A stretch of DNA of 39,837 nucleotides from the IMG/VR virus record IMGVR_UViG_3300036900_000181, positions 1-39,837 of that record. One strand, 5' to 3'. The DNA is from a virus. The translations under genes were made by a program, and so were the position numbers. Below are positions 1 through 39,837 of the stretch, in pieces. Within the stretch, counting starts at the first letter, position 1. Each line of letters begins with the position of its first letter. The notes under the pieces are model-generated. The model was not told the DNA's origin. It ran no database searches and saw only the letters and a program-made list of their open reading frames with translations.

Positions 1-126
1 GCTAACTTAATGGTCTTCCAGAAGTACTTTGATCAGTGGGATTACTCATTAAAGTTATTGGGCGAGAAAATGCTAAACATCGTCCAGAACAACTGGAACG
101 CTGAAAAAGTTGGACTTATGATTGGC
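1..126. repeat. Terminal direct repeat (assembly overlap), left copy
   Basis: These 126 bases are identical to 39703-39828 at the right end. The match continues to the last base of the window with only two differences: G127 against T39829 and T135 against A39837. The simplest reading is that the contig is circular or circularly permuted and was opened inside the portal gene, giving a unique length near 39.7 kb. Headful-packaging phages of the P22 type give such assemblies. A true short terminal repeat is less likely because the overlap lies in mid-gene. Confidence 0.93.
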
Positions 127-780
127 GAAGAGCCTTCACCGTTCTTTTTCAGCAAGATCTTTAGCAAGTTCAACACTCTTGTTGAAGAAGGTTTGCTCAC
201 GCCTACACAAAGAAACCTTCAAGCCCAACAAATGATGGATATAAATCAAGCCTTTGGTCGTGAAGTATTGCCTCCTAGTATGATTATCAAGGACATGAAT
301 ATTCAAGGGAAAGCGGAGATCATGCAATTCTTACAACAGCAAGAACAGCAACAATCTGCTGCAGAGTCAGAATTACAGAATATCCAGCATACATTTGAAG
401 AAGCCAAGCTTAAAGAGCTTTACAGCAAGATTCACAATCAGTTATCAATGGCTAGAGAACGTGATTCGCGTTCCGAATCTAATGTGGGCCTATTTGAAGA
501 AAGAATGTCGATGATTAGCAAGAATCATGCAATGGCTTCGAAAGAAAAGATGGCTGCACTTACTGCACTTCTTGAAGCCATGCAGAAATTCGGCGAAGTT
601 GAAACCTTCATGAAAGCGAATCAACTCGATGTTATTAAGGGTGATGAAGAGGAATTCGAGAAGACTTCTCGCCAAAATGTAGAAAGAAACGAGGCGTCAA
701 AGAATTTTGTTGAACAAATTATGAAAGACATGCCACAAATGAACCAACAACAAGAACAGCCGCAACAAATGGCTGGCTAG
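1..780 (+). CDS. Portal protein, C-terminal part (continues from right end)
   Basis: This is the 3' part of the P22-type portal gene that starts at 38356. The reading frame is open from base 1. Joined across the terminal repeat the protein is about 708 residues, close to the 725 of P22 gp1. The C-terminal 200 residues are long, charged and helical, rich in Q, E and K, and end in a Q-rich tail. This agrees with the helical crown/barrel known at the C-terminus of P22-like portals. The portal is the dodecameric ring at one capsid vertex through which DNA is packaged and ejected. The methionine at base 10 is internal and is not the true start. The next gene follows 10 bases after the stop, behind a GGAG site. 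Confidence 0.85.
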   Translation, partial: ANLMVFQKYFDQWDYSLKLLGEKMLNIVQNNWNAEKVGLMIGEEPSPFFFSKIFSKFNTLVEEGLLTPTQRNLQAQQMMDINQAFGREVLPPSMIIKDMNIQGKAEIMQFLQQQEQQQSAAESELQNIQHTFEEAKLKELYSKIHNQLSMARERDSRSESNVGLFEERMSMISKNHAMASKEKMAALTALLEAMQKFGEVETFMKANQLDVIKGDEEEFEKTSRQNVERNEASKNFVEQIMKDMPQMNQQQEQPQQMAG

Positions 781-790
781 GAGAAAATAT

Positions 791-1054
791 ATGAAGCAGC
801 ATGATGATAGCTCTAAAGGTAGTTTTAAATCTGGTGGTCAGCGGATAGACGACCATTCCTTCTGGGCCGGAAAAGCAGGCAAAGACACAGTATTTCCAGA
901 CGGTCCACATAAAACAAAAGACGAATCTAGCGCAGAAGGCGCAGGATCTCTTTTGAAATATGAAGACACAACTGAAGCGATCCGAGCAACACAAGTTGAG
1001 CAGGTAAAACAGGCAAAGTCTCGCCCAATGAAACAACCAGGATATAGGAATTAA
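791..1054 (+). CDS. Hypothetical hydrophilic protein, 87 aa
   Basis: I do not recognise a family. The product is strongly hydrophilic, has no membrane segment or cysteine, and is rich in K, S, G and D, which suggests a partly disordered protein. It follows the portal stop by 10 bases with a good ribosome site (TAGGAGAAAATAT before the ATG), so it is co-translated with the portal. Between portal and scaffold, P22-like phages usually carry only small accessory genes. A minor virion or assembly role is an inference from position alone. Confidence 0.75.
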   Translation: MKQHDDSSKGSFKSGGQRIDDHSFWAGKAGKDTVFPDGPHKTKDESSAEGAGSLLKYEDTTEAIRATQVEQVKQAKSRPMKQPGYRN

Positions 1055-1059
1055 TCACA

Positions 1060-1158
1060 ATGGCTAAGAAAGAAGAGCATAAGAAAGAAGAAAAGAAAAT
1101 GCCGATGCCCATGAAAGCAGAGAAGCATGAGAAGAAAAAAGAGCACAAAAAGAAGTAG
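1060..1158 (+). CDS. Tiny lysine-rich protein, 32 aa
   Basis: A short frame encoding a peptide made almost entirely of K, E, H and M. It sits 5 bases after the previous stop and 5 bases before the next start in a tight operon. Extreme lysine content is seen in small phage proteins that bind nucleic acid or co-package with DNA, but nothing here proves that. Its ribosome site is weak, so it may be translated by coupling. It could also be a spurious frame in an A-rich stretch. Confidence 0.5.
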   Translation: MAKKEEHKKEEKKMPMPMKAEKHEKKKEHKKK

Positions 1159-1163
1159 GCTAT

Positions 1164-1490
1164 ATGAAAAAGACTAAGACAGTCCAGTCATATAAGAATA
1201 CTGCGAAAGATACTGAAAGAGCAACGCGCAAGACTGATAAATCTAACTTTTCTGATCCGGTTAAAATACAAGATCAGAACCCGCAGGATCAGCCAAAAGA
1301 AGGTATCAAGTCGCCTTGGGATTTCAGGTGTCCACAGTACGACCAGCGTTCGGGTAACTTTGTGAATGCAGGCACTCATTATGGTGTCGGTTATCGGAGT
1401 CCTGTTGGGCATAAAGGTCCAGCAAAGCAAGAGGTACCGTGCTTGCCATTGCGTCGTCTAGATACCATGCAAGACGACGATTTAGGATGA
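1164..1490 (+). CDS. Hypothetical protein, 108 aa
   Basis: Family not recognised. The N-terminal 50 residues are lysine- and polar-rich and probably disordered. The middle, around residues 50-85, has an aromatic and glycine-rich stretch (WDFRCPQYDQR, then GTHYGVGYRSP) that looks folded. The C-terminus is short and acidic. There is no membrane segment. The gene overlaps the next one by 4 bases (ATGA), so translation is coupled. Position between portal and scaffold suggests a virion-associated or assembly role. Confidence 0.7.
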   Translation: MKKTKTVQSYKNTAKDTERATRKTDKSNFSDPVKIQDQNPQDQPKEGIKSPWDFRCPQYDQRSGNFVNAGTHYGVGYRSPVGHKGPAKQEVPCLPLRRLDTMQDDDLG

Positions 1491-1669
1491 TGAAAAATAG
1501 TAAAGTGCGCACTCCTATGAATGCGCACACTCCTAAAACTCAGAGCGGGATGGGAGATTATTACGGATCAGGAATTAAACAGAAAGTTGGAAGAGTCAGG
1601 GAAGATTACATGATTGGGAAGCCAAAGAGTCCTCAATCTCTCGGGAAACCTCCTCGCAAGCTTGCTTAG
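1487..1669 (+). CDS. Small basic hypothetical protein, 60 aa
   Basis: The start at 1487 overlaps the previous stop (ATGA), which favours it over an upstream in-frame methionine. The product is basic, with a G-Y-Y-G-S-G-I segment followed by a K-V-G-R-V-R segment, and a proline/lysine-rich tail. I have an impression of similar short proteins between portal and capsid in P22-like phages, but I cannot name a family. Its last 74 bases overlap the 3' end of the convergent minus-strand gene at 1596-1868. Confidence 0.65.
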   Translation: MMKNSKVRTPMNAHTPKTQSGMGDYYGSGIKQKVGRVREDYMIGKPKSPQSLGKPPRKLA

Positions 1670-1868
1670 AGTCAATATGAAAGGGCCATAGGCTATTTAA
1701 TGCAGAATCAGACTCGTAGTTATCTTGCCATTTTTTGATTTTCTTTATTTCTAGAGCTAATGTGTATGCGGCTTTTGGTGGGTTTATTGGAGGATTTTTT
1801 TCATTAAAAATATCTTCCAAAATCTGAATCAATTCGTCTAGATCATATGGTTCTGGTTTGGTGTCCAT
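1596..1868 (-). CDS. Hypothetical protein, 90 aa (minus strand)
   Basis: An acidic, helical protein of unknown function. Its start lies inside the 3' end of the larger minus-strand gene upstream (31-base overlap), so the two form one small leftward operon embedded against the virion operon. The 3' end overlaps the convergent plus-strand gene at 1487-1669. Proline-rich residues near position 25-30 separate two predicted helices. There are no cysteine motifs and no membrane segment. The minus-strand pair may be a moron-like insertion. Confidence 0.65.
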   Translation of the reverse strand: MDTKPEPYDLDELIQILEDIFNEKNPPINPPKAAYTLALEIKKIKKWQDNYESDSALNSLWPFHIDSKQACEEVSREIEDSLASQSCNLP

Positions 1869-2341
1869 AGTTTATCCATCATTTTTTTGCGTTTAGCTTC
1901 TTGTGAAATCTCTTCATAGATCTTGTTGATCTCATCATCGCTTAGATCATCCTTTTCAGGCGCGTCTAATTGTGCTCTGTTTTCCACGAAGTCTTGAATG
2001 CTTTGACATACAATTTCGCTTTCAGCAACCTTCCCTTTTTCATACGATCCCCACATCTCTCTTGCTGGTATCATCCATATGATTTTAATATTATCCGTTC
2101 CAGGATATGCCTTAAATAGCATAGAATTTGTTGAAGATGTAGGTTTTGTGAGTCTTGATTGCCATATTAACCGCTTTTTAATGCCGTCATCCTCAGTTCT
2201 AGTATGAGCGTAAATATAAAAAGGATGATTGCCGAAAGGTCGTTTATTTACGATGTCTTGAACACATTCGGCAATCGAAAATGATTGTTTTGTGAAATGT
2301 TGATAGCGATCATGTGCGTCAAGTGGGTTTATTTTTATCAT
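1838..2341 (-). CDS. Conserved phage hypothetical protein, 167 aa (minus strand)
   Basis: First gene of a two-gene leftward unit between the small basic genes and the scaffold. The sequence looks well folded for about 130 residues: an N-terminal aspartate/histidine-rich segment (NPLDAHDRYQHF), a central beta-rich region with IYAHTRTEDDG and RLIWQSRL, and IIWMIPAREMW. It ends in an acidic and then basic helical tail. I believe similar proteins occur in other environmental phages, but I cannot assign a function. It is transcribed against the surrounding late genes, which suggests independent, perhaps early, expression. Confidence 0.75.
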   Translation of the reverse strand: MIKINPLDAHDRYQHFTKQSFSIAECVQDIVNKRPFGNHPFYIYAHTRTEDDGIKKRLIWQSRLTKPTSSTNSMLFKAYPGTDNIKIIWMIPAREMWGSYEKGKVAESEIVCQSIQDFVENRAQLDAPEKDDLSDDEINKIYEEISQEAKRKKMMDKLWTPNQNHMI

Positions 2342-2345
2342 TATC

Positions 2346-2374
2346 TTGCCTAAAATCCTATAAATCAGTTAAAT
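2346..2374 (+). promoter_or_regulatory. Possible promoter for the scaffold gene
   Basis: TTGCCT, 17 bases, TTAAAT matches sigma70 boxes at 4 of 6 positions each. It lies 35 bases before the scaffold start, in the gap left by the leftward genes. The match is moderate. Confidence 0.35.
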
Positions 2375-2408
2375 GAGGCTTAAACCCTATCAAAGGATCT
2401 TTTAATAT

Positions 2409-3062
2409 ATGACAGCACCTACTAATGAAAATCAAGCACAAGTTGTTCAGCCATCGGAAAAAGAACTTAATTTTCGTAAGCTGGAAGCAAAATACCAGCA
2501 AGAGTTAGCATATGAGAGGGCGAAAAGGGAAGAGGTTGAAAAACGTATGCAGGAAGCATCTAAGCAGCAAGTTCAAGAAGAGCCTGATGATGATTCAGAT
2601 CCATACGTAGACCACAAAAAACTAGAAAAGAAGTTGAATAAATTTGGACAGCAATACAAACAAGAAACGCAAACTGAGATTCAGAAGGCAGTTCAGCAGG
2701 CAATTCGAGAAGAACGTAAAGATCATTGGATTCGAAGTAATCCAGATTTTGAAGAGGTTTTACAGCACGCAGAAAAACTTGCTTTAAAGGCTCCTGATTT
2801 AGCCGAAAGCATTTTAGACATGCCCGAGTCATTTGAGCGTCAAAAGCTCGTCTACAAGAATATAAAGGCCCTTGGCTTGCATAAGCCTGAAGAAAGGCAG
2901 TCAACAATACAAGAAAAGATCGATGCAAACCGAAAGGGGCCATATTATCAACCTTCAGGGGTCGGGGCATCGCCATATCATTCACAGAGTGACTACAGTC
3001 CAGGTGGGCAGAAACAAGCATATGATAAAATGAAAGAACTTCAGTCAAGGCTTAGACTATAG
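2409..3062 (+). CDS. Putative capsid scaffolding protein
   Basis: Length (217 aa), position directly before the major capsid gene and composition fit a scaffolding protein, which chaperones procapsid assembly and leaves before or during DNA packaging. Residues about 15-50 and 70-110 are highly charged and predicted to form coiled coil. An acidic DDDSD-type stretch follows at about 60-65. The middle has amphipathic helices, and the C-terminus ends in a short basic helix (MKELQSRLRL). A basic C-terminal helix is what P22 scaffold uses to bind coat protein. The start follows AGGATC with normal spacing. Confidence 0.75.
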   Translation: MTAPTNENQAQVVQPSEKELNFRKLEAKYQQELAYERAKREEVEKRMQEASKQQVQEEPDDDSDPYVDHKKLEKKLNKFGQQYKQETQTEIQKAVQQAIREERKDHWIRSNPDFEEVLQHAEKLALKAPDLAESILDMPESFERQKLVYKNIKALGLHKPEERQSTIQEKIDANRKGPYYQPSGVGASPYHSQSDYSPGGQKQAYDKMKELQSRLRL

Positions 3063-3090
3063 TTGACAAAAAATAAAGATATGTTAAATT
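3063..3090 (+). promoter_or_regulatory. Promoter of the major capsid gene
   Basis: A perfect TTGACA (3063-3068) begins directly after the scaffold stop. It is followed by a 16-base spacer and an extended -10 (TG at 3082-3083, then TAAATT at 3085-3090). Transcription should start near 3097, giving a roughly 130-nt structured leader before the capsid start. A separate strong promoter allows high capsid expression relative to scaffold. Confidence 0.7.
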
Positions 3091-3097
3091 AAAATTT

Positions 3098-3153
3098 GCG
3101 TTAGGGGAATTCGCAAACCCCGTCAGCGTTAGAGGAACTCGCTAACCTCGTCG
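3098..3153 (+). repeat. Two tandem 28-nt leader repeats with a compensatory base pair
   Basis: Units 3098-3125 and 3126-3153 are adjacent and agree at 23 of 28 positions. In unit 1, GGGG (positions 7-10) can pair with CCCC (21-24). In unit 2 the same segments read GAGG and CCTC, so a G-C pair became A-T with pairing kept. GCG at 1-3 could also pair with CGC at 15-17, which would make an H-type pseudoknot. The repeats lie at the 5' end of the predicted capsid mRNA, so they may protect the transcript or bind a regulator. Confidence 0.75.
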
Positions 3154-3199
3154 TATGATGAAAACGGCTGTAAGTTAGGCTCGGTCACCGATCATCATA
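3154..3199 (+). promoter_or_regulatory. Stem structure in the capsid mRNA leader
   Basis: TATGATGA (3154-3161) pairs perfectly with TCATCATA (3192-3199) and encloses 30 nt, which include a small CGG-TCA-CCG hairpin at 3182-3190. It follows the tandem repeats directly. A further short hairpin (ACCC-ATGA-GGGT, 3214-3226) overlaps the capsid ribosome site and could control access to it. Confidence 0.55.
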
Positions 3200-3228
3200 T
3201 CAAGTCACATTGTAACCCATGAGGGTAC

Positions 3229-4203
3229 ATGTCGATTACTACTACAGGCTCACTCGGCCCTATGATCCTGCAGTCGCTTGCGCCTGCTATGTTATACGTT
3301 CCGACGCCTACAATGAACTACATCACCGTTTGCGATAAGGTTAGTATGCCTGCTAACGGTGGAACAACGTGCCGCTTTATGCGCCCACGTGCACTACAGC
3401 CACCTACTGTACAATTAGGTAATTCTGGAATCGATCCCCCAGCACAAGTTCCTCAACGTGATATCATCGATGCTCAAATGGCTTTTTTTGGTACAGGCTG
3501 CATCATTAACGAACAAGTTATTTTGCAAGATCAAGAAGGCGTTTTGGCTTGGGTATCAGAGCGTTTAGCTGTTGCTATGCGTCAAGCTGAAGATTTAATT
3601 CTTAGAGATTATATTGTTTCGGCTGCTTCACAGATTAATGCCGGAGGCGGTTCAAATGGCGATAACCCAACTAACCTTGGTATCACAGATTTTAGCTTAG
3701 TCGCTACAACTCTTGATACTAACAATGCCTACAAGTTTATGTCAGGTATTTTAGGTGAAAATCGCTTTGGTTCTGGACCTGTCCGTAGCTCCTATTTCAT
3801 GTTGACATCTACTGAACTTCAGTCAGATTTCGACCAAATGACCGGAACTAATGGTACATTCCTAAACCAGTGGAATTATCCCAATAATACCTCTGCACTG
3901 CCTTCTGAATATGGAAACGTATTTAACATACGTATCCTTACAAGCTCAGAAGCTCCAGTAGCTCGTAATGCTTCAGCTATGGGTGCAGACGTATATTACA
4001 ACACAGTCCTTGGAAAGCAAGCGATCACGCATATAAATCAAGATGGTTATTCCATGAACTTGATCTATCGTGACCCTTACTATTCTGGCATGCTTGCACA
4101 AAATGCCACTCTTGCAGTTAAGTTTGCCCAAGCGCAAGCTCTTACTCAAGATACGGCTATTCGCAATCTGCTTTCAACCCGCTTAACAGCATTGGGGGTA
4201 TAA
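3229..4203 (+). CDS. Major capsid protein, N4-gp56-like
   Basis: The 324-residue product resembles the N4-gp56 family of HK97-fold coat proteins, which form the icosahedral head. Visible features are an N-terminal segment with a DKVSMPANGGTTCRFMRPRAL stretch, then a Q/I-rich stretch leading into a long helix around residues 95-125 with V-S-E-R and R-D-Y-I. A following domain binds neighbours, and the C-terminal part is repetitive beta (ARNASAMGADVYYN). Position after scaffold supports the call. The start has GAGGG 4 bases upstream within a small hairpin. The pairing with a P22-type portal is reasonable for this group. No cleaved prohead domain is obvious. Confidence 0.75.
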   Translation: MSITTTGSLGPMILQSLAPAMLYVPTPTMNYITVCDKVSMPANGGTTCRFMRPRALQPPTVQLGNSGIDPPAQVPQRDIIDAQMAFFGTGCIINEQVILQDQEGVLAWVSERLAVAMRQAEDLILRDYIVSAASQINAGGGSNGDNPTNLGITDFSLVATTLDTNNAYKFMSGILGENRFGSGPVRSSYFMLTSTELQSDFDQMTGTNGTFLNQWNYPNNTSALPSEYGNVFNIRILTSSEAPVARNASAMGADVYYNTVLGKQAITHINQDGYSMNLIYRDPYYSGMLAQNATLAVKFAQAQALTQDTAIRNLLSTRLTALGV

Positions 4204-4204
4204 G

Positions 4205-5413
4205 ATGACCGAATATTCAAAGATGGCGAAAGGGTATTATACCGTTTCCGGTGGATCAATTGGGGTAAGTGCTCCAAGTGTTAAGGTTATCAATTTACCT
4301 TTTAAACCCGATTTTGTAGAACTAATCAACTATACAGCCGCTTCCGTTATGACGGATGATGCTGTTCCATTTGCTTATTGGGATGCAAGCGTTCCACCTC
4401 TATTAATTTCTAGTGTCTATTATGACACTGTTATTCAGAGGTCAACAGGATCAGCGTTAGTCACTGATATGGTGCAAGTTGGTGGTGGTATTAGTGTCTT
4501 TACAGCAGGTCAAGCGTTACAATTTGGTCCTGTGTATAAACACAATTCTGTTGCAAGTGCGGATTTCTCCATTGCTCAATCAGCAGCAGGAGGGCCAACA
4601 ACTGTAACAACCGCAACAAACCATAATTTGTCTAGTGGTGATGTAGTAGTCTTTGCGAATCTTTACCAGACCGCAACTACTGGTATGCCTCAATTAGGTT
4701 ATATTTGGTTCACAGTAACGGTACTTACTGCGACAACCTTTACAATCCCTTGGGATACATCAGGAAGCAATTATACTGCGTTTAACACTGCAACAAGTAC
4801 AGGAAACATTGGATCATGGAAAAAAGTACTTTATCCATATCTCTACTTTCCGGGTGTTGCAACTATTAGCGGTATAACCCTTGGAAATACAACCACAATT
4901 GACACAACAGATGCCCATAACTTTGTTGTTGGTCAAGAGGTTGCGTTTAGAATTCCTTCTGCGTGGGGAACTGTTGAATTAAACTCATTGCCTAACCTCC
5001 TTACTCCGGGCGCACCTGTGTATGGATATGTTATTGCAGTGACAGATTACAACACTGTTGTAGTTAATATTAATTCTTCAGCCTATACGCCGTTTGTAGT
5101 CAACCAAACAGTGGCTAGTGTTCCAGGTTTATCATATCCTGAAATCGTTGCTGTTGGAGATGTTAATACAGGTGGCGTTCAGTTGTCTGCAGGATCTCAG
5201 CTTTATCCGCCTCCATATTATTCACCAATCGGTACATCACGTGTTAATACGATCAATGGGCCTGCTATACAGGGCGCATTCGTTAATAACACATGTCAAG
5301 GATTCGTTGTTGGTAATTTTGGAGCAAGGAGCGATTCTACTGCATTTGTCGGTGGATCAGATGGCGATATCATGGAATGGAGAGCATATTTCCATGACAT
5401 ATCATTGCCCTGA
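4205..5413 (+). CDS. Virion protein with two FCCH-like beta modules, 402 aa
   Basis: The gene starts one base after the capsid stop, with GGGGG at the end of the capsid gene as its ribosome site. Two modules of about 75 residues (around 120-195 and 218-298) follow the pattern: variable start, T-T-V/I-T-T, H-N-L/F-x-x-G-x-x-V-x-F, then a hydrophobic strand, then T-x-T/V-x-I-x-x-x-x-x-Y-T-x-F. This resembles the domain often annotated in phages as ubiquitin-activating E1 FCCH-like. The C-terminal 100 residues have I-x-G-D-x-N and N-G-P-A-I-Q-G-A-F-V-N motifs. A head decoration or head-tail role is inferred from position. Confidence 0.6.
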   Translation: MTEYSKMAKGYYTVSGGSIGVSAPSVKVINLPFKPDFVELINYTAASVMTDDAVPFAYWDASVPPLLISSVYYDTVIQRSTGSALVTDMVQVGGGISVFTAGQALQFGPVYKHNSVASADFSIAQSAAGGPTTVTTATNHNLSSGDVVVFANLYQTATTGMPQLGYIWFTVTVLTATTFTIPWDTSGSNYTAFNTATSTGNIGSWKKVLYPYLYFPGVATISGITLGNTTTIDTTDAHNFVVGQEVAFRIPSAWGTVELNSLPNLLTPGAPVYGYVIAVTDYNTVVVNINSSAYTPFVVNQTVASVPGLSYPEIVAVGDVNTGGVQLSAGSQLYPPPYYSPIGTSRVNTINGPAIQGAFVNNTCQGFVVGNFGARSDSTAFVGGSDGDIMEWRAYFHDISLP

Positions 5414-5451
5414 AATTGAGATTGCTATTTTAAATTTAATCTAGCATTTTG

Positions 5452-5473
5452 GGGGAAGAAGAAATTCTTCCCC
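5452..5473 (+). promoter_or_regulatory. Intergenic hairpin with GAAA tetraloop
   Basis: GGGGAAGAA (5452-5460), GAAA, TTCTTCCCC (5465-5473) form a perfect 9-bp stem capped by a GNRA loop. No U-tract follows, so it is not a standard terminator. It lies 15 bases before the next start codon and may mark an mRNA processing or stabilising site between the two structural genes. Confidence 0.6.
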
Positions 5474-5487
5474 TGAATAGGTGCAAA

Positions 5488-5907
5488 ATGTCAGTGATTT
5501 CCTACCCTATACCGATTTACCAGAATTTGCCAATTCAGCCCAATTATTATCAGCCAAGTCAATTTTTCATCTCGGATATTACATTAGGCCTGACAACCAT
5601 TGTGACAACCACAACGGACATGAATTATGTGATTGGTCAAGAATGTAGATTGATAATCCCTTCTACATTTGGTTGTAGGCAACTTAACGGTTTATCTGGA
5701 ATTGTTTTAAGCCTTCCGACATCTACTCAAGTTGAATTAAACATAAATTCATTACAGAACGTAGATCCATTTATTTTGTCTTCTGAAACAACCCAAGCGC
5801 AGATACTTGCCATAGGCGATTACAATAACGGTTACACAAGTACAAATGGTCCAAATATACCTCTCGTGTCTACTCCAGGCGCATTTATTAACATTTCACC
5901 TCTATAG
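5488..5907 (+). CDS. Virion protein, short paralogue of the 402-aa protein
   Basis: The start at 5488 is preferred because TAGGTG precedes it and upstream in-frame codons overlap the hairpin. The product (139 aa) has one module (about residues 25-100) that copies the second module of the upstream gene: I-S/T-L-G-x-T-T-I-x-T-T, V-I-G-Q-E-x-x, I-P-S-T/A-F/W-G, L-N. Like that gene it then carries I-x-A-I-G-D-Y-N and N-G-P...G-A-F-I-N. The two genes are probably a tandem duplication with loss of the N-terminal half. It may trim or decorate the same virion structure. Confidence 0.6.
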   Translation: MSVISYPIPIYQNLPIQPNYYQPSQFFISDITLGLTTIVTTTTDMNYVIGQECRLIIPSTFGCRQLNGLSGIVLSLPTSTQVELNINSLQNVDPFILSSETTQAQILAIGDYNNGYTSTNGPNIPLVSTPGAFINISPL

Positions 5908-5913
5908 GATAAT

Positions 5914-6495
5914 ATGAAAGAAAAACCTAATTTGAATTCTGAATCAGCAAAAGAAATGGAAAAAGTCGAAAAGCAGTTCGATGCGTTTAAAGAAGACGTA
6001 GACAAAATGACGCTAGACCGCATGAATATGACTCCAAAACGCGATGAAGAGCCACAAACGAATCTTTCTCAGCAAGAAATCTTCAAAAGTAAAGATATTT
6101 ATTTGAAGCCTATTAAAACTGTAGGTTGCCAGGATAAATTCAATGAAAAATGGCGAGAAGAATACAACTTCCAGAAGCAATACGTGCAATTTCAAGCTGA
6201 AAATAAAGAGATCATTGGCGAAGAAATTGACTTGTGGACTAGACCATTCCCAGGTATGCCAGCGGAAGAATGGAAAGTTCCTGTTAACAAGCCTGTATGG
6301 GGCCCTAGATATCTTGCCGAGCAGATTAAGCGTTGTTACTACCATCGCCTTATTATGCAGCCGAACGTGGGAGCTGGTTCTGACCATGCTGGTCAATATT
6401 ATGGTTCAATGGCCGTGGATTCAACGGTTGCTAGACTTGATGCTATTCCCGTGAGCACGAAGAGATCTGTTTTTATGGGTGCGACTAACTTTTAG
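5914..6495 (+). CDS. Hypothetical virion-region protein, 193 aa
   Basis: Family not recognised. The N-terminal 60 residues are charged and predicted helical or disordered (E, K, D, M rich). The middle has Q-x-x-F-x-E-K-W and Y-N-F-Q-K-Q-Y segments. The C-terminal half is more structured, with WTRPFPGMP, W-G-P-R-Y-L-A-E-Q-I and Y-Y-G-S-M-A. It lies between the beta-module proteins and the connector-like gene, 8 bases before the latter, in the head-completion region. In P22 the equivalent interval carries head-completion functions, but homology to them is not visible. Confidence 0.65.
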   Translation: MKEKPNLNSESAKEMEKVEKQFDAFKEDVDKMTLDRMNMTPKRDEEPQTNLSQQEIFKSKDIYLKPIKTVGCQDKFNEKWREEYNFQKQYVQFQAENKEIIGEEIDLWTRPFPGMPAEEWKVPVNKPVWGPRYLAEQIKRCYYHRLIMQPNVGAGSDHAGQYYGSMAVDSTVARLDAIPVSTKRSVFMGATNF

Positions 6496-6502
6496 GTGAT
6501 AA

Positions 6503-7927
6503 ATGTACCTCTTGGATGATATCATAACCTATGTTAGAAGGATAATAAAGAGTCCTTCTAACAATCAGATTTCAGACAGCTTGATTATTGACTACATCAA
6601 TAGATTTTGGATCAATGATGTAGATGCGCGCATTCAGTTATTTGACCTAAAGAAGACATATTCCTTTCAGACTACCCCAGGTGTCGACCAGTACAATATG
6701 CCTTTATACAATGTTCAGATCGAAGATCCCAATGGCGATCCACAAAACATTAATTCATATCCAGTTTATCAAGGCTTTCTTGATCCGTGTTATATTAATG
6801 GCATTAAAGTTCCATTGGAAACACAAAAAGGCAAGTTTTTTAATATTTGGCCAAATATAGTTCAGAATCTTCAGGGTGTAGCTGTTGGGGATGGAGGAGA
6901 TAACTATGATCTTCAAGTTCCGATCATTTCATCGTCAGCCCCTCAAAATCCTCCGCTTAACGCCCTTTTAAGAGGACATGTTGACATTACTGGTATAATC
7001 GCAACCGGAAGCGTTCAAGACCCTCCTATAGGCTCAGATTTAAATACGTCAATAGCCGTAACAAGCGTTAGACCAGCCGTGTATATCACGTCAATTGGCG
7101 AAGATGGCGCAAATGTAGTAGTGACGGATTCAGGCCAATTCTTCACAGTCAACCAGAATTTAGGCATGTTGATGAATCCTAAGCCTGCTCCAGGCAATAC
7201 CGCAACATCGAATATGAGAGCAGATGGAGGTTATTTTGATATCTTTACGATATTTGGTATTACGCTAGGAACCACAACTATAATCACAATGTCTAATACG
7301 CTAGATGCAGGACAGAAAGTCCTTATTCAAGGTGTTGTTGGCACTACAGAGTTAAACGGTAATACATACACTATTCTTGATGCTACAGATACTTTCATAG
7401 AGATTGATGTAGATTCTACTAGTTTTACACCATATGTGTCAGATGGAACGGCGTCAACCTTTCAAAACTTTGTCAACTATCTAACAGGTGAAATCAATGT
7501 TACTTTTCCGGTGGGTATACCAGCAGGCAATAATATCAATGTACAAGTATATTATTTTCAATCCGGATTGCCAAGATCAATACTTTATTATGATAACGTT
7601 TTGACTCTTAGGAGTGTGCCAGCACAGCAATATCTAGTAGAGTTAGAGGCATATCTTAGCCCTGCAGCCTATCTCAATACTGCCGACGCGATAACCTTTG
7701 GGTATATGTCAGAATATATTGCTCGTGGCGCAGCGAGAAAGATACTTAGCGATACTGGAGATGTAGAGCAATTTAACTTTTATGAGCCATTTTTCAGAGA
7801 ACAAGAACAGCTTGTATGGAAACGTAGTCAAAGGCAATGGACGGCAACAAGAACAGAGACTTTGTATAGTCAAGGATTCGGGTTTGGGCAATCAGCATTT
7901 AATAGTTTAGGAGGAAATCAAGGGTGA
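6503..7927 (+). CDS. Putative head-tail connector (gp4-like) with FCCH-like insert
   Basis: The 474-residue product begins with a helical segment (MYLLDDIITYVRRIIKSPSNN, then ISDSLIIDYINRFWINDVDAR). Adaptor proteins that dock under the portal in P22-like phages have this kind of N-terminus. The centre is beta-rich and contains one module at about residues 250-318 (I-T-L-G-T-T-T-I-I-T-M, G-T-T-E-L-N-G-N-T-Y-T-I). The last 120 residues return to helix with an F-R-E-Q-E-Q-L-V-W-K-R motif and a G/Q/F-rich tail. Position after the head genes and before the gp10-like gene fits P22 gp4. Much longer than P22 gp4 (166 aa), so the role is inferred. Confidence 0.55.
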   Translation: MYLLDDIITYVRRIIKSPSNNQISDSLIIDYINRFWINDVDARIQLFDLKKTYSFQTTPGVDQYNMPLYNVQIEDPNGDPQNINSYPVYQGFLDPCYINGIKVPLETQKGKFFNIWPNIVQNLQGVAVGDGGDNYDLQVPIISSSAPQNPPLNALLRGHVDITGIIATGSVQDPPIGSDLNTSIAVTSVRPAVYITSIGEDGANVVVTDSGQFFTVNQNLGMLMNPKPAPGNTATSNMRADGGYFDIFTIFGITLGTTTIITMSNTLDAGQKVLIQGVVGTTELNGNTYTILDATDTFIEIDVDSTSFTPYVSDGTASTFQNFVNYLTGEINVTFPVGIPAGNNINVQVYYFQSGLPRSILYYDNVLTLRSVPAQQYLVELEAYLSPAAYLNTADAITFGYMSEYIARGAARKILSDTGDVEQFNFYEPFFREQEQLVWKRSQRQWTATRTETLYSQGFGFGQSAFNSLGGNQG

Positions 7928-8568
7928 CAAATTACGCATATAATAAGGATATTCCTCAATCTAATCACAATCCTTCTCAGGATCAGCCCAAAATGAAGGA
8001 AAACACAAATTCTATACTTAATTTGATTGGAGAAGATCATTATACGTTTGGTGTTGCTAATGGAGGATTCCATAAACAGATGAGAATTCCAGCGCTTACA
8101 AATACAGCAGCTCTAGCAGCTAGAATTTCCAATTCAGGTACTTTATGGACTCAAGTCAATACTTCGGTTGGTGCATCAACTGAAACTAATTTGCATTATA
8201 TACCAGGCACAGGAGCAAATGACTATCAGTTGACTCGGTGTATTGCATCTGGATTTGCTCAATTTTCTACTAATGCAACATATGGAGCACCTCCAGATGC
8301 TTCAAGAGATGGAGGATGGACATTTCTTCCGGGCGGGATGCTATTACAATATGGAACTGTAACAGTAAATACAGATACAGTCGTACCATTTCCAGTTGTT
8401 TTTTCATCAGTTCCTTTTTCTGTAGTTGTAAATGGTTTTTATAATAGCAATAGCAGAAGCTTTACCTGGGTAAAAACTATTAGTACGACAGGTTTTACCG
8501 CAGCAGTTAGAGATAGCTCGGGATCTAATGTTTTAACAACCATAAGTTGGATGGCGATTGGAAAATGA
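7924..8568 (+). CDS. Tail protein with Gp53-like C-terminal domain, 214 aa
   Basis: The gene starts at a GTG that overlaps the previous stop (GTGA), behind a strong AGGAGG. The first 90 residues are polar. The C-terminal 90 residues show the pattern of the putative tail-fibre gp53-like C-terminal domain: G-W-T-F-L-P-G-G-M-L-L-Q-Y-G-T-V, then V-x-F-P-V-V-F-S-S-V-P-F, and S-W-M-A-I-G-K as the final residues. This domain ends receptor-binding fibres in other phages. Here it lies within the connector cluster, so it could be a short tail appendage or a baseplate-like protein. Confidence 0.65.
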   Translation: MTNYAYNKDIPQSNHNPSQDQPKMKENTNSILNLIGEDHYTFGVANGGFHKQMRIPALTNTAALAARISNSGTLWTQVNTSVGASTETNLHYIPGTGANDYQLTRCIASGFAQFSTNATYGAPPDASRDGGWTFLPGGMLLQYGTVTVNTDTVVPFPVVFSSVPFSVVVNGFYNSNSRSFTWVKTISTTGFTAAVRDSSGSNVLTTISWMAIGK

Positions 8569-11405
8569 CACCCACAAAGTTGATAATAGGCCCAATCGAT
8601 AGCGGTTTAGTCAATAACCGGGAAGCATTTAATATAGATAATGATGCCTTTCCAACTCTTATTAATGCTTATCAATGGAGAGGAAGGATAAAAAGAAAGA
8701 GAGGGACTGAGTTCCTTGTTCGCCTAACAAGATTTTTCAACTCAAATTTAACAGCTTATAGCAGTCCAGACCCAGTAACAGGATTGCCAGTTTCATCTTT
8801 CGCCCTTGTTGCTGGAGCTGGAAACCTATTCACAGGTTTTGTTTTACAGGCCTCAGGGAATATCGTTCCAGGATCAGTTAATATTGTTGTTGGAGCAAAT
8901 ACTTACACAGATCCAGGAATGGCAGGAATTCTTGTAGGTGCTCCGGCAGGCTCAGGAACTATAAATTATGCCACTGGAGATATTACAATCTCTGGAGGTG
9001 GGGCAGGCGCGGTATCGGGAACATTTATATACTATCCCGGGCTTCCTGTCTTAGGACTCGAGGATTTTAAAAACAGATTTACAGCATTTCCGGGAAAAAT
9101 CGGTTTCGACACTAAATATGCTTATGTCATAACGACGACTCAGATTGTACAGTCATACAGTGTTAGTTTTTATAAGAATCTTCCCACCGGAACATATCCA
9201 GCATATGTACAGAAAACAATCACAAATCCTACAAGAACAGATTGGAATGGCGAGACATATCAACAATTTTGGTCAGTAAACTATCAAGGCGCGATGTGGG
9301 TTACAAATGGGATTGACGTTCCATTTATTGGAACCCATATAGGCATGCAATTTAAACTTGTCTCAGGAGTGGTGATTGTCACGCCAGGAAATGGGACAAC
9401 GGTTCCAGCTGTAGCAACAATTACTATTGCAAATCATGGTTTAGTCATTGGGGACTTCCTTTTCTTCAACGAAATTCAAGGGATTATAGGAATAAATTTT
9501 CAAACCGGATATGTAACCAACGTTGTTAATGCAAACACTGTAACAGTAACCTTTTCTAACGCAACATTAGCGGGAGCGTATACCTCGGGTGGTATTGCAC
9601 AATATCTTACAAACCGATCAGATACGACAATTGATTGCATTAGATGGTATGATGGTGACCCTACAAATGGAAATGCGACAAGTCCAACATTTGTTACGGG
9701 TCTTGGTTGGGTTAATTTCATGCCCCCTCTATCTTTCCTAAGTTACTCAATCAATAATCTTCCTGCAAGGCAATATTATCTTGTTGGAGCAAGAATGATT
9801 GTTCCCTTTAAGGATAGGTTGTTATTTATTGGTCCAGTAGTTCAAGCTTCTACAGGACCGCCAATCTATCTTCAAGATACAATTGTATATAGCCAAAACG
9901 GAACAGCATATTACACAGCTTCGTTTCCTGCAACAAAAGATAGTGATGTAAGTTTGCCTACAACTCAATTTACAGCTATTCTAGTTCCTCAAGATCAAAC
10001 GGCAACCCCATCAGCTTGGTTTGAAGATCAAACAGGATTCGGAGGTTTTGTAGCCGCAGGAGTTGATAAACCAGCAATCACCGTCGCTTCAAATGAAGAT
10101 GTTTTAATGATCGGTTTTGATCCAGACCTTCAAACAAAGCTAATTTATAGCGGAAATGATCTAGTTCCATTTAATTTTTATCAAGTAAATTCAGAGTATG
10201 GATCAAGTAGTACATTTTCTGCTATAAATCTAGATAAAGGTGTGTTTACTACAGGAAATAGAGGAATTGTTATATCTTCACAGGATCAAGTTGCTAGAAT
10301 TGATTTAGATATTCCAGACCAAATATTCCAATTTAATTTATTGAATAATGGAAATGAGAGAGTCACAGCACAAAGAGATTATATTAACGAATGGATATAT
10401 TTTACTTATCTTGCGAATGAAAAACCACAAGATACAGACACTACAATTATATATCCCAATCAAACATTATTTTATAATTATCGTGATGCTTCTTGGGGTA
10501 TTTTTAATGAGTGCTATACGCATTATGGTCAATTTGCCGTAACAGAATCTTTGACATGGGCAACAGTAGGTAATACCTATGCAACATGGAAAAAATGGAA
10601 TGATCCCTGGGATAATGGAAACTCGACAGCGGCTCAACCAGATGTGATTGGGGGAAATCAACAAGGTTTTGTCTTAAAAAGAGATGTAGGAACAGGTGAA
10701 GGAACTTCTCTTTCAATTCAGAGTATAGTTGGAAATCTTGTCACATCTTTGAACCATGGATTGGATGAAGGCGATTTTATTGTGATAAGCGGAGCTATAG
10801 GAACTATCGGAACTTTAGTGAATAATATTGTTTTCAAAGTTGATCCACCAAGTGACGTAAATACTTTTACATTAAATCCGAATATAGAAACTGGAACATA
10901 TCTAGGAGGCGGGTTAATCACTAGGCTTTACAATCCATTTATTCAAACGAAACAATTTCCTGCTGCATGGTCAATGGCCAGAAAGACTAGAATTGGCACT
11001 CAGAGATATCTATTTACAACTACTTCAGAATCGGAAATCACACTTTTGATCTATCTTAGCGAGGACAACTCTAATGCTTATAATACAGGCCCTATTTTTC
11101 CAGATGCAAACGCATTAAATAGTGGTCTGATTTACTCAACAACTGTTTTCACTTGTCCTGAAAGTACTAATTTAGGTTTAACTCCTGCTAAAATAAACCT
11201 AATGACTCCTACGGCAATAACCCAAGCACAGATATGGCATAGACTGAATACATCGTTGATTGGAGATACAATTCAACTTGCAATAACCATGTCCGATGAT
11301 CAAATGTTTGAAGTTGACGAAGATGGGGAATCGGTCAATGCTACGGCAGAAATTGAGTTTCACGGTTGCGTTCTTGATATAACTGCGAGCCAGATGTTAG
11401 TATGA
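8565..11405 (+). CDS. Large tail/stabilisation protein (gp10-like position), 946 aa
   Basis: The ATG at 8565 overlaps the previous stop (ATGA) and is preferred over one 18 bases upstream. The protein begins with L-I-I-G-P-I-D-S-G-L-V-N-N-R-E-A-F-N-I and A-Y-Q-W-R-G-R-I-K-R-K-R-G-T. This is the kind of N-terminus seen in DNA-stabilisation tail proteins that occupy the P22 gp10 position. The rest is beta-rich, with two FCCH-like modules at about residues 275-355 and 715-790. The C-terminal region includes F-x-T-K-Q-F-P-A-A-W. The gene order, after the connector and before the ejection block, is the main support. P22 gp10 is half this length. Confidence 0.5.
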   Translation: MTPTKLIIGPIDSGLVNNREAFNIDNDAFPTLINAYQWRGRIKRKRGTEFLVRLTRFFNSNLTAYSSPDPVTGLPVSSFALVAGAGNLFTGFVLQASGNIVPGSVNIVVGANTYTDPGMAGILVGAPAGSGTINYATGDITISGGGAGAVSGTFIYYPGLPVLGLEDFKNRFTAFPGKIGFDTKYAYVITTTQIVQSYSVSFYKNLPTGTYPAYVQKTITNPTRTDWNGETYQQFWSVNYQGAMWVTNGIDVPFIGTHIGMQFKLVSGVVIVTPGNGTTVPAVATITIANHGLVIGDFLFFNEIQGIIGINFQTGYVTNVVNANTVTVTFSNATLAGAYTSGGIAQYLTNRSDTTIDCIRWYDGDPTNGNATSPTFVTGLGWVNFMPPLSFLSYSINNLPARQYYLVGARMIVPFKDRLLFIGPVVQASTGPPIYLQDTIVYSQNGTAYYTASFPATKDSDVSLPTTQFTAILVPQDQTATPSAWFEDQTGFGGFVAAGVDKPAITVASNEDVLMIGFDPDLQTKLIYSGNDLVPFNFYQVNSEYGSSSTFSAINLDKGVFTTGNRGIVISSQDQVARIDLDIPDQIFQFNLLNNGNERVTAQRDYINEWIYFTYLANEKPQDTDTTIIYPNQTLFYNYRDASWGIFNECYTHYGQFAVTESLTWATVGNTYATWKKWNDPWDNGNSTAAQPDVIGGNQQGFVLKRDVGTGEGTSLSIQSIVGNLVTSLNHGLDEGDFIVISGAIGTIGTLVNNIVFKVDPPSDVNTFTLNPNIETGTYLGGGLITRLYNPFIQTKQFPAAWSMARKTRIGTQRYLFTTTSESEITLLIYLSEDNSNAYNTGPIFPDANALNSGLIYSTTVFTCPESTNLGLTPAKINLMTPTAITQAQIWHRLNTSLIGDTIQLAITMSDDQMFEVDEDGESVNATAEIEFHGCVLDITASQMLV

Positions 11406-11866
11406 ATATTATCAATCAAGTTGCGTTTCTTAAGACATCTAGAGAATTTCCATCAGAGATTGGTCAGATTGCGAATATTCTCACTCGTGCTTACCCAGAA
11501 ATAGCCAATTCCATCAATGATCGCACGATAGGTTTATTCCCATCAAATAAGCCTGCAATCACAGGGAACGCATATTTCGTTTACAAGAATCAGAAGCAGC
11601 AGAGTCTAAGACAAACCTATGTTTTCACTGGCACAATGGATATTCCACATCAGATTGATTTTAACCAAGTGTCTTACATAGGGGCAATGTATGGTCAGTA
11701 TACAGACGGGACAAATTGGTATGGACTGATTGCGGGAACCAGCGTAGCAATAGCAGGTCAGATCTCATTTTACTTGACCCCAACGAATATAACATTTCTT
11801 TTAGGTGCAGGAGCTCCGGCCTTGACAAAAGGAATTATTGTAATAGAATGGATTTCACAGCCATAG
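11402..11866 (+). CDS. Conserved structural-region protein, 154 aa
   Basis: Starts at ATGA overlap with the large tail gene. It has an N-terminal segment with F-L-x-T-S-R-E-F-P and a beta-rich C-terminal half (Y-V-F-T-G-T-M-D-I-P-H-Q-I-D-F) ending in I-V-I-E-W-I-S-Q-P. I recall proteins of this size and ending in the same position of other P22-like phages, always next to the stabilisation gene, but cannot name a role. No membrane segment or cysteine is present. A tail-component role is inferred from position. Confidence 0.65.
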   Translation: MNIINQVAFLKTSREFPSEIGQIANILTRAYPEIANSINDRTIGLFPSNKPAITGNAYFVYKNQKQQSLRQTYVFTGTMDIPHQIDFNQVSYIGAMYGQYTDGTNWYGLIAGTSVAIAGQISFYLTPTNITFLLGAGAPALTKGIIVIEWISQP

Positions 11867-11887
11867 TAGAGAAAAAGGAGTAATACC

Positions 11888-12433
11888 ATGAATTCGATGC
11901 CATCGGGAGCATTTTCATCTAGCCAAGCACCAAGACAGGAAAAAACACCATCTGGTTATAGGCAATTCGCTCAAAACATGTACACTCCTGAACAAGAACG
12001 TGTTTTCGGTAATGCCGAAGGACTTATAAGTCCAGATAGCTTTACTTCTAGACTCGCAAGAGGAGATCAAAGTGCTTTTGGTGAGATGGAAGAGCCAGCT
12101 TTGCGTCAATTTAATGATATAACTGGCGGAATAGCATCAAAATTTAGTGGAATGGGAATGGGGAGCAGAAACAGTTCTGGATTTCAGAATGCTTTGACAT
12201 CAGCAGGTCAAGACTTTGCCTCACAATTACAATCTAAGCGGATGGAACTTCGAAACCAGGCAATCAAAGACATGATGGGAATGACATCAGAGTTTCTTGG
12301 GTATAAGCCTCAGGAAAAAGGTTTAGTGCAAAAACGTCAAAAACAACCTTCTTGGGCTCAACAAGGATTTTTAGCGGCTTCTAAGGGTCTGGGTCAGGGA
12401 TTAGGTATGGCAGCAACTGGAGGAATGGGATAA
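11888..12433 (+). CDS. Putative ejection/internal virion protein, 181 aa
   Basis: First gene of a three-gene block that in P22-like phages encodes ejection proteins (gp7, gp20, gp16), which leave the capsid with the DNA and form a conduit through the envelope. The product is rich in Q, S, G and M and mostly helical, and it ends in a glycine/methionine-rich hydrophobic tail (about residues 160-181) that could insert in membrane. The start follows AAAAAGGAG. It overlaps the next gene by one base (TAATG). The function is inferred from context. Confidence 0.55.
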   Translation: MNSMPSGAFSSSQAPRQEKTPSGYRQFAQNMYTPEQERVFGNAEGLISPDSFTSRLARGDQSAFGEMEEPALRQFNDITGGIASKFSGMGMGSRNSSGFQNALTSAGQDFASQLQSKRMELRNQAIKDMMGMTSEFLGYKPQEKGLVQKRQKQPSWAQQGFLAASKGLGQGLGMAATGGMG

Positions 12434-13788
12434 TGGCACTTCAAATTTTACCCGCAGGCACACCAAGAAGAAATTTAGCCGCTGAATTTGCAGGAAACTT
12501 TACTTCTGGATTTATGGAAAGTGGATTATCAGGAATTGAGAAGAAAAGAGAAGATAAAGCATTAAAAGACAAATATGGAATTGATCTTTCTGGGATCAGA
12601 GATCCTGACACACGCTCTCAGATAATCGCCCAAGAGCTTCAATTCGGAAGAAAAATGAAACAAGCAGAAAAGAGCGGTGGAATCAATTATGCAACAGGCG
12701 AACGCAATACAGGAAGAGAGCCTGAGGAAAGAGCTAGAACAAAACAAAATCTTCCTGAATTTGGTCAAGTTGAAGGGAAAGCGCCACAAAAAGGTGCTTC
12801 CATGATGAATAGGGGTCCTAAAGGTAGTTTTCCGCAACCAGAAACAGAAGGTGTTGTTAAGCCATTACTTAACTCTGAACAATTATGGGAGAAAGGCTCT
12901 CAAATTGCGCAAATGAGTAGAGAAAATGGCATACCTATGACGGATGCAGAGGGGTATAATGCGGCTGCAAATATCAATGAAGAAAATAAGCATCATAACG
13001 CAGCGGTACAGCAAGACAAACAACGCAAAATAGCTACAGAAGAAAAGTATGGAGAAACGGCCGTAAATTCTCTGCGACGTGTTATGGAGCACCCAACAGA
13101 AGAACAAGAAGCCCTTTTTAGAAAAAAAGGGGAAGAAGCTGCGGCTGCGGGAGAAAGTGAATCTGAAATAAGAAAGAATCTTGCTGTAGAAGCAAGAAAA
13201 TTTAAAAACACAATTGCCAATGTTAAAAACAGCATTCCACCTAACCGAACATTTACCTCCATAAAGAAATCAATTCTAGGAACAGGAAGAGAAGCGGAAA
13301 AGGAAAGAACAGGCATAAAATTAAAGCTCCAACCACTTCTAAAAGATGGTTTATATGATACTGCAAGGAATCTTCTGAGCGAACTAGGATATCATCCAGA
13401 GGAAAGAGAATCATTTGTTTCGGAATTGCCCGAAGGAACGAATAAAATTATGGCCGCTTTCCCTAAGATTGAAAAAGAATACAACCCGCATTATGGACTT
13501 GAGCCGCTTACAAAAAAACCATATACAGACGATGAAGTTAAATTGATTGAAGACACAGTTTCTAGTGTGTTTAAAACTGATCCATCCACAAATTTAGTTT
13601 TATTTAGAAAGGCGATGGAAGACAAAGGGGCGGATTGGGAAGTATTTAAAGATGCGTTGGATAAGGGAATTTTAGAAGGAAGTATACAATTAAATGATGA
13701 CCAATTTAATCAATTGGACAACATGGATCAGCCTCCTCTAGACAACCTCGATAAGATTCTCTACAAATTTGGATTGATAGGCAGATAA
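12433..13788 (+). CDS. Putative ejection/internal virion protein, 451 aa
   Basis: Second gene of the ejection block. The N-terminus has A-A-E-F-A-G-N-F-T-S-G-F-M-E-S-G, followed by long charged helical segments rich in E, K and A (residues about 130-300). A more globular, acidic C-terminal 150 residues follows (L-G-Y-H-P-E-E-R-E-S-F, and D-x-x-N-Q-L-D-N-M-D-Q repeats near the end). There are no enzymatic motifs. Helical, extended composition and position match internal virion proteins of podoviruses. Start and stop overlap both neighbours by one base, so translation is tightly coupled. Confidence 0.55.
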   Translation: MALQILPAGTPRRNLAAEFAGNFTSGFMESGLSGIEKKREDKALKDKYGIDLSGIRDPDTRSQIIAQELQFGRKMKQAEKSGGINYATGERNTGREPEERARTKQNLPEFGQVEGKAPQKGASMMNRGPKGSFPQPETEGVVKPLLNSEQLWEKGSQIAQMSRENGIPMTDAEGYNAAANINEENKHHNAAVQQDKQRKIATEEKYGETAVNSLRRVMEHPTEEQEALFRKKGEEAAAAGESESEIRKNLAVEARKFKNTIANVKNSIPPNRTFTSIKKSILGTGREAEKERTGIKLKLQPLLKDGLYDTARNLLSELGYHPEERESFVSELPEGTNKIMAAFPKIEKEYNPHYGLEPLTKKPYTDDEVKLIEDTVSSVFKTDPSTNLVLFRKAMEDKGADWEVFKDALDKGILEGSIQLNDDQFNQLDNMDQPPLDNLDKILYKFGLIGR

Positions 13789-15845
13789 TGGCAGCACCAA
13801 TTTTTCAGGCAATAGGTAGAGGATATGGAGCAAGATCCATTCTAGGAGCGATCGGGAGAAAATTACCTCAATATGCTAATACCATAAATACCGCATATTA
13901 TACAGGATACTCGGCAAATACCATTCTAAGCAGAATTGCCAGCAAAGCAGATGGAAAAAACTACGATCCAGACCTATTTCTGACAGAGCATGAACAAGTT
14001 CAAAAAAGGGATCAGTCGCAAAAAAGAAAAGCAGCAATGCAATTAGTTGCAGCAGCCGGAACCGCTGGGGCTGTTGCAGCGGGAGCATATGCTTTAATGC
14101 GAAGAAATAGAGCAATACAGCCCGATGAGATTCTACCCGCACCACATCAAAGAAAGCAGATAGGTGGAAAACAGCAATTAGCATTGCCACATAATCCGCA
14201 ACAGGCGCCTCAGGCACAGCAACCCCCACCATCGCAGCCTATACAGCCCATTACGATGCCACAACAGCAACAACAGCAAGAGCAGCAGCAGGCACCACAA
14301 CCCACACCGCCTGATTTAATGAAAACAGTAGATCTTCTAAAAAACCTTAGAGAAGATCAAAGATTTAGAAACATTATTGAGGGAGGGTATGACCTTCCAA
14401 CTACTACGAGCATTCTAAGGGCTGCGATGCCTAAACAAATAGCACAGATTTTAGAAAAATCCGAAGGTGGCCTAGAAAGAGTCGTAAACGACTATACGCA
14501 ATATCTTAAGCAGGCAAATGAACAGCAAAAAGAAATGATTGAGCAAAATAAGCCAGAAAACTTTGCTGAAATGACTAAGAGCACTATTGCGCAAGCCCCA
14601 CAAGAACAAACTCCTGTCATGCAGGAATTTCAGAAAGCGCAACAACAGCAAGCCCCTGCACAATCGCAACAGATGCCACATCAGCCCATTGCAGAAGTTG
14701 CGCAGCAAATGATCCCACCGGCTCCATCAAAGCCGCTGGTAAGCCTTAAAAACGGTCGAATTGGAGAGGTTGAATCGGAGAAGGGACCTATAGCTCAAGT
14801 GAATATAAATGGAAAATTACATAAAGAGAAAACCTCGGCTCTGAATAGAGAACCTCCAGATGTTGAGCAAGCCGTTAGAGAAGTTATAAATAGCATCCCT
14901 GAAAATATGAAGTCTACAGCAGTTCAGAGTATGGTGCATATTCCAGGCTTAAATATCATGATATCTCAATTCTATGATGGAAAATGGGCATATTATCTAG
15001 ATATGCCGGAGGATATATATCAGAGTGTAGCACTAGGAACCTATCAACCAAAAGGTCAAGCTGTCACAGGGATTGGAGAATATAAACCGGGAGTGGCAGA
15101 TTCTAGAGGGGCAGGATTCCATCAAGAAATTAAAGTAAATCCTAAGTATTCAAAAGAAAATAAGGGTATAACTTGGGGTTATGCAACAAATGAATACTCG
15201 CTTTTGCATAACATTCAAGGTATAATACATAAAATATCAAAAGAAAGATATGATGAAAACGGAAAATTGATCGAACCAAAAGCAAAAAAAAAAGATAACT
15301 TAGAAAAGTCTTCATTGCAAAAAGAAAGTCCAAATAATAAGGATCAAGAAAAACAACCCATTCCCCATCCTGTTAAAACACAAGAAAAATCCGAAAAATG
15401 GACAGAAAAAGATATTGAAAAGGCCGAGTATACATACAACCCAGAATTAGGAAGGAATGAGTTAAAAAAACCTAAAACAGACGAAAAGGCAAAAGCAGAC
15501 ACGAAAAAGAAAGTCGAAGAAAAAATAACAAGAGCCGGACATCCTGATATTACAAAGAAAGGATTAAAAGAACAGAAAATCTACTTGCAGAATCAAATCG
15601 CTGAGGTTTTAGGAGATCGTAGTTTATATGGCGAAAAGATATTATTTGACGTTCCTGGAGATGGTCAATTCACAATCCATAATAATGAAAAAGCTTTGAA
15701 ACAATTTCTTCACGAAATTGATAAACGATGGCCCGATAAACCTATAAAAGAATCTGACGTTAAAAAAATGATATTAGGAGATCCAATAAAAGTGTTAGCT
15801 AGACATAAAAGAGAACGAGAAGAAAGAGAGAGAAATAAAAGATGA
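13788..15845 (+). CDS. Q-rich ejection protein with membrane segment and KTSC-like region, 685 aa
   Basis: Third and largest gene of the ejection block. Residues about 85-104 form a hydrophobic, alanine/glycine-rich segment suited to membrane insertion. A long low-complexity Q/P region follows (about 125-175), then helices and a second Q-rich stretch. Residues about 375-450 (S-T-A-V-Q-S-M, W-A-Y-Y-L-D-M-P-E-D-I-Y, G-A-G-F-H-Q-E-I) resemble the small KTSC domain. The C-terminal 200 residues are very lysine-rich and probably bind DNA. I infer a DNA-ejection conduit role. The KTSC resemblance is by eye. Confidence 0.55.
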   Translation: MAAPIFQAIGRGYGARSILGAIGRKLPQYANTINTAYYTGYSANTILSRIASKADGKNYDPDLFLTEHEQVQKRDQSQKRKAAMQLVAAAGTAGAVAAGAYALMRRNRAIQPDEILPAPHQRKQIGGKQQLALPHNPQQAPQAQQPPPSQPIQPITMPQQQQQQEQQQAPQPTPPDLMKTVDLLKNLREDQRFRNIIEGGYDLPTTTSILRAAMPKQIAQILEKSEGGLERVVNDYTQYLKQANEQQKEMIEQNKPENFAEMTKSTIAQAPQEQTPVMQEFQKAQQQQAPAQSQQMPHQPIAEVAQQMIPPAPSKPLVSLKNGRIGEVESEKGPIAQVNINGKLHKEKTSALNREPPDVEQAVREVINSIPENMKSTAVQSMVHIPGLNIMISQFYDGKWAYYLDMPEDIYQSVALGTYQPKGQAVTGIGEYKPGVADSRGAGFHQEIKVNPKYSKENKGITWGYATNEYSLLHNIQGIIHKISKERYDENGKLIEPKAKKKDNLEKSSLQKESPNNKDQEKQPIPHPVKTQEKSEKWTEKDIEKAEYTYNPELGRNELKKPKTDEKAKADTKKKVEEKITRAGHPDITKKGLKEQKIYLQNQIAEVLGDRSLYGEKILFDVPGDGQFTIHNNEKALKQFLHEIDKRWPDKPIKESDVKKMILGDPIKVLARHKREREERERNKR

Positions 15846-15988
15846 ACAAGGAAACCTCATCACCACAAAAACCGGAACAAAACGGAAAGCTAAAGGAAGC
15901 GATTAACACCCTAAAGTTTTTCGACCATAGAGTCAGGCAGACTCTAAAAGAACGAAAAACCAAGGGCGATGTTAATTTAGAGAGTTAA
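15842..15988 (+). CDS. Small basic protein, 48 aa
   Basis: Begins at the ATGA overlap with the previous stop. It encodes a basic, helical peptide (KLKEAINTLKFFDHRVRQTLKE) with no membrane segment. It is the last gene of the left virion operon and its end overlaps the convergent minus-strand gene by 17 bases. Unknown function. Confidence 0.6.
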   Translation: MNKETSSPQKPEQNGKLKEAINTLKFFDHRVRQTLKERKTKGDVNLES

Positions 15989-16160
15989 ATCTTTTTACCA
16001 TCTCATAAACAGCTTGATTTTGGCTATTTTGAGAGTCAACTTTTCTTCTCAATTCGTCGACTTCTTGTTTGTAGCAAGCGTCAATAATTTCTTTTTCTCT
16101 ATCCCATCTACCCATAAAGTAAAAGAGAAGATTAGATCCAAACATAAAAAGCCAATCCAT
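15972..16160 (-). CDS. Small membrane protein with coiled-coil tail, 62 aa (minus strand)
   Basis: The N-terminal 17 residues are hydrophobic and aromatic (a single membrane segment), followed by a charged helix of about 40 residues with heptad-like spacing and Q/N-rich turns. This anchored coiled-coil topology resembles inner-membrane spanins or holin accessory proteins, but the length is short and no Rz1 partner overlaps it. It follows the excisionase-like gene by one base and has a strong AGGTAGGT ribosome site. A lysis or envelope role is a hypothesis only. Confidence 0.65.
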   Translation of the reverse strand: MDWLFMFGSNLLFYFMGRWDREKEIIDACYKQEVDELRRKVDSQNSQNQAVYEMVKRFNSLN

Positions 16161-16161
16161 T

Positions 16162-16389
16162 TTATTTACCTACCTTTTTTTCTTCAATAATTTTAGAAAC
16201 CAACTTCTCAAGATCACATAATGCAATCCTATGTATTTCGCTTACAGGTATCCTATAGGAGGCTTTTACCCCATCACCGATTCGCACAGCGTTCAAGCGA
16301 CCCTTTCGGATAGCCCTAACGATTGTGTTGTAATGCAATCCCATCTTGGACGCAAATTCTTTTACTGTAAGGTATTCGTTTTCAATCAT
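16162..16389 (-). CDS. Excisionase-like helix-turn-helix protein, 75 aa (minus strand)
   Basis: The first 55 residues fit the HTH_17/excisionase-like winged helix: L-T-V-K-E-F-A-S-K-M-G-L-H-Y-N-T-I-V-R-A-I-R-K-G as the helix-turn-helix, then R-L-N-A-V-R-I-G and Y-R-I-P as the wing. The C-terminal 20 residues are an acidic/basic helix. Such proteins are Xis factors or transcription regulators. No integrase gene is present in the window, so a regulator is more likely. Its promoter ends 6 bases before the ATG, predicting a leaderless mRNA, and no Shine-Dalgarno site is visible. Confidence 0.75.
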   Translation of the reverse strand: MIENEYLTVKEFASKMGLHYNTIVRAIRKGRLNAVRIGDGVKASYRIPVSEIHRIALCDLEKLVSKIIEEKKVGK

Positions 16390-16395
16390 GTCTAC

Positions 16396-16424
16396 ATTGT
16401 ACGTATTTCACCATTTAATGTCAA
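16396..16424 (-). promoter_or_regulatory. Consensus promoter for a leaderless excisionase-like mRNA
   Basis: On the minus strand TTGACA (16424-16419), 17 bases, TACAAT (16401-16396). Six bases (GTAGAC) separate the -10 from the ATG at 16389, so +1 should be the A of the start codon. TTGACATT occurs again 20 bp upstream (16444-16437), two helical turns away. That arrangement fits an operator bound by two like subunits, possibly the HTH protein itself. Confidence 0.75.
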
Positions 16425-16519
16425 GGATGATGTAATAATGTCAATACTCAACTTTAATCTATTGTTAATATATTATATATGGATCACTGTAGAATTTAAC
16501 AACTTACAGGAGAATTGTC

Positions 16520-18832
16520 ATGGCCCAAGCATATGGAATCGGAGGTTTTGTCACAGTACCACCAGGAGCAATTCAAGGTAGAGGAGCCCCTCCAGCATCC
16601 TTTAGAGGCGGCTTAGGACAACAATGGTTCGATTTCAGCCAAAGCCCTCCAGTAGAATACGTATTTAACGGCCTCACATGGAACTCCGGAGGTGGTGCGC
16701 TTGCAACAACAACTGTTGCCGGACCTGTATTTCTTGCCACAACCACACAGACAGCTTCTGGAGGAGCACCAAGCACGGCTTATGTTTCTTCAGCCAATGA
16801 TGTTGCTGCCGCTTTGGCTGCAGTAGTTGTTGGTGCTGGAGTTCCAGCAACCACAGCTCAGCAAGGATACGTCTTCTTAGCTACAAATGCACAGGCTCAA
16901 GCAGGTCTTTTAACTGATAACCATGTTATCAACCCTGCTTCTCTTGCATCGGCTTTATCTAATGCTGCATCTTTACCTATTGGTAATGGATCACAGGGAT
17001 CAGGTTCATTCACGACGCTTGCAGCATCAGGAACTTTAGCAGCTGCGGCAGCGGTAACAGTTGGAACAACATTGAACGTTTCAGGCGCAACAACCTTAGC
17101 AGCTCTTTCAGCAACATCAGGAGCATTCAGTACAACCTTGTCTGTAACTGGCGCTTCAACAATTGCAGCTCTTTCAGCAACATCAGGAGCTTTTAGCACT
17201 ACACTTAGTGTTACAGGAGCATCAACAATAGCGGCTTTAAGCGCAACATCCGGAGCCTTTTCAACTACACTTTCAGTAACAGGCACATCAACATTAGGCG
17301 TTGTTAATAGCGGAAATCATGTCATAACTGGAACTCTGGGCGTTTCTGGCGCATCCACTCTTGCAGCACTATCAGCTACTACAGGAACATTTAGTTCTAC
17401 TTTAGGAGTTACAGGAACAGCAACTTTAGGAGCAGTAACGCAAGCAGGAACTGCTTTGATCAATACAACTGGTGGTGCAGCAACTACGATAGGCGGTGCT
17501 TCCGCTGGAGCAATCGGTATTGTAGTAGGTTCTGCAGGTAACTTTACCATGACCACAGCCACAGCAGGCGCAACAATGTCTTTTGGTTCCGCCACACAAA
17601 CAGGCGCAATAAGCGTGGGTATTTCCACAGCAGGCCAAGCCGTTAATATACAAAATGCTGCGTCTAATACAGGCGCTAACTCAGTAAATATTTTGTCCGG
17701 AGCTACACCAGGAGCGAATCAAACGCTTTCGGTATTAGCAGGAATAACATCAGGAGCATTTACACAAGCCGCCCAATTTCTTGGAGGTGCAAATACCCAA
17801 GGAACGCAGAATTTTCAAGTATTGAATGGCATTATTGCTGGAGGTACTGGAACTATAAGTCTTTTAAGTGGAGCAATAGCTTCAGGAACAGAAACGTTTA
17901 ACTTGTTTAACGGAAATGCTACAGGTGGAACACTAGTTGCTAATATTTTTGGATCTGTCGCGGCAACGACAGCAGGAACAGTTAATATTAGCACGGGGGC
18001 CGCAGCTCACGTAACTAATATCGGCAGTGCTACAGGTGGTTCAGTTACAATTATTTCAGGTTCAGGAAATACAATTGGAATCGGTTTAGGAGGCAATGCA
18101 GCCCAAATTATCACAATTGGAGCCGCAGCACAGACAGGAAAGATAAGCATTGCTAATTCAACTGCAGCTATGCCGGCTGTAGACCTTATGAATGGAGTGG
18201 CAGCAGGCGCGCAAGTTCTAAATATAGCTTCTGGAACCTCGTCATCAGCAGCGCAAACAGTAAATATTTTGAATGGGACCACTCCAGGAGCTAGTACTAC
18301 ATTCAGTGTAATGAATGGCGCAGCATCAGCAGGAACACAAGCTATTGCAATGCTATCGACTGGCGCAACAAGAGCGGGAACGTTTAATATTGGCGACGGG
18401 GGAGCTGCCCATATCGGAATAATTGGGTCAACCACTGGGGCAGCCGCCTTGACCTTGCAGGCAGGGACTGGAGCGACAGGACTGAAGTTAAATGCTGCCG
18501 GAAACGTTCAAATGGTGCCTGCGACTAGTTCAACAGCCTCTGCAACAAGCTCAGTCACAATGAATAACCGAGTTGGTTGTGCGACATTTACAGGATTTAC
18601 TACAGCAGCAGCAGGCACGCAATCATTCACAATTACAAACAGCACTGTTCTTACAACTTCTAGTGTTCACGTGACTGTTGCTAATTTGAATGCCTCTGCT
18701 GCAGGAGCTCAAATGTCACTTGTAGGAGTAACTCAAGCAGCGGGAAGTATTGTAGTTAATACCAAAAACAATGGTGGTGGCGCTCTTGGTGCAGGGGATA
18801 ACGTTTTGATAAACTTTTGGATTTTAAGTTAA
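16520..18832 (+). CDS. Repetitive tail-fibre protein, 770 aa
   Basis: A very A, T, G, S-rich protein of the fibre block. The N-terminal 90 residues (P-P-G-A-I-Q-G-R-G-A-P-P, Q-Q-W-F-D-F-S-Q-S-P-P-V-E-Y-V-F-N-G) look like a virion attachment part. Residues 190-255 are three 22-residue repeats, with more degenerate copies to about 310. The centre to residue 690 is a long array of short beta repeats (T-V-N-I-L-N/S-G, T-F-N-I-G-D-G). The C-terminal 80 residues (T-G-F-T-T-A-A-A-G-T-Q-S-F-T-I) end in F-W-I-L-S. A strong AGGAG lies 9 bases before the ATG. A receptor-binding fibre is inferred. Confidence 0.7.
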   Translation: MAQAYGIGGFVTVPPGAIQGRGAPPASFRGGLGQQWFDFSQSPPVEYVFNGLTWNSGGGALATTTVAGPVFLATTTQTASGGAPSTAYVSSANDVAAALAAVVVGAGVPATTAQQGYVFLATNAQAQAGLLTDNHVINPASLASALSNAASLPIGNGSQGSGSFTTLAASGTLAAAAAVTVGTTLNVSGATTLAALSATSGAFSTTLSVTGASTIAALSATSGAFSTTLSVTGASTIAALSATSGAFSTTLSVTGTSTLGVVNSGNHVITGTLGVSGASTLAALSATTGTFSSTLGVTGTATLGAVTQAGTALINTTGGAATTIGGASAGAIGIVVGSAGNFTMTTATAGATMSFGSATQTGAISVGISTAGQAVNIQNAASNTGANSVNILSGATPGANQTLSVLAGITSGAFTQAAQFLGGANTQGTQNFQVLNGIIAGGTGTISLLSGAIASGTETFNLFNGNATGGTLVANIFGSVAATTAGTVNISTGAAAHVTNIGSATGGSVTIISGSGNTIGIGLGGNAAQIITIGAAAQTGKISIANSTAAMPAVDLMNGVAAGAQVLNIASGTSSSAAQTVNILNGTTPGASTTFSVMNGAASAGTQAIAMLSTGATRAGTFNIGDGGAAHIGIIGSTTGAAALTLQAGTGATGLKLNAAGNVQMVPATSSTASATSSVTMNNRVGCATFTGFTTAAAGTQSFTITNSTVLTTSSVHVTVANLNASAAGAQMSLVGVTQAAGSIVVNTKNNGGGALGAGDNVLINFWILS
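17087..17284 (+). repeat. Three 66-bp fibre repeats with scrambled synonymous codons
   Basis: Units at 17087-17152, 17153-17218 and 17219-17284 each encode 22 residues. Units 2 and 3 encode identical residues but 11 of 22 codons differ. The differences include three serine changes between the TCN and AGY groups, which need at least two base changes. The protein repeat is kept while DNA identity is lost. Confidence 0.85.
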
Positions 18833-18850
18833 GAAGTATTTATATACTCT

Positions 18851-18893
18851 ATGGCTAGGGATACTCCCGAAAAGGCTTAAAACGCCCTGCCAT
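18851..18893 (+). ncRNA. Three-way-junction leader RNA, copy 1
   Basis: P1 is ATGGC (18851-18855) with GCCAT (18889-18893). Inside are P2 GGG-ATACT-CCC (18858-18868), the linker GAAAA (18869-18873), and P3 GGC-TTAAAAC-GCC (18874-18886). The same arrangement, with different paired bases, occurs at 37907-37955. A TATACT box lies at 18844-18849 with no clear -35. If it is used, the RNA would start at about the 5' edge of P1. It is the 5' leader of the gene at 18919. Possible roles are mRNA protection, ligand sensing or binding a phage protein. Confidence 0.6.
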
Positions 18894-18918
18894 TTACTTA
18901 ACAACAAGGAATTCACTT

Positions 18919-19170
18919 ATGCAAAAGCAACTCACACTATTCAAGTCAGTCATTAACGGAATAGAAAATTACTTCCATTTTGACGCAAATTGCCCGGTAG
19001 ATATCGCTAAAGACGCTCTTTTAGAATGCCTTAAGTGGATTGGCCAGATAGAAGATGCCGCTAAAGCTGCGCAAGAAATGCAAGCAAAAGCAGAGGCAGA
19101 AGCAAATCAAGCTGAAGCGCCTGCAGAGGCTCCAGCAGAAACACCCTCACAGGAAACCCCTCATGAGTAA
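18919..19170 (+). CDS. Hypothetical protein with Ala/Glu-rich tail, 83 aa
   Basis: The N-terminal 50 residues are a compact helical segment (F-x-A-N-C-P-V-D-I-A-K-D-A-L-L-E-C-L-K-W-I-G), and the C-terminal 30 residues are a flexible tail of E-A-P-A-E repeats. I recall similar small proteins beside fibre genes in other phages but cannot give a function. The ATG follows AAGGAATTCACTT. The gene overlaps the next by 8 bases. A three-way-junction RNA leader precedes it. Confidence 0.65.
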   Translation: MQKQLTLFKSVINGIENYFHFDANCPVDIAKDALLECLKWIGQIEDAAKAAQEMQAKAEAEANQAEAPAEAPAETPSQETPHE

Positions 19171-19510
19171 TATAGTAAGATTTGATGCAGTTAGATCTCT
19201 AGCTATTGCCAGTATAGGTTTAACCTATACTGCGATAGGAATTCCATTTGGCCATGCAATGCGTGTGCTGCATTTTATCAATGATACGAACGGAACTTAT
19301 ATGATTAGTTTCGATGGTATAAATGATAATGCTGTGATCCTTGCAGATGGATTTAGTCTTTATGATCTTACTAGCGACCAAGATAATGGAGAATCCTTTC
19401 GGTATCAGAAAGGCACTCAGCTATATATAAAGTCTATTGTTGCTCCTACAGCAGTTGCAGGAACGTCCGACACTTTTTATGTAGTGGCTATTTATGGTAA
19501 GGGGGAATAA
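19163..19510 (+). CDS. Small beta-rich structural protein, 115 aa
   Basis: The start at 19163 is chosen because it overlaps the previous stop; the upstream extension is a lysine/glutamine-rich shadow of the neighbouring gene. The product looks like one compact beta domain (V-L-H-F-I-N-D-T-N-G-T-Y-M-I-S-F-D-G, F-S-L-Y-D-L-T-S, G-T-Q-L-Y-I-K-S). In other phages such proteins sit beside tail fibres and are minor virion components. No membrane segment. Its last base overlaps the next start codon (TAATG). Confidence 0.7.
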   Translation: MSNIVRFDAVRSLAIASIGLTYTAIGIPFGHAMRVLHFINDTNGTYMISFDGINDNAVILADGFSLYDLTSDQDNGESFRYQKGTQLYIKSIVAPTAVAGTSDTFYVVAIYGKGE

Positions 19511-20763
19511 TGTCACAATCTGGACTGGCCCGAATTTCTCAAGGCAATCTACCTCCATCTGTACCTTTGCAATTTACAGGAGATAATGGATCAATAGCCG
19601 TTCCTGTAGCGAATAATATCAATATTAACGCAGGAAATGCATTTGTTTTCAGCGGCTCTTCAGTTAGATTTTCCAATTCAGGAAGCACATCTTCTCTTTT
19701 TGTTACAGACATAAACCTAAATACTTTAGTTGGTTTTCAAGCTGGAAATCTTTCCATTACTGCTAATGGAGGAAACAATAATACATCATTAGGAAATAAT
19801 ACTTTAAGTTCCTTAACATCTGGAGATAATAATGTAGGCATCGGCTCATTTGCCGGAAATGCAATTACGACAGGCTTAGACAACGTATTGCTAGGAAATT
19901 TAAGCGGTAGATCTATTGTGAGCGGATCCGACAATACAATTATCGGATATTCTGCAGCTACAAGTATTACCTCGGATAACAATGTTATCATAGGGTCCAC
20001 TACTGCACAGTCTTTAACCACAGGATCAAGCAATATTATAATTGGTTTTCAGTCTGGTGTAAATTATACGGGAACAGAATCTAATAACATTTTGATAGGA
20101 AACCAAGGAACTGCATTAGATTCAAGAGTTATTAGAGTTGGTCAACTTCAGTTAGAATGTTTTATAGCTGGAATTGATGGTGTTACAGTAGCAAATTCAG
20201 AGTTAGTTACAGTAGATGGATCTAATCAATTAGGTTCTATTTCAAATGGAACATTAGGTCAAGTTTTAACTTCAAATGGGTCTGCCTCTCCAACATTTCA
20301 AAGCATTTCTGCATCTGGAGCAGTTACAACATTGACAGGTGATTCAGGAGGAGCTTTAAGCCCTACTGCTGGTAATTTTAACATATTAGGTCGTTCAGGA
20401 TCAAAAGTTTCAGGTGCAGTTTCTACCTTAACAGTTAAAAGCCCTCCATTCTCTCAAGTCGGATCTTCTGCAACAAGTTCCCTTAACACTGGTGAATTCG
20501 TCACAGCGGCAGTCACTCGTACTTTGCCTGCTTCTGCTGGGTTGGCGGATGGGGATCTTTTTATTTATGTATGTACTACTGCTGGGGCATTGGTAGTGCA
20601 GTCTGTTACAGCACAGAAGATACGGATAGGCAATGTGATCACAAGCGCTGCGGGTTCAGCCACTAGCACGGCAATCGGCGATAGCTTGACTTTGCGGTTT
20701 AATGCCACTGATGGGTTCTTCTACGCGGTTTCTGTAGTAGGAAATTGGACTCTATCACCATAA
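19510..20763 (+). CDS. Fibre protein with YadA-head-like beta roll, 417 aa
   Basis: Residues 1-75 are an N-terminal region (Q-G-N-L-P-P-S-V-P-L-Q-F-T-G-D-N-G). Residues about 88-200 carry repeats of N-x-T/V-x-L/I-G-x-x-A/S-G, S-x-T-S/T-G-x-x-N-x-x-I-G. This is the left-handed beta roll of trimeric autotransporter heads, also found in phage fibres and giant-virus proteins. Residues 245-417 are a C-terminal domain (G-T-L-G-Q-V-L-T-S-N-G, and V-V-G-N-W-T-L-S-P at the end). It probably forms a trimeric host-binding fibre. It overlaps the preceding gene by one base. Confidence 0.7.
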   Translation: MSQSGLARISQGNLPPSVPLQFTGDNGSIAVPVANNININAGNAFVFSGSSVRFSNSGSTSSLFVTDINLNTLVGFQAGNLSITANGGNNNTSLGNNTLSSLTSGDNNVGIGSFAGNAITTGLDNVLLGNLSGRSIVSGSDNTIIGYSAATSITSDNNVIIGSTTAQSLTTGSSNIIIGFQSGVNYTGTESNNILIGNQGTALDSRVIRVGQLQLECFIAGIDGVTVANSELVTVDGSNQLGSISNGTLGQVLTSNGSASPTFQSISASGAVTTLTGDSGGALSPTAGNFNILGRSGSKVSGAVSTLTVKSPPFSQVGSSATSSLNTGEFVTAAVTRTLPASAGLADGDLFIYVCTTAGALVVQSVTAQKIRIGNVITSAAGSATSTAIGDSLTLRFNATDGFFYAVSVVGNWTLSP

Positions 20764-20779
20764 AGGAAGAAGATTAAAT

Positions 20780-21256
20780 ATGGCTCAAAATAATGCTGCA
20801 AATATAAGTTCTTCTTTAGCAACAACAAATTTCGCTTTAGCGATTGTGAGTAAAACTTTAACATCTGCACAGATTAAAGCGTTGCATGCAACTCCTATAG
20901 AAGTCGTACCAGCTCCTGGAGTTGGAAAGGTGAATTGTATTTTAGGCCCTATTTGGTGCAGTTTCAATTATGGCGGAACAAATGTTTTTGTTGCAGGAGC
21001 TGCACAAGTTGTAGATCTATATTATTCAACAACCACAATTATTCCATTGACAGCAAATATTACAAATCCTGTATTGACTGGATCTGCAAGTATTATTTCT
21101 CAACAAAACTTAAATGTTTTAACTAATAATGCAGCATCGGCTTTTGAGAATCTTGCAATAAATGCATATAACCCTATAGCTACCGAAATAACAGGAAATG
21201 CAGCAAATGACAATACAATCACTCTTACGGTTGTATATTATGTCGCAACACTTTGA
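20780..21256 (+). CDS. Fibre-block beta protein, 158 aa
   Basis: A single-domain protein between two fibre genes, behind AGGAAGAAGATTAAAT. Beta-rich, with I-K-A-L-H-A-T-P-I-E-V-V-P-A-P-G near residue 30 and G-P-I-W-C-S-F-N-Y-G-G-T-N-V-F around 60, ending in I-T-L-T-V-V-Y-Y-V-A. The pattern is like small phage proteins that cap fibres or form trimeric knobs, but I cannot name a family. No membrane segment. Confidence 0.65.
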   Translation: MAQNNAANISSSLATTNFALAIVSKTLTSAQIKALHATPIEVVPAPGVGKVNCILGPIWCSFNYGGTNVFVAGAAQVVDLYYSTTTIIPLTANITNPVLTGSASIISQQNLNVLTNNAASAFENLAINAYNPIATEITGNAANDNTITLTVVYYVATL

Positions 21257-21262
21257 GGTTAA

Positions 21263-23215
21263 ATGGCTAACGGTAACTCAATAAACTCACTTGACCCTAA
21301 GACAGAAGTTGGTTCGCTGTGCTATTTTAGCAATGCGAATGGTGACGCCTATGCGACTACTGCATGGTTAAAATGTGATGGAGCTACATATTCACAAGCA
21401 ACATACCCTCTGCTTTTTGCTAACTTAGGATTGCTTAATGCGGGCGGCTTCGTTTGGACCTCAAGAACGAGCGGTACGTCAACCGCATTAACTACTTTAA
21501 CATTTGGCACAGTATTTGTTGCTGGAGGTGTGGGAGGAACCCTTCTGACTTCAACAGATGCCATAACTTGGACCTCTAGAACATCAGGCACAGCTTCATC
21601 AATTTCAGCTTCTACTTTCGGAAATGCTTTGTATGTATTTGGAGCAGCAGCGGGCGGACTATCCACAAGCGCCGATGGAATAACCTGGACCTCAAGAACG
21701 AGCGGCACATCAAGCGCAATATCTGCAATGACATATGGAACACTATATGTATATGCTGGTGCAGGAGGTGTATTAGCAAGCTCCACTGATGCAATAACAT
21801 GGACAGTTAGAAACACACCAGTAAATAGTGCACTTAACTCTCTAACATTTGGGGCTAGTACATATGTTGGATCAGGAGCATCAGGAGTTGTTGTAACTTC
21901 TACAGATGCAGTTACATGGAATAGCAGAACTCCTTCTATAGGAACCGCTAGTCCGACAACGAACGGGACTGTTCCTTTTGCGTTTGGAAATTCTTTATAT
22001 GTATCTGTTGCCGATGTAGGAATCATAAACACCTCCACAGACGCATTGACATGGACAGCAAGGTCTAGCGGAACAGCAAGCAATTTAAATGCTGTAGTTT
22101 ATGGAACAGCTTATGTTACAGGAGGCGCAGGAGGTTTTGTAGCTAGTTCAACAGATGCCATAACATGGACCTCAAGAACCAGCGGAACTACAAGCATTAT
22201 TAGAGCTTTAATGTTTGGGAATTCCCTTCATTTATATGGAGGTGCAGGGGGAGCACTAGCAACAAGCACAGATGGAACTACATGGACTGCTAGAACATCT
22301 AATACAGCTAGCCAAATAAATGCACTTACATACGGAACAGCCTTCGTTTACGTTGGAACTGGAGGCGTATTAGCAAGCTCAACGGATGCTATAACCTGGA
22401 CAGTAAGAACAAGCCAAACTACTAGTAGTATATATAACGTAGCATTTGGGAATTCCCTTCATGTATATGTAGGAGCTACAGGAGCGCTTGCAACCAGTAC
22501 TGATGGAACAACGTGGACGGCCAGAACATCAGCGACAACTAGTAGTATGTTTGGTTTGGCATTTGGAGCAGGAGCGTGGGTAGCGGTTGGCGCTGGAGGA
22601 AAAATACAATCGTCTACAGACGCGATTACATGGACACTACGCACGAGTCCAACACCAAATACTCTAGAAACTGTTATTTATAATTCAGGTTTTTATGCTG
22701 TAGGAAATGGTGCAGTATATACATCAACTGATGGAACAACTTGGACAAATAATGGCGGTCAACTATCAACAGCTTTACCAACTTTAAATCTTACTTTTGG
22801 AACTGTCTTTGTTGCTGGAGGAACTGGAGGCGTACTTTTTACATCCACAGACGCGAAGACTTGGACCTCAAGAACGAGCGGCACAACATCCGTGATCGGA
22901 GCTATTACTTATGCTAATGGTAGATATGTTTTAGGCACAACAGTTGGAACGACAAAATTTACCTCTTCAGACGCCATTACTTGGTATCCAACTCCATCTA
23001 ATTATGTTACAGGCTCTCTTACGAATGGTGCAGGAGTCTTTTTAAGTAGTGATAACACCACGGGAGCTATTGAGACTTCAACAACAAGCTATCCCTATAA
23101 TTCTGCAACGCAATTTCAAGTTCCAACAGATGCCGCAGTCAATGGAGATCTGACCGTAGAATATACTGGAAACTATAAACGATCATTATATATAAGAGCC
23201 TTATCAAACGTATAA
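21263..23215 (+). CDS. Tail-collar/beta-propeller fibre protein, 650 aa
   Basis: Residues about 16-55 match the phage tail-collar motif (V-G-S-L-C-Y-F, W-L-K-C-D-G-A-T-Y-S-Q-A-T-Y-P-L-L-F-A-N-L-G). From about 60 to 610 there are 13 copies of a blade-like repeat with the core S-T-D-A/G-x-T-W-T-x-R-T-S, each followed by a Y/F-V-x-G-G-x-G-G strand. This is typical of BNR/sialidase-like beta-propellers, which bind glycans. The last 40 residues (F-Q-V-P-T-D-A-A) form a collar-like end. No sialidase catalytic set is evident, so binding rather than cleavage is likely. DNA repeats within the gene are nearly identical in places. Confidence 0.75.
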   Translation: MANGNSINSLDPKTEVGSLCYFSNANGDAYATTAWLKCDGATYSQATYPLLFANLGLLNAGGFVWTSRTSGTSTALTTLTFGTVFVAGGVGGTLLTSTDAITWTSRTSGTASSISASTFGNALYVFGAAAGGLSTSADGITWTSRTSGTSSAISAMTYGTLYVYAGAGGVLASSTDAITWTVRNTPVNSALNSLTFGASTYVGSGASGVVVTSTDAVTWNSRTPSIGTASPTTNGTVPFAFGNSLYVSVADVGIINTSTDALTWTARSSGTASNLNAVVYGTAYVTGGAGGFVASSTDAITWTSRTSGTTSIIRALMFGNSLHLYGGAGGALATSTDGTTWTARTSNTASQINALTYGTAFVYVGTGGVLASSTDAITWTVRTSQTTSSIYNVAFGNSLHVYVGATGALATSTDGTTWTARTSATTSSMFGLAFGAGAWVAVGAGGKIQSSTDAITWTLRTSPTPNTLETVIYNSGFYAVGNGAVYTSTDGTTWTNNGGQLSTALPTLNLTFGTVFVAGGTGGVLFTSTDAKTWTSRTSGTTSVIGAITYANGRYVLGTTVGTTKFTSSDAITWYPTPSNYVTGSLTNGAGVFLSSDNTTGAIETSTTSYPYNSATQFQVPTDAAVNGDLTVEYTGNYKRSLYIRALSNV

Positions 23216-23222
23216 GGAGCTT

Positions 23223-23921
23223 ATGACCAAAGTTTTTATAGCAACCCCGGCCTTTGACGGTAAGGTAAACGTAAATTATGCATGTTCATTATGCGATACA
23301 AGACTATATTTAGCAGCCAACGCGATAGAGTCGGTTGTGCGAATACACACCGCTGGATCGCTATTAGTTAGGGAAAGAAATGACCTTGTTAAGGTATTTC
23401 TAGAGACAGATTGCACACATATGATGTGCATTGATTCTGATATTGGCTGGAATCCTTTAGATATCAAGAAACTTCTCGACTATAATGAAGATTTTGTAGC
23501 TTCTTTGTATCCTGCGCGAGGTGAAAGAGTATTCCTTTTTCGCGGCGTGTATGAAGGAGAAAACAAGCGCATGGTCATATCGGAAAAGAAGTTGCTTGAA
23601 ATGCAATACATACCTGCGGGATTTATGCTTTTGAAACGATGTGTTCTAGAGAAGATGATCGACTTTTTCCCGCAACTTTACTATGAACCGAAAGAAGAAA
23701 GCCTAAAACACACCAAAGGCTATTGTCTGTTTGACACAGAAATATGGGATGGAGAGTTTTGGGGAGAGGACTACGTATTTTGCCGCAGAGCTAGGCAGTC
23801 TGGGTTTAGAATATGGATTGATCCTCTAATCACTTTAGATCATGCCGGGACAGCTGGAGCATTTATTGAAACTTTAAAGACGGAGGGTAGTAATGAAGGG
23901 CAAGGAAAAGCGGAAAACTAA
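23223..23921 (+). CDS. Glycosyltransferase-like protein (GT-A fold), 232 aa
   Basis: Starts T-K-V-F-I-A-T-P-A-F-D-G-K-V, as in phage GT-A glycosyltransferases, with R-N-D-L-V at residues 52-56 and a D-S-D motif at 71-73 (M-M-C-I-D-S-D-I-G-W) that would bind the nucleotide-sugar metal. The W-G-E-D-Y-V-F-C-R-R-A motif near 180-190 supplies the usual acidic residues of the acceptor side. Such enzymes modify host surface polysaccharide or virion proteins. It ends the fibre operon, 7 bases after the propeller gene, and may glycosylate the Ser/Thr-rich fibres. Confidence 0.75.
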   Translation: MTKVFIATPAFDGKVNVNYACSLCDTRLYLAANAIESVVRIHTAGSLLVRERNDLVKVFLETDCTHMMCIDSDIGWNPLDIKKLLDYNEDFVASLYPARGERVFLFRGVYEGENKRMVISEKKLLEMQYIPAGFMLLKRCVLEKMIDFFPQLYYEPKEESLKHTKGYCLFDTEIWDGEFWGEDYVFCRRARQSGFRIWIDPLITLDHAGTAGAFIETLKTEGSNEGQGKAEN

Positions 23922-24051
23922 GGTCGAGAAGGTCATGAAGGAATTTTCTAAAGGAGAATTGCATTCAGGATCAAAATCAGGCCCAACAGTAACCAATCCG
24001 AAGCAGGCCGTTGCGATAGGATACAGTGAAGCCAGAAAAGGGAAAAAGTGA
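23893..24051 (+). CDS. DUF6496-like small basic protein, 52 aa
   Basis: A short gene overlapping the end of the glycosyltransferase by 29 bases. The peptide K-V-M-K-E-F-S-K-G-E-L-H-S-G-S-K, then P-K-Q-A-V-A-I-G-Y-S-E-A-R-K matches what I know of DUF6496, a small family common in phages and environmental bacteria with no known function. The start follows GGAGGG. It overlaps the next gene by 4 bases. Confidence 0.7.
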   Translation: MKGKEKRKTKVEKVMKEFSKGELHSGSKSGPTVTNPKQAVAIGYSEARKGKK

Positions 24052-24305
24052 ACCTTGATGAGATTAAATATTCAGAATCACTAGTTGAGTGGTCAACAGG
24101 AAAAGAAATATTTATCAATGACAAATCTACGCCGTATGCTTTTCCTGATTGTCCTCAATGCCAGACAGTCTTAAAAAAGGTCGTCGGCAAGAAGTTAATC
24201 ATCACGAAACCTCCTTATTTTCGTTTTAGGTGTTCAGTCTGCGACTTCGACAATTTCGTTCAGATGAAATTTAAAGAGATCCATGAAAATTACTATATGA
24301 AATAA
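24048..24305 (+). CDS. Zinc-ribbon protein, 85 aa
   Basis: GTG start overlapping the previous stop, with AAGGG upstream. Two CxxC pairs (C-P-Q-C near residue 36 and C-S-V-C near 63) are separated by about 25 residues with a K-K-V-V-G-K-K segment. This forms a likely zinc ribbon. The flanks have no other motif. It is the last gene of the late rightward block; a terminator follows 50 bases later. Function unknown. Confidence 0.65.
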   Translation: MNLDEIKYSESLVEWSTGKEIFINDKSTPYAFPDCPQCQTVLKKVVGKKLIITKPPYFRFRCSVCDFDNFVQMKFKEIHENYYMK

Positions 24306-24318
24306 ATCCCACTTAGGG

Positions 24319-24388
24319 TAAGATCAAATCATCTTATCTTTCTGAATTTAAGATGACCCGCTCTGCTTCACGGCATTGCGGGTTTTTT
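24319..24388 (+). terminator. Late-operon terminator with alternative upstream hairpins
   Basis: CCCGC (24357-24361) pairs with GCGGG (24378-24382), reinforced by an inner TGC/GCA, and is followed by TTTTTT. Upstream, ATCTTA (24331-24336) can pair either with TAAGAT (24319-24324) or, extended to TCATCTTA, with TAAGATGA (24349-24356). The two folds exclude each other. It ends the fibre operon. Confidence 0.8.
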
Positions 24389-24389
24389 A

Positions 24390-24418
24390 TTTACACCAAT
24401 TTTACTCTAAAGTATAAT
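24390..24418 (+). promoter_or_regulatory. Near-consensus sigma70 promoter of a small RNA
   Basis: TTTACA (24390-24395), 17 bases, perfect TATAAT (24413-24418). It starts 2 bases after the T-run of the preceding terminator and there is no gene in the following 70 bases before another terminator. Confidence 0.8.
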
Positions 24419-24424
24419 GAAAGA

Positions 24425-24491
24425 ATCTGACTTTCGTCCTCGAGAGTTAAGGTAGGTCGCCCCCGGTCTTAAGATAGCCGGGGGCTTTTTT
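24425..24491 (+). ncRNA. Candidate small RNA, about 67 nt
   Basis: Predicted from the strong promoter at 24390-24418 and the terminator below. The transcript has no open frame of useful length. It carries weak pairings in its first 30 nt and a free segment (GAGAGTTAAGGTAGGTC) that contains anti-Shine-Dalgarno-like complement potential. It could be a trans-acting regulator or only a short abortive transcript that insulates the downstream gene. Confidence 0.6.
24459..24491 (+). terminator. Strong rho-independent terminator of the small RNA
   Basis: GCCCCCGG (24459-24466) pairs perfectly with CCGGGGGC (24478-24485), the loop contains TCTTAAGA, and TTTTTT follows. Confidence 0.9.
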
Positions 24492-24514
24492 ATTTCCGAA
24501 TATTTTCCAAAATG

Positions 24515-24584
24515 CTACAAAGAAAAAGAACGGTTTTTTTGTAGACTTCTTTGTCGCCTCGTACACAGTGTACGGGGCGTTTTT
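24515..24584 (+). terminator. Third terminator, preceded by mutually exclusive hairpins
   Basis: CGCCTCGTAC (24555-24564) pairs with GTACGGGGCG (24570-24579, one G-U) and is followed by TTTTT. Just upstream, CTACAAA (24515-24521) can pair with TTTGTAG (24538-24544), or ACAAAGAA (24517-24524) with TTCTTTGT (24547-24554). The two use overlapping 5' arms, so only one can form. No clear promoter for this segment is visible. Confidence 0.75.
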
Positions 24585-24595
24585 ATTTTAAAAAA

Positions 24596-24613
24596 TCTTA
24601 TTGCCAAATAAGA
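24596..24613. promoter_or_regulatory. Palindrome upstream of the collagen-like gene
   Basis: TCTTATT (24596-24602) and AATAAGA (24607-24613) are perfect inverted arms around GCCA. It lies in the presumed promoter region of the gene at 24688, where the sigma70 boxes themselves are weak, and may be an operator. Confidence 0.4.
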
Positions 24614-24687
24614 CATAAAGCATTACCTTCAAAGTAACATAAATGCGTCTCTCAACCCGCCCTAAAGGGCACAACTTGGAGTTATTT

Positions 24688-25386
24688 ATGTGTAAAGAGT
24701 CAATGTCGTATGATTACGACCATAGAAAATGCTGCGGATGCCAACAAGGACCGCAGGGAGTACCCGGCATGCAAGGAGAGCAGGGGGTTCAGGGAGTTCC
24801 AGGACCGCAAGGAGTTGCCGGGAATCAAGGGCCTCAAGGTGTACAAGGGCTTCAGGGTCCTGCAGGGAAGGATTGCGATCCTAGACCACCAGGACAAGAT
24901 TGCTGTTGCCAGACTTGGGCAAATGTTTACGCAACAACCCCTCAAACAATTGATCCATTCGGCAGCGCTGGTGACTTTGTAAAGTTTGATGCTCAAAATG
25001 CCGTGACAGTAGCGGATTTTGATCTATCAATGATGAATATAGATGGATCAATTAAATTCCTTAAACACGGCTTTTACCACATTGCTTGGCTTCTACAAGC
25101 AAGAATATCTCCTCCAGTTCCTCAACCAGTTCCATCATGGTCATTCGGTTTCTGGAAAAACGGCGTGTTAGTTCCTGGGTCAATTTATTCAGGATTTACG
25201 CAAGCTCCTGGTGATGATGCTTGCCATAGCAGTTCTGAATTAATAATCGAATTACAGGCTAACGATGTGCTGAAATTACGCAACACATCAATTAGCCAAG
25301 TGTTGTTGAATCCAAACGTAACAGGAAGTGTATTTCCTATTACGATTGCCTCTGTCAATATAGAGTGCCTCAAGCAGATGCCTTGA
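24688..25386 (+). CDS. Collagen-like protein with C-terminal beta domain, 232 aa
   Basis: Start at 24688 follows TTGGAG with 7-8 bases, preferred over 24643, which lacks a site. Residues 1-20 are cysteine-rich (C2, C15, C16, C18). Residues 21-62 are 14 perfect G-X-Y triplets, mostly G-P-Q, G-V-P, G-V-Q, which form a collagen triple helix. A second cysteine cluster (C63, C72-C74) follows, then a 150-residue beta domain that resembles C1q/TNF-type trimer caps (F-x-K-H-G-F-Y-H-I-A-W-L-L-Q-A, S-W-S-F-G-F-W-K-N-G). It is isolated between terminators like a moron. It may be a fibre or a host-surface protein. Confidence 0.75.
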   Translation: MCKESMSYDYDHRKCCGCQQGPQGVPGMQGEQGVQGVPGPQGVAGNQGPQGVQGLQGPAGKDCDPRPPGQDCCCQTWANVYATTPQTIDPFGSAGDFVKFDAQNAVTVADFDLSMMNIDGSIKFLKHGFYHIAWLLQARISPPVPQPVPSWSFGFWKNGVLVPGSIYSGFTQAPGDDACHSSSELIIELQANDVLKLRNTSISQVLLNPNVTGSVFPITIASVNIECLKQMP

Positions 25387-25396
25387 TTTGCGCTCG

Positions 25397-25423
25397 CCCT
25401 GCCGATTTTCACGGCAGGGTTTT
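25397..25423 (+). terminator. Terminator after the collagen-like gene
   Basis: CCCTGCCG (25397-25404), loop ATTTTCA, CGGCAGGG (25412-25419), then TTTT. It stops rightward transcription before the convergent leftward early operon. Confidence 0.85.
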
Positions 25424-25425
25424 CG

Positions 25426-25635
25426 TTACCAGATGCCTTGCTCTGAAATAATCTCCATAGCCAAGAAGATTCCTGAACTTTTACCGATCAAGTAAGCTCT
25501 TTCTTCATGGTCAACAGTGTCTGTCAACTGTATGTTGATCGCATCGATTTCATGTTGGAGATCCCTCATGACACCTCCATTTATACCGCAACAAGCTAGC
25601 ATTAACGCTCCACATATACCCCAAACCAATTTCAT
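25426..25635 (-). CDS. Predicted small lipoprotein, 69 aa (minus strand)
   Basis: The start at 25635 overlaps the exonuclease stop (ATGA) and has a G-rich ribosome site; an in-frame ATG 12 bases upstream is less likely. The N-terminus is a signal peptide with a lipobox ending at C15 (L-M-L-A-C). The mature part is acidic and helical, with no long proline stretch as in Rz1 spanins. It is the last gene of the leftward early operon. A role in host takeover or superinfection exclusion is possible, because early phage lipoproteins often have that function, but no motif proves it. Confidence 0.65.
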   Translation of the reverse strand: MKLVWGICGALMLACCGINGGVMRDLQHEIDAINIQLTDTVDHEERAYLIGKSSGIFLAMEIISEQGIW

Positions 25636-26498
25636 GAATCCCCCCATGTTTCTGTTATTCTGTATGAAACTACAGGATCAGAGCGAAACATTTCAAGGTC
25701 AATTCCGATTAGTTCAGGTATTATTTTATAGTCTATCGCCCCTTTCCTTACTATCTTCGATAGCTTGAGCCCTCCACCTATAGATGCCTTTCCAGTCGAG
25801 GCTTTGACGAGGGCTTCCCGCAAATACTTCTCTTCGCTTTCGTATTGCTTCAATCGCGTTTTCACATTCAGGTAACGTTCGGATAGCTCCCGCCATTCGA
25901 GGTCGTTTCTTTTCAAGTAGTCTCTTTCGGTCATATTCGGCGGTGTAAATTCTTTGATGCATTTGTAAAATTCTAGTTCCTTTTCAATCATAACTTTAAT
26001 ATATTCATCCCATCTATTAACTACAACAGAAACTGTTTCAATTCCGTTATGCGATAGATATATAACATTTTCAATTCCACAAACAAAGCATTGGTGTTGA
26101 AGTTGTGGGAAGTATTTAGAAGGCACTTCTCCTTTTTTTGCAAGAAAATGATCTTCTTTGTTTGGGCATTTTATCTCAATAACTGTTTTTCCGTCAAGAG
26201 AAATACCATCTAAGCTTGCGATTAAAAAAGGATGTTCTTCGCTTGTTAAAACTTTTGGTTCAAGGTCTATTCCACTTTCTTTAATAAAATCATTGCGGAT
26301 TTTATCTTCTAAGTCATGCCCTCTTTGCATTGCGAATGTCTTTTCTTTTTCAGGAATTAGCCCTAACTTTCTCTCCCAAAGTGTGTATGCGGTATCATAG
26401 GGAGAGACTCCTAATATTGCAGCCACCTCAGAGGCGCCGATTTTATCTCGGCGCCACTCTAACCATTCAGGTGTATTTTGTTGTAGATCGCAAATCAT
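25632..26498 (-). CDS. YqaJ-family recombination exonuclease, 288 aa (minus strand)
   Basis: A phage 5'-3' double-strand exonuclease of the lambda Exo/YqaJ fold (PD-(D/E)XK). Key residues are E64 in G-H-D-L-E-D, D97 in S-L-D-G, and E108 and K110 in V-I-E-I-K-C-P. The N-terminus has the family's W-L-E-W-R-R-D-K-I-G-A-S-E-V-A-A-I-L-G. It should resect ends to leave 3' single strands for annealing by the ERF protein encoded directly upstream (ATGA overlap). The C-terminal 100 residues are helical. The pair supports recombination-dependent replication and concatemer formation. Confidence 0.9.
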   Translation of the reverse strand: MICDLQQNTPEWLEWRRDKIGASEVAAILGVSPYDTAYTLWERKLGLIPEKEKTFAMQRGHDLEDKIRNDFIKESGIDLEPKVLTSEEHPFLIASLDGISLDGKTVIEIKCPNKEDHFLAKKGEVPSKYFPQLQHQCFVCGIENVIYLSHNGIETVSVVVNRWDEYIKVMIEKELEFYKCIKEFTPPNMTERDYLKRNDLEWRELSERYLNVKTRLKQYESEEKYLREALVKASTGKASIGGGLKLSKIVRKGAIDYKIIPELIGIDLEMFRSDPVVSYRITETWGDS

Positions 26499-27178
26499 GC
26501 TGATTTCTCCATAGCTTTAGCGGCTTGTGTCATAATTCCATCTAACATAGAGACATGCATATCCATAAAATCCATGATCCCTTGATTTGCAAGCCACTCT
26601 TTGACACTAGCTTTCATTTTAGGCAAAGGATCAAGAGCTTTCAGAAGGGCGGTTAGTTGTTCTTTGTTTATTTTCTGTGGTTGAGGAGGCATGTTCTGAA
26701 TTTTAGATACTGGAGGATTGTTTTTCCCCTCAGAAACCATATTAGCGTCTTCATCTTCAGGACAAACTCCTACCATGCTAGCTATGCTATACCTTCTAAA
26801 GTAAGTGATAACGCTTCCAATTTCTTGAGCATTCATGAGCCTTGAAGGTACAGCATCATGCATTTGACCATTATATCCTTTCTTTGCTGGCATATCAGGC
26901 GTCATCATGGGCATTGACAGTGTTGATTCAATCCATTGGCCGCTTGAATGCAAAAGAAGAGTGACCACGGTAATTTTTCCATCATTGTCCGAACTTCCTT
27001 GTATGATGGAAATTCCATGAGATGCTAATTGATCTCTGCAAGCTTCCCAAACAGAGGCCAAATCAGCATATTTTGCTTTAAAAAAAAGATTGTTACAGTC
27101 TTTTTTAGCTGATTTTATTGACCCCTGAACCTTCGACATAGAAAGTCCGATTTCATTTAATTGAGTTGAATATTTCAT
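26495..27178 (-). CDS. erf: ERF-family single-strand annealing protein, 227 aa (minus strand)
   Basis: The first 145 residues match the ERF family: G-S-I-K-S-A-K-K-D, N-L-F-F-K-A-K-Y-A-D-L-A-S-V-W-E-A-C-R, then G-I-S-I-I-Q-G and the T-Y-F-R-R-Y-S-I-A-S-M-V-G-V motif at about 125-140, followed by E-D-E-D-A-N. ERF proteins form rings that anneal complementary single strands. The C-terminal 70 residues are a linker and small helical domain. The partner exonuclease gene follows with a 4-base overlap. The start overlaps the upstream small gene by 26 bases, behind GAGGTT. Confidence 0.9.
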   Translation of the reverse strand: MKYSTQLNEIGLSMSKVQGSIKSAKKDCNNLFFKAKYADLASVWEACRDQLASHGISIIQGSSDNDGKITVVTLLLHSSGQWIESTLSMPMMTPDMPAKKGYNGQMHDAVPSRLMNAQEIGSVITYFRRYSIASMVGVCPEDEDANMVSEGKNNPPVSKIQNMPPQPQKINKEQLTALLKALDPLPKMKASVKEWLANQGIMDFMDMHVSMLDGIMTQAAKAMEKSA

Positions 27179-27359
27179 TTTTAACCTCTGTTTTAAAATT
27201 CTCTATCGTCCATTTTTTTACTCTAACAACCGAATCACATTGAGTATGCTGTTCATCGAAATACCATCCAGGGATTTCCTGCATTCTTAATGTCCAGTGA
27301 ACCGACCTAACCCTTATAGGACAAGCGGTTGAAGGCTCTAAGCTGTCGTAATATTTCAT
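27153..27359 (-). CDS. Hypothetical protein, 68 aa (minus strand)
   Basis: Small early protein of unknown function in the leftward operon, overlapping both neighbours. The start is behind AAGGTCTGTAGC. The first 50 residues look folded (V-H-W-T-L-R-M-Q-E-I-P-G-W-Y-F-D-E), with two lone cysteines. The short length and early position resemble host-takeover or recombination-accessory peptides. Confidence 0.6.
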   Translation of the reverse strand: MKYYDSLEPSTACPIRVRSVHWTLRMQEIPGWYFDEQHTQCDSVVRVKKWTIENFKTEVKNEIFNSIK

Positions 27360-27583
27360 GCTACAGACCTTTCGATCAGTAGATCGTTTCTCGGAAGATG
27401 CATGCCAAGGCCATTTGCGACCTCATCAAGCGAGTTTTCGAGCATAGCCAGGTCAATGGAGCCATCCCCATACAAACAGTCTAGAACAGCCTCTAAATGA
27501 TGTTGTATGTGTTTTAGCGATCCAGCATAGATAACAGGCTCATGATCATCGCGATAATCTTCGAAGTAGTGTTCGTTATACAT
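27356..27583 (-). CDS. Acidic hypothetical protein, 75 aa (minus strand)
   Basis: The ATG at 27583 is chosen because AGGAGG lies 7 bases upstream; an earlier in-frame ATG precedes that site. The product is acidic and tyrosine-rich at the N-terminus (Y-F-E-D-Y-R-D-D-H-E) and helical after it (H-I-Q-H-H-L-E-A-V-L-D-C-L-Y). It has an overlapping stop/start with the next gene. Early acidic phage proteins often mimic DNA or inhibit host enzymes, but this is not demonstrable here. Confidence 0.6.
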   Translation of the reverse strand: MYNEHYFEDYRDDHEPVIYAGSLKHIQHHLEAVLDCLYGDGSIDLAMLENSLDEVANGLGMHLPRNDLLIERSVA

Positions 27584-27773
27584 TTTCCATCCTCCTTGAG
27601 ATTTCAAGGTCCGCTTCGATTACTGACGAAATTGCTTCAGCATATTGGCTATGAAGATCTCTCAAAAAAGGATCAGATTTGTATCTAGTAGCCTTTCTTT
27701 CCGCTTCAGCTTTGATAAGCCATAGGCTGGCTAATGTTTTGCAATGTGGATTACATTCGTGTTTAGTTTGCAT
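27576..27773 (-). CDS. Hypothetical protein, 65 aa (minus strand)
   Basis: The start at 27773 follows GAGGTGAAT. It has an N-terminal H-E-C-N-P-H-C-K cluster that could bind metal, then a helical body with basic residues (A-E-A-E-R-K-A-T-R-Y). It is the first gene after the internal leftward promoter at 27792-27820, so it may be made more strongly than the gene upstream. Function unknown. Confidence 0.6.
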   Translation of the reverse strand: MQTKHECNPHCKTLASLWLIKAEAERKATRYKSDPFLRDLHSQYAEAISSVIEADLEISRRMENV

Positions 27774-27791
27774 ATTCACCTCATGTTTAAA

Positions 27792-27820
27792 ATTTTACTC
27801 TACAAAATCTAGCTTGTCAG
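27792..27820 (-). promoter_or_regulatory. Second leftward promoter inside the early operon
   Basis: On the minus strand CTGACA (27820-27815), 17 bases, TAAAAT (27797-27792), both 5 of 6. Transcription would start near 27785, 12 bases before the next ATG. A CTAGC/GCTAG hairpin overlaps the -35 region. Confidence 0.55.
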
Positions 27821-27868
27821 TGCTAGAACTTTTTTCAGTTGTCCAGATTTACCAAACAACTGTTTATT

Positions 27869-27994
27869 TCACTCGTCGATCTCGTAACCGTCGATTTCTT
27901 CATCATGAACCCACTCATCAAAGTCCTTTGTAAGGAGGTTGTCTTGTTTGTCTGCTAACTTCATTAATTTATCGAATTGATCTTCTAGATCCAT
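27869..27994 (-). CDS. Small acidic protein, 41 aa (minus strand)
   Basis: First gene of the leftward operon, 90 bases after the divergent promoter. The start has AGGTG upstream. The peptide is extremely acidic in its C-terminal half (D-E-W-V-H-D-E-E-I-D-G-Y-E-I-D-E) with a helical N-terminus. The position corresponds to lambda N or to host-inhibiting early peptides, but N is basic, so an antitermination role is unlikely. No family recognised. Confidence 0.55.
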   Translation of the reverse strand: MDLEDQFDKLMKLADKQDNLLTKDFDEWVHDEEIDGYEIDE

Positions 27995-28090
27995 CTTTAC
28001 ACCTAAGTTTTTTGGTTTACTATCGAGCTAACCGCTACGACTTGTCCGGTGTTACGCGAGTCAAGGAGACTTGTTTTGCTTGATATCTTC

Positions 28091-28120
28091 AATATAGCAT
28101 TCTTCTGATTTTCTTGTCAA
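28091..28120 (-). promoter_or_regulatory. Main leftward early promoter (PL-like)
   Basis: On the minus strand a perfect TTGACA (28120-28115), 18 bases, TATATT (28096-28091). It drives the small acidic gene and the recombination genes. The -35 lies inside the left arm of the inverted repeat at 28107-28153. Confidence 0.75.
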
Positions 28121-28153
28121 CATAAGAAATGCAGAAAGTTGCAAGAAAAACTC
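28107..28153. promoter_or_regulatory. Operator-like inverted repeat between divergent early promoters
   Basis: GATTTTCTTGTCAAC (28107-28121) and GTTGCAAGAAAAACTC (28138-28153) form imperfect inverted arms around 16 bases, lying between the two divergent early promoters and overlapping the leftward -35. This is the arrangement expected for binding by the Cro-like protein encoded at 28211. Confidence 0.6.
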
Positions 28154-28157
28154 ACGC

Positions 28158-28186
28158 TTGAAACTTAAAGATAAAAACGCTATGAT
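28158..28186 (+). promoter_or_regulatory. Main rightward early promoter (PR-like)
   Basis: TTGAAA (28158-28163), 17 bases, TATGAT (28181-28186). It lies 25 bases before the Cro-like start, whose ribosome site is AGGAG. It would drive the replication genes. Confidence 0.75.
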
Positions 28187-28210
28187 ATAGGAAAAAAATA
28201 GGAGAAACCC

Positions 28211-28474
28211 ATGGATTTAAGAGAATATTTATTTAGACATGATCTGAAAGTGTCCCAATTCGCTAGGACGATTGGCTACAACCCTACATACATTAACGGT
28301 GTTGTCAATGGTCTAGTGGAGCCAGGGCACAGGTTAGCAAAGACTATTTCCGATGCTACAAGCGGAATTGTACCAACCGATGGGATTTGCACAAAAAAGA
28401 GAGGCAGGGCAATGCGTTTAGCTAAAAAAGCATGCCAGGGCGAACAAATGTGTTTCGCGGAAATGGATAAATAA
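28211..28474 (+). CDS. Cro/YdaS-like helix-turn-helix protein, 87 aa
   Basis: First gene of the rightward operon. Residues about 3-50 form a lambda-repressor-type HTH: L-R-E-Y-L-F-R-H-D-L-K-V-S-Q-F-A-R-T-I-G-Y-N-P-T-Y-I-N-G-V-V-N-G, then G-H-R-L-A-K-T-I-S-D-A-T-S-G. The pattern fits YdaS/Cro-type proteins. The C-terminal 30 residues are basic with two cysteines. It likely binds the inverted repeat directly upstream and represses one or both early promoters. No separate CI-like repressor is seen in the window. Confidence 0.75.
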   Translation: MDLREYLFRHDLKVSQFARTIGYNPTYINGVVNGLVEPGHRLAKTISDATSGIVPTDGICTKKRGRAMRLAKKACQGEQMCFAEMDK

Positions 28475-28664
28475 ATAAAAATACCCCGTAGGGTGACAGT
28501 TCCAACGGGGCACTAAACATGAGGTTGTTTACATAACAGCTTCACAAATACCAGCACTTGCAGCAACAATTACTGGGAGATATTCAACATCTATAACATG
28601 TCCGAATATACTCCATCAAGTGGTTTTTTGCAAGAGCTAAAAATTACTTAAAGGAGAAAAATTA
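28475..28664. other. 190-base gene-free interval after the Cro-like gene
   Basis: No convincing gene. CCCCGT (28484-28489) and ACGGGG (28505-28510) form a hairpin. No T-run follows on the plus strand. On the minus strand a T-rich stretch follows, so it could stop antisense transcription or act as an attenuator. A minus-strand open stretch of about 28 codons has no usable start. The position before the replication initiator makes it a candidate origin or leader. Confidence 0.5.
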
Positions 28665-29543
28665 ATGTCTATCGATCCACAAGACCTTTCAGGCTCTACA
28701 ATTCAAATGTGTCCGCATGAAGATGAGATCCCTTACGCTCAAATTCCTAATGAGTTACTGCGAGATACTTCTATTTCACCGAATTGCATCTGGCTTATCT
28801 CATTTCTGCTTTCTAACTCATCTGGATGGGTTATTCGAATTCCTCAAGTTATTAATCACGTGAAGAATTTCCTAGGTAAAGGAAAAGTTTATCAAATACT
28901 TGACGAGGCTAGGGAAGCAGGGTACATAAAGCGAGAAGACTTTATGGAAGGCAACCTTAAGAGGTGCAAATACTTTGTTTCAAGAACAAAAAAATTCAAA
29001 AATTTCTTCCGACGTCCTGACAGGGCGGATCCCGAGCGTACGGATCCCGCAGATCGAGACTGTTTAGAAGAACAAGGTAAAGAAAACCAATCTAAGAGTA
29101 TGTTGTTGGGGAACGGGGTTCCCGCCGAAAAGGAAAAAGAAGAAAATAAAAAACAATCTTCGCTTGTGATATCTGACGTACATGCTTATTGTATTCGGAA
29201 TAGACTTTCATGGTCTTCCGAGGAAATCGAAGAGGCGTTTATCGCCTATTCAATTTGCAAATTCCCTGTATCCGATGGATATGAGTACATTGGTGGAATC
29301 ATTCGAAATAAACGAAACATTGCCAGCATAAGGAGGGCTAAAGAAAAAAGTAGAGCTAAATTGCCTAGGCCAAAAAGCAAACCATTACCTACAAGAGAGG
29401 AAGAGTCTCATCCAAAAGAACAACTTCCTGCTCGCTGTAATCCATGGGAATATCTCTCAAAATCAGATCCTTTATACAAGTTTATTGCTCCTAAAGAGCT
29501 GATAAATTTAGATGAAGCATCTTTACAAAATGTAAACAATTAA
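28665..29543 (+). CDS. Putative replication initiator with winged HTH, 292 aa
   Basis: The N-terminal 95 residues have the winged-helix pattern of phage replication-initiation proteins (Y-A-Q-I-P-N-E-L-L-R-D, I-S-P-N-C-I-W-L-I-S-F-L-L-S, then L-G-K-G-K-V-Y-Q-I-L-D-E-A-R-E-A-G-Y-I as recognition helix and wing). A charged linker (about 100-150) follows, then a helical C-terminal region (about 160-225) that could contact the loader. The start is behind AAAGGAG. The next gene is a DnaC-like loader, as in many phage initiator-loader pairs. I infer origin recognition. Confidence 0.75.
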   Translation: MSIDPQDLSGSTIQMCPHEDEIPYAQIPNELLRDTSISPNCIWLISFLLSNSSGWVIRIPQVINHVKNFLGKGKVYQILDEAREAGYIKREDFMEGNLKRCKYFVSRTKKFKNFFRRPDRADPERTDPADRDCLEEQGKENQSKSMLLGNGVPAEKEKEENKKQSSLVISDVHAYCIRNRLSWSSEEIEEAFIAYSICKFPVSDGYEYIGGIIRNKRNIASIRRAKEKSRAKLPRPKSKPLPTREEESHPKEQLPARCNPWEYLSKSDPLYKFIAPKELINLDEASLQNVNN

Positions 29544-29566
29544 GAGAATTTATGTAAGGAAAATCT

Positions 29567-30175
29567 ATGGAATTCAAAGAAAAGTCACCTCAAGAAATCC
29601 TTGAAAATAGGGTTAGGCAATACCAGCGTAAGACATTCGGAACAACAGCTTTAAGAGCTGAAAGATACGTTGGTGCTTCCATGAGTCAAATGAAGTGGAG
29701 CAAAGATGAAATGCAGAAAGTATATAGTTTTATGAAGGAAAAGAAAAATTTCCTAGTGATTTTAGGGTCTCCAGGAACAAGCAAAACATATCTTTGCTCT
29801 GCTTTAAGTGAATGGGTGTTAGATAATTTTCAGACTTATCGATATTGGATGGAAGGAAATCTTTTCGAGAGATTGAAGAGGGGCTTTGAGTCTCATGAAG
29901 GTAGTCCAAAAGTTTTGGAATATCTCATCGATGATGAACTCATCATTTTAGATGACGTAGGAAGCAATTCATGGACTGAATGGAAGGAGGACATTTTTTT
30001 TGATCTAGTCAATATGCGTTATAACTCTATGATGCCCACTATCATCACTAGCAATTTGACAAGAAAACAGTTCTACGATACATACCAACCTAGAGTTACA
30101 TCTAGATTGTTTGCCAAGGAAAACACTGTGATTGAATTGAAAGATGCTCAGGATTTCAGGGAAGCTGGAATGTAA
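29567..30175 (+). CDS. DnaC-like AAA+ helicase loader, 202 aa
   Basis: Walker A at residues 67-74 (G-S-P-G-T-S-K-T), Walker B at 124-132 (E-L-I-I-L-D-D-V-G), sensor 1 around N163 (T-I-I-T-S-N-L-T) and a P-R-V-T-S-R-L motif at 175-181 with the likely arginine finger. Size and motifs match DnaC/IstB-type loaders, which place the host replicative helicase at the origin. The unusual Walker A variant keeps the lysine and threonine. No phage helicase or polymerase is seen, so host enzymes are probably recruited. Confidence 0.85.
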   Translation: MEFKEKSPQEILENRVRQYQRKTFGTTALRAERYVGASMSQMKWSKDEMQKVYSFMKEKKNFLVILGSPGTSKTYLCSALSEWVLDNFQTYRYWMEGNLFERLKRGFESHEGSPKVLEYLIDDELIILDDVGSNSWTEWKEDIFFDLVNMRYNSMMPTIITSNLTRKQFYDTYQPRVTSRLFAKENTVIELKDAQDFREAGM

Positions 30176-30185
30176 ATAAAAACAA

Positions 30186-30211
30186 CCATATCGGTGACGT
30201 CACCGATATGG
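30186..30211. promoter_or_regulatory. Perfect 26-bp palindrome
   Basis: Two 13-base arms (CCATATCGGTGAC and its complement) meet without a spacer. It lies between the loader stop and the next start. There is no T-run on the plus strand; a T-rich stretch follows on the minus strand. A homodimer operator or a weak leftward terminator are both possible. A GTG start inside it is not credible. Confidence 0.6.
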
Positions 30212-30238
30212 TCTTTAAAAAAAGTGAAATATGAGAAA

Positions 30239-30544
30239 ATGAAGAAATCTAAACTTGATAAAACAGCAATAGGAATTGAGGATCTCATTGAGGGAGAAGC
30301 AGGATTTACCTACGGACGTTTTTTGAGCGCTTTACGCACCGTGTTAGGTCTTACTAGGCAGTCTGTTGCATATGATTTAGATCTTGACTATGATGATCTA
30401 TGCAGGCATGAAGACGGGAAAATGAGCAGGCGTTTTGATGTGCATAAAAATGAACTCATTGCAGAGTACTATGGGGTAGATCCGTTATTGCTTGAGAAAA
30501 AGTTTAGGGAATGGCAAAAAGGCGGATATAAGGCGGATAAATGA
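30239..30544 (+). CDS. XRE-like helix-turn-helix protein, 101 aa
   Basis: The start at 30239 is chosen because the longer frame would begin inside the palindrome with a GTG. Residues about 22-75 have an XRE-type fold (G-R-F-L-S-A-L-R-T-V-L-G-L-T-R-Q-S-V-A-Y-D-L-D-L-D-Y-D-D-L-C-R-H-E-D-G). The recognition-helix region is acidic, which is unusual for DNA binding. It may act on the palindrome 28 bases upstream. It overlaps the next gene by 4 bases. Confidence 0.6.
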   Translation: MKKSKLDKTAIGIEDLIEGEAGFTYGRFLSALRTVLGLTRQSVAYDLDLDYDDLCRHEDGKMSRRFDVHKNELIAEYYGVDPLLLEKKFREWQKGGYKADK

Positions 30545-30972
30545 AATTCATTCTTGAGGGAGAGCCCATACCGCAATGTAGGCATAGAACTTTCAGGAGA
30601 AATGGCAAGAACGTCAACTATGATCCAAATGCTTCTCACAAGAACTATGTTAAGATGCAGATGGGCAGAATCGTCATGAATGACCCGTATTTGCCTTATA
30701 AGGACTTTTACTATGTGTCATTGATATTCTGGTTCTCCATCCCAAAAAGCGACTCCAAAGCTAAAAGAAAGGCTAAACTGGGAGGTCTAATTCAGCATAC
30801 GAGCAAGCCCGACCTTGACAATCTTGAAAAAGGTGTCTTAGATTCCATGAGTGGAGTGCTTTTTTCAGATGACAGAAAAGTCGTGAAATTACAATCTGAA
30901 AAGAGATGGGCAGAGAAAGGTTACACAGAAATTGAGATAAACGGATTTAATCACGAGAAATCAGATGGATGA
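30541..30972 (+). CDS. rusA: RusA-like Holliday junction resolvase, 143 aa
   Basis: Matches RusA in size and motifs: E-G-E-P-I-P-Q-C-R-H-R at the N-terminus, and the catalytic K-P-D-L-D-N-L-E-K-G-V-L-D-S-M at 89-103 with aspartates D91, D93 and probably D101, then S-D-D-R-K-V at 109-114. RusA cuts four-way junctions, which arise here from the ERF/exonuclease recombination and need removal before packaging. It starts and ends with short overlaps with its neighbours. Confidence 0.9.
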   Translation: MKFILEGEPIPQCRHRTFRRNGKNVNYDPNASHKNYVKMQMGRIVMNDPYLPYKDFYYVSLIFWFSIPKSDSKAKRKAKLGGLIQHTSKPDLDNLEKGVLDSMSGVLFSDDRKVVKLQSEKRWAEKGYTEIEINGFNHEKSDG

Positions 30973-31183
30973 AGAAGTAGACGTAACCGCAGAATTATAC
31001 GCTCTAAAAAGCATTTATGAGCACAACCTAGATCCTTTAGCTTTAACAGCCAGGACTAACCTCAATACGATGATCTACTATTTCGAGAAATTTCTTGAAT
31101 CTCACAGAAATTACGAAGAAACAAAATGTGACTTACAAAAACTAAACAAAAAGCTCACAGAGCTAGGAGAAATTGATGAATAG
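30965..31183 (+). CDS. Hypothetical helical protein, 72 aa
   Basis: Unknown family. Entirely helical, with an acidic start (M-D-E-E-V-D-V-T-A-E-L-Y) and C-terminal heptad-like repeats (L-Q-K-L-N-K-K-L-T-E-L). Overlaps the resolvase stop by 8 bases and the lipoprotein start by 8. Possibly an accessory to the preceding replication genes. Confidence 0.6.
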   Translation: MDEEVDVTAELYALKSIYEHNLDPLALTARTNLNTMIYYFEKFLESHRNYEETKCDLQKLNKKLTELGEIDE

Positions 31184-31334
31184 CCTAAACGGACTACTAG
31201 TATTTGCAATGCTGACATCCTGCAACGGATTTTCTACAGGAATCTCAACAGCACTGAAACTCGAACATACAGTTGAATCAGCAATAGAATCAGCAGAGCA
31301 GGCCGTTGTCGAGGATCCTGCAGTAAAAGTATGA
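31176..31334 (+). CDS. Predicted small lipoprotein, 52 aa
   Basis: Signal peptide of about 15 residues with lipobox L-T-S-C (C16), then a 36-residue mature peptide rich in A, E, S and T. Its stop overlaps the start of a 39-residue membrane protein. An outer-membrane lipoprotein beside small inner-membrane proteins is the arrangement of two-component spanins (Rz/Rz1), but the mature peptide lacks the proline-rich character of Rz1. Too short for a standard gene call, but the signal is clear. Confidence 0.6.
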   Translation: MNSLNGLLVFAMLTSCNGFSTGISTALKLEHTVESAIESAEQAVVEDPAVKV

Positions 31335-31450
31335 GAAAATGGCTTACCAAGGTTAACATATGTTTTATTTTGTCGTTGGTGGCATATGTGTTTATGGGAT
31401 TTTCCGTTGTTATCTTGATAGCTTACATTGTAAATCTGTGGACAACATAG
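31331..31450 (+). CDS. Small membrane protein, 39 aa
   Basis: One hydrophobic helix of about 25 residues (F-I-L-S-L-V-A-Y-V-F-M-G-F) after a short basic N-terminus, with almost no other part. It starts at an ATGA overlap with the lipoprotein. Candidate holin-like or spanin-like peptide. Its frame overlaps the 58-residue frame at 31360, so one of the two may be spurious. Confidence 0.45.
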   Translation: MRKWLTKVNICFILSLVAYVFMGFSVVILIAYIVNLWTT

Positions 31451-31536
31451 AGCAGCAGCTAAAAGAGATAAACGATAGCCTATACAGCATCAAAGTGAGA
31501 TTTAAGCATGAGAAAGATGACTCAGTTAGAAAATAA
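31360..31536 (+). CDS. Alternative overlapping membrane/coiled-coil peptide, 58 aa
   Basis: A second frame over the same bases, with AAGG 7 bases before its ATG. It has an N-terminal hydrophobic stretch (F-Y-F-V-V-G-G-I-C-V-Y) followed by a charged helix (N-I-E-Q-Q-L-K-E-I-N-D-S-L). The anchored coiled-coil form resembles an i-spanin. Its end overlaps the next gene by 29 bases. If real, it and the 39-residue peptide would be read from overlapping frames. Confidence 0.45.
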   Translation: MFYFVVGGICVYGIFRCYLDSLHCKSVDNIEQQLKEINDSLYSIKVRFKHEKDDSVRK

Positions 31537-31708
31537 CTGCAACACTTATCCAGCATGGGTATGCGGTCAATGTGCAGTAGCTCATGGAGGAATATGGGCT
31601 AAAGGGCATGTAGCTACGTTTCACGATGGTCCATGCGGGTGGTGTGGCGAGAATAGAGCTGTGACCGAGCCAAAAGATTACGGATACCCTATATATGATG
31701 GTGAATGA
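31508..31708 (+). CDS. Conserved phage CxxC protein, 66 aa
   Basis: A small zinc-binding type protein: W-V-C-G-Q-C-A-V-A-H-G-G, then H-D-G-P-C-G-W-C-G and a C-terminal A-V-T-E-P-K-D-Y-G-Y-P. I recall short phage proteins from replication regions with this C-terminal T-E-P-x-D-Y/F-G-Y-P segment; their role is unknown. Stop and next start overlap (ATGA). An internal ATG at 31517 is an alternative start. Confidence 0.7.
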   Translation: MRKMTQLENNCNTYPAWVCGQCAVAHGGIWAKGHVATFHDGPCGWCGENRAVTEPKDYGYPIYDGE

Positions 31709-31842
31709 TGGACAAAAAGATTAGAGCTATTGAGAAGATCAATAAGCATGAAGGTAAAGAGCTAAAATCTCTTGAGAAGGCTGACAAAAAAAGAGACAAA
31801 GAATGCGAGGCCGGAAAGAAAGTTTTGCGAAAAAAGTCGTAG
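31708..31842 (+). CDS. Lysine-rich small protein, 44 aa
   Basis: Starts one base into the previous stop (TGATG). Almost wholly K, E, D and R with a single cysteine; predicted helix. It ends inside the promoter of the structured RNA locus. Function unknown; resembles the tiny lysine-rich peptide near the portal only in composition. Confidence 0.5.
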   Translation: MDKKIRAIEKINKHEGKELKSLEKADKKRDKECEAGKKVLRKKS

Positions 31843-31868
31843 AAATCTAATCCCGAATCTGCTATACT
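31840..31868 (+). promoter_or_regulatory. Promoter of the structured RNA locus
   Basis: TAGAAA (31840-31845, 4 of 6), 17 bases, TATACT (31863-31868, 5 of 6). Predicted start near 31875, two bases before the first RNA stem. Confidence 0.55.
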
Positions 31869-31874
31869 ATTAGT

Positions 31875-32066
31875 TTAGAGACTCTGGCGATTTGGAGGTA
31901 ACAACAACGTTTGTTGTTCGTTCTTAGTGACGCATACTAAGTTCGCGTGAGTCTCTATTATTTTAGGGCCAGCGACACTGATAACGGTTTATCAGTCGTA
32001 GAGGTTTACACGTTGGCTCTTAGCCCCTCATAACTTTGCTGTAAATGGAGTTCGAGGGGCTTTTTG
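31875..32066 (+). ncRNA. Candidate three-domain structured RNA, about 190 nt
   Basis: Domain A: AGAGACTC (31877-31884) pairs with GAGTCTCT (31949-31956) and encloses two hairpins, AACAACAA/TTGTTGTT (31900-31918) and CTTAGT/ACTAAG (31923-31941). Domain B: AGGGCCAGCG (31965-31974) pairs with CGTTGGCTCT (32011-32020, two G-U) and encloses ACTGATAA-CGGT-TTATCAGT (31977-31996) and a small GTA/TAC stem. Domain C is the terminator. No open frame of useful size crosses it. It is not a tRNA or tmRNA by arm lengths. It may regulate host or phage mRNAs. Confidence 0.65.
32022..32065 (+). terminator. Terminator of the structured RNA
   Basis: AGCCCCTC (32022-32029) pairs perfectly with GAGGGGCT (32054-32061). 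An inner AACT/AGTT (32032-32035 with 32049-32052) adds a short second stem, and TTTTT follows. Confidence 0.85.
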
Positions 32067-32078
32067 ATTTATACCCAC

Positions 32079-32100
32079 TTATACCTGAAATCAGGTATAA
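32079..32100. promoter_or_regulatory. Perfect 22-bp palindrome before the small membrane genes
   Basis: TTATACCTGA (32079-32088), AA, TCAGGTATAA (32091-32100). It lies between the RNA terminator and the next gene and overlaps a possible -10 (TATAAC, 32096-32101), so it looks like an operator for a dimeric regulator. Confidence 0.5.
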
Positions 32101-32132
32101 CCATGCATAACTTAGGATAACTGGAGGTTGCT

Positions 32133-32327
32133 ATGATCAAACAAGAACTGGCAGACAAGGAAACGATTGAGTTTAGGAAAGTCCACAGAGACTCTGGCAT
32201 ATCAACGAAAGAATTTATAAAGCTCATGTCTCTAATAACCATCGTTTTTTTTTGCTTTACTCTATGTGAGGCAAGTCATGATAAGGCTGCTGATAGAGAA
32301 AAAGCAACTAGAGAGACTTGCGCATGA
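32133..32327 (+). CDS. Small membrane protein, 64 aa
   Basis: Strong ribosome site (GGAGG) before the ATG. A charged N-terminal 30 residues precede one hydrophobic segment (L-M-S-L-I-T-I-V-F-F-C-F-T-L-C), then a short charged tail. An internal start at 32226 would make a 33-residue signal-peptide-like product. It overlaps the next gene by 4 bases. Contains the 12-mer also found in the structured RNA. Candidate holin or antiholin; not provable. Confidence 0.55.
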   Translation: MIKQELADKETIEFRKVHRDSGISTKEFIKLMSLITIVFFCFTLCEASHDKAADREKATRETCA

Positions 32328-32473
32328 ATATAACTGAAGAAGAAGCTAGAAATCTGAAAGAAAATCTAGAGTATGCAATAAAAAATCATATGATACGCTC
32401 TTTTTGGGGTGGAGTTATCATATCTTCTTTGATCTGGATGAGTATTATATTTTTTAGTTGGTTTTTTAGATGA
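32324..32473 (+). CDS. Small tail-anchored membrane protein, 49 aa
   Basis: Charged, helical N-terminal half (E-E-E-A-R-N-L-K-E-N-L-E-Y-A) and a C-terminal membrane helix (W-G-G-V-I-I-S-S-L-I-W-M-S-I-I-F-F). It begins and ends with ATGA overlaps. Possibly a lysis or membrane-remodelling peptide together with its neighbour at 32133. Confidence 0.6.
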   Translation: MNITEEEARNLKENLEYAIKNHMIRSFWGGVIISSLIWMSIIFFSWFFR

Positions 32474-32655
32474 AAGATAATCCTGACATATTGTGTGATG
32501 ACTGCTTTGAATTTGATAAAAGATTCTCAGGCGATGGATTTCGCTTAGATTTTATGACAGTCTGCAATTGTTCAGAAGAAGATGTGCTGGAAAGAAAGAA
32601 AAGATTGGTACTTGACAAGCGAAATGACGATTTAGAAAAAGATAGTACTAATTAG
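32470..32655 (+). CDS. Small cysteine-containing protein, 61 aa
   Basis: Hydrophilic and acidic with C-D-D-C at residues 9-12 and C-N-C near 32-34, suggesting metal binding; the C-terminal 25 residues are a charged helix. Family not recognised. It starts at an ATGA overlap, so it belongs to the small-gene operon. Confidence 0.6.
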   Translation: MKDNPDILCDDCFEFDKRFSGDGFRLDFMTVCNCSEEDVLERKKRLVLDKRNDDLEKDSTN

Positions 32656-32691
32656 TTGAAAACATAAGTATAATTATCAGACGTTAAAAAC

Positions 32692-33117
32692 ATGACCGAT
32701 TCAGAAAAAGACAGAATACAAACTATACAATCCTTTATTGAAAGATGCAACTCTGAATTAAAGAAAGAAGTTGATAAGCTTGATCAGAAAAATAAAGAAG
32801 GGTATTTCAAACACAACAGGTTGAGAAGTTCCAAGGAAAATAGAAAAAAATATGATCAATCTGAAAAAGGAAAGGAAGCTAGAAAGCGTGTGGCAAAACT
32901 CAGACAAGAAAGATTCCTGAAAGCCTGCGAAGGAGTTCGATGGGAAGAAATGCGATTAATCAAATACTTCTACAGAAATTGCCCTAAAGGATATGAAGTC
33001 GATCACATAATCCCAATATCTAAAGGTGGCACTCACACACTTTCTAATCTACAATATTTGAAGCCAAGGCAGAACAGAAGGAAAGCTGGCCGAACAGATT
33101 GGGAATTTGAGGAATAA
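32692..33117 (+). CDS. HNH endonuclease, 141 aa
   Basis: A basic, helical N-terminal 95 residues, then an HNH domain: Y-E-V-D-H-I-I-P-I-S-K-G-G-T-H-T-L-S-N-L-Q-Y-L with D104-H105, N119 and N128 (R-Q-N-R-R-K). The usual zinc cysteine pairs are missing. In phages such enzymes are homing endonucleases or aid packaging next to terminase genes. A TATAAT box lies 17 bases upstream (32669-32674) with no Shine-Dalgarno site between, so it may be separately expressed. Confidence 0.85.
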   Translation: MTDSEKDRIQTIQSFIERCNSELKKEVDKLDQKNKEGYFKHNRLRSSKENRKKYDQSEKGKEARKRVAKLRQERFLKACEGVRWEEMRLIKYFYRNCPKGYEVDHIIPISKGGTHTLSNLQYLKPRQNRRKAGRTDWEFEE

Positions 33118-33369
33118 ATGGACCCTAACACATTAGTTTTACATTCCATCGTTCAAGGCTACACGATCGCAACGATATTGTTTCCGCATGAATGCGGCGG
33201 AAAGACCATGAATTTATTTGAAACAACGATATGGGCAACCGAAAGAGAAACCAACGGTAAATTGCTAAATGAAATCCGGAAGATCACAGCTAGCAAAAGC
33301 CAAGCGTACTTTAATCACTTAGAGCTAAAACATCTAGCCGTCACATCATGGAATATACCAAAAAAATGA
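33118..33369 (+). CDS. Hypothetical protein, 83 aa
   Basis: Start directly follows the HNH stop, with GAGGAA as ribosome site. Mostly helical with one H-E-C-G-G segment. No recognised family or membrane segment. Its stop overlaps the following start (ATGA). Confidence 0.55.
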   Translation: MDPNTLVLHSIVQGYTIATILFPHECGGKTMNLFETTIWATERETNGKLLNEIRKITASKSQAYFNHLELKHLAVTSWNIPKK

Positions 33370-33554
33370 TCCAACTTGAATTATTCGAACAAGACGAAAC
33401 CACAATACTGCGTCACAAATTTAACGCTCTGAAAGAAAGCCAAGACAAGATACGTAAATCATTGTACGCTAGGAATGGAGAGCTTCAGAAAAAGTATGAT
33501 GATCTTCTGCAGCGTATGGAAATCTTGGAGAGGTATATATGCACAATCCAGTAA
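33366..33554 (+). CDS. Small coiled-coil protein, 62 aa
   Basis: Start at 33366 makes the usual ATGA overlap; an upstream in-frame ATG at 33348 has no ribosome site. The product is a continuous charged helix with heptad spacing (L-K-E-S-Q-D-K-I-R-K-S-L-Y, L-Q-K-K-Y-D-D-L-L-Q-R-M-E-I-L). Probably an oligomerising accessory protein. Confidence 0.55.
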   Translation: MIQLELFEQDETTILRHKFNALKESQDKIRKSLYARNGELQKKYDDLLQRMEILERYICTIQ

Positions 33555-33558
33555 GGTC

Positions 33559-33804
33559 ATGTTGACATGCGATGGCGAACATCTAGGAATGTCAGAGTCT
33601 TGGCACATGATAACGATAAGTTTATCTAAACAATACAACGAAAATTGCCCATGTTGGCAACGGCAGCCTTTTTCGATAACTTTCTGCAAAAATGATTATT
33701 CTGTAAAGATACGATGTGCCATAAAAACAGAGATATGCGTAAAATCATTTGAGAAGACAGAGCAGAAAATCGAAGAGCTCTATAAAAGGTTCTATAATAT
33801 ATGA
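33559..33804 (+). CDS. Hypothetical protein, 81 aa
   Basis: The start at 33559 is chosen because it lies after the previous stop; upstream in-frame codons overlap another gene. Residues about 1-60 are beta-rich with five cysteines; the C-terminus is helical. Shine-Dalgarno spacing is short (AAGG two bases before ATG), so translation may be coupled. Stop overlaps the next start (ATGA). Confidence 0.5.
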   Translation: MLTCDGEHLGMSESWHMITISLSKQYNENCPCWQRQPFSITFCKNDYSVKIRCAIKTEICVKSFEKTEQKIEELYKRFYNI

Positions 33805-33947
33805 TTGAAAAAGATGAAATACAAGCAATTGAGCCTGTGAAAGCACCTCCTGATTTGTTGAAGTCGCTTCAGGAAGAATTGGATTGGAGAAATAGCATGT
33901 TAGGAATCGCAGAAGATTTATTAGGAAAAAAGAAGAAAAATGACTGA
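33801..33947 (+). CDS. Small acidic/basic peptide, 48 aa
   Basis: A short helical protein (L-L-K-S-L-Q-E-E-L-D-W-R-N) with a lysine tail, starting at an ATGA overlap and overlapping the ParB-like gene by 8 bases. Not recognised. Confidence 0.5.
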   Translation: MIEKDEIQAIEPVKAPPDLLKSLQEELDWRNSMLGIAEDLLGKKKKND

Positions 33948-34410
33948 AAATATCCCCATAAAAAACCTCACACTTCTTGAACGAAACCCTCGCAAGATCA
34001 CAAAAGAGCAAATGGCCAAGCTATGCAAAAGCATCGAAGAAGATCCAGAATTTTTGCGTGGAAGACCTATACTCGTAAACTGCGTCGATGGCAAGCATAT
34101 TGTATACGCTGGCAATCAACGTGTGAGAGCCGCGAAATCATTAAAAATGAAAGAAATCCCATGTCTGGTAGAGAAAGATCTATCCGAAGATGTAATGAGA
34201 AAGAGGATTGTTCTAGATAATCAACACTTCGGACAATGGGATTTCGACATCCTCGCAAATGAATTTGAAGTTGATATGCTGATTAACTGCGGTTTCGAAG
34301 CATCGGACTTGATAGGGCCTATACACGAAATTGAAGAATCTGATATAGATGGAGAAAAAGGCAAAGAGAAGGCTGCTAAAACATGTCCGCACTGCAACGG
34401 AATTCTTTAA
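33940..34410 (+). CDS. ParB-like nuclease-fold protein, 156 aa
   Basis: The N-terminal 100 residues match ParB/sulfiredoxin-fold proteins of phages: N-P-R-K-I at 16-20, R-P-I-L-V-N at 42-47, and the signature Y-A-G-N-Q-R-V-R-A-A at 56-65. L-D-N-Q-H-F-G-Q-W-D-F-D-I-L-A follows at 92-106, a segment I associate with phage ParB-like proteins that often lie near methylase or terminase genes. A CxxC (C-P-H-C) close to the C-terminus may bind zinc. Function could be DNA nicking or CTP-dependent DNA binding. It lies just upstream of the terminase genes. Confidence 0.8.
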   Translation: MTENIPIKNLTLLERNPRKITKEQMAKLCKSIEEDPEFLRGRPILVNCVDGKHIVYAGNQRVRAAKSLKMKEIPCLVEKDLSEDVMRKRIVLDNQHFGQWDFDILANEFEVDMLINCGFEASDLIGPIHEIEESDIDGEKGKEKAAKTCPHCNGIL

Positions 34411-34634
34411 GGAAGCTTTATAGGAAAAATTGCGAGAATTGCGAAGCCTCTTTTGAAGCAGCCACAGCTAGATATTGCAGCAAAGAGTGCCGTACAGCGA
34501 GAGACAAAGGCGGAAAAACCTACGATGAAAAGCGTTTAGAGATTATATCTAGATGCAATGCAAGATGGTTGAAAGAAGGGCAGAAGAAAAGAGTTCAATT
34601 AGATCCCAAATACTATAATATGACAACTTATTGA
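34383..34634 (+). CDS. Small zinc-finger protein, 83 aa
   Basis: Overlaps the ParB-like gene by 28 bases. Shows C-E-N-C near residues 17-20 and Y-C-S-K-E-C near 32-37, a likely treble-clef zinc finger like those in the proteins at 37075 and 37987. The rest is basic. It could bind DNA near the terminase genes. Confidence 0.6.
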   Translation: MSALQRNSLRKLYRKNCENCEASFEAATARYCSKECRTARDKGGKTYDEKRLEIISRCNARWLKEGQKKRVQLDPKYYNMTTY

Positions 34635-34638
34635 TACT

Positions 34639-35079
34639 ATGGCAGAAGCTTGGAAACCAGATCATAATCACGTAAAACACGCATTTGTTCAAAATAGAGG
34701 AAATGTTGCAGCTAGCGCAAGAAATCTTAATATAGCTAGAGAAACATTATTTAGATATATTAGTAAGAATAAAGATTTGCAAGAAGCATTAGATGAGTCT
34801 AGAGAAATACAGTCGCAAGACGAACTTGAACTAGCTATTTCTCTTAACTATCTTTTTATGCAGAATTATAAAGAAAACCCTTCTCTAGCTTCTAAGCATG
34901 TTATTTTCACCCTTGAGCGAAAAGGTCATACTAGAGGTTATCTTAGAGACACATCGGATATAAGTTTAAATAAAGATTTAGAAATGAAATTTGATGGTTC
35001 TATGGCTCAAGTATTGTCTTTGCTATCTCCTGAACGAAATATAGATGATAGCAATATCAACAGTGAAACGAAGTCATAG
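34639..35079 (+). CDS. Putative terminase small subunit, 146 aa
   Basis: Starts with a DNA-binding helix-turn-helix: V-K-H-A-F-V-Q-N-R-G-N-V-A-A-S-A-R-N-L-N-I-A-R-E-T-L-F-R-Y-I-S (residues about 12-45). A central helical oligomerisation region follows. This matches small terminase subunits, which recognise the packaging start on concatemeric DNA. The gene lies before the large subunit, separated by a minus-strand cassette. No strong ribosome site is visible; the previous stop is 4 bases upstream. Its last 73 bases overlap the minus-strand gene. Confidence 0.7.
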   Translation: MAEAWKPDHNHVKHAFVQNRGNVAASARNLNIARETLFRYISKNKDLQEALDESREIQSQDELELAISLNYLFMQNYKENPSLASKHVIFTLERKGHTRGYLRDTSDISLNKDLEMKFDGSMAQVLSLLSPERNIDDSNINSETKS

Positions 35080-35372
35080 TGGTTGATCGCAACGATCATC
35101 GCTTGTTTTGGCATCTCTTCAATCCGCGCAATCATTTCATCTAAAGCCCTCAGGAAGTCTTCACGAGTAACTTTAGGCGCATCTTGTATTTTTGGCACAA
35201 TCACATTGCCTTCATCATCTACACGCAAGAAATTAGCCCAATTGATTGCACTACAACCAAGTAAATCACCTCCTGACACGCTTATCTGTCCGCATTTGCA
35301 GGACACTTCACCTTTACGGTCTACGCTCTCAATTATTGATTCGCATTGTTTGCATTTCGCTCTATTCCTCAT
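35007..35372 (-). CDS. Small zinc-binding protein (DUF7695-like), 121 aa (minus strand)
   Basis: The ATG at 35372 overlaps the upstream stop by 11 bases and has GGGAG upstream; an in-frame ATG at 35396 is less likely. The N-terminus M-R-N-R-A-K-C-K-Q-C-E-S-I-I-E-S, then G-E-V-S-C-K-C-G-Q-I-S-V-S-G-G is the pattern of a small phage zinc-ribbon family that I believe is DUF7695. The rest is helical and hydrophilic. Last gene of a minus-strand cassette between the terminase genes. Confidence 0.7.
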   Translation of the reverse strand: MRNRAKCKQCESIIESVDRKGEVSCKCGQISVSGGDLLGCSAINWANFLRVDDEGNVIVPKIQDAPKVTREDFLRALDEMIARIEEMPKQAMIVAINHYDFVSLLILLSSIFRSGDSKDNT

Positions 35373-35592
35373 CTTTAATTTCTCCCAATAAATCAAACAC
35401 TTTCCTATGGTCTCCGCTATCTACACATTTGGCGAATTCTTCATATAAATTAACACTCATTGTTTGTTTCAACTCCCCAGCGAACTTTTGGAAATAAGAA
35501 TTCATGGCCCTGCCTCGACAGACTTTGCATCCACTTTTCACGGAGTCATCTTCAACAACTTCACCGCATCCTATGCACAGCCATTTATTCAT
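35362..35592 (-). CDS. Zinc-ribbon miniprotein with extension, 76 aa (minus strand)
   Basis: The first 28 residues are a zinc ribbon (N-K-W-L-C-I-G-C-G-E-V-V-E-D-D, then G-C-K-V-C-R-G-R) closely related to the next gene upstream. A helical tail follows (Q-K-F-A-G-E-L-K-Q-T). The start overlaps the upstream stop by 8 bases. Probably arose by tandem duplication. Confidence 0.7.
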   Translation of the reverse strand: MNKWLCIGCGEVVEDDSVKSGCKVCRGRAMNSYFQKFAGELKQTMSVNLYEEFAKCVDSGDHRKVFDLLGEIKDEE

Positions 35593-35731
35593 CTTCGTCC
35601 TCTTTTTTTATATATTCACCATATCTATTCCAAAATTCTTCAGTCACTCTGCGCCTGCAAGCCATGCATCCGGCTTGGATGCAATCGTCTTCAACAACTT
35701 TACCGCACCCAATACATAACCATTTGCTCAT
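35585..35731 (-). CDS. Zinc-ribbon miniprotein paralogue, 48 aa (minus strand)
   Basis: Encodes S-K-W-L-C-I-G-C-G-K-V-V-E-D-D followed by G-C-M-A-C-R-R-R, matching the downstream gene at the same positions, then a short acidic tail. The ribosome site is a good AGGAGAG. First gene of the minus-strand cassette; its start lies 30 bases from the divergent terminase gene. Function unknown; nucleic-acid or protein binding is likely. Confidence 0.7.
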   Translation of the reverse strand: MSKWLCIGCGKVVEDDCIQAGCMACRRRVTEEFWNRYGEYIKKEDEDE

Positions 35732-35752
35732 AATTAAGCTCTCCTGTATATA
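35724..35752 (+). promoter_or_regulatory. Possible promoter of terL
   Basis: TTGCTC (35724-35729, 3 of 6), 17 bases, TATATA (35747-35752, 5 of 6). Predicted start 35759-35760, one or two bases before the ATG. No strong ribosome site precedes the gene. The -35 is weak, so this is tentative. Confidence 0.3.
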
Positions 35753-35760
35753 CAGAGACT

Positions 35761-37038
35761 ATGACTGATCCACTATCTCCAAAACAAGTACAATATGTAA
35801 AAAACGCTAATGCAAAGTGGAACATGGCCCATGGAAGTGTTCGATGTGGTAAAACCGTTGGTACCGTTTTTCGTTTCCTTGCTGACTGTATGGCTTGTCC
35901 AGACTCGAAGATATACATTGTTGGTCATACTTTCGATACTGCTTATCGTAATGTTGTTCGTCTTATCATGGAAAGCGAAGAGCTTAGTATGTTCCGCCCC
36001 TTCTGCGCATGGACTGGAAAGAAGTTATATTTCCGAGATAAAGTCATCACTGTTCTAGGCGCAAAAGACGAAGGTGCAATCGGTAATTTCCAAGGTGACA
36101 CACACTCTCTGACCTATTGCGATGAAATTACCTTGTACCCTGAAAGTATAATCGATATGATTGATACGCGTTTAAGCTGCGCTCACAGCAAGGCTCATGC
36201 AACCATGAACCCTGCACAACCTACTCACAAGGTTAAACAGTGGATTGATAGAGCTGACGCAGGAGATAAGAACTATTATTCACTACACTTTACGCTGGAT
36301 GACAATCCATATGTACCCGCAGATTATAAACAGCGTATACGTGATAGCCTTAGTGGTGTTTTTTATAAGCGTAATTACCTTGGTTTATGGTGCCTTGCCG
36401 AAGGGGCTATTTTCGACTTCTTTGATCGATCGATACATGTGGTGCGTAAGCCTCCTGCTGCCGCTGAGTATTACATTGCTGCTATTGACTACGGGGCTAG
36501 TAACCCTTTTGCATGTCTTCTGATAGGCGTAAGTACAGGGCGCTACACACAAACAGGTAAAAAGCTTTGGGTAGAAAAAGAATACTATTGGGACCCTAAA
36601 GTAACGCAGAGAGGCAAAACGAATGCTGAATTTGCTAAAGACGTTGTTGAGTTCCTTAGCGATTATAACGTTAACGCTTTGTATATTGATCCTAGTGCTG
36701 CCGCTTTTAAGTTGGAGATGCGCCGTGCACATATGCCAACGGTTGACGCAAATAATGAGGTTCTAGATGGCATTCAGATCATGACGAGTGAGATGCAGAA
36801 AGGTAATCTTGTTGTGATGGAATGCTGTAAGAATTTGATCAGAGAGCTTGAGACTTATGTATGGGACAAGAAGGCGAGTGAGAAGGGTGATGATGAGCCT
36901 GTTAAGAAGTCAGATCACGCCATCGACGCCTGTAGGTACGCAGTCGCGACGCATAAAGTTACTATCTACGACCCATATAAGGACAAACAGAGAGCCGATG
37001 AGTGGAGATCGAATAGATATGACCCATATAGAAGATGA
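35761..37038 (+). CDS. terL: Terminase large subunit, 425 aa
   Basis: The packaging ATPase-nuclease. Walker A at 25-32 (G-S-V-R-C-G-K-T), Walker B at 117-122 (L-T-Y-C-D-E), then the RNase-H-like nuclease domain with D243 in A-I-D-Y-G-A-S-N-P, D310 in I-D-P-S-A-A and D385/D389 in D-H-A-I-D-A-C-R-Y. Length and motif order fit the PBSX-type large terminase. It drives headful-type packaging into the procapsid through the portal encoded downstream. It is separated from the small subunit by a divergent minus-strand cassette, which is unusual. Confidence 0.93.
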   Translation: MTDPLSPKQVQYVKNANAKWNMAHGSVRCGKTVGTVFRFLADCMACPDSKIYIVGHTFDTAYRNVVRLIMESEELSMFRPFCAWTGKKLYFRDKVITVLGAKDEGAIGNFQGDTHSLTYCDEITLYPESIIDMIDTRLSCAHSKAHATMNPAQPTHKVKQWIDRADAGDKNYYSLHFTLDDNPYVPADYKQRIRDSLSGVFYKRNYLGLWCLAEGAIFDFFDRSIHVVRKPPAAAEYYIAAIDYGASNPFACLLIGVSTGRYTQTGKKLWVEKEYYWDPKVTQRGKTNAEFAKDVVEFLSDYNVNALYIDPSAAAFKLEMRRAHMPTVDANNEVLDGIQIMTSEMQKGNLVVMECCKNLIRELETYVWDKKASEKGDDEPVKKSDHAIDACRYAVATHKVTIYDPYKDKQRADEWRSNRYDPYRR

Positions 37039-37067
37039 TTGACATAAAATGCAAGCCTTGATAGTAT
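37039..37067 (+). promoter_or_regulatory. Consensus promoter for a leaderless HNH mRNA
   Basis: Perfect TTGACA (37039-37044) begins at the base after the terL stop, then 17 bases and TAGTAT (37062-37067, 4 of 6). The ATG lies 8 bases after the -10, at the expected start site. No Shine-Dalgarno site fits between. Confidence 0.65.
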
Positions 37068-37074
37068 CTGATAT

Positions 37075-37656
37075 ATGGATAAACATCAAACTCATTATGG
37101 TAAAACATTTTACCTAGACAAGAAGACAGGATATTGGATATCTACGGCATGCCCAAAGATAAGAGCTCATCGTTGGGTGTGGTTGCAAAATCACTCTGAG
37201 ATACCTTCTGGATGTCACATACACCATAAAAATGGTAATAAGTCAGATAATTCAATCGAAAATCTTGAATTAATGGCTCAATCCGATCATTTGCGTTTGC
37301 ATATGACAGAGGAAAAAAAGAAAGCGTCAAGTCTTCGAATGGATGGGATACGACACTTAACAAAAGAATGGCATGCCAGTGAAGAAGGTAAAGCTTGGCA
37401 TAGATTACATGCATTTAAAAACTCATTTGGTAAGTGGGAGTCGCAAACATTCGAATGTAAAGTTTGTAAAAAATCCTATGAATCTACAAAGAAACATAAT
37501 TCCAAGTTTTGCACAAACGCATGTAAATCAGTCTATAGAAGGGCCAGTGGTTTGGATGACATAGAAAGGGAATGCAGGAAATGTAGTCAGAAATTTATCT
37601 GCAATAAATATGCAAAAACACTCTATTGTAGCAGATCATGCGCCCACAAAACATAG
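37075..37656 (+). CDS. HNH homing endonuclease-like protein, 193 aa
   Basis: Residues about 30-75 match an HNH_3 domain: R-A-H-R-W-V-W-L-Q-N-H, G-C-H-I-H-H-K-N-G-N-K-S-D-N-S-I-E-N-L-E. The catalytic histidine is H50 or H51, and N63 completes the motif. The C-terminal half carries two treble-clef-type cysteine clusters (F-E-C-K-V-C, F-C-T-N-A-C; E-C-R-K-C, Y-C-S-R-S-C). This fits a free-standing homing endonuclease inserted between terL and portal, a usual site. Leaderless transcript predicted. Its end overlaps no other gene; the next start is 11 bases on. Confidence 0.85.
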   Translation: MDKHQTHYGKTFYLDKKTGYWISTACPKIRAHRWVWLQNHSEIPSGCHIHHKNGNKSDNSIENLELMAQSDHLRLHMTEEKKKASSLRMDGIRHLTKEWHASEEGKAWHRLHAFKNSFGKWESQTFECKVCKKSYESTKKHNSKFCTNACKSVYRRASGLDDIERECRKCSQKFICNKYAKTLYCSRSCAHKT

Positions 37657-37666
37657 AGGCAAAATC

Positions 37667-37858
37667 ATGCCACCCATAGCCGCCAATAGAGATGTACACA
37701 AAGAATTTAGCCAAGAATATCTAGAGAAATGGTGCAAAGAAAACGACTTACCCGTCAATTTCTTTGATCTACCAGTACAAGAAAGGCGAGATGCGATAAT
37801 GGATAGCCATAGGAGATTATGGCCTATTGATCCGGATGATTATTTGAGAATAAAATAA
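37667..37858 (+). CDS. Small acidic protein, 63 aa
   Basis: Start at 37667 has GAGG 7 bases upstream; an upstream in-frame ATG at 37610 lies inside the HNH gene and is not favoured. The product is acidic with a W-C-K-E-N-D-L-P-V-N-F-F-D-L-P-V-Q-E-R-R-D-A-I core and a W-P-I-D-P-D-D-Y end. Unknown function; probably a terminase/portal accessory by position. Confidence 0.65.
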   Translation: MPPIAANRDVHKEFSQEYLEKWCKENDLPVNFFDLPVQERRDAIMDSHRRLWPIDPDDYLRIK

Positions 37859-37868
37859 AGAAAATGCC

Positions 37869-37897
37869 TTGACATAATATCCAAAACAGTCTTTAAT
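37869..37897 (+). promoter_or_regulatory. Strong promoter before a three-way-junction leader
   Basis: Perfect TTGACA (37869-37874), 17 bases, TTTAAT (37892-37897, 5 of 6). Predicted start 37904, three bases before P1 of the leader RNA. It drives the zinc-finger gene and probably the portal gene. Confidence 0.8.
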
Positions 37898-37906
37898 TAA
37901 ACATTA

Positions 37907-37955
37907 ACTCACCTAGGATCGCTTCCGAAAACGGTTTTCTGGACCGCAGGTGAGT
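37907..37955 (+). ncRNA. Three-way-junction leader RNA, copy 2
   Basis: P1 is ACTCACCT (37907-37914) with AGGTGAGT (37948-37955). Inside lie a single A, P2 GGA-TCGCT-TCC (37916-37926), the linker GAAAA (37927-37931), P3 CGGT-TTTCTGG-ACCG (37932-37946) and a single C. Copy 1 at 18851 has the same junction (A; 3-bp P2 with 5-nt loop ending CT; GAAAA; P3 with 7-nt loop; C) but different paired bases. It starts at the predicted 5' end of the mRNA. Confidence 0.7.
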
Positions 37956-37986
37956 CTTTTCAATCCAGATTAACTACAGGGGTTAT

Positions 37987-38295
37987 ATGGGAAAACCAGT
38001 AAAAAAAATATGCGAACATTGTGATAAAGAATATTGGGGACAAAAAGAATCTAGATTTTGTTCTCTTAACTGCGTAGGTCTTCATGCATCTTGGTTGTGT
38101 AAATCAGGAAAAGAAGTATGTAAAACACAAGAGGAGAGAGAAAAAGACAGGATTAAAAGAATCAATGCTAACTTTGTGAATAGGGAAGTAAGAAAGCCAC
38201 GAGACCCATTAGCTAACGCAAAATTAGATTCATCTCATCTATATAAGAAAAAAGAACCCGCACTCATGAAAAGATTCAACGCATGCAGGGGATAA
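37987..38295 (+). CDS. Zinc-finger basic protein, 102 aa
   Basis: N-terminal treble-clef-like zinc finger: I-C-E-H-C-D-K-E-Y-W-G, then S-R-F-C-S-L-N-C-V-G-L-H (residues about 8-32). The remaining 65 residues are basic (K-R-I-N-A-N-F-V-N-R-E-V-R-K-P-R-D-P). It is related in style to the C-terminal fingers of the HNH gene and may be a remnant or partner of such proteins. ATG follows AGGGG. It is the first gene of the transcript that begins with the leader RNA. Confidence 0.65.
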   Translation: MGKPVKKICEHCDKEYWGQKESRFCSLNCVGLHASWLCKSGKEVCKTQEEREKDRIKRINANFVNREVRKPRDPLANAKLDSSHLYKKKEPALMKRFNACRG

Positions 38296-38304
38296 TCTGT
38301 AAAG

Positions 38305-38333
38305 TTGCAATAATAAAATCTTTACGCTACAGT
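38305..38333 (+). promoter_or_regulatory. Possible additional portal promoter
   Basis: TTGCAA (38305-38310), 17 bases, TACAGT (38328-38333), 4 of 6 in each box. GTAAAG/CTTTAC arms (38299-38304, 38320-38325) overlap it and may be an operator. Confidence 0.35.
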
Positions 38334-38355
38334 TAGCTTTCACACGGAGGCTAGC

Positions 38356-39828
38356 TTGTCTTTCTATAATGAGCCATGGAATAATGCCTTGGAGCCTAAC
38401 CAAGGCAGTATACGGCATTGGTTAGATAATTTATATCAGAAGTTCCAGCCTATTGAGCAAAGCAGGTGGAACCAGTCGAACATAGACACTCTCTTCTATG
38501 CAGGCTCACAAACCTTTGTCAACCGATATTTCAATTTTTCCCCATCGACATCTTACCAACAGTACTATTTTAATTTAGTTCAGCAACCCGTAAACATGAT
38601 CACAGGCTATCAACGACAGCACCGTAAATCCATAACATACCAAAACATCGACGGAAGCGACCCACAGACTACTGACCAGTACACTAAAGTCATAACTAAT
38701 GCAGCAATGCGAGGAGCAATCCACGAGCAATTTAGCAAAGCGTGCGAATTGGCTGCGGTCAGTGGTATGGTCATGCTACAACCATATCTGGACTTTAGTG
38801 GTGACGATGCTGCGCAAGGTGAGATAAAGCTTAAAATCTGGGAGTATAATGCGTTTCTCGTGGATCCTTACTTCAGAGAGTCTGATATGTCGGATGCTCA
38901 GTTCATCTGGTGTCAAGAATATATCTCCAAAAAAGAGGCAGAAGAAAGATTCCCCGATAAAATCGAAAACATTGCGCCGATGGCTGGTACTCCGCAGCGT
39001 TACGGATCATTCTACTTCCTGCCCGAAAACTACAACATGGCGCGGAACGACCTTATGGTGCTCAGTTACGTGTGGTACAAGTGGAAAAAGAAGAAAAAGC
39101 GTCTATACAGTGCTAAGCGCAATCAATTCTTCGACTTCGCTGGTGGGGATGAGCAGCTCGAAAAGATCCTCTATAATATACCGGATATGGAAGAAGTCAC
39201 CGTTGAAGTCCCGTGCTGGAAACTTGCAGTTGTACTTAACGAACAACTTATGTTTCAAGGCGATAACCCCTTAGGAGACATGGGATCACCAATGATCCCT
39301 GTATTTTGGAATTATGAGCCGCACATCAACTACTATGATCTTCGTGTGCGTAGTCTTATTCGGACTATGCGCGATCCTCAGTTCTTATTTAATTTTAAGG
39401 TCATCACTAACAACGATATCGTATCAGCTACTATTAACGCCGGATGGAAACGAAAAGTCGGAGCAGTAGCAAATGAGGACAACCTTAAGAAAAGCGGACA
39501 AGGTTGGGATGTCATTATTAATGACGGATATGAGCTTGCAGACTGCGAGAAGATCATTCCTTCTGGCGTTCCAGAATCAGACCTTGCTTTGGCTCAACAG
39601 ATGGATGATCTCATATGGAAAACCGCAGGCATCAATCTTGAAAATTGGGCTGGCCAAAACGATAAACAGATAAGCACGCTCACGCAGTTGATGAAGATGG
39701 CAGCTAACTTAATGGTCTTCCAGAAGTACTTTGATCAGTGGGATTACTCATTAAAGTTATTGGGCGAGAAAATGCTAAACATCGTCCAGAACAACTGGAA
39801 CGCTGAAAAAGTTGGACTTATGATTGGC
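38356..39828 (+). CDS. P22-like portal protein, N-terminal part (runs off right end)
   Basis: Starts with TTG, supported by GGAGG five bases upstream. The 491 residues to 39828 carry features of the P22-type portal: Q-Q-P-V-N-M-I-T-G-Y-Q-R-Q-H-R-K-S-I near residue 75, a clip/wing region with D-P-Y-F-R-E-S-D-M-S-D-A-Q-F, and W-N-Y-E-P-H-type stem residues. Joining across the terminal repeat gives about 708 residues. The TAA at 39829-39831 is probably an end error, because the other copy reads GAA at 127-129. It forms the dodecameric DNA portal. Confidence 0.88.
39703..39828. repeat. Terminal direct repeat (assembly overlap), right copy
   Basis: Identical to bases 1-126. The final nine bases differ from 127-135 at two positions, one of which creates the stop codon that truncates the portal reading frame. 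Confidence 0.93.
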
Positions 39829-39837
39829 TAAGAGCCA

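Follow-up and report, generated by a model that had tools for sequence, protein, structure and literature searches.

Two segments of one viral genome, 37907-37955 and 18851-18893, resemble each other as small structured RNAs placed ahead of genes, and the question is what this RNA is and what it does there. The window (the whole stretch of DNA analysed, 39,837 nt, IMG/VR record IMGVR_UViG_3300036900_000181) was searched with Rfam and own covariance models, and the element was followed into other phages, prophages and isolate genomes. The answer given here is that int-alpA, the Rfam family to which the element is assigned below, would be a portable 5' leader acting in cis, a translational switch for the gene behind it that works through alternative pseudoknots (probability about 0.75, from comparative sequence analysis). 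Coordinates of the features are collected in Table 1.

Table 1. Features of the two window copies and of the genes around them.
Feature	Position	Strand	Basis or remark
Copy 1, int-alpA-type three-way junction (P1, P2, GAAAA, P3)	37907-37955	+	Rfam, own model, covariation
Copy 1 P1	37907-37914/37948-37955		A37915 next
Copy 1 P2, GGA/TCC	37916-37918/37924-37926		Loop TCGCT
Copy 1 GAAAA	37927-37931		
Copy 1 P3, CGGT/ACCG	37932-37935/37943-37946		7-nt loop; then C37947
Copy 1 P3 loop, TTTCTGG plus A	37936-37943	+	Predicted to pair with S4 or S5; sequence, family-wide permutation tests
Copy 1 S4, TCCAGA	37964-37969	+	6 Watson-Crick pairs with TCTGGA 37938-37943, duplex -7.2 kcal/mol
Copy 1 S5, CAGGGG, overlaps Shine-Dalgarno	37977-37982	+	3 Watson-Crick and 3 G-U pairs with TTTCTG 37936-37941
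Copy 1 promoter, TTGACA 37869-37874, 17 nt, TTTAAT 37892-37897	37869-37897	+	Read from sequence
Gene behind copy 1, 102 aa, CxxC...C zinc-ribbon-like N-terminus	37987-38295	+	
HNH endonuclease gene	37075-37656	+	PF13392 1.1e-15, phrog_15471 3.7e-33
Copy 2, three-way junction	18851-18893	+	RF02996, own model
Copy 2 P1	18851-18855/18889-18893		
Copy 2 P2, GGG/CCC			Loop ATACT
Copy 2 GAAAA	18869-18873		
Copy 2 P3, GGC/GCC			Loop TTAAAAC
Copy 2 possible S4, TTAA	18898-18901	+	4 A-U pairs with loop TTAA 18877-18880
Gene behind copy 2, 83-aa small protein	18919-19170	+	

The three-way-junction layout, which the sequence-only reading had described for the two segments, is present in both as described, and the two are copies of a single RNA that have diverged. 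Exact matches to the core that they share, CTAGGNNNNCTNCCGAAAA, lie at 18855-18873 and 37913-37931 and nowhere else in the window, and its presence in both copies is far beyond chance. The minimum free energy fold of copy 1 was the three-way junction (-17.8 kcal/mol, z -2.7). That of copy 2 kept P1 and did not form P2 and P3 (z -1.4), so that its structure was assigned by homology; the earlier claim of one fold for both segments thus stands by energy for copy 1 and by homology only for copy 2.

Focused Rfam searches matched copy 1 to RF02996 (int-alpA) at 27.6 bits (E 2.8e-4) and copy 2 at 22.4 bits (E 0.0063). Both scores lie under the gathering score of the family (35.8 bits, the curators' annotation threshold), and the claim is therefore limited to homology: the window RNAs are read as homologous to int-alpA, in what appears to be a divergent, sub-threshold form. 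The Rfam scan of the whole window listed neither copy, int-alpA being seen in the focused scans only, and these returned no competing family above its own cut-off at either copy. Both copies aligned over their full length to model positions 1-71 with the conserved CUA, GAAAA and C(U)G present, and in copy 1 CA replaces CU before P1'. An own covariance model, made from 60 other phage sequences with the window copies left out, had two hits in the window and no more, copy 1 at 42.9 bits and copy 2 at 32.0 bits. The core letters of this model were chosen to match the window, so that independent weight lies with Rfam's own model and with covariation. The cut-off was passed in the same portal-defined phage group by L498 (49.5 bits), L440 (two copies, 43.0 and 37.5 bits) and L433 (39.1 bits), which links the window copies with the int-alpA family. 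The opinion that this was not a known phage RNA was therefore revised. One published mention records int-alpA in some E. coli genomes and says no more of it. To our knowledge, no known riboswitch fits the element by sequence, and a hammerhead-like ribozyme was rejected because the letters of its catalytic core are absent.

In IMG/VR the core pattern was found at a minimum of 120 places, and 111 of the 122 occurrences listed (the window's two included) carry flanking P1 and P3; representatives of these matches scored 40-52 bits against RF02996. In a second, larger set, P1 and P3 were parsed in 85% of core-pattern places versus 10% for a P2-breaking pattern, and none of the P2-breaking places so parsed also paired P2. 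In an alignment of 99 members, 98% of cells pair. The covariation score was 0.687; shuffles gave 0.146 (sd 0.011), and sliding the partner strand gave no value above 0.075. Changes on both sides of a pair occurred in three of the four P1 pairs and in all four P3 pairs, and covariation in P1 and P3 is overwhelming. The sequence-only reading had staked its case for a selected RNA structure on further homologues and covarying helices; the element recurs in many phages and the score bears the structure out. For P2 this holds in part, as one base pair covaries between the two copies and the first two G-C pairs are invariant in IMG/VR-type members, where the third pair covaries. A pattern with the two invariant G of P2 replaced had 120 places listed, none with P1, P3 and P2 all paired, so these G-C pairs are taken as fixed in the IMG/VR-type subtype. 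Many Rfam-found members from Gammaproteobacteria have a variable P2 of 4 bp, compared with 3 bp in the window copies.

A chance likeness of two hairpin-rich intergenic stretches in one phage would accommodate the fold of copy 2, which is not the junction, and the fact that the core pattern, with three mismatches allowed, was no rarer than in shuffles. Set against it are the matches to both models, hundreds of relatives, the covariation, and a control pattern of 14 fixed bases (from a first reading of the Rfam consensus), which gave 27 IMG/VR places, none of them junction-like. Chance resemblance is refuted for the family by covariation and for the window copies by the Rfam and own-model scores, and its remaining probability is negligible.

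The element keeps a fixed distance to the gene behind it. From the core to the next start codon the median was 80 nt (interquartile range 76-83, 150 non-redundant loci), and from GAAAA to the start it was 60-89 nt in 26 Rfam-found loci, which were chosen independently of the core pattern. In the window, CTA is followed by the start after 74 nt (copy 1) and 64 nt (copy 2). A -10 box was present 13-24 nt upstream of CTA in 33% of loci (6-8% in control windows), and exact TATAAT at the -10 position in 9% (0-0.7% in the control). The last base of the box lay a median of 7 nt upstream of P1, so the transcript is expected to start at P1. No clear enrichment of -35 boxes was seen upstream of P1 across the family, and the family promoter claim is therefore confined to the -10 box; such an enrichment without a clear -35 box points to promoters that depend on an activator or are of the extended -10 type. 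For copy 1 the promoter has a predicted start at about 37904-37905, which agrees with the earlier statement that the element begins within a few bases of it (37907); a promoter scan that accepted only -10 boxes with A as their second base did not list this promoter.

Each P3 loop was tested for complementarity to the sequence ahead of its start codon, with loops exchanged among loci serving as the control. Stretches of five or more complementary bases peaked at two sites, S4 at -24 (45% of loci versus 5% swapped, z 24) and S5 at -11, over the Shine-Dalgarno sequence (45% versus 8% swapped, z 17). Both sites had at least four Watson-Crick pairs in 106 of 150 loci, versus 31 when permuted (sd 4.4, max 41). 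In 98% of the loci with both sites the identical loop bases serve S4 and S5, and the two pseudoknots are therefore mutually exclusive. The Rfam-found set gave the same pair of sites, both with at least five pairs, in 12 of 26 loci (2.5 expected, max 8 in 1000 permutations). Mean duplex energies were -6.1 kcal/mol for S4 and -5.1 kcal/mol for S5, calculated for the duplex alone. In about 30% of loci one of the two pairings is missing at the level of four or more pairs, and S4 and S5 might be direct repeats maintained for some other purpose, which would account for part of the S5 complementarity. The Rfam consensus structure of int-alpA contains no pseudoknot, and the sequence-only reading had missed these pairings of the P3 loop.

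Rfam gives the type of int-alpA as 'Gene; sRNA', that is, a free small RNA, which would act in trans with the P3 loop as a seed for distant targets. The exposed loop differs among loci, as a seed might, and the loci that lack one cis pairing fit that description too. A start codon at the fixed spacing given above and a loop complementary to its own downstream sites, one of them over the Shine-Dalgarno sequence, argue against the free sRNA type and not against homology. The terminator scan of the window found no terminator-like site at or right after the element, which also speaks against a free small RNA; the trans role is judged very improbable. An intrinsic terminator, as a separate candidate for the element, was rejected since none was called at it.

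In the window the loop pairings are uneven. The S5 duplex of copy 1 (-2.6 kcal/mol) is weaker than its S4 duplex, so that copy 1 would sit mostly open. Copy 2 has a possible S4 that gave no stable duplex when its energy was computed, and no convincing S5 was found at its Shine-Dalgarno sequence (AAGG 18906-18909); it has lost most of its loop pairing and is probably degenerate. In the relatives L440 and L433, S4 and S5 are both well formed.

For the cis leader the following course is proposed. Transcription would begin at or near P1, and the P1-P2-P3 junction with its conserved unpaired bases would present the P3 loop. Pairing of the loop with S4, just 3' of P1, would leave the Shine-Dalgarno sequence free and translation on, and pairing with S5 would cover it and turn translation off; from the positions of the two sites, S5 would thus repress and S4 relieve. 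The conserved core would be where a ligand, a protein or a folding step sets the balance. Candidates are a ligand or protein bound at the invariant core, a fixed set point, or the order of emergence in transcription, where S4 would appear before S5 and allow a self-limiting burst.

Alternatively, the element could be a constitutive structural leader, serving to stabilise the mRNA, to provide ribosome standby or to hold translation at a fixed low level, with pseudoknots that set a constant level and no switching. It begins at the predicted transcript start, its topology resembles that of exonuclease-resistant RNAs, and many unrelated genes stand behind it with no common metabolic signal evident, all of which a constitutive leader would explain. 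Two exclusive pairings at two positions are hard to explain without a choice of states, and the invariant unpaired core exceeds the needs of a plain stable stem; this alternative is considered unlikely. A further extension of the switch is that int-alpA is an orphan phage riboswitch, in which the invariant junction core would bind a small molecule or a host or phage protein reporting the state of infection and shift the loop between S5 and S4, so that cargo in many phage lineages would be translated only at the right moment. Family-wide, sequence statistics place the element in the 5' UTR with alternative pairings that would expose or hide the Shine-Dalgarno sequence, as in a translational riboswitch, and in the window S5 is weak in copy 1 and none is found in copy 2. 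The riboswitch is put forward tentatively, at somewhat less than even odds.

The genes behind the leader are mostly of an accessory kind, replication proteins among them. Among 124 proteins directly behind leaders, the largest recognised groups were HNH endonucleases with associated NUMOD motifs, GIY-YIG endonucleases and DUF1376/primosomal proteins. Domains of the KilA-N, Rha, resolvase, integrase and methyltransferase kinds occurred once or twice each, and many proteins, small ones included, carried no recognised domain. Named phages and E. coli prophages have the same kinds of gene behind the leader. A switch of this type suits mobile genes that are costly when over-expressed, such as homing endonucleases. 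The data point to control of the translation of the single downstream, usually accessory, gene, and the earlier suggestions of late leaders that coordinate late genes or protect 5' ends were dropped. One int-alpA type was found in 50 of 5426 complete E. coli genomes, and in a sample of 185 genomes from the class to which Yersinia belongs, 22 had an int-alpA match. Further copies were found in isolates of Bacillus, Lederbergia, Neobacillus, Streptomyces and Rhodopirellula. In one prophage (L035, 4306-4546) int-alpA occurs alongside C4 antisense RNA and isrK.

The protein behind copy 1 had no Pfam match above cut-off, and its N-terminus resembles the fingers at the N-terminus of HNH-like proteins that follow the leader in relatives. 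Its gene shares an interval with the HNH endonuclease gene of Table 1, between the terminase (35761-37038) and portal (38356 onward) genes; these two are conserved in relatives and the sequence between them is variable. The variable cargo interval (37040-38300 in the window) ranges among relatives from 126 bp to about 2 kb, and the window's HNH_3 endonuclease gene has a promoter-like site of its own (TTGACA 37039, extended -10). The gene behind copy 1 was found in 0 of 80 relatives. In the relative L434, the homologue of the small gene that comes before (37610-37858 in the window) is followed directly by the sequence ahead of the portal gene; this empty site lacks promoter, leader and gene, about 0.44 kb in all. 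From their absence elsewhere, the window probably gained promoter, leader and gene rather than L434 having lost them.

Homologues of the 83-aa gene behind copy 2 stand in L515 (1690-1900) and L526 (1435-1640) without an int-alpA element, so the leader can also precede a resident gene. In L515 a simple hairpin (CCTTGG-cata-CCAAGG) lies at the Shine-Dalgarno sequence in the element's place. The 43.0-bit copy of L440 (2381-2449) is directly upstream of the portal gene, and the leader can therefore precede an essential structural gene. In L498 (1611-2054) terminase sequence occurs a second time, as a partial copy behind an int-alpA leader, as if a homing-type insertion had carried in the repaired gene end.

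As far as was checked, what is new is the evidence for int-alpA as a cis leader that travels with accessory genes and has two exclusive pseudoknots, one of them over the ribosome binding site. If true, an RNA catalogued as a presumed sRNA in phages and prophages of many phyla would become a cis element of translation with a two-state mechanism, and the controlled expression of relocated homing endonuclease and cargo genes would be explained by promoter, leader and gene arriving together. Should the core sense something, it would be a candidate for a new riboswitch class.

RF02996 and the window copies share the three-way junction and the conserved CUA, GAAAA and CUG junction letters; Rfam describes an sRNA without a pseudoknot, whereas the data here give cis spacing and two alternative pseudoknots. 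In flaviviral xrRNA, a three-way junction has its P3 loop paired with a strand 3' of P1. The likeness of int-alpA to it is by topology alone, and nothing points to int-alpA halting a 5' exonuclease. Translational riboswitches of the preQ1 and SAM-II types combine a conserved core with a loop-to-Shine-Dalgarno pseudoknot that captures the ribosome binding site. A conserved core and a predicted pseudoknot of this kind are found in int-alpA, which differs in the unrelated accessory genes behind it and in the second, upstream complement (S4) that is kept. Hairpins that sequester the ribosome binding site precede the T4 homing endonuclease genes I-TevI, I-TevII, I-TevIII and segB, and mobE of Aeh1 (PMC2988022). 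As proposed for int-alpA, a structured RNA there masks the ribosome binding site of a phage homing endonuclease gene (PMC2988022). In T4 it is a simple hairpin, formed on read-through transcripts only, and the position of a late promoter lets late transcripts escape it (PMC2988022). In int-alpA the promoter is upstream of the conserved junction, and masking would be by a pseudoknot that competes with a second one. The gene's own transcript would not drop part of the inhibitory structure as in T4, since the -10 box lies upstream of P1, and the whole junction is inside the gene's own predicted transcript. The structures that sequester the ribosome binding sites of T4 homing endonuclease genes are the nearest working precedent (PMC2988022).
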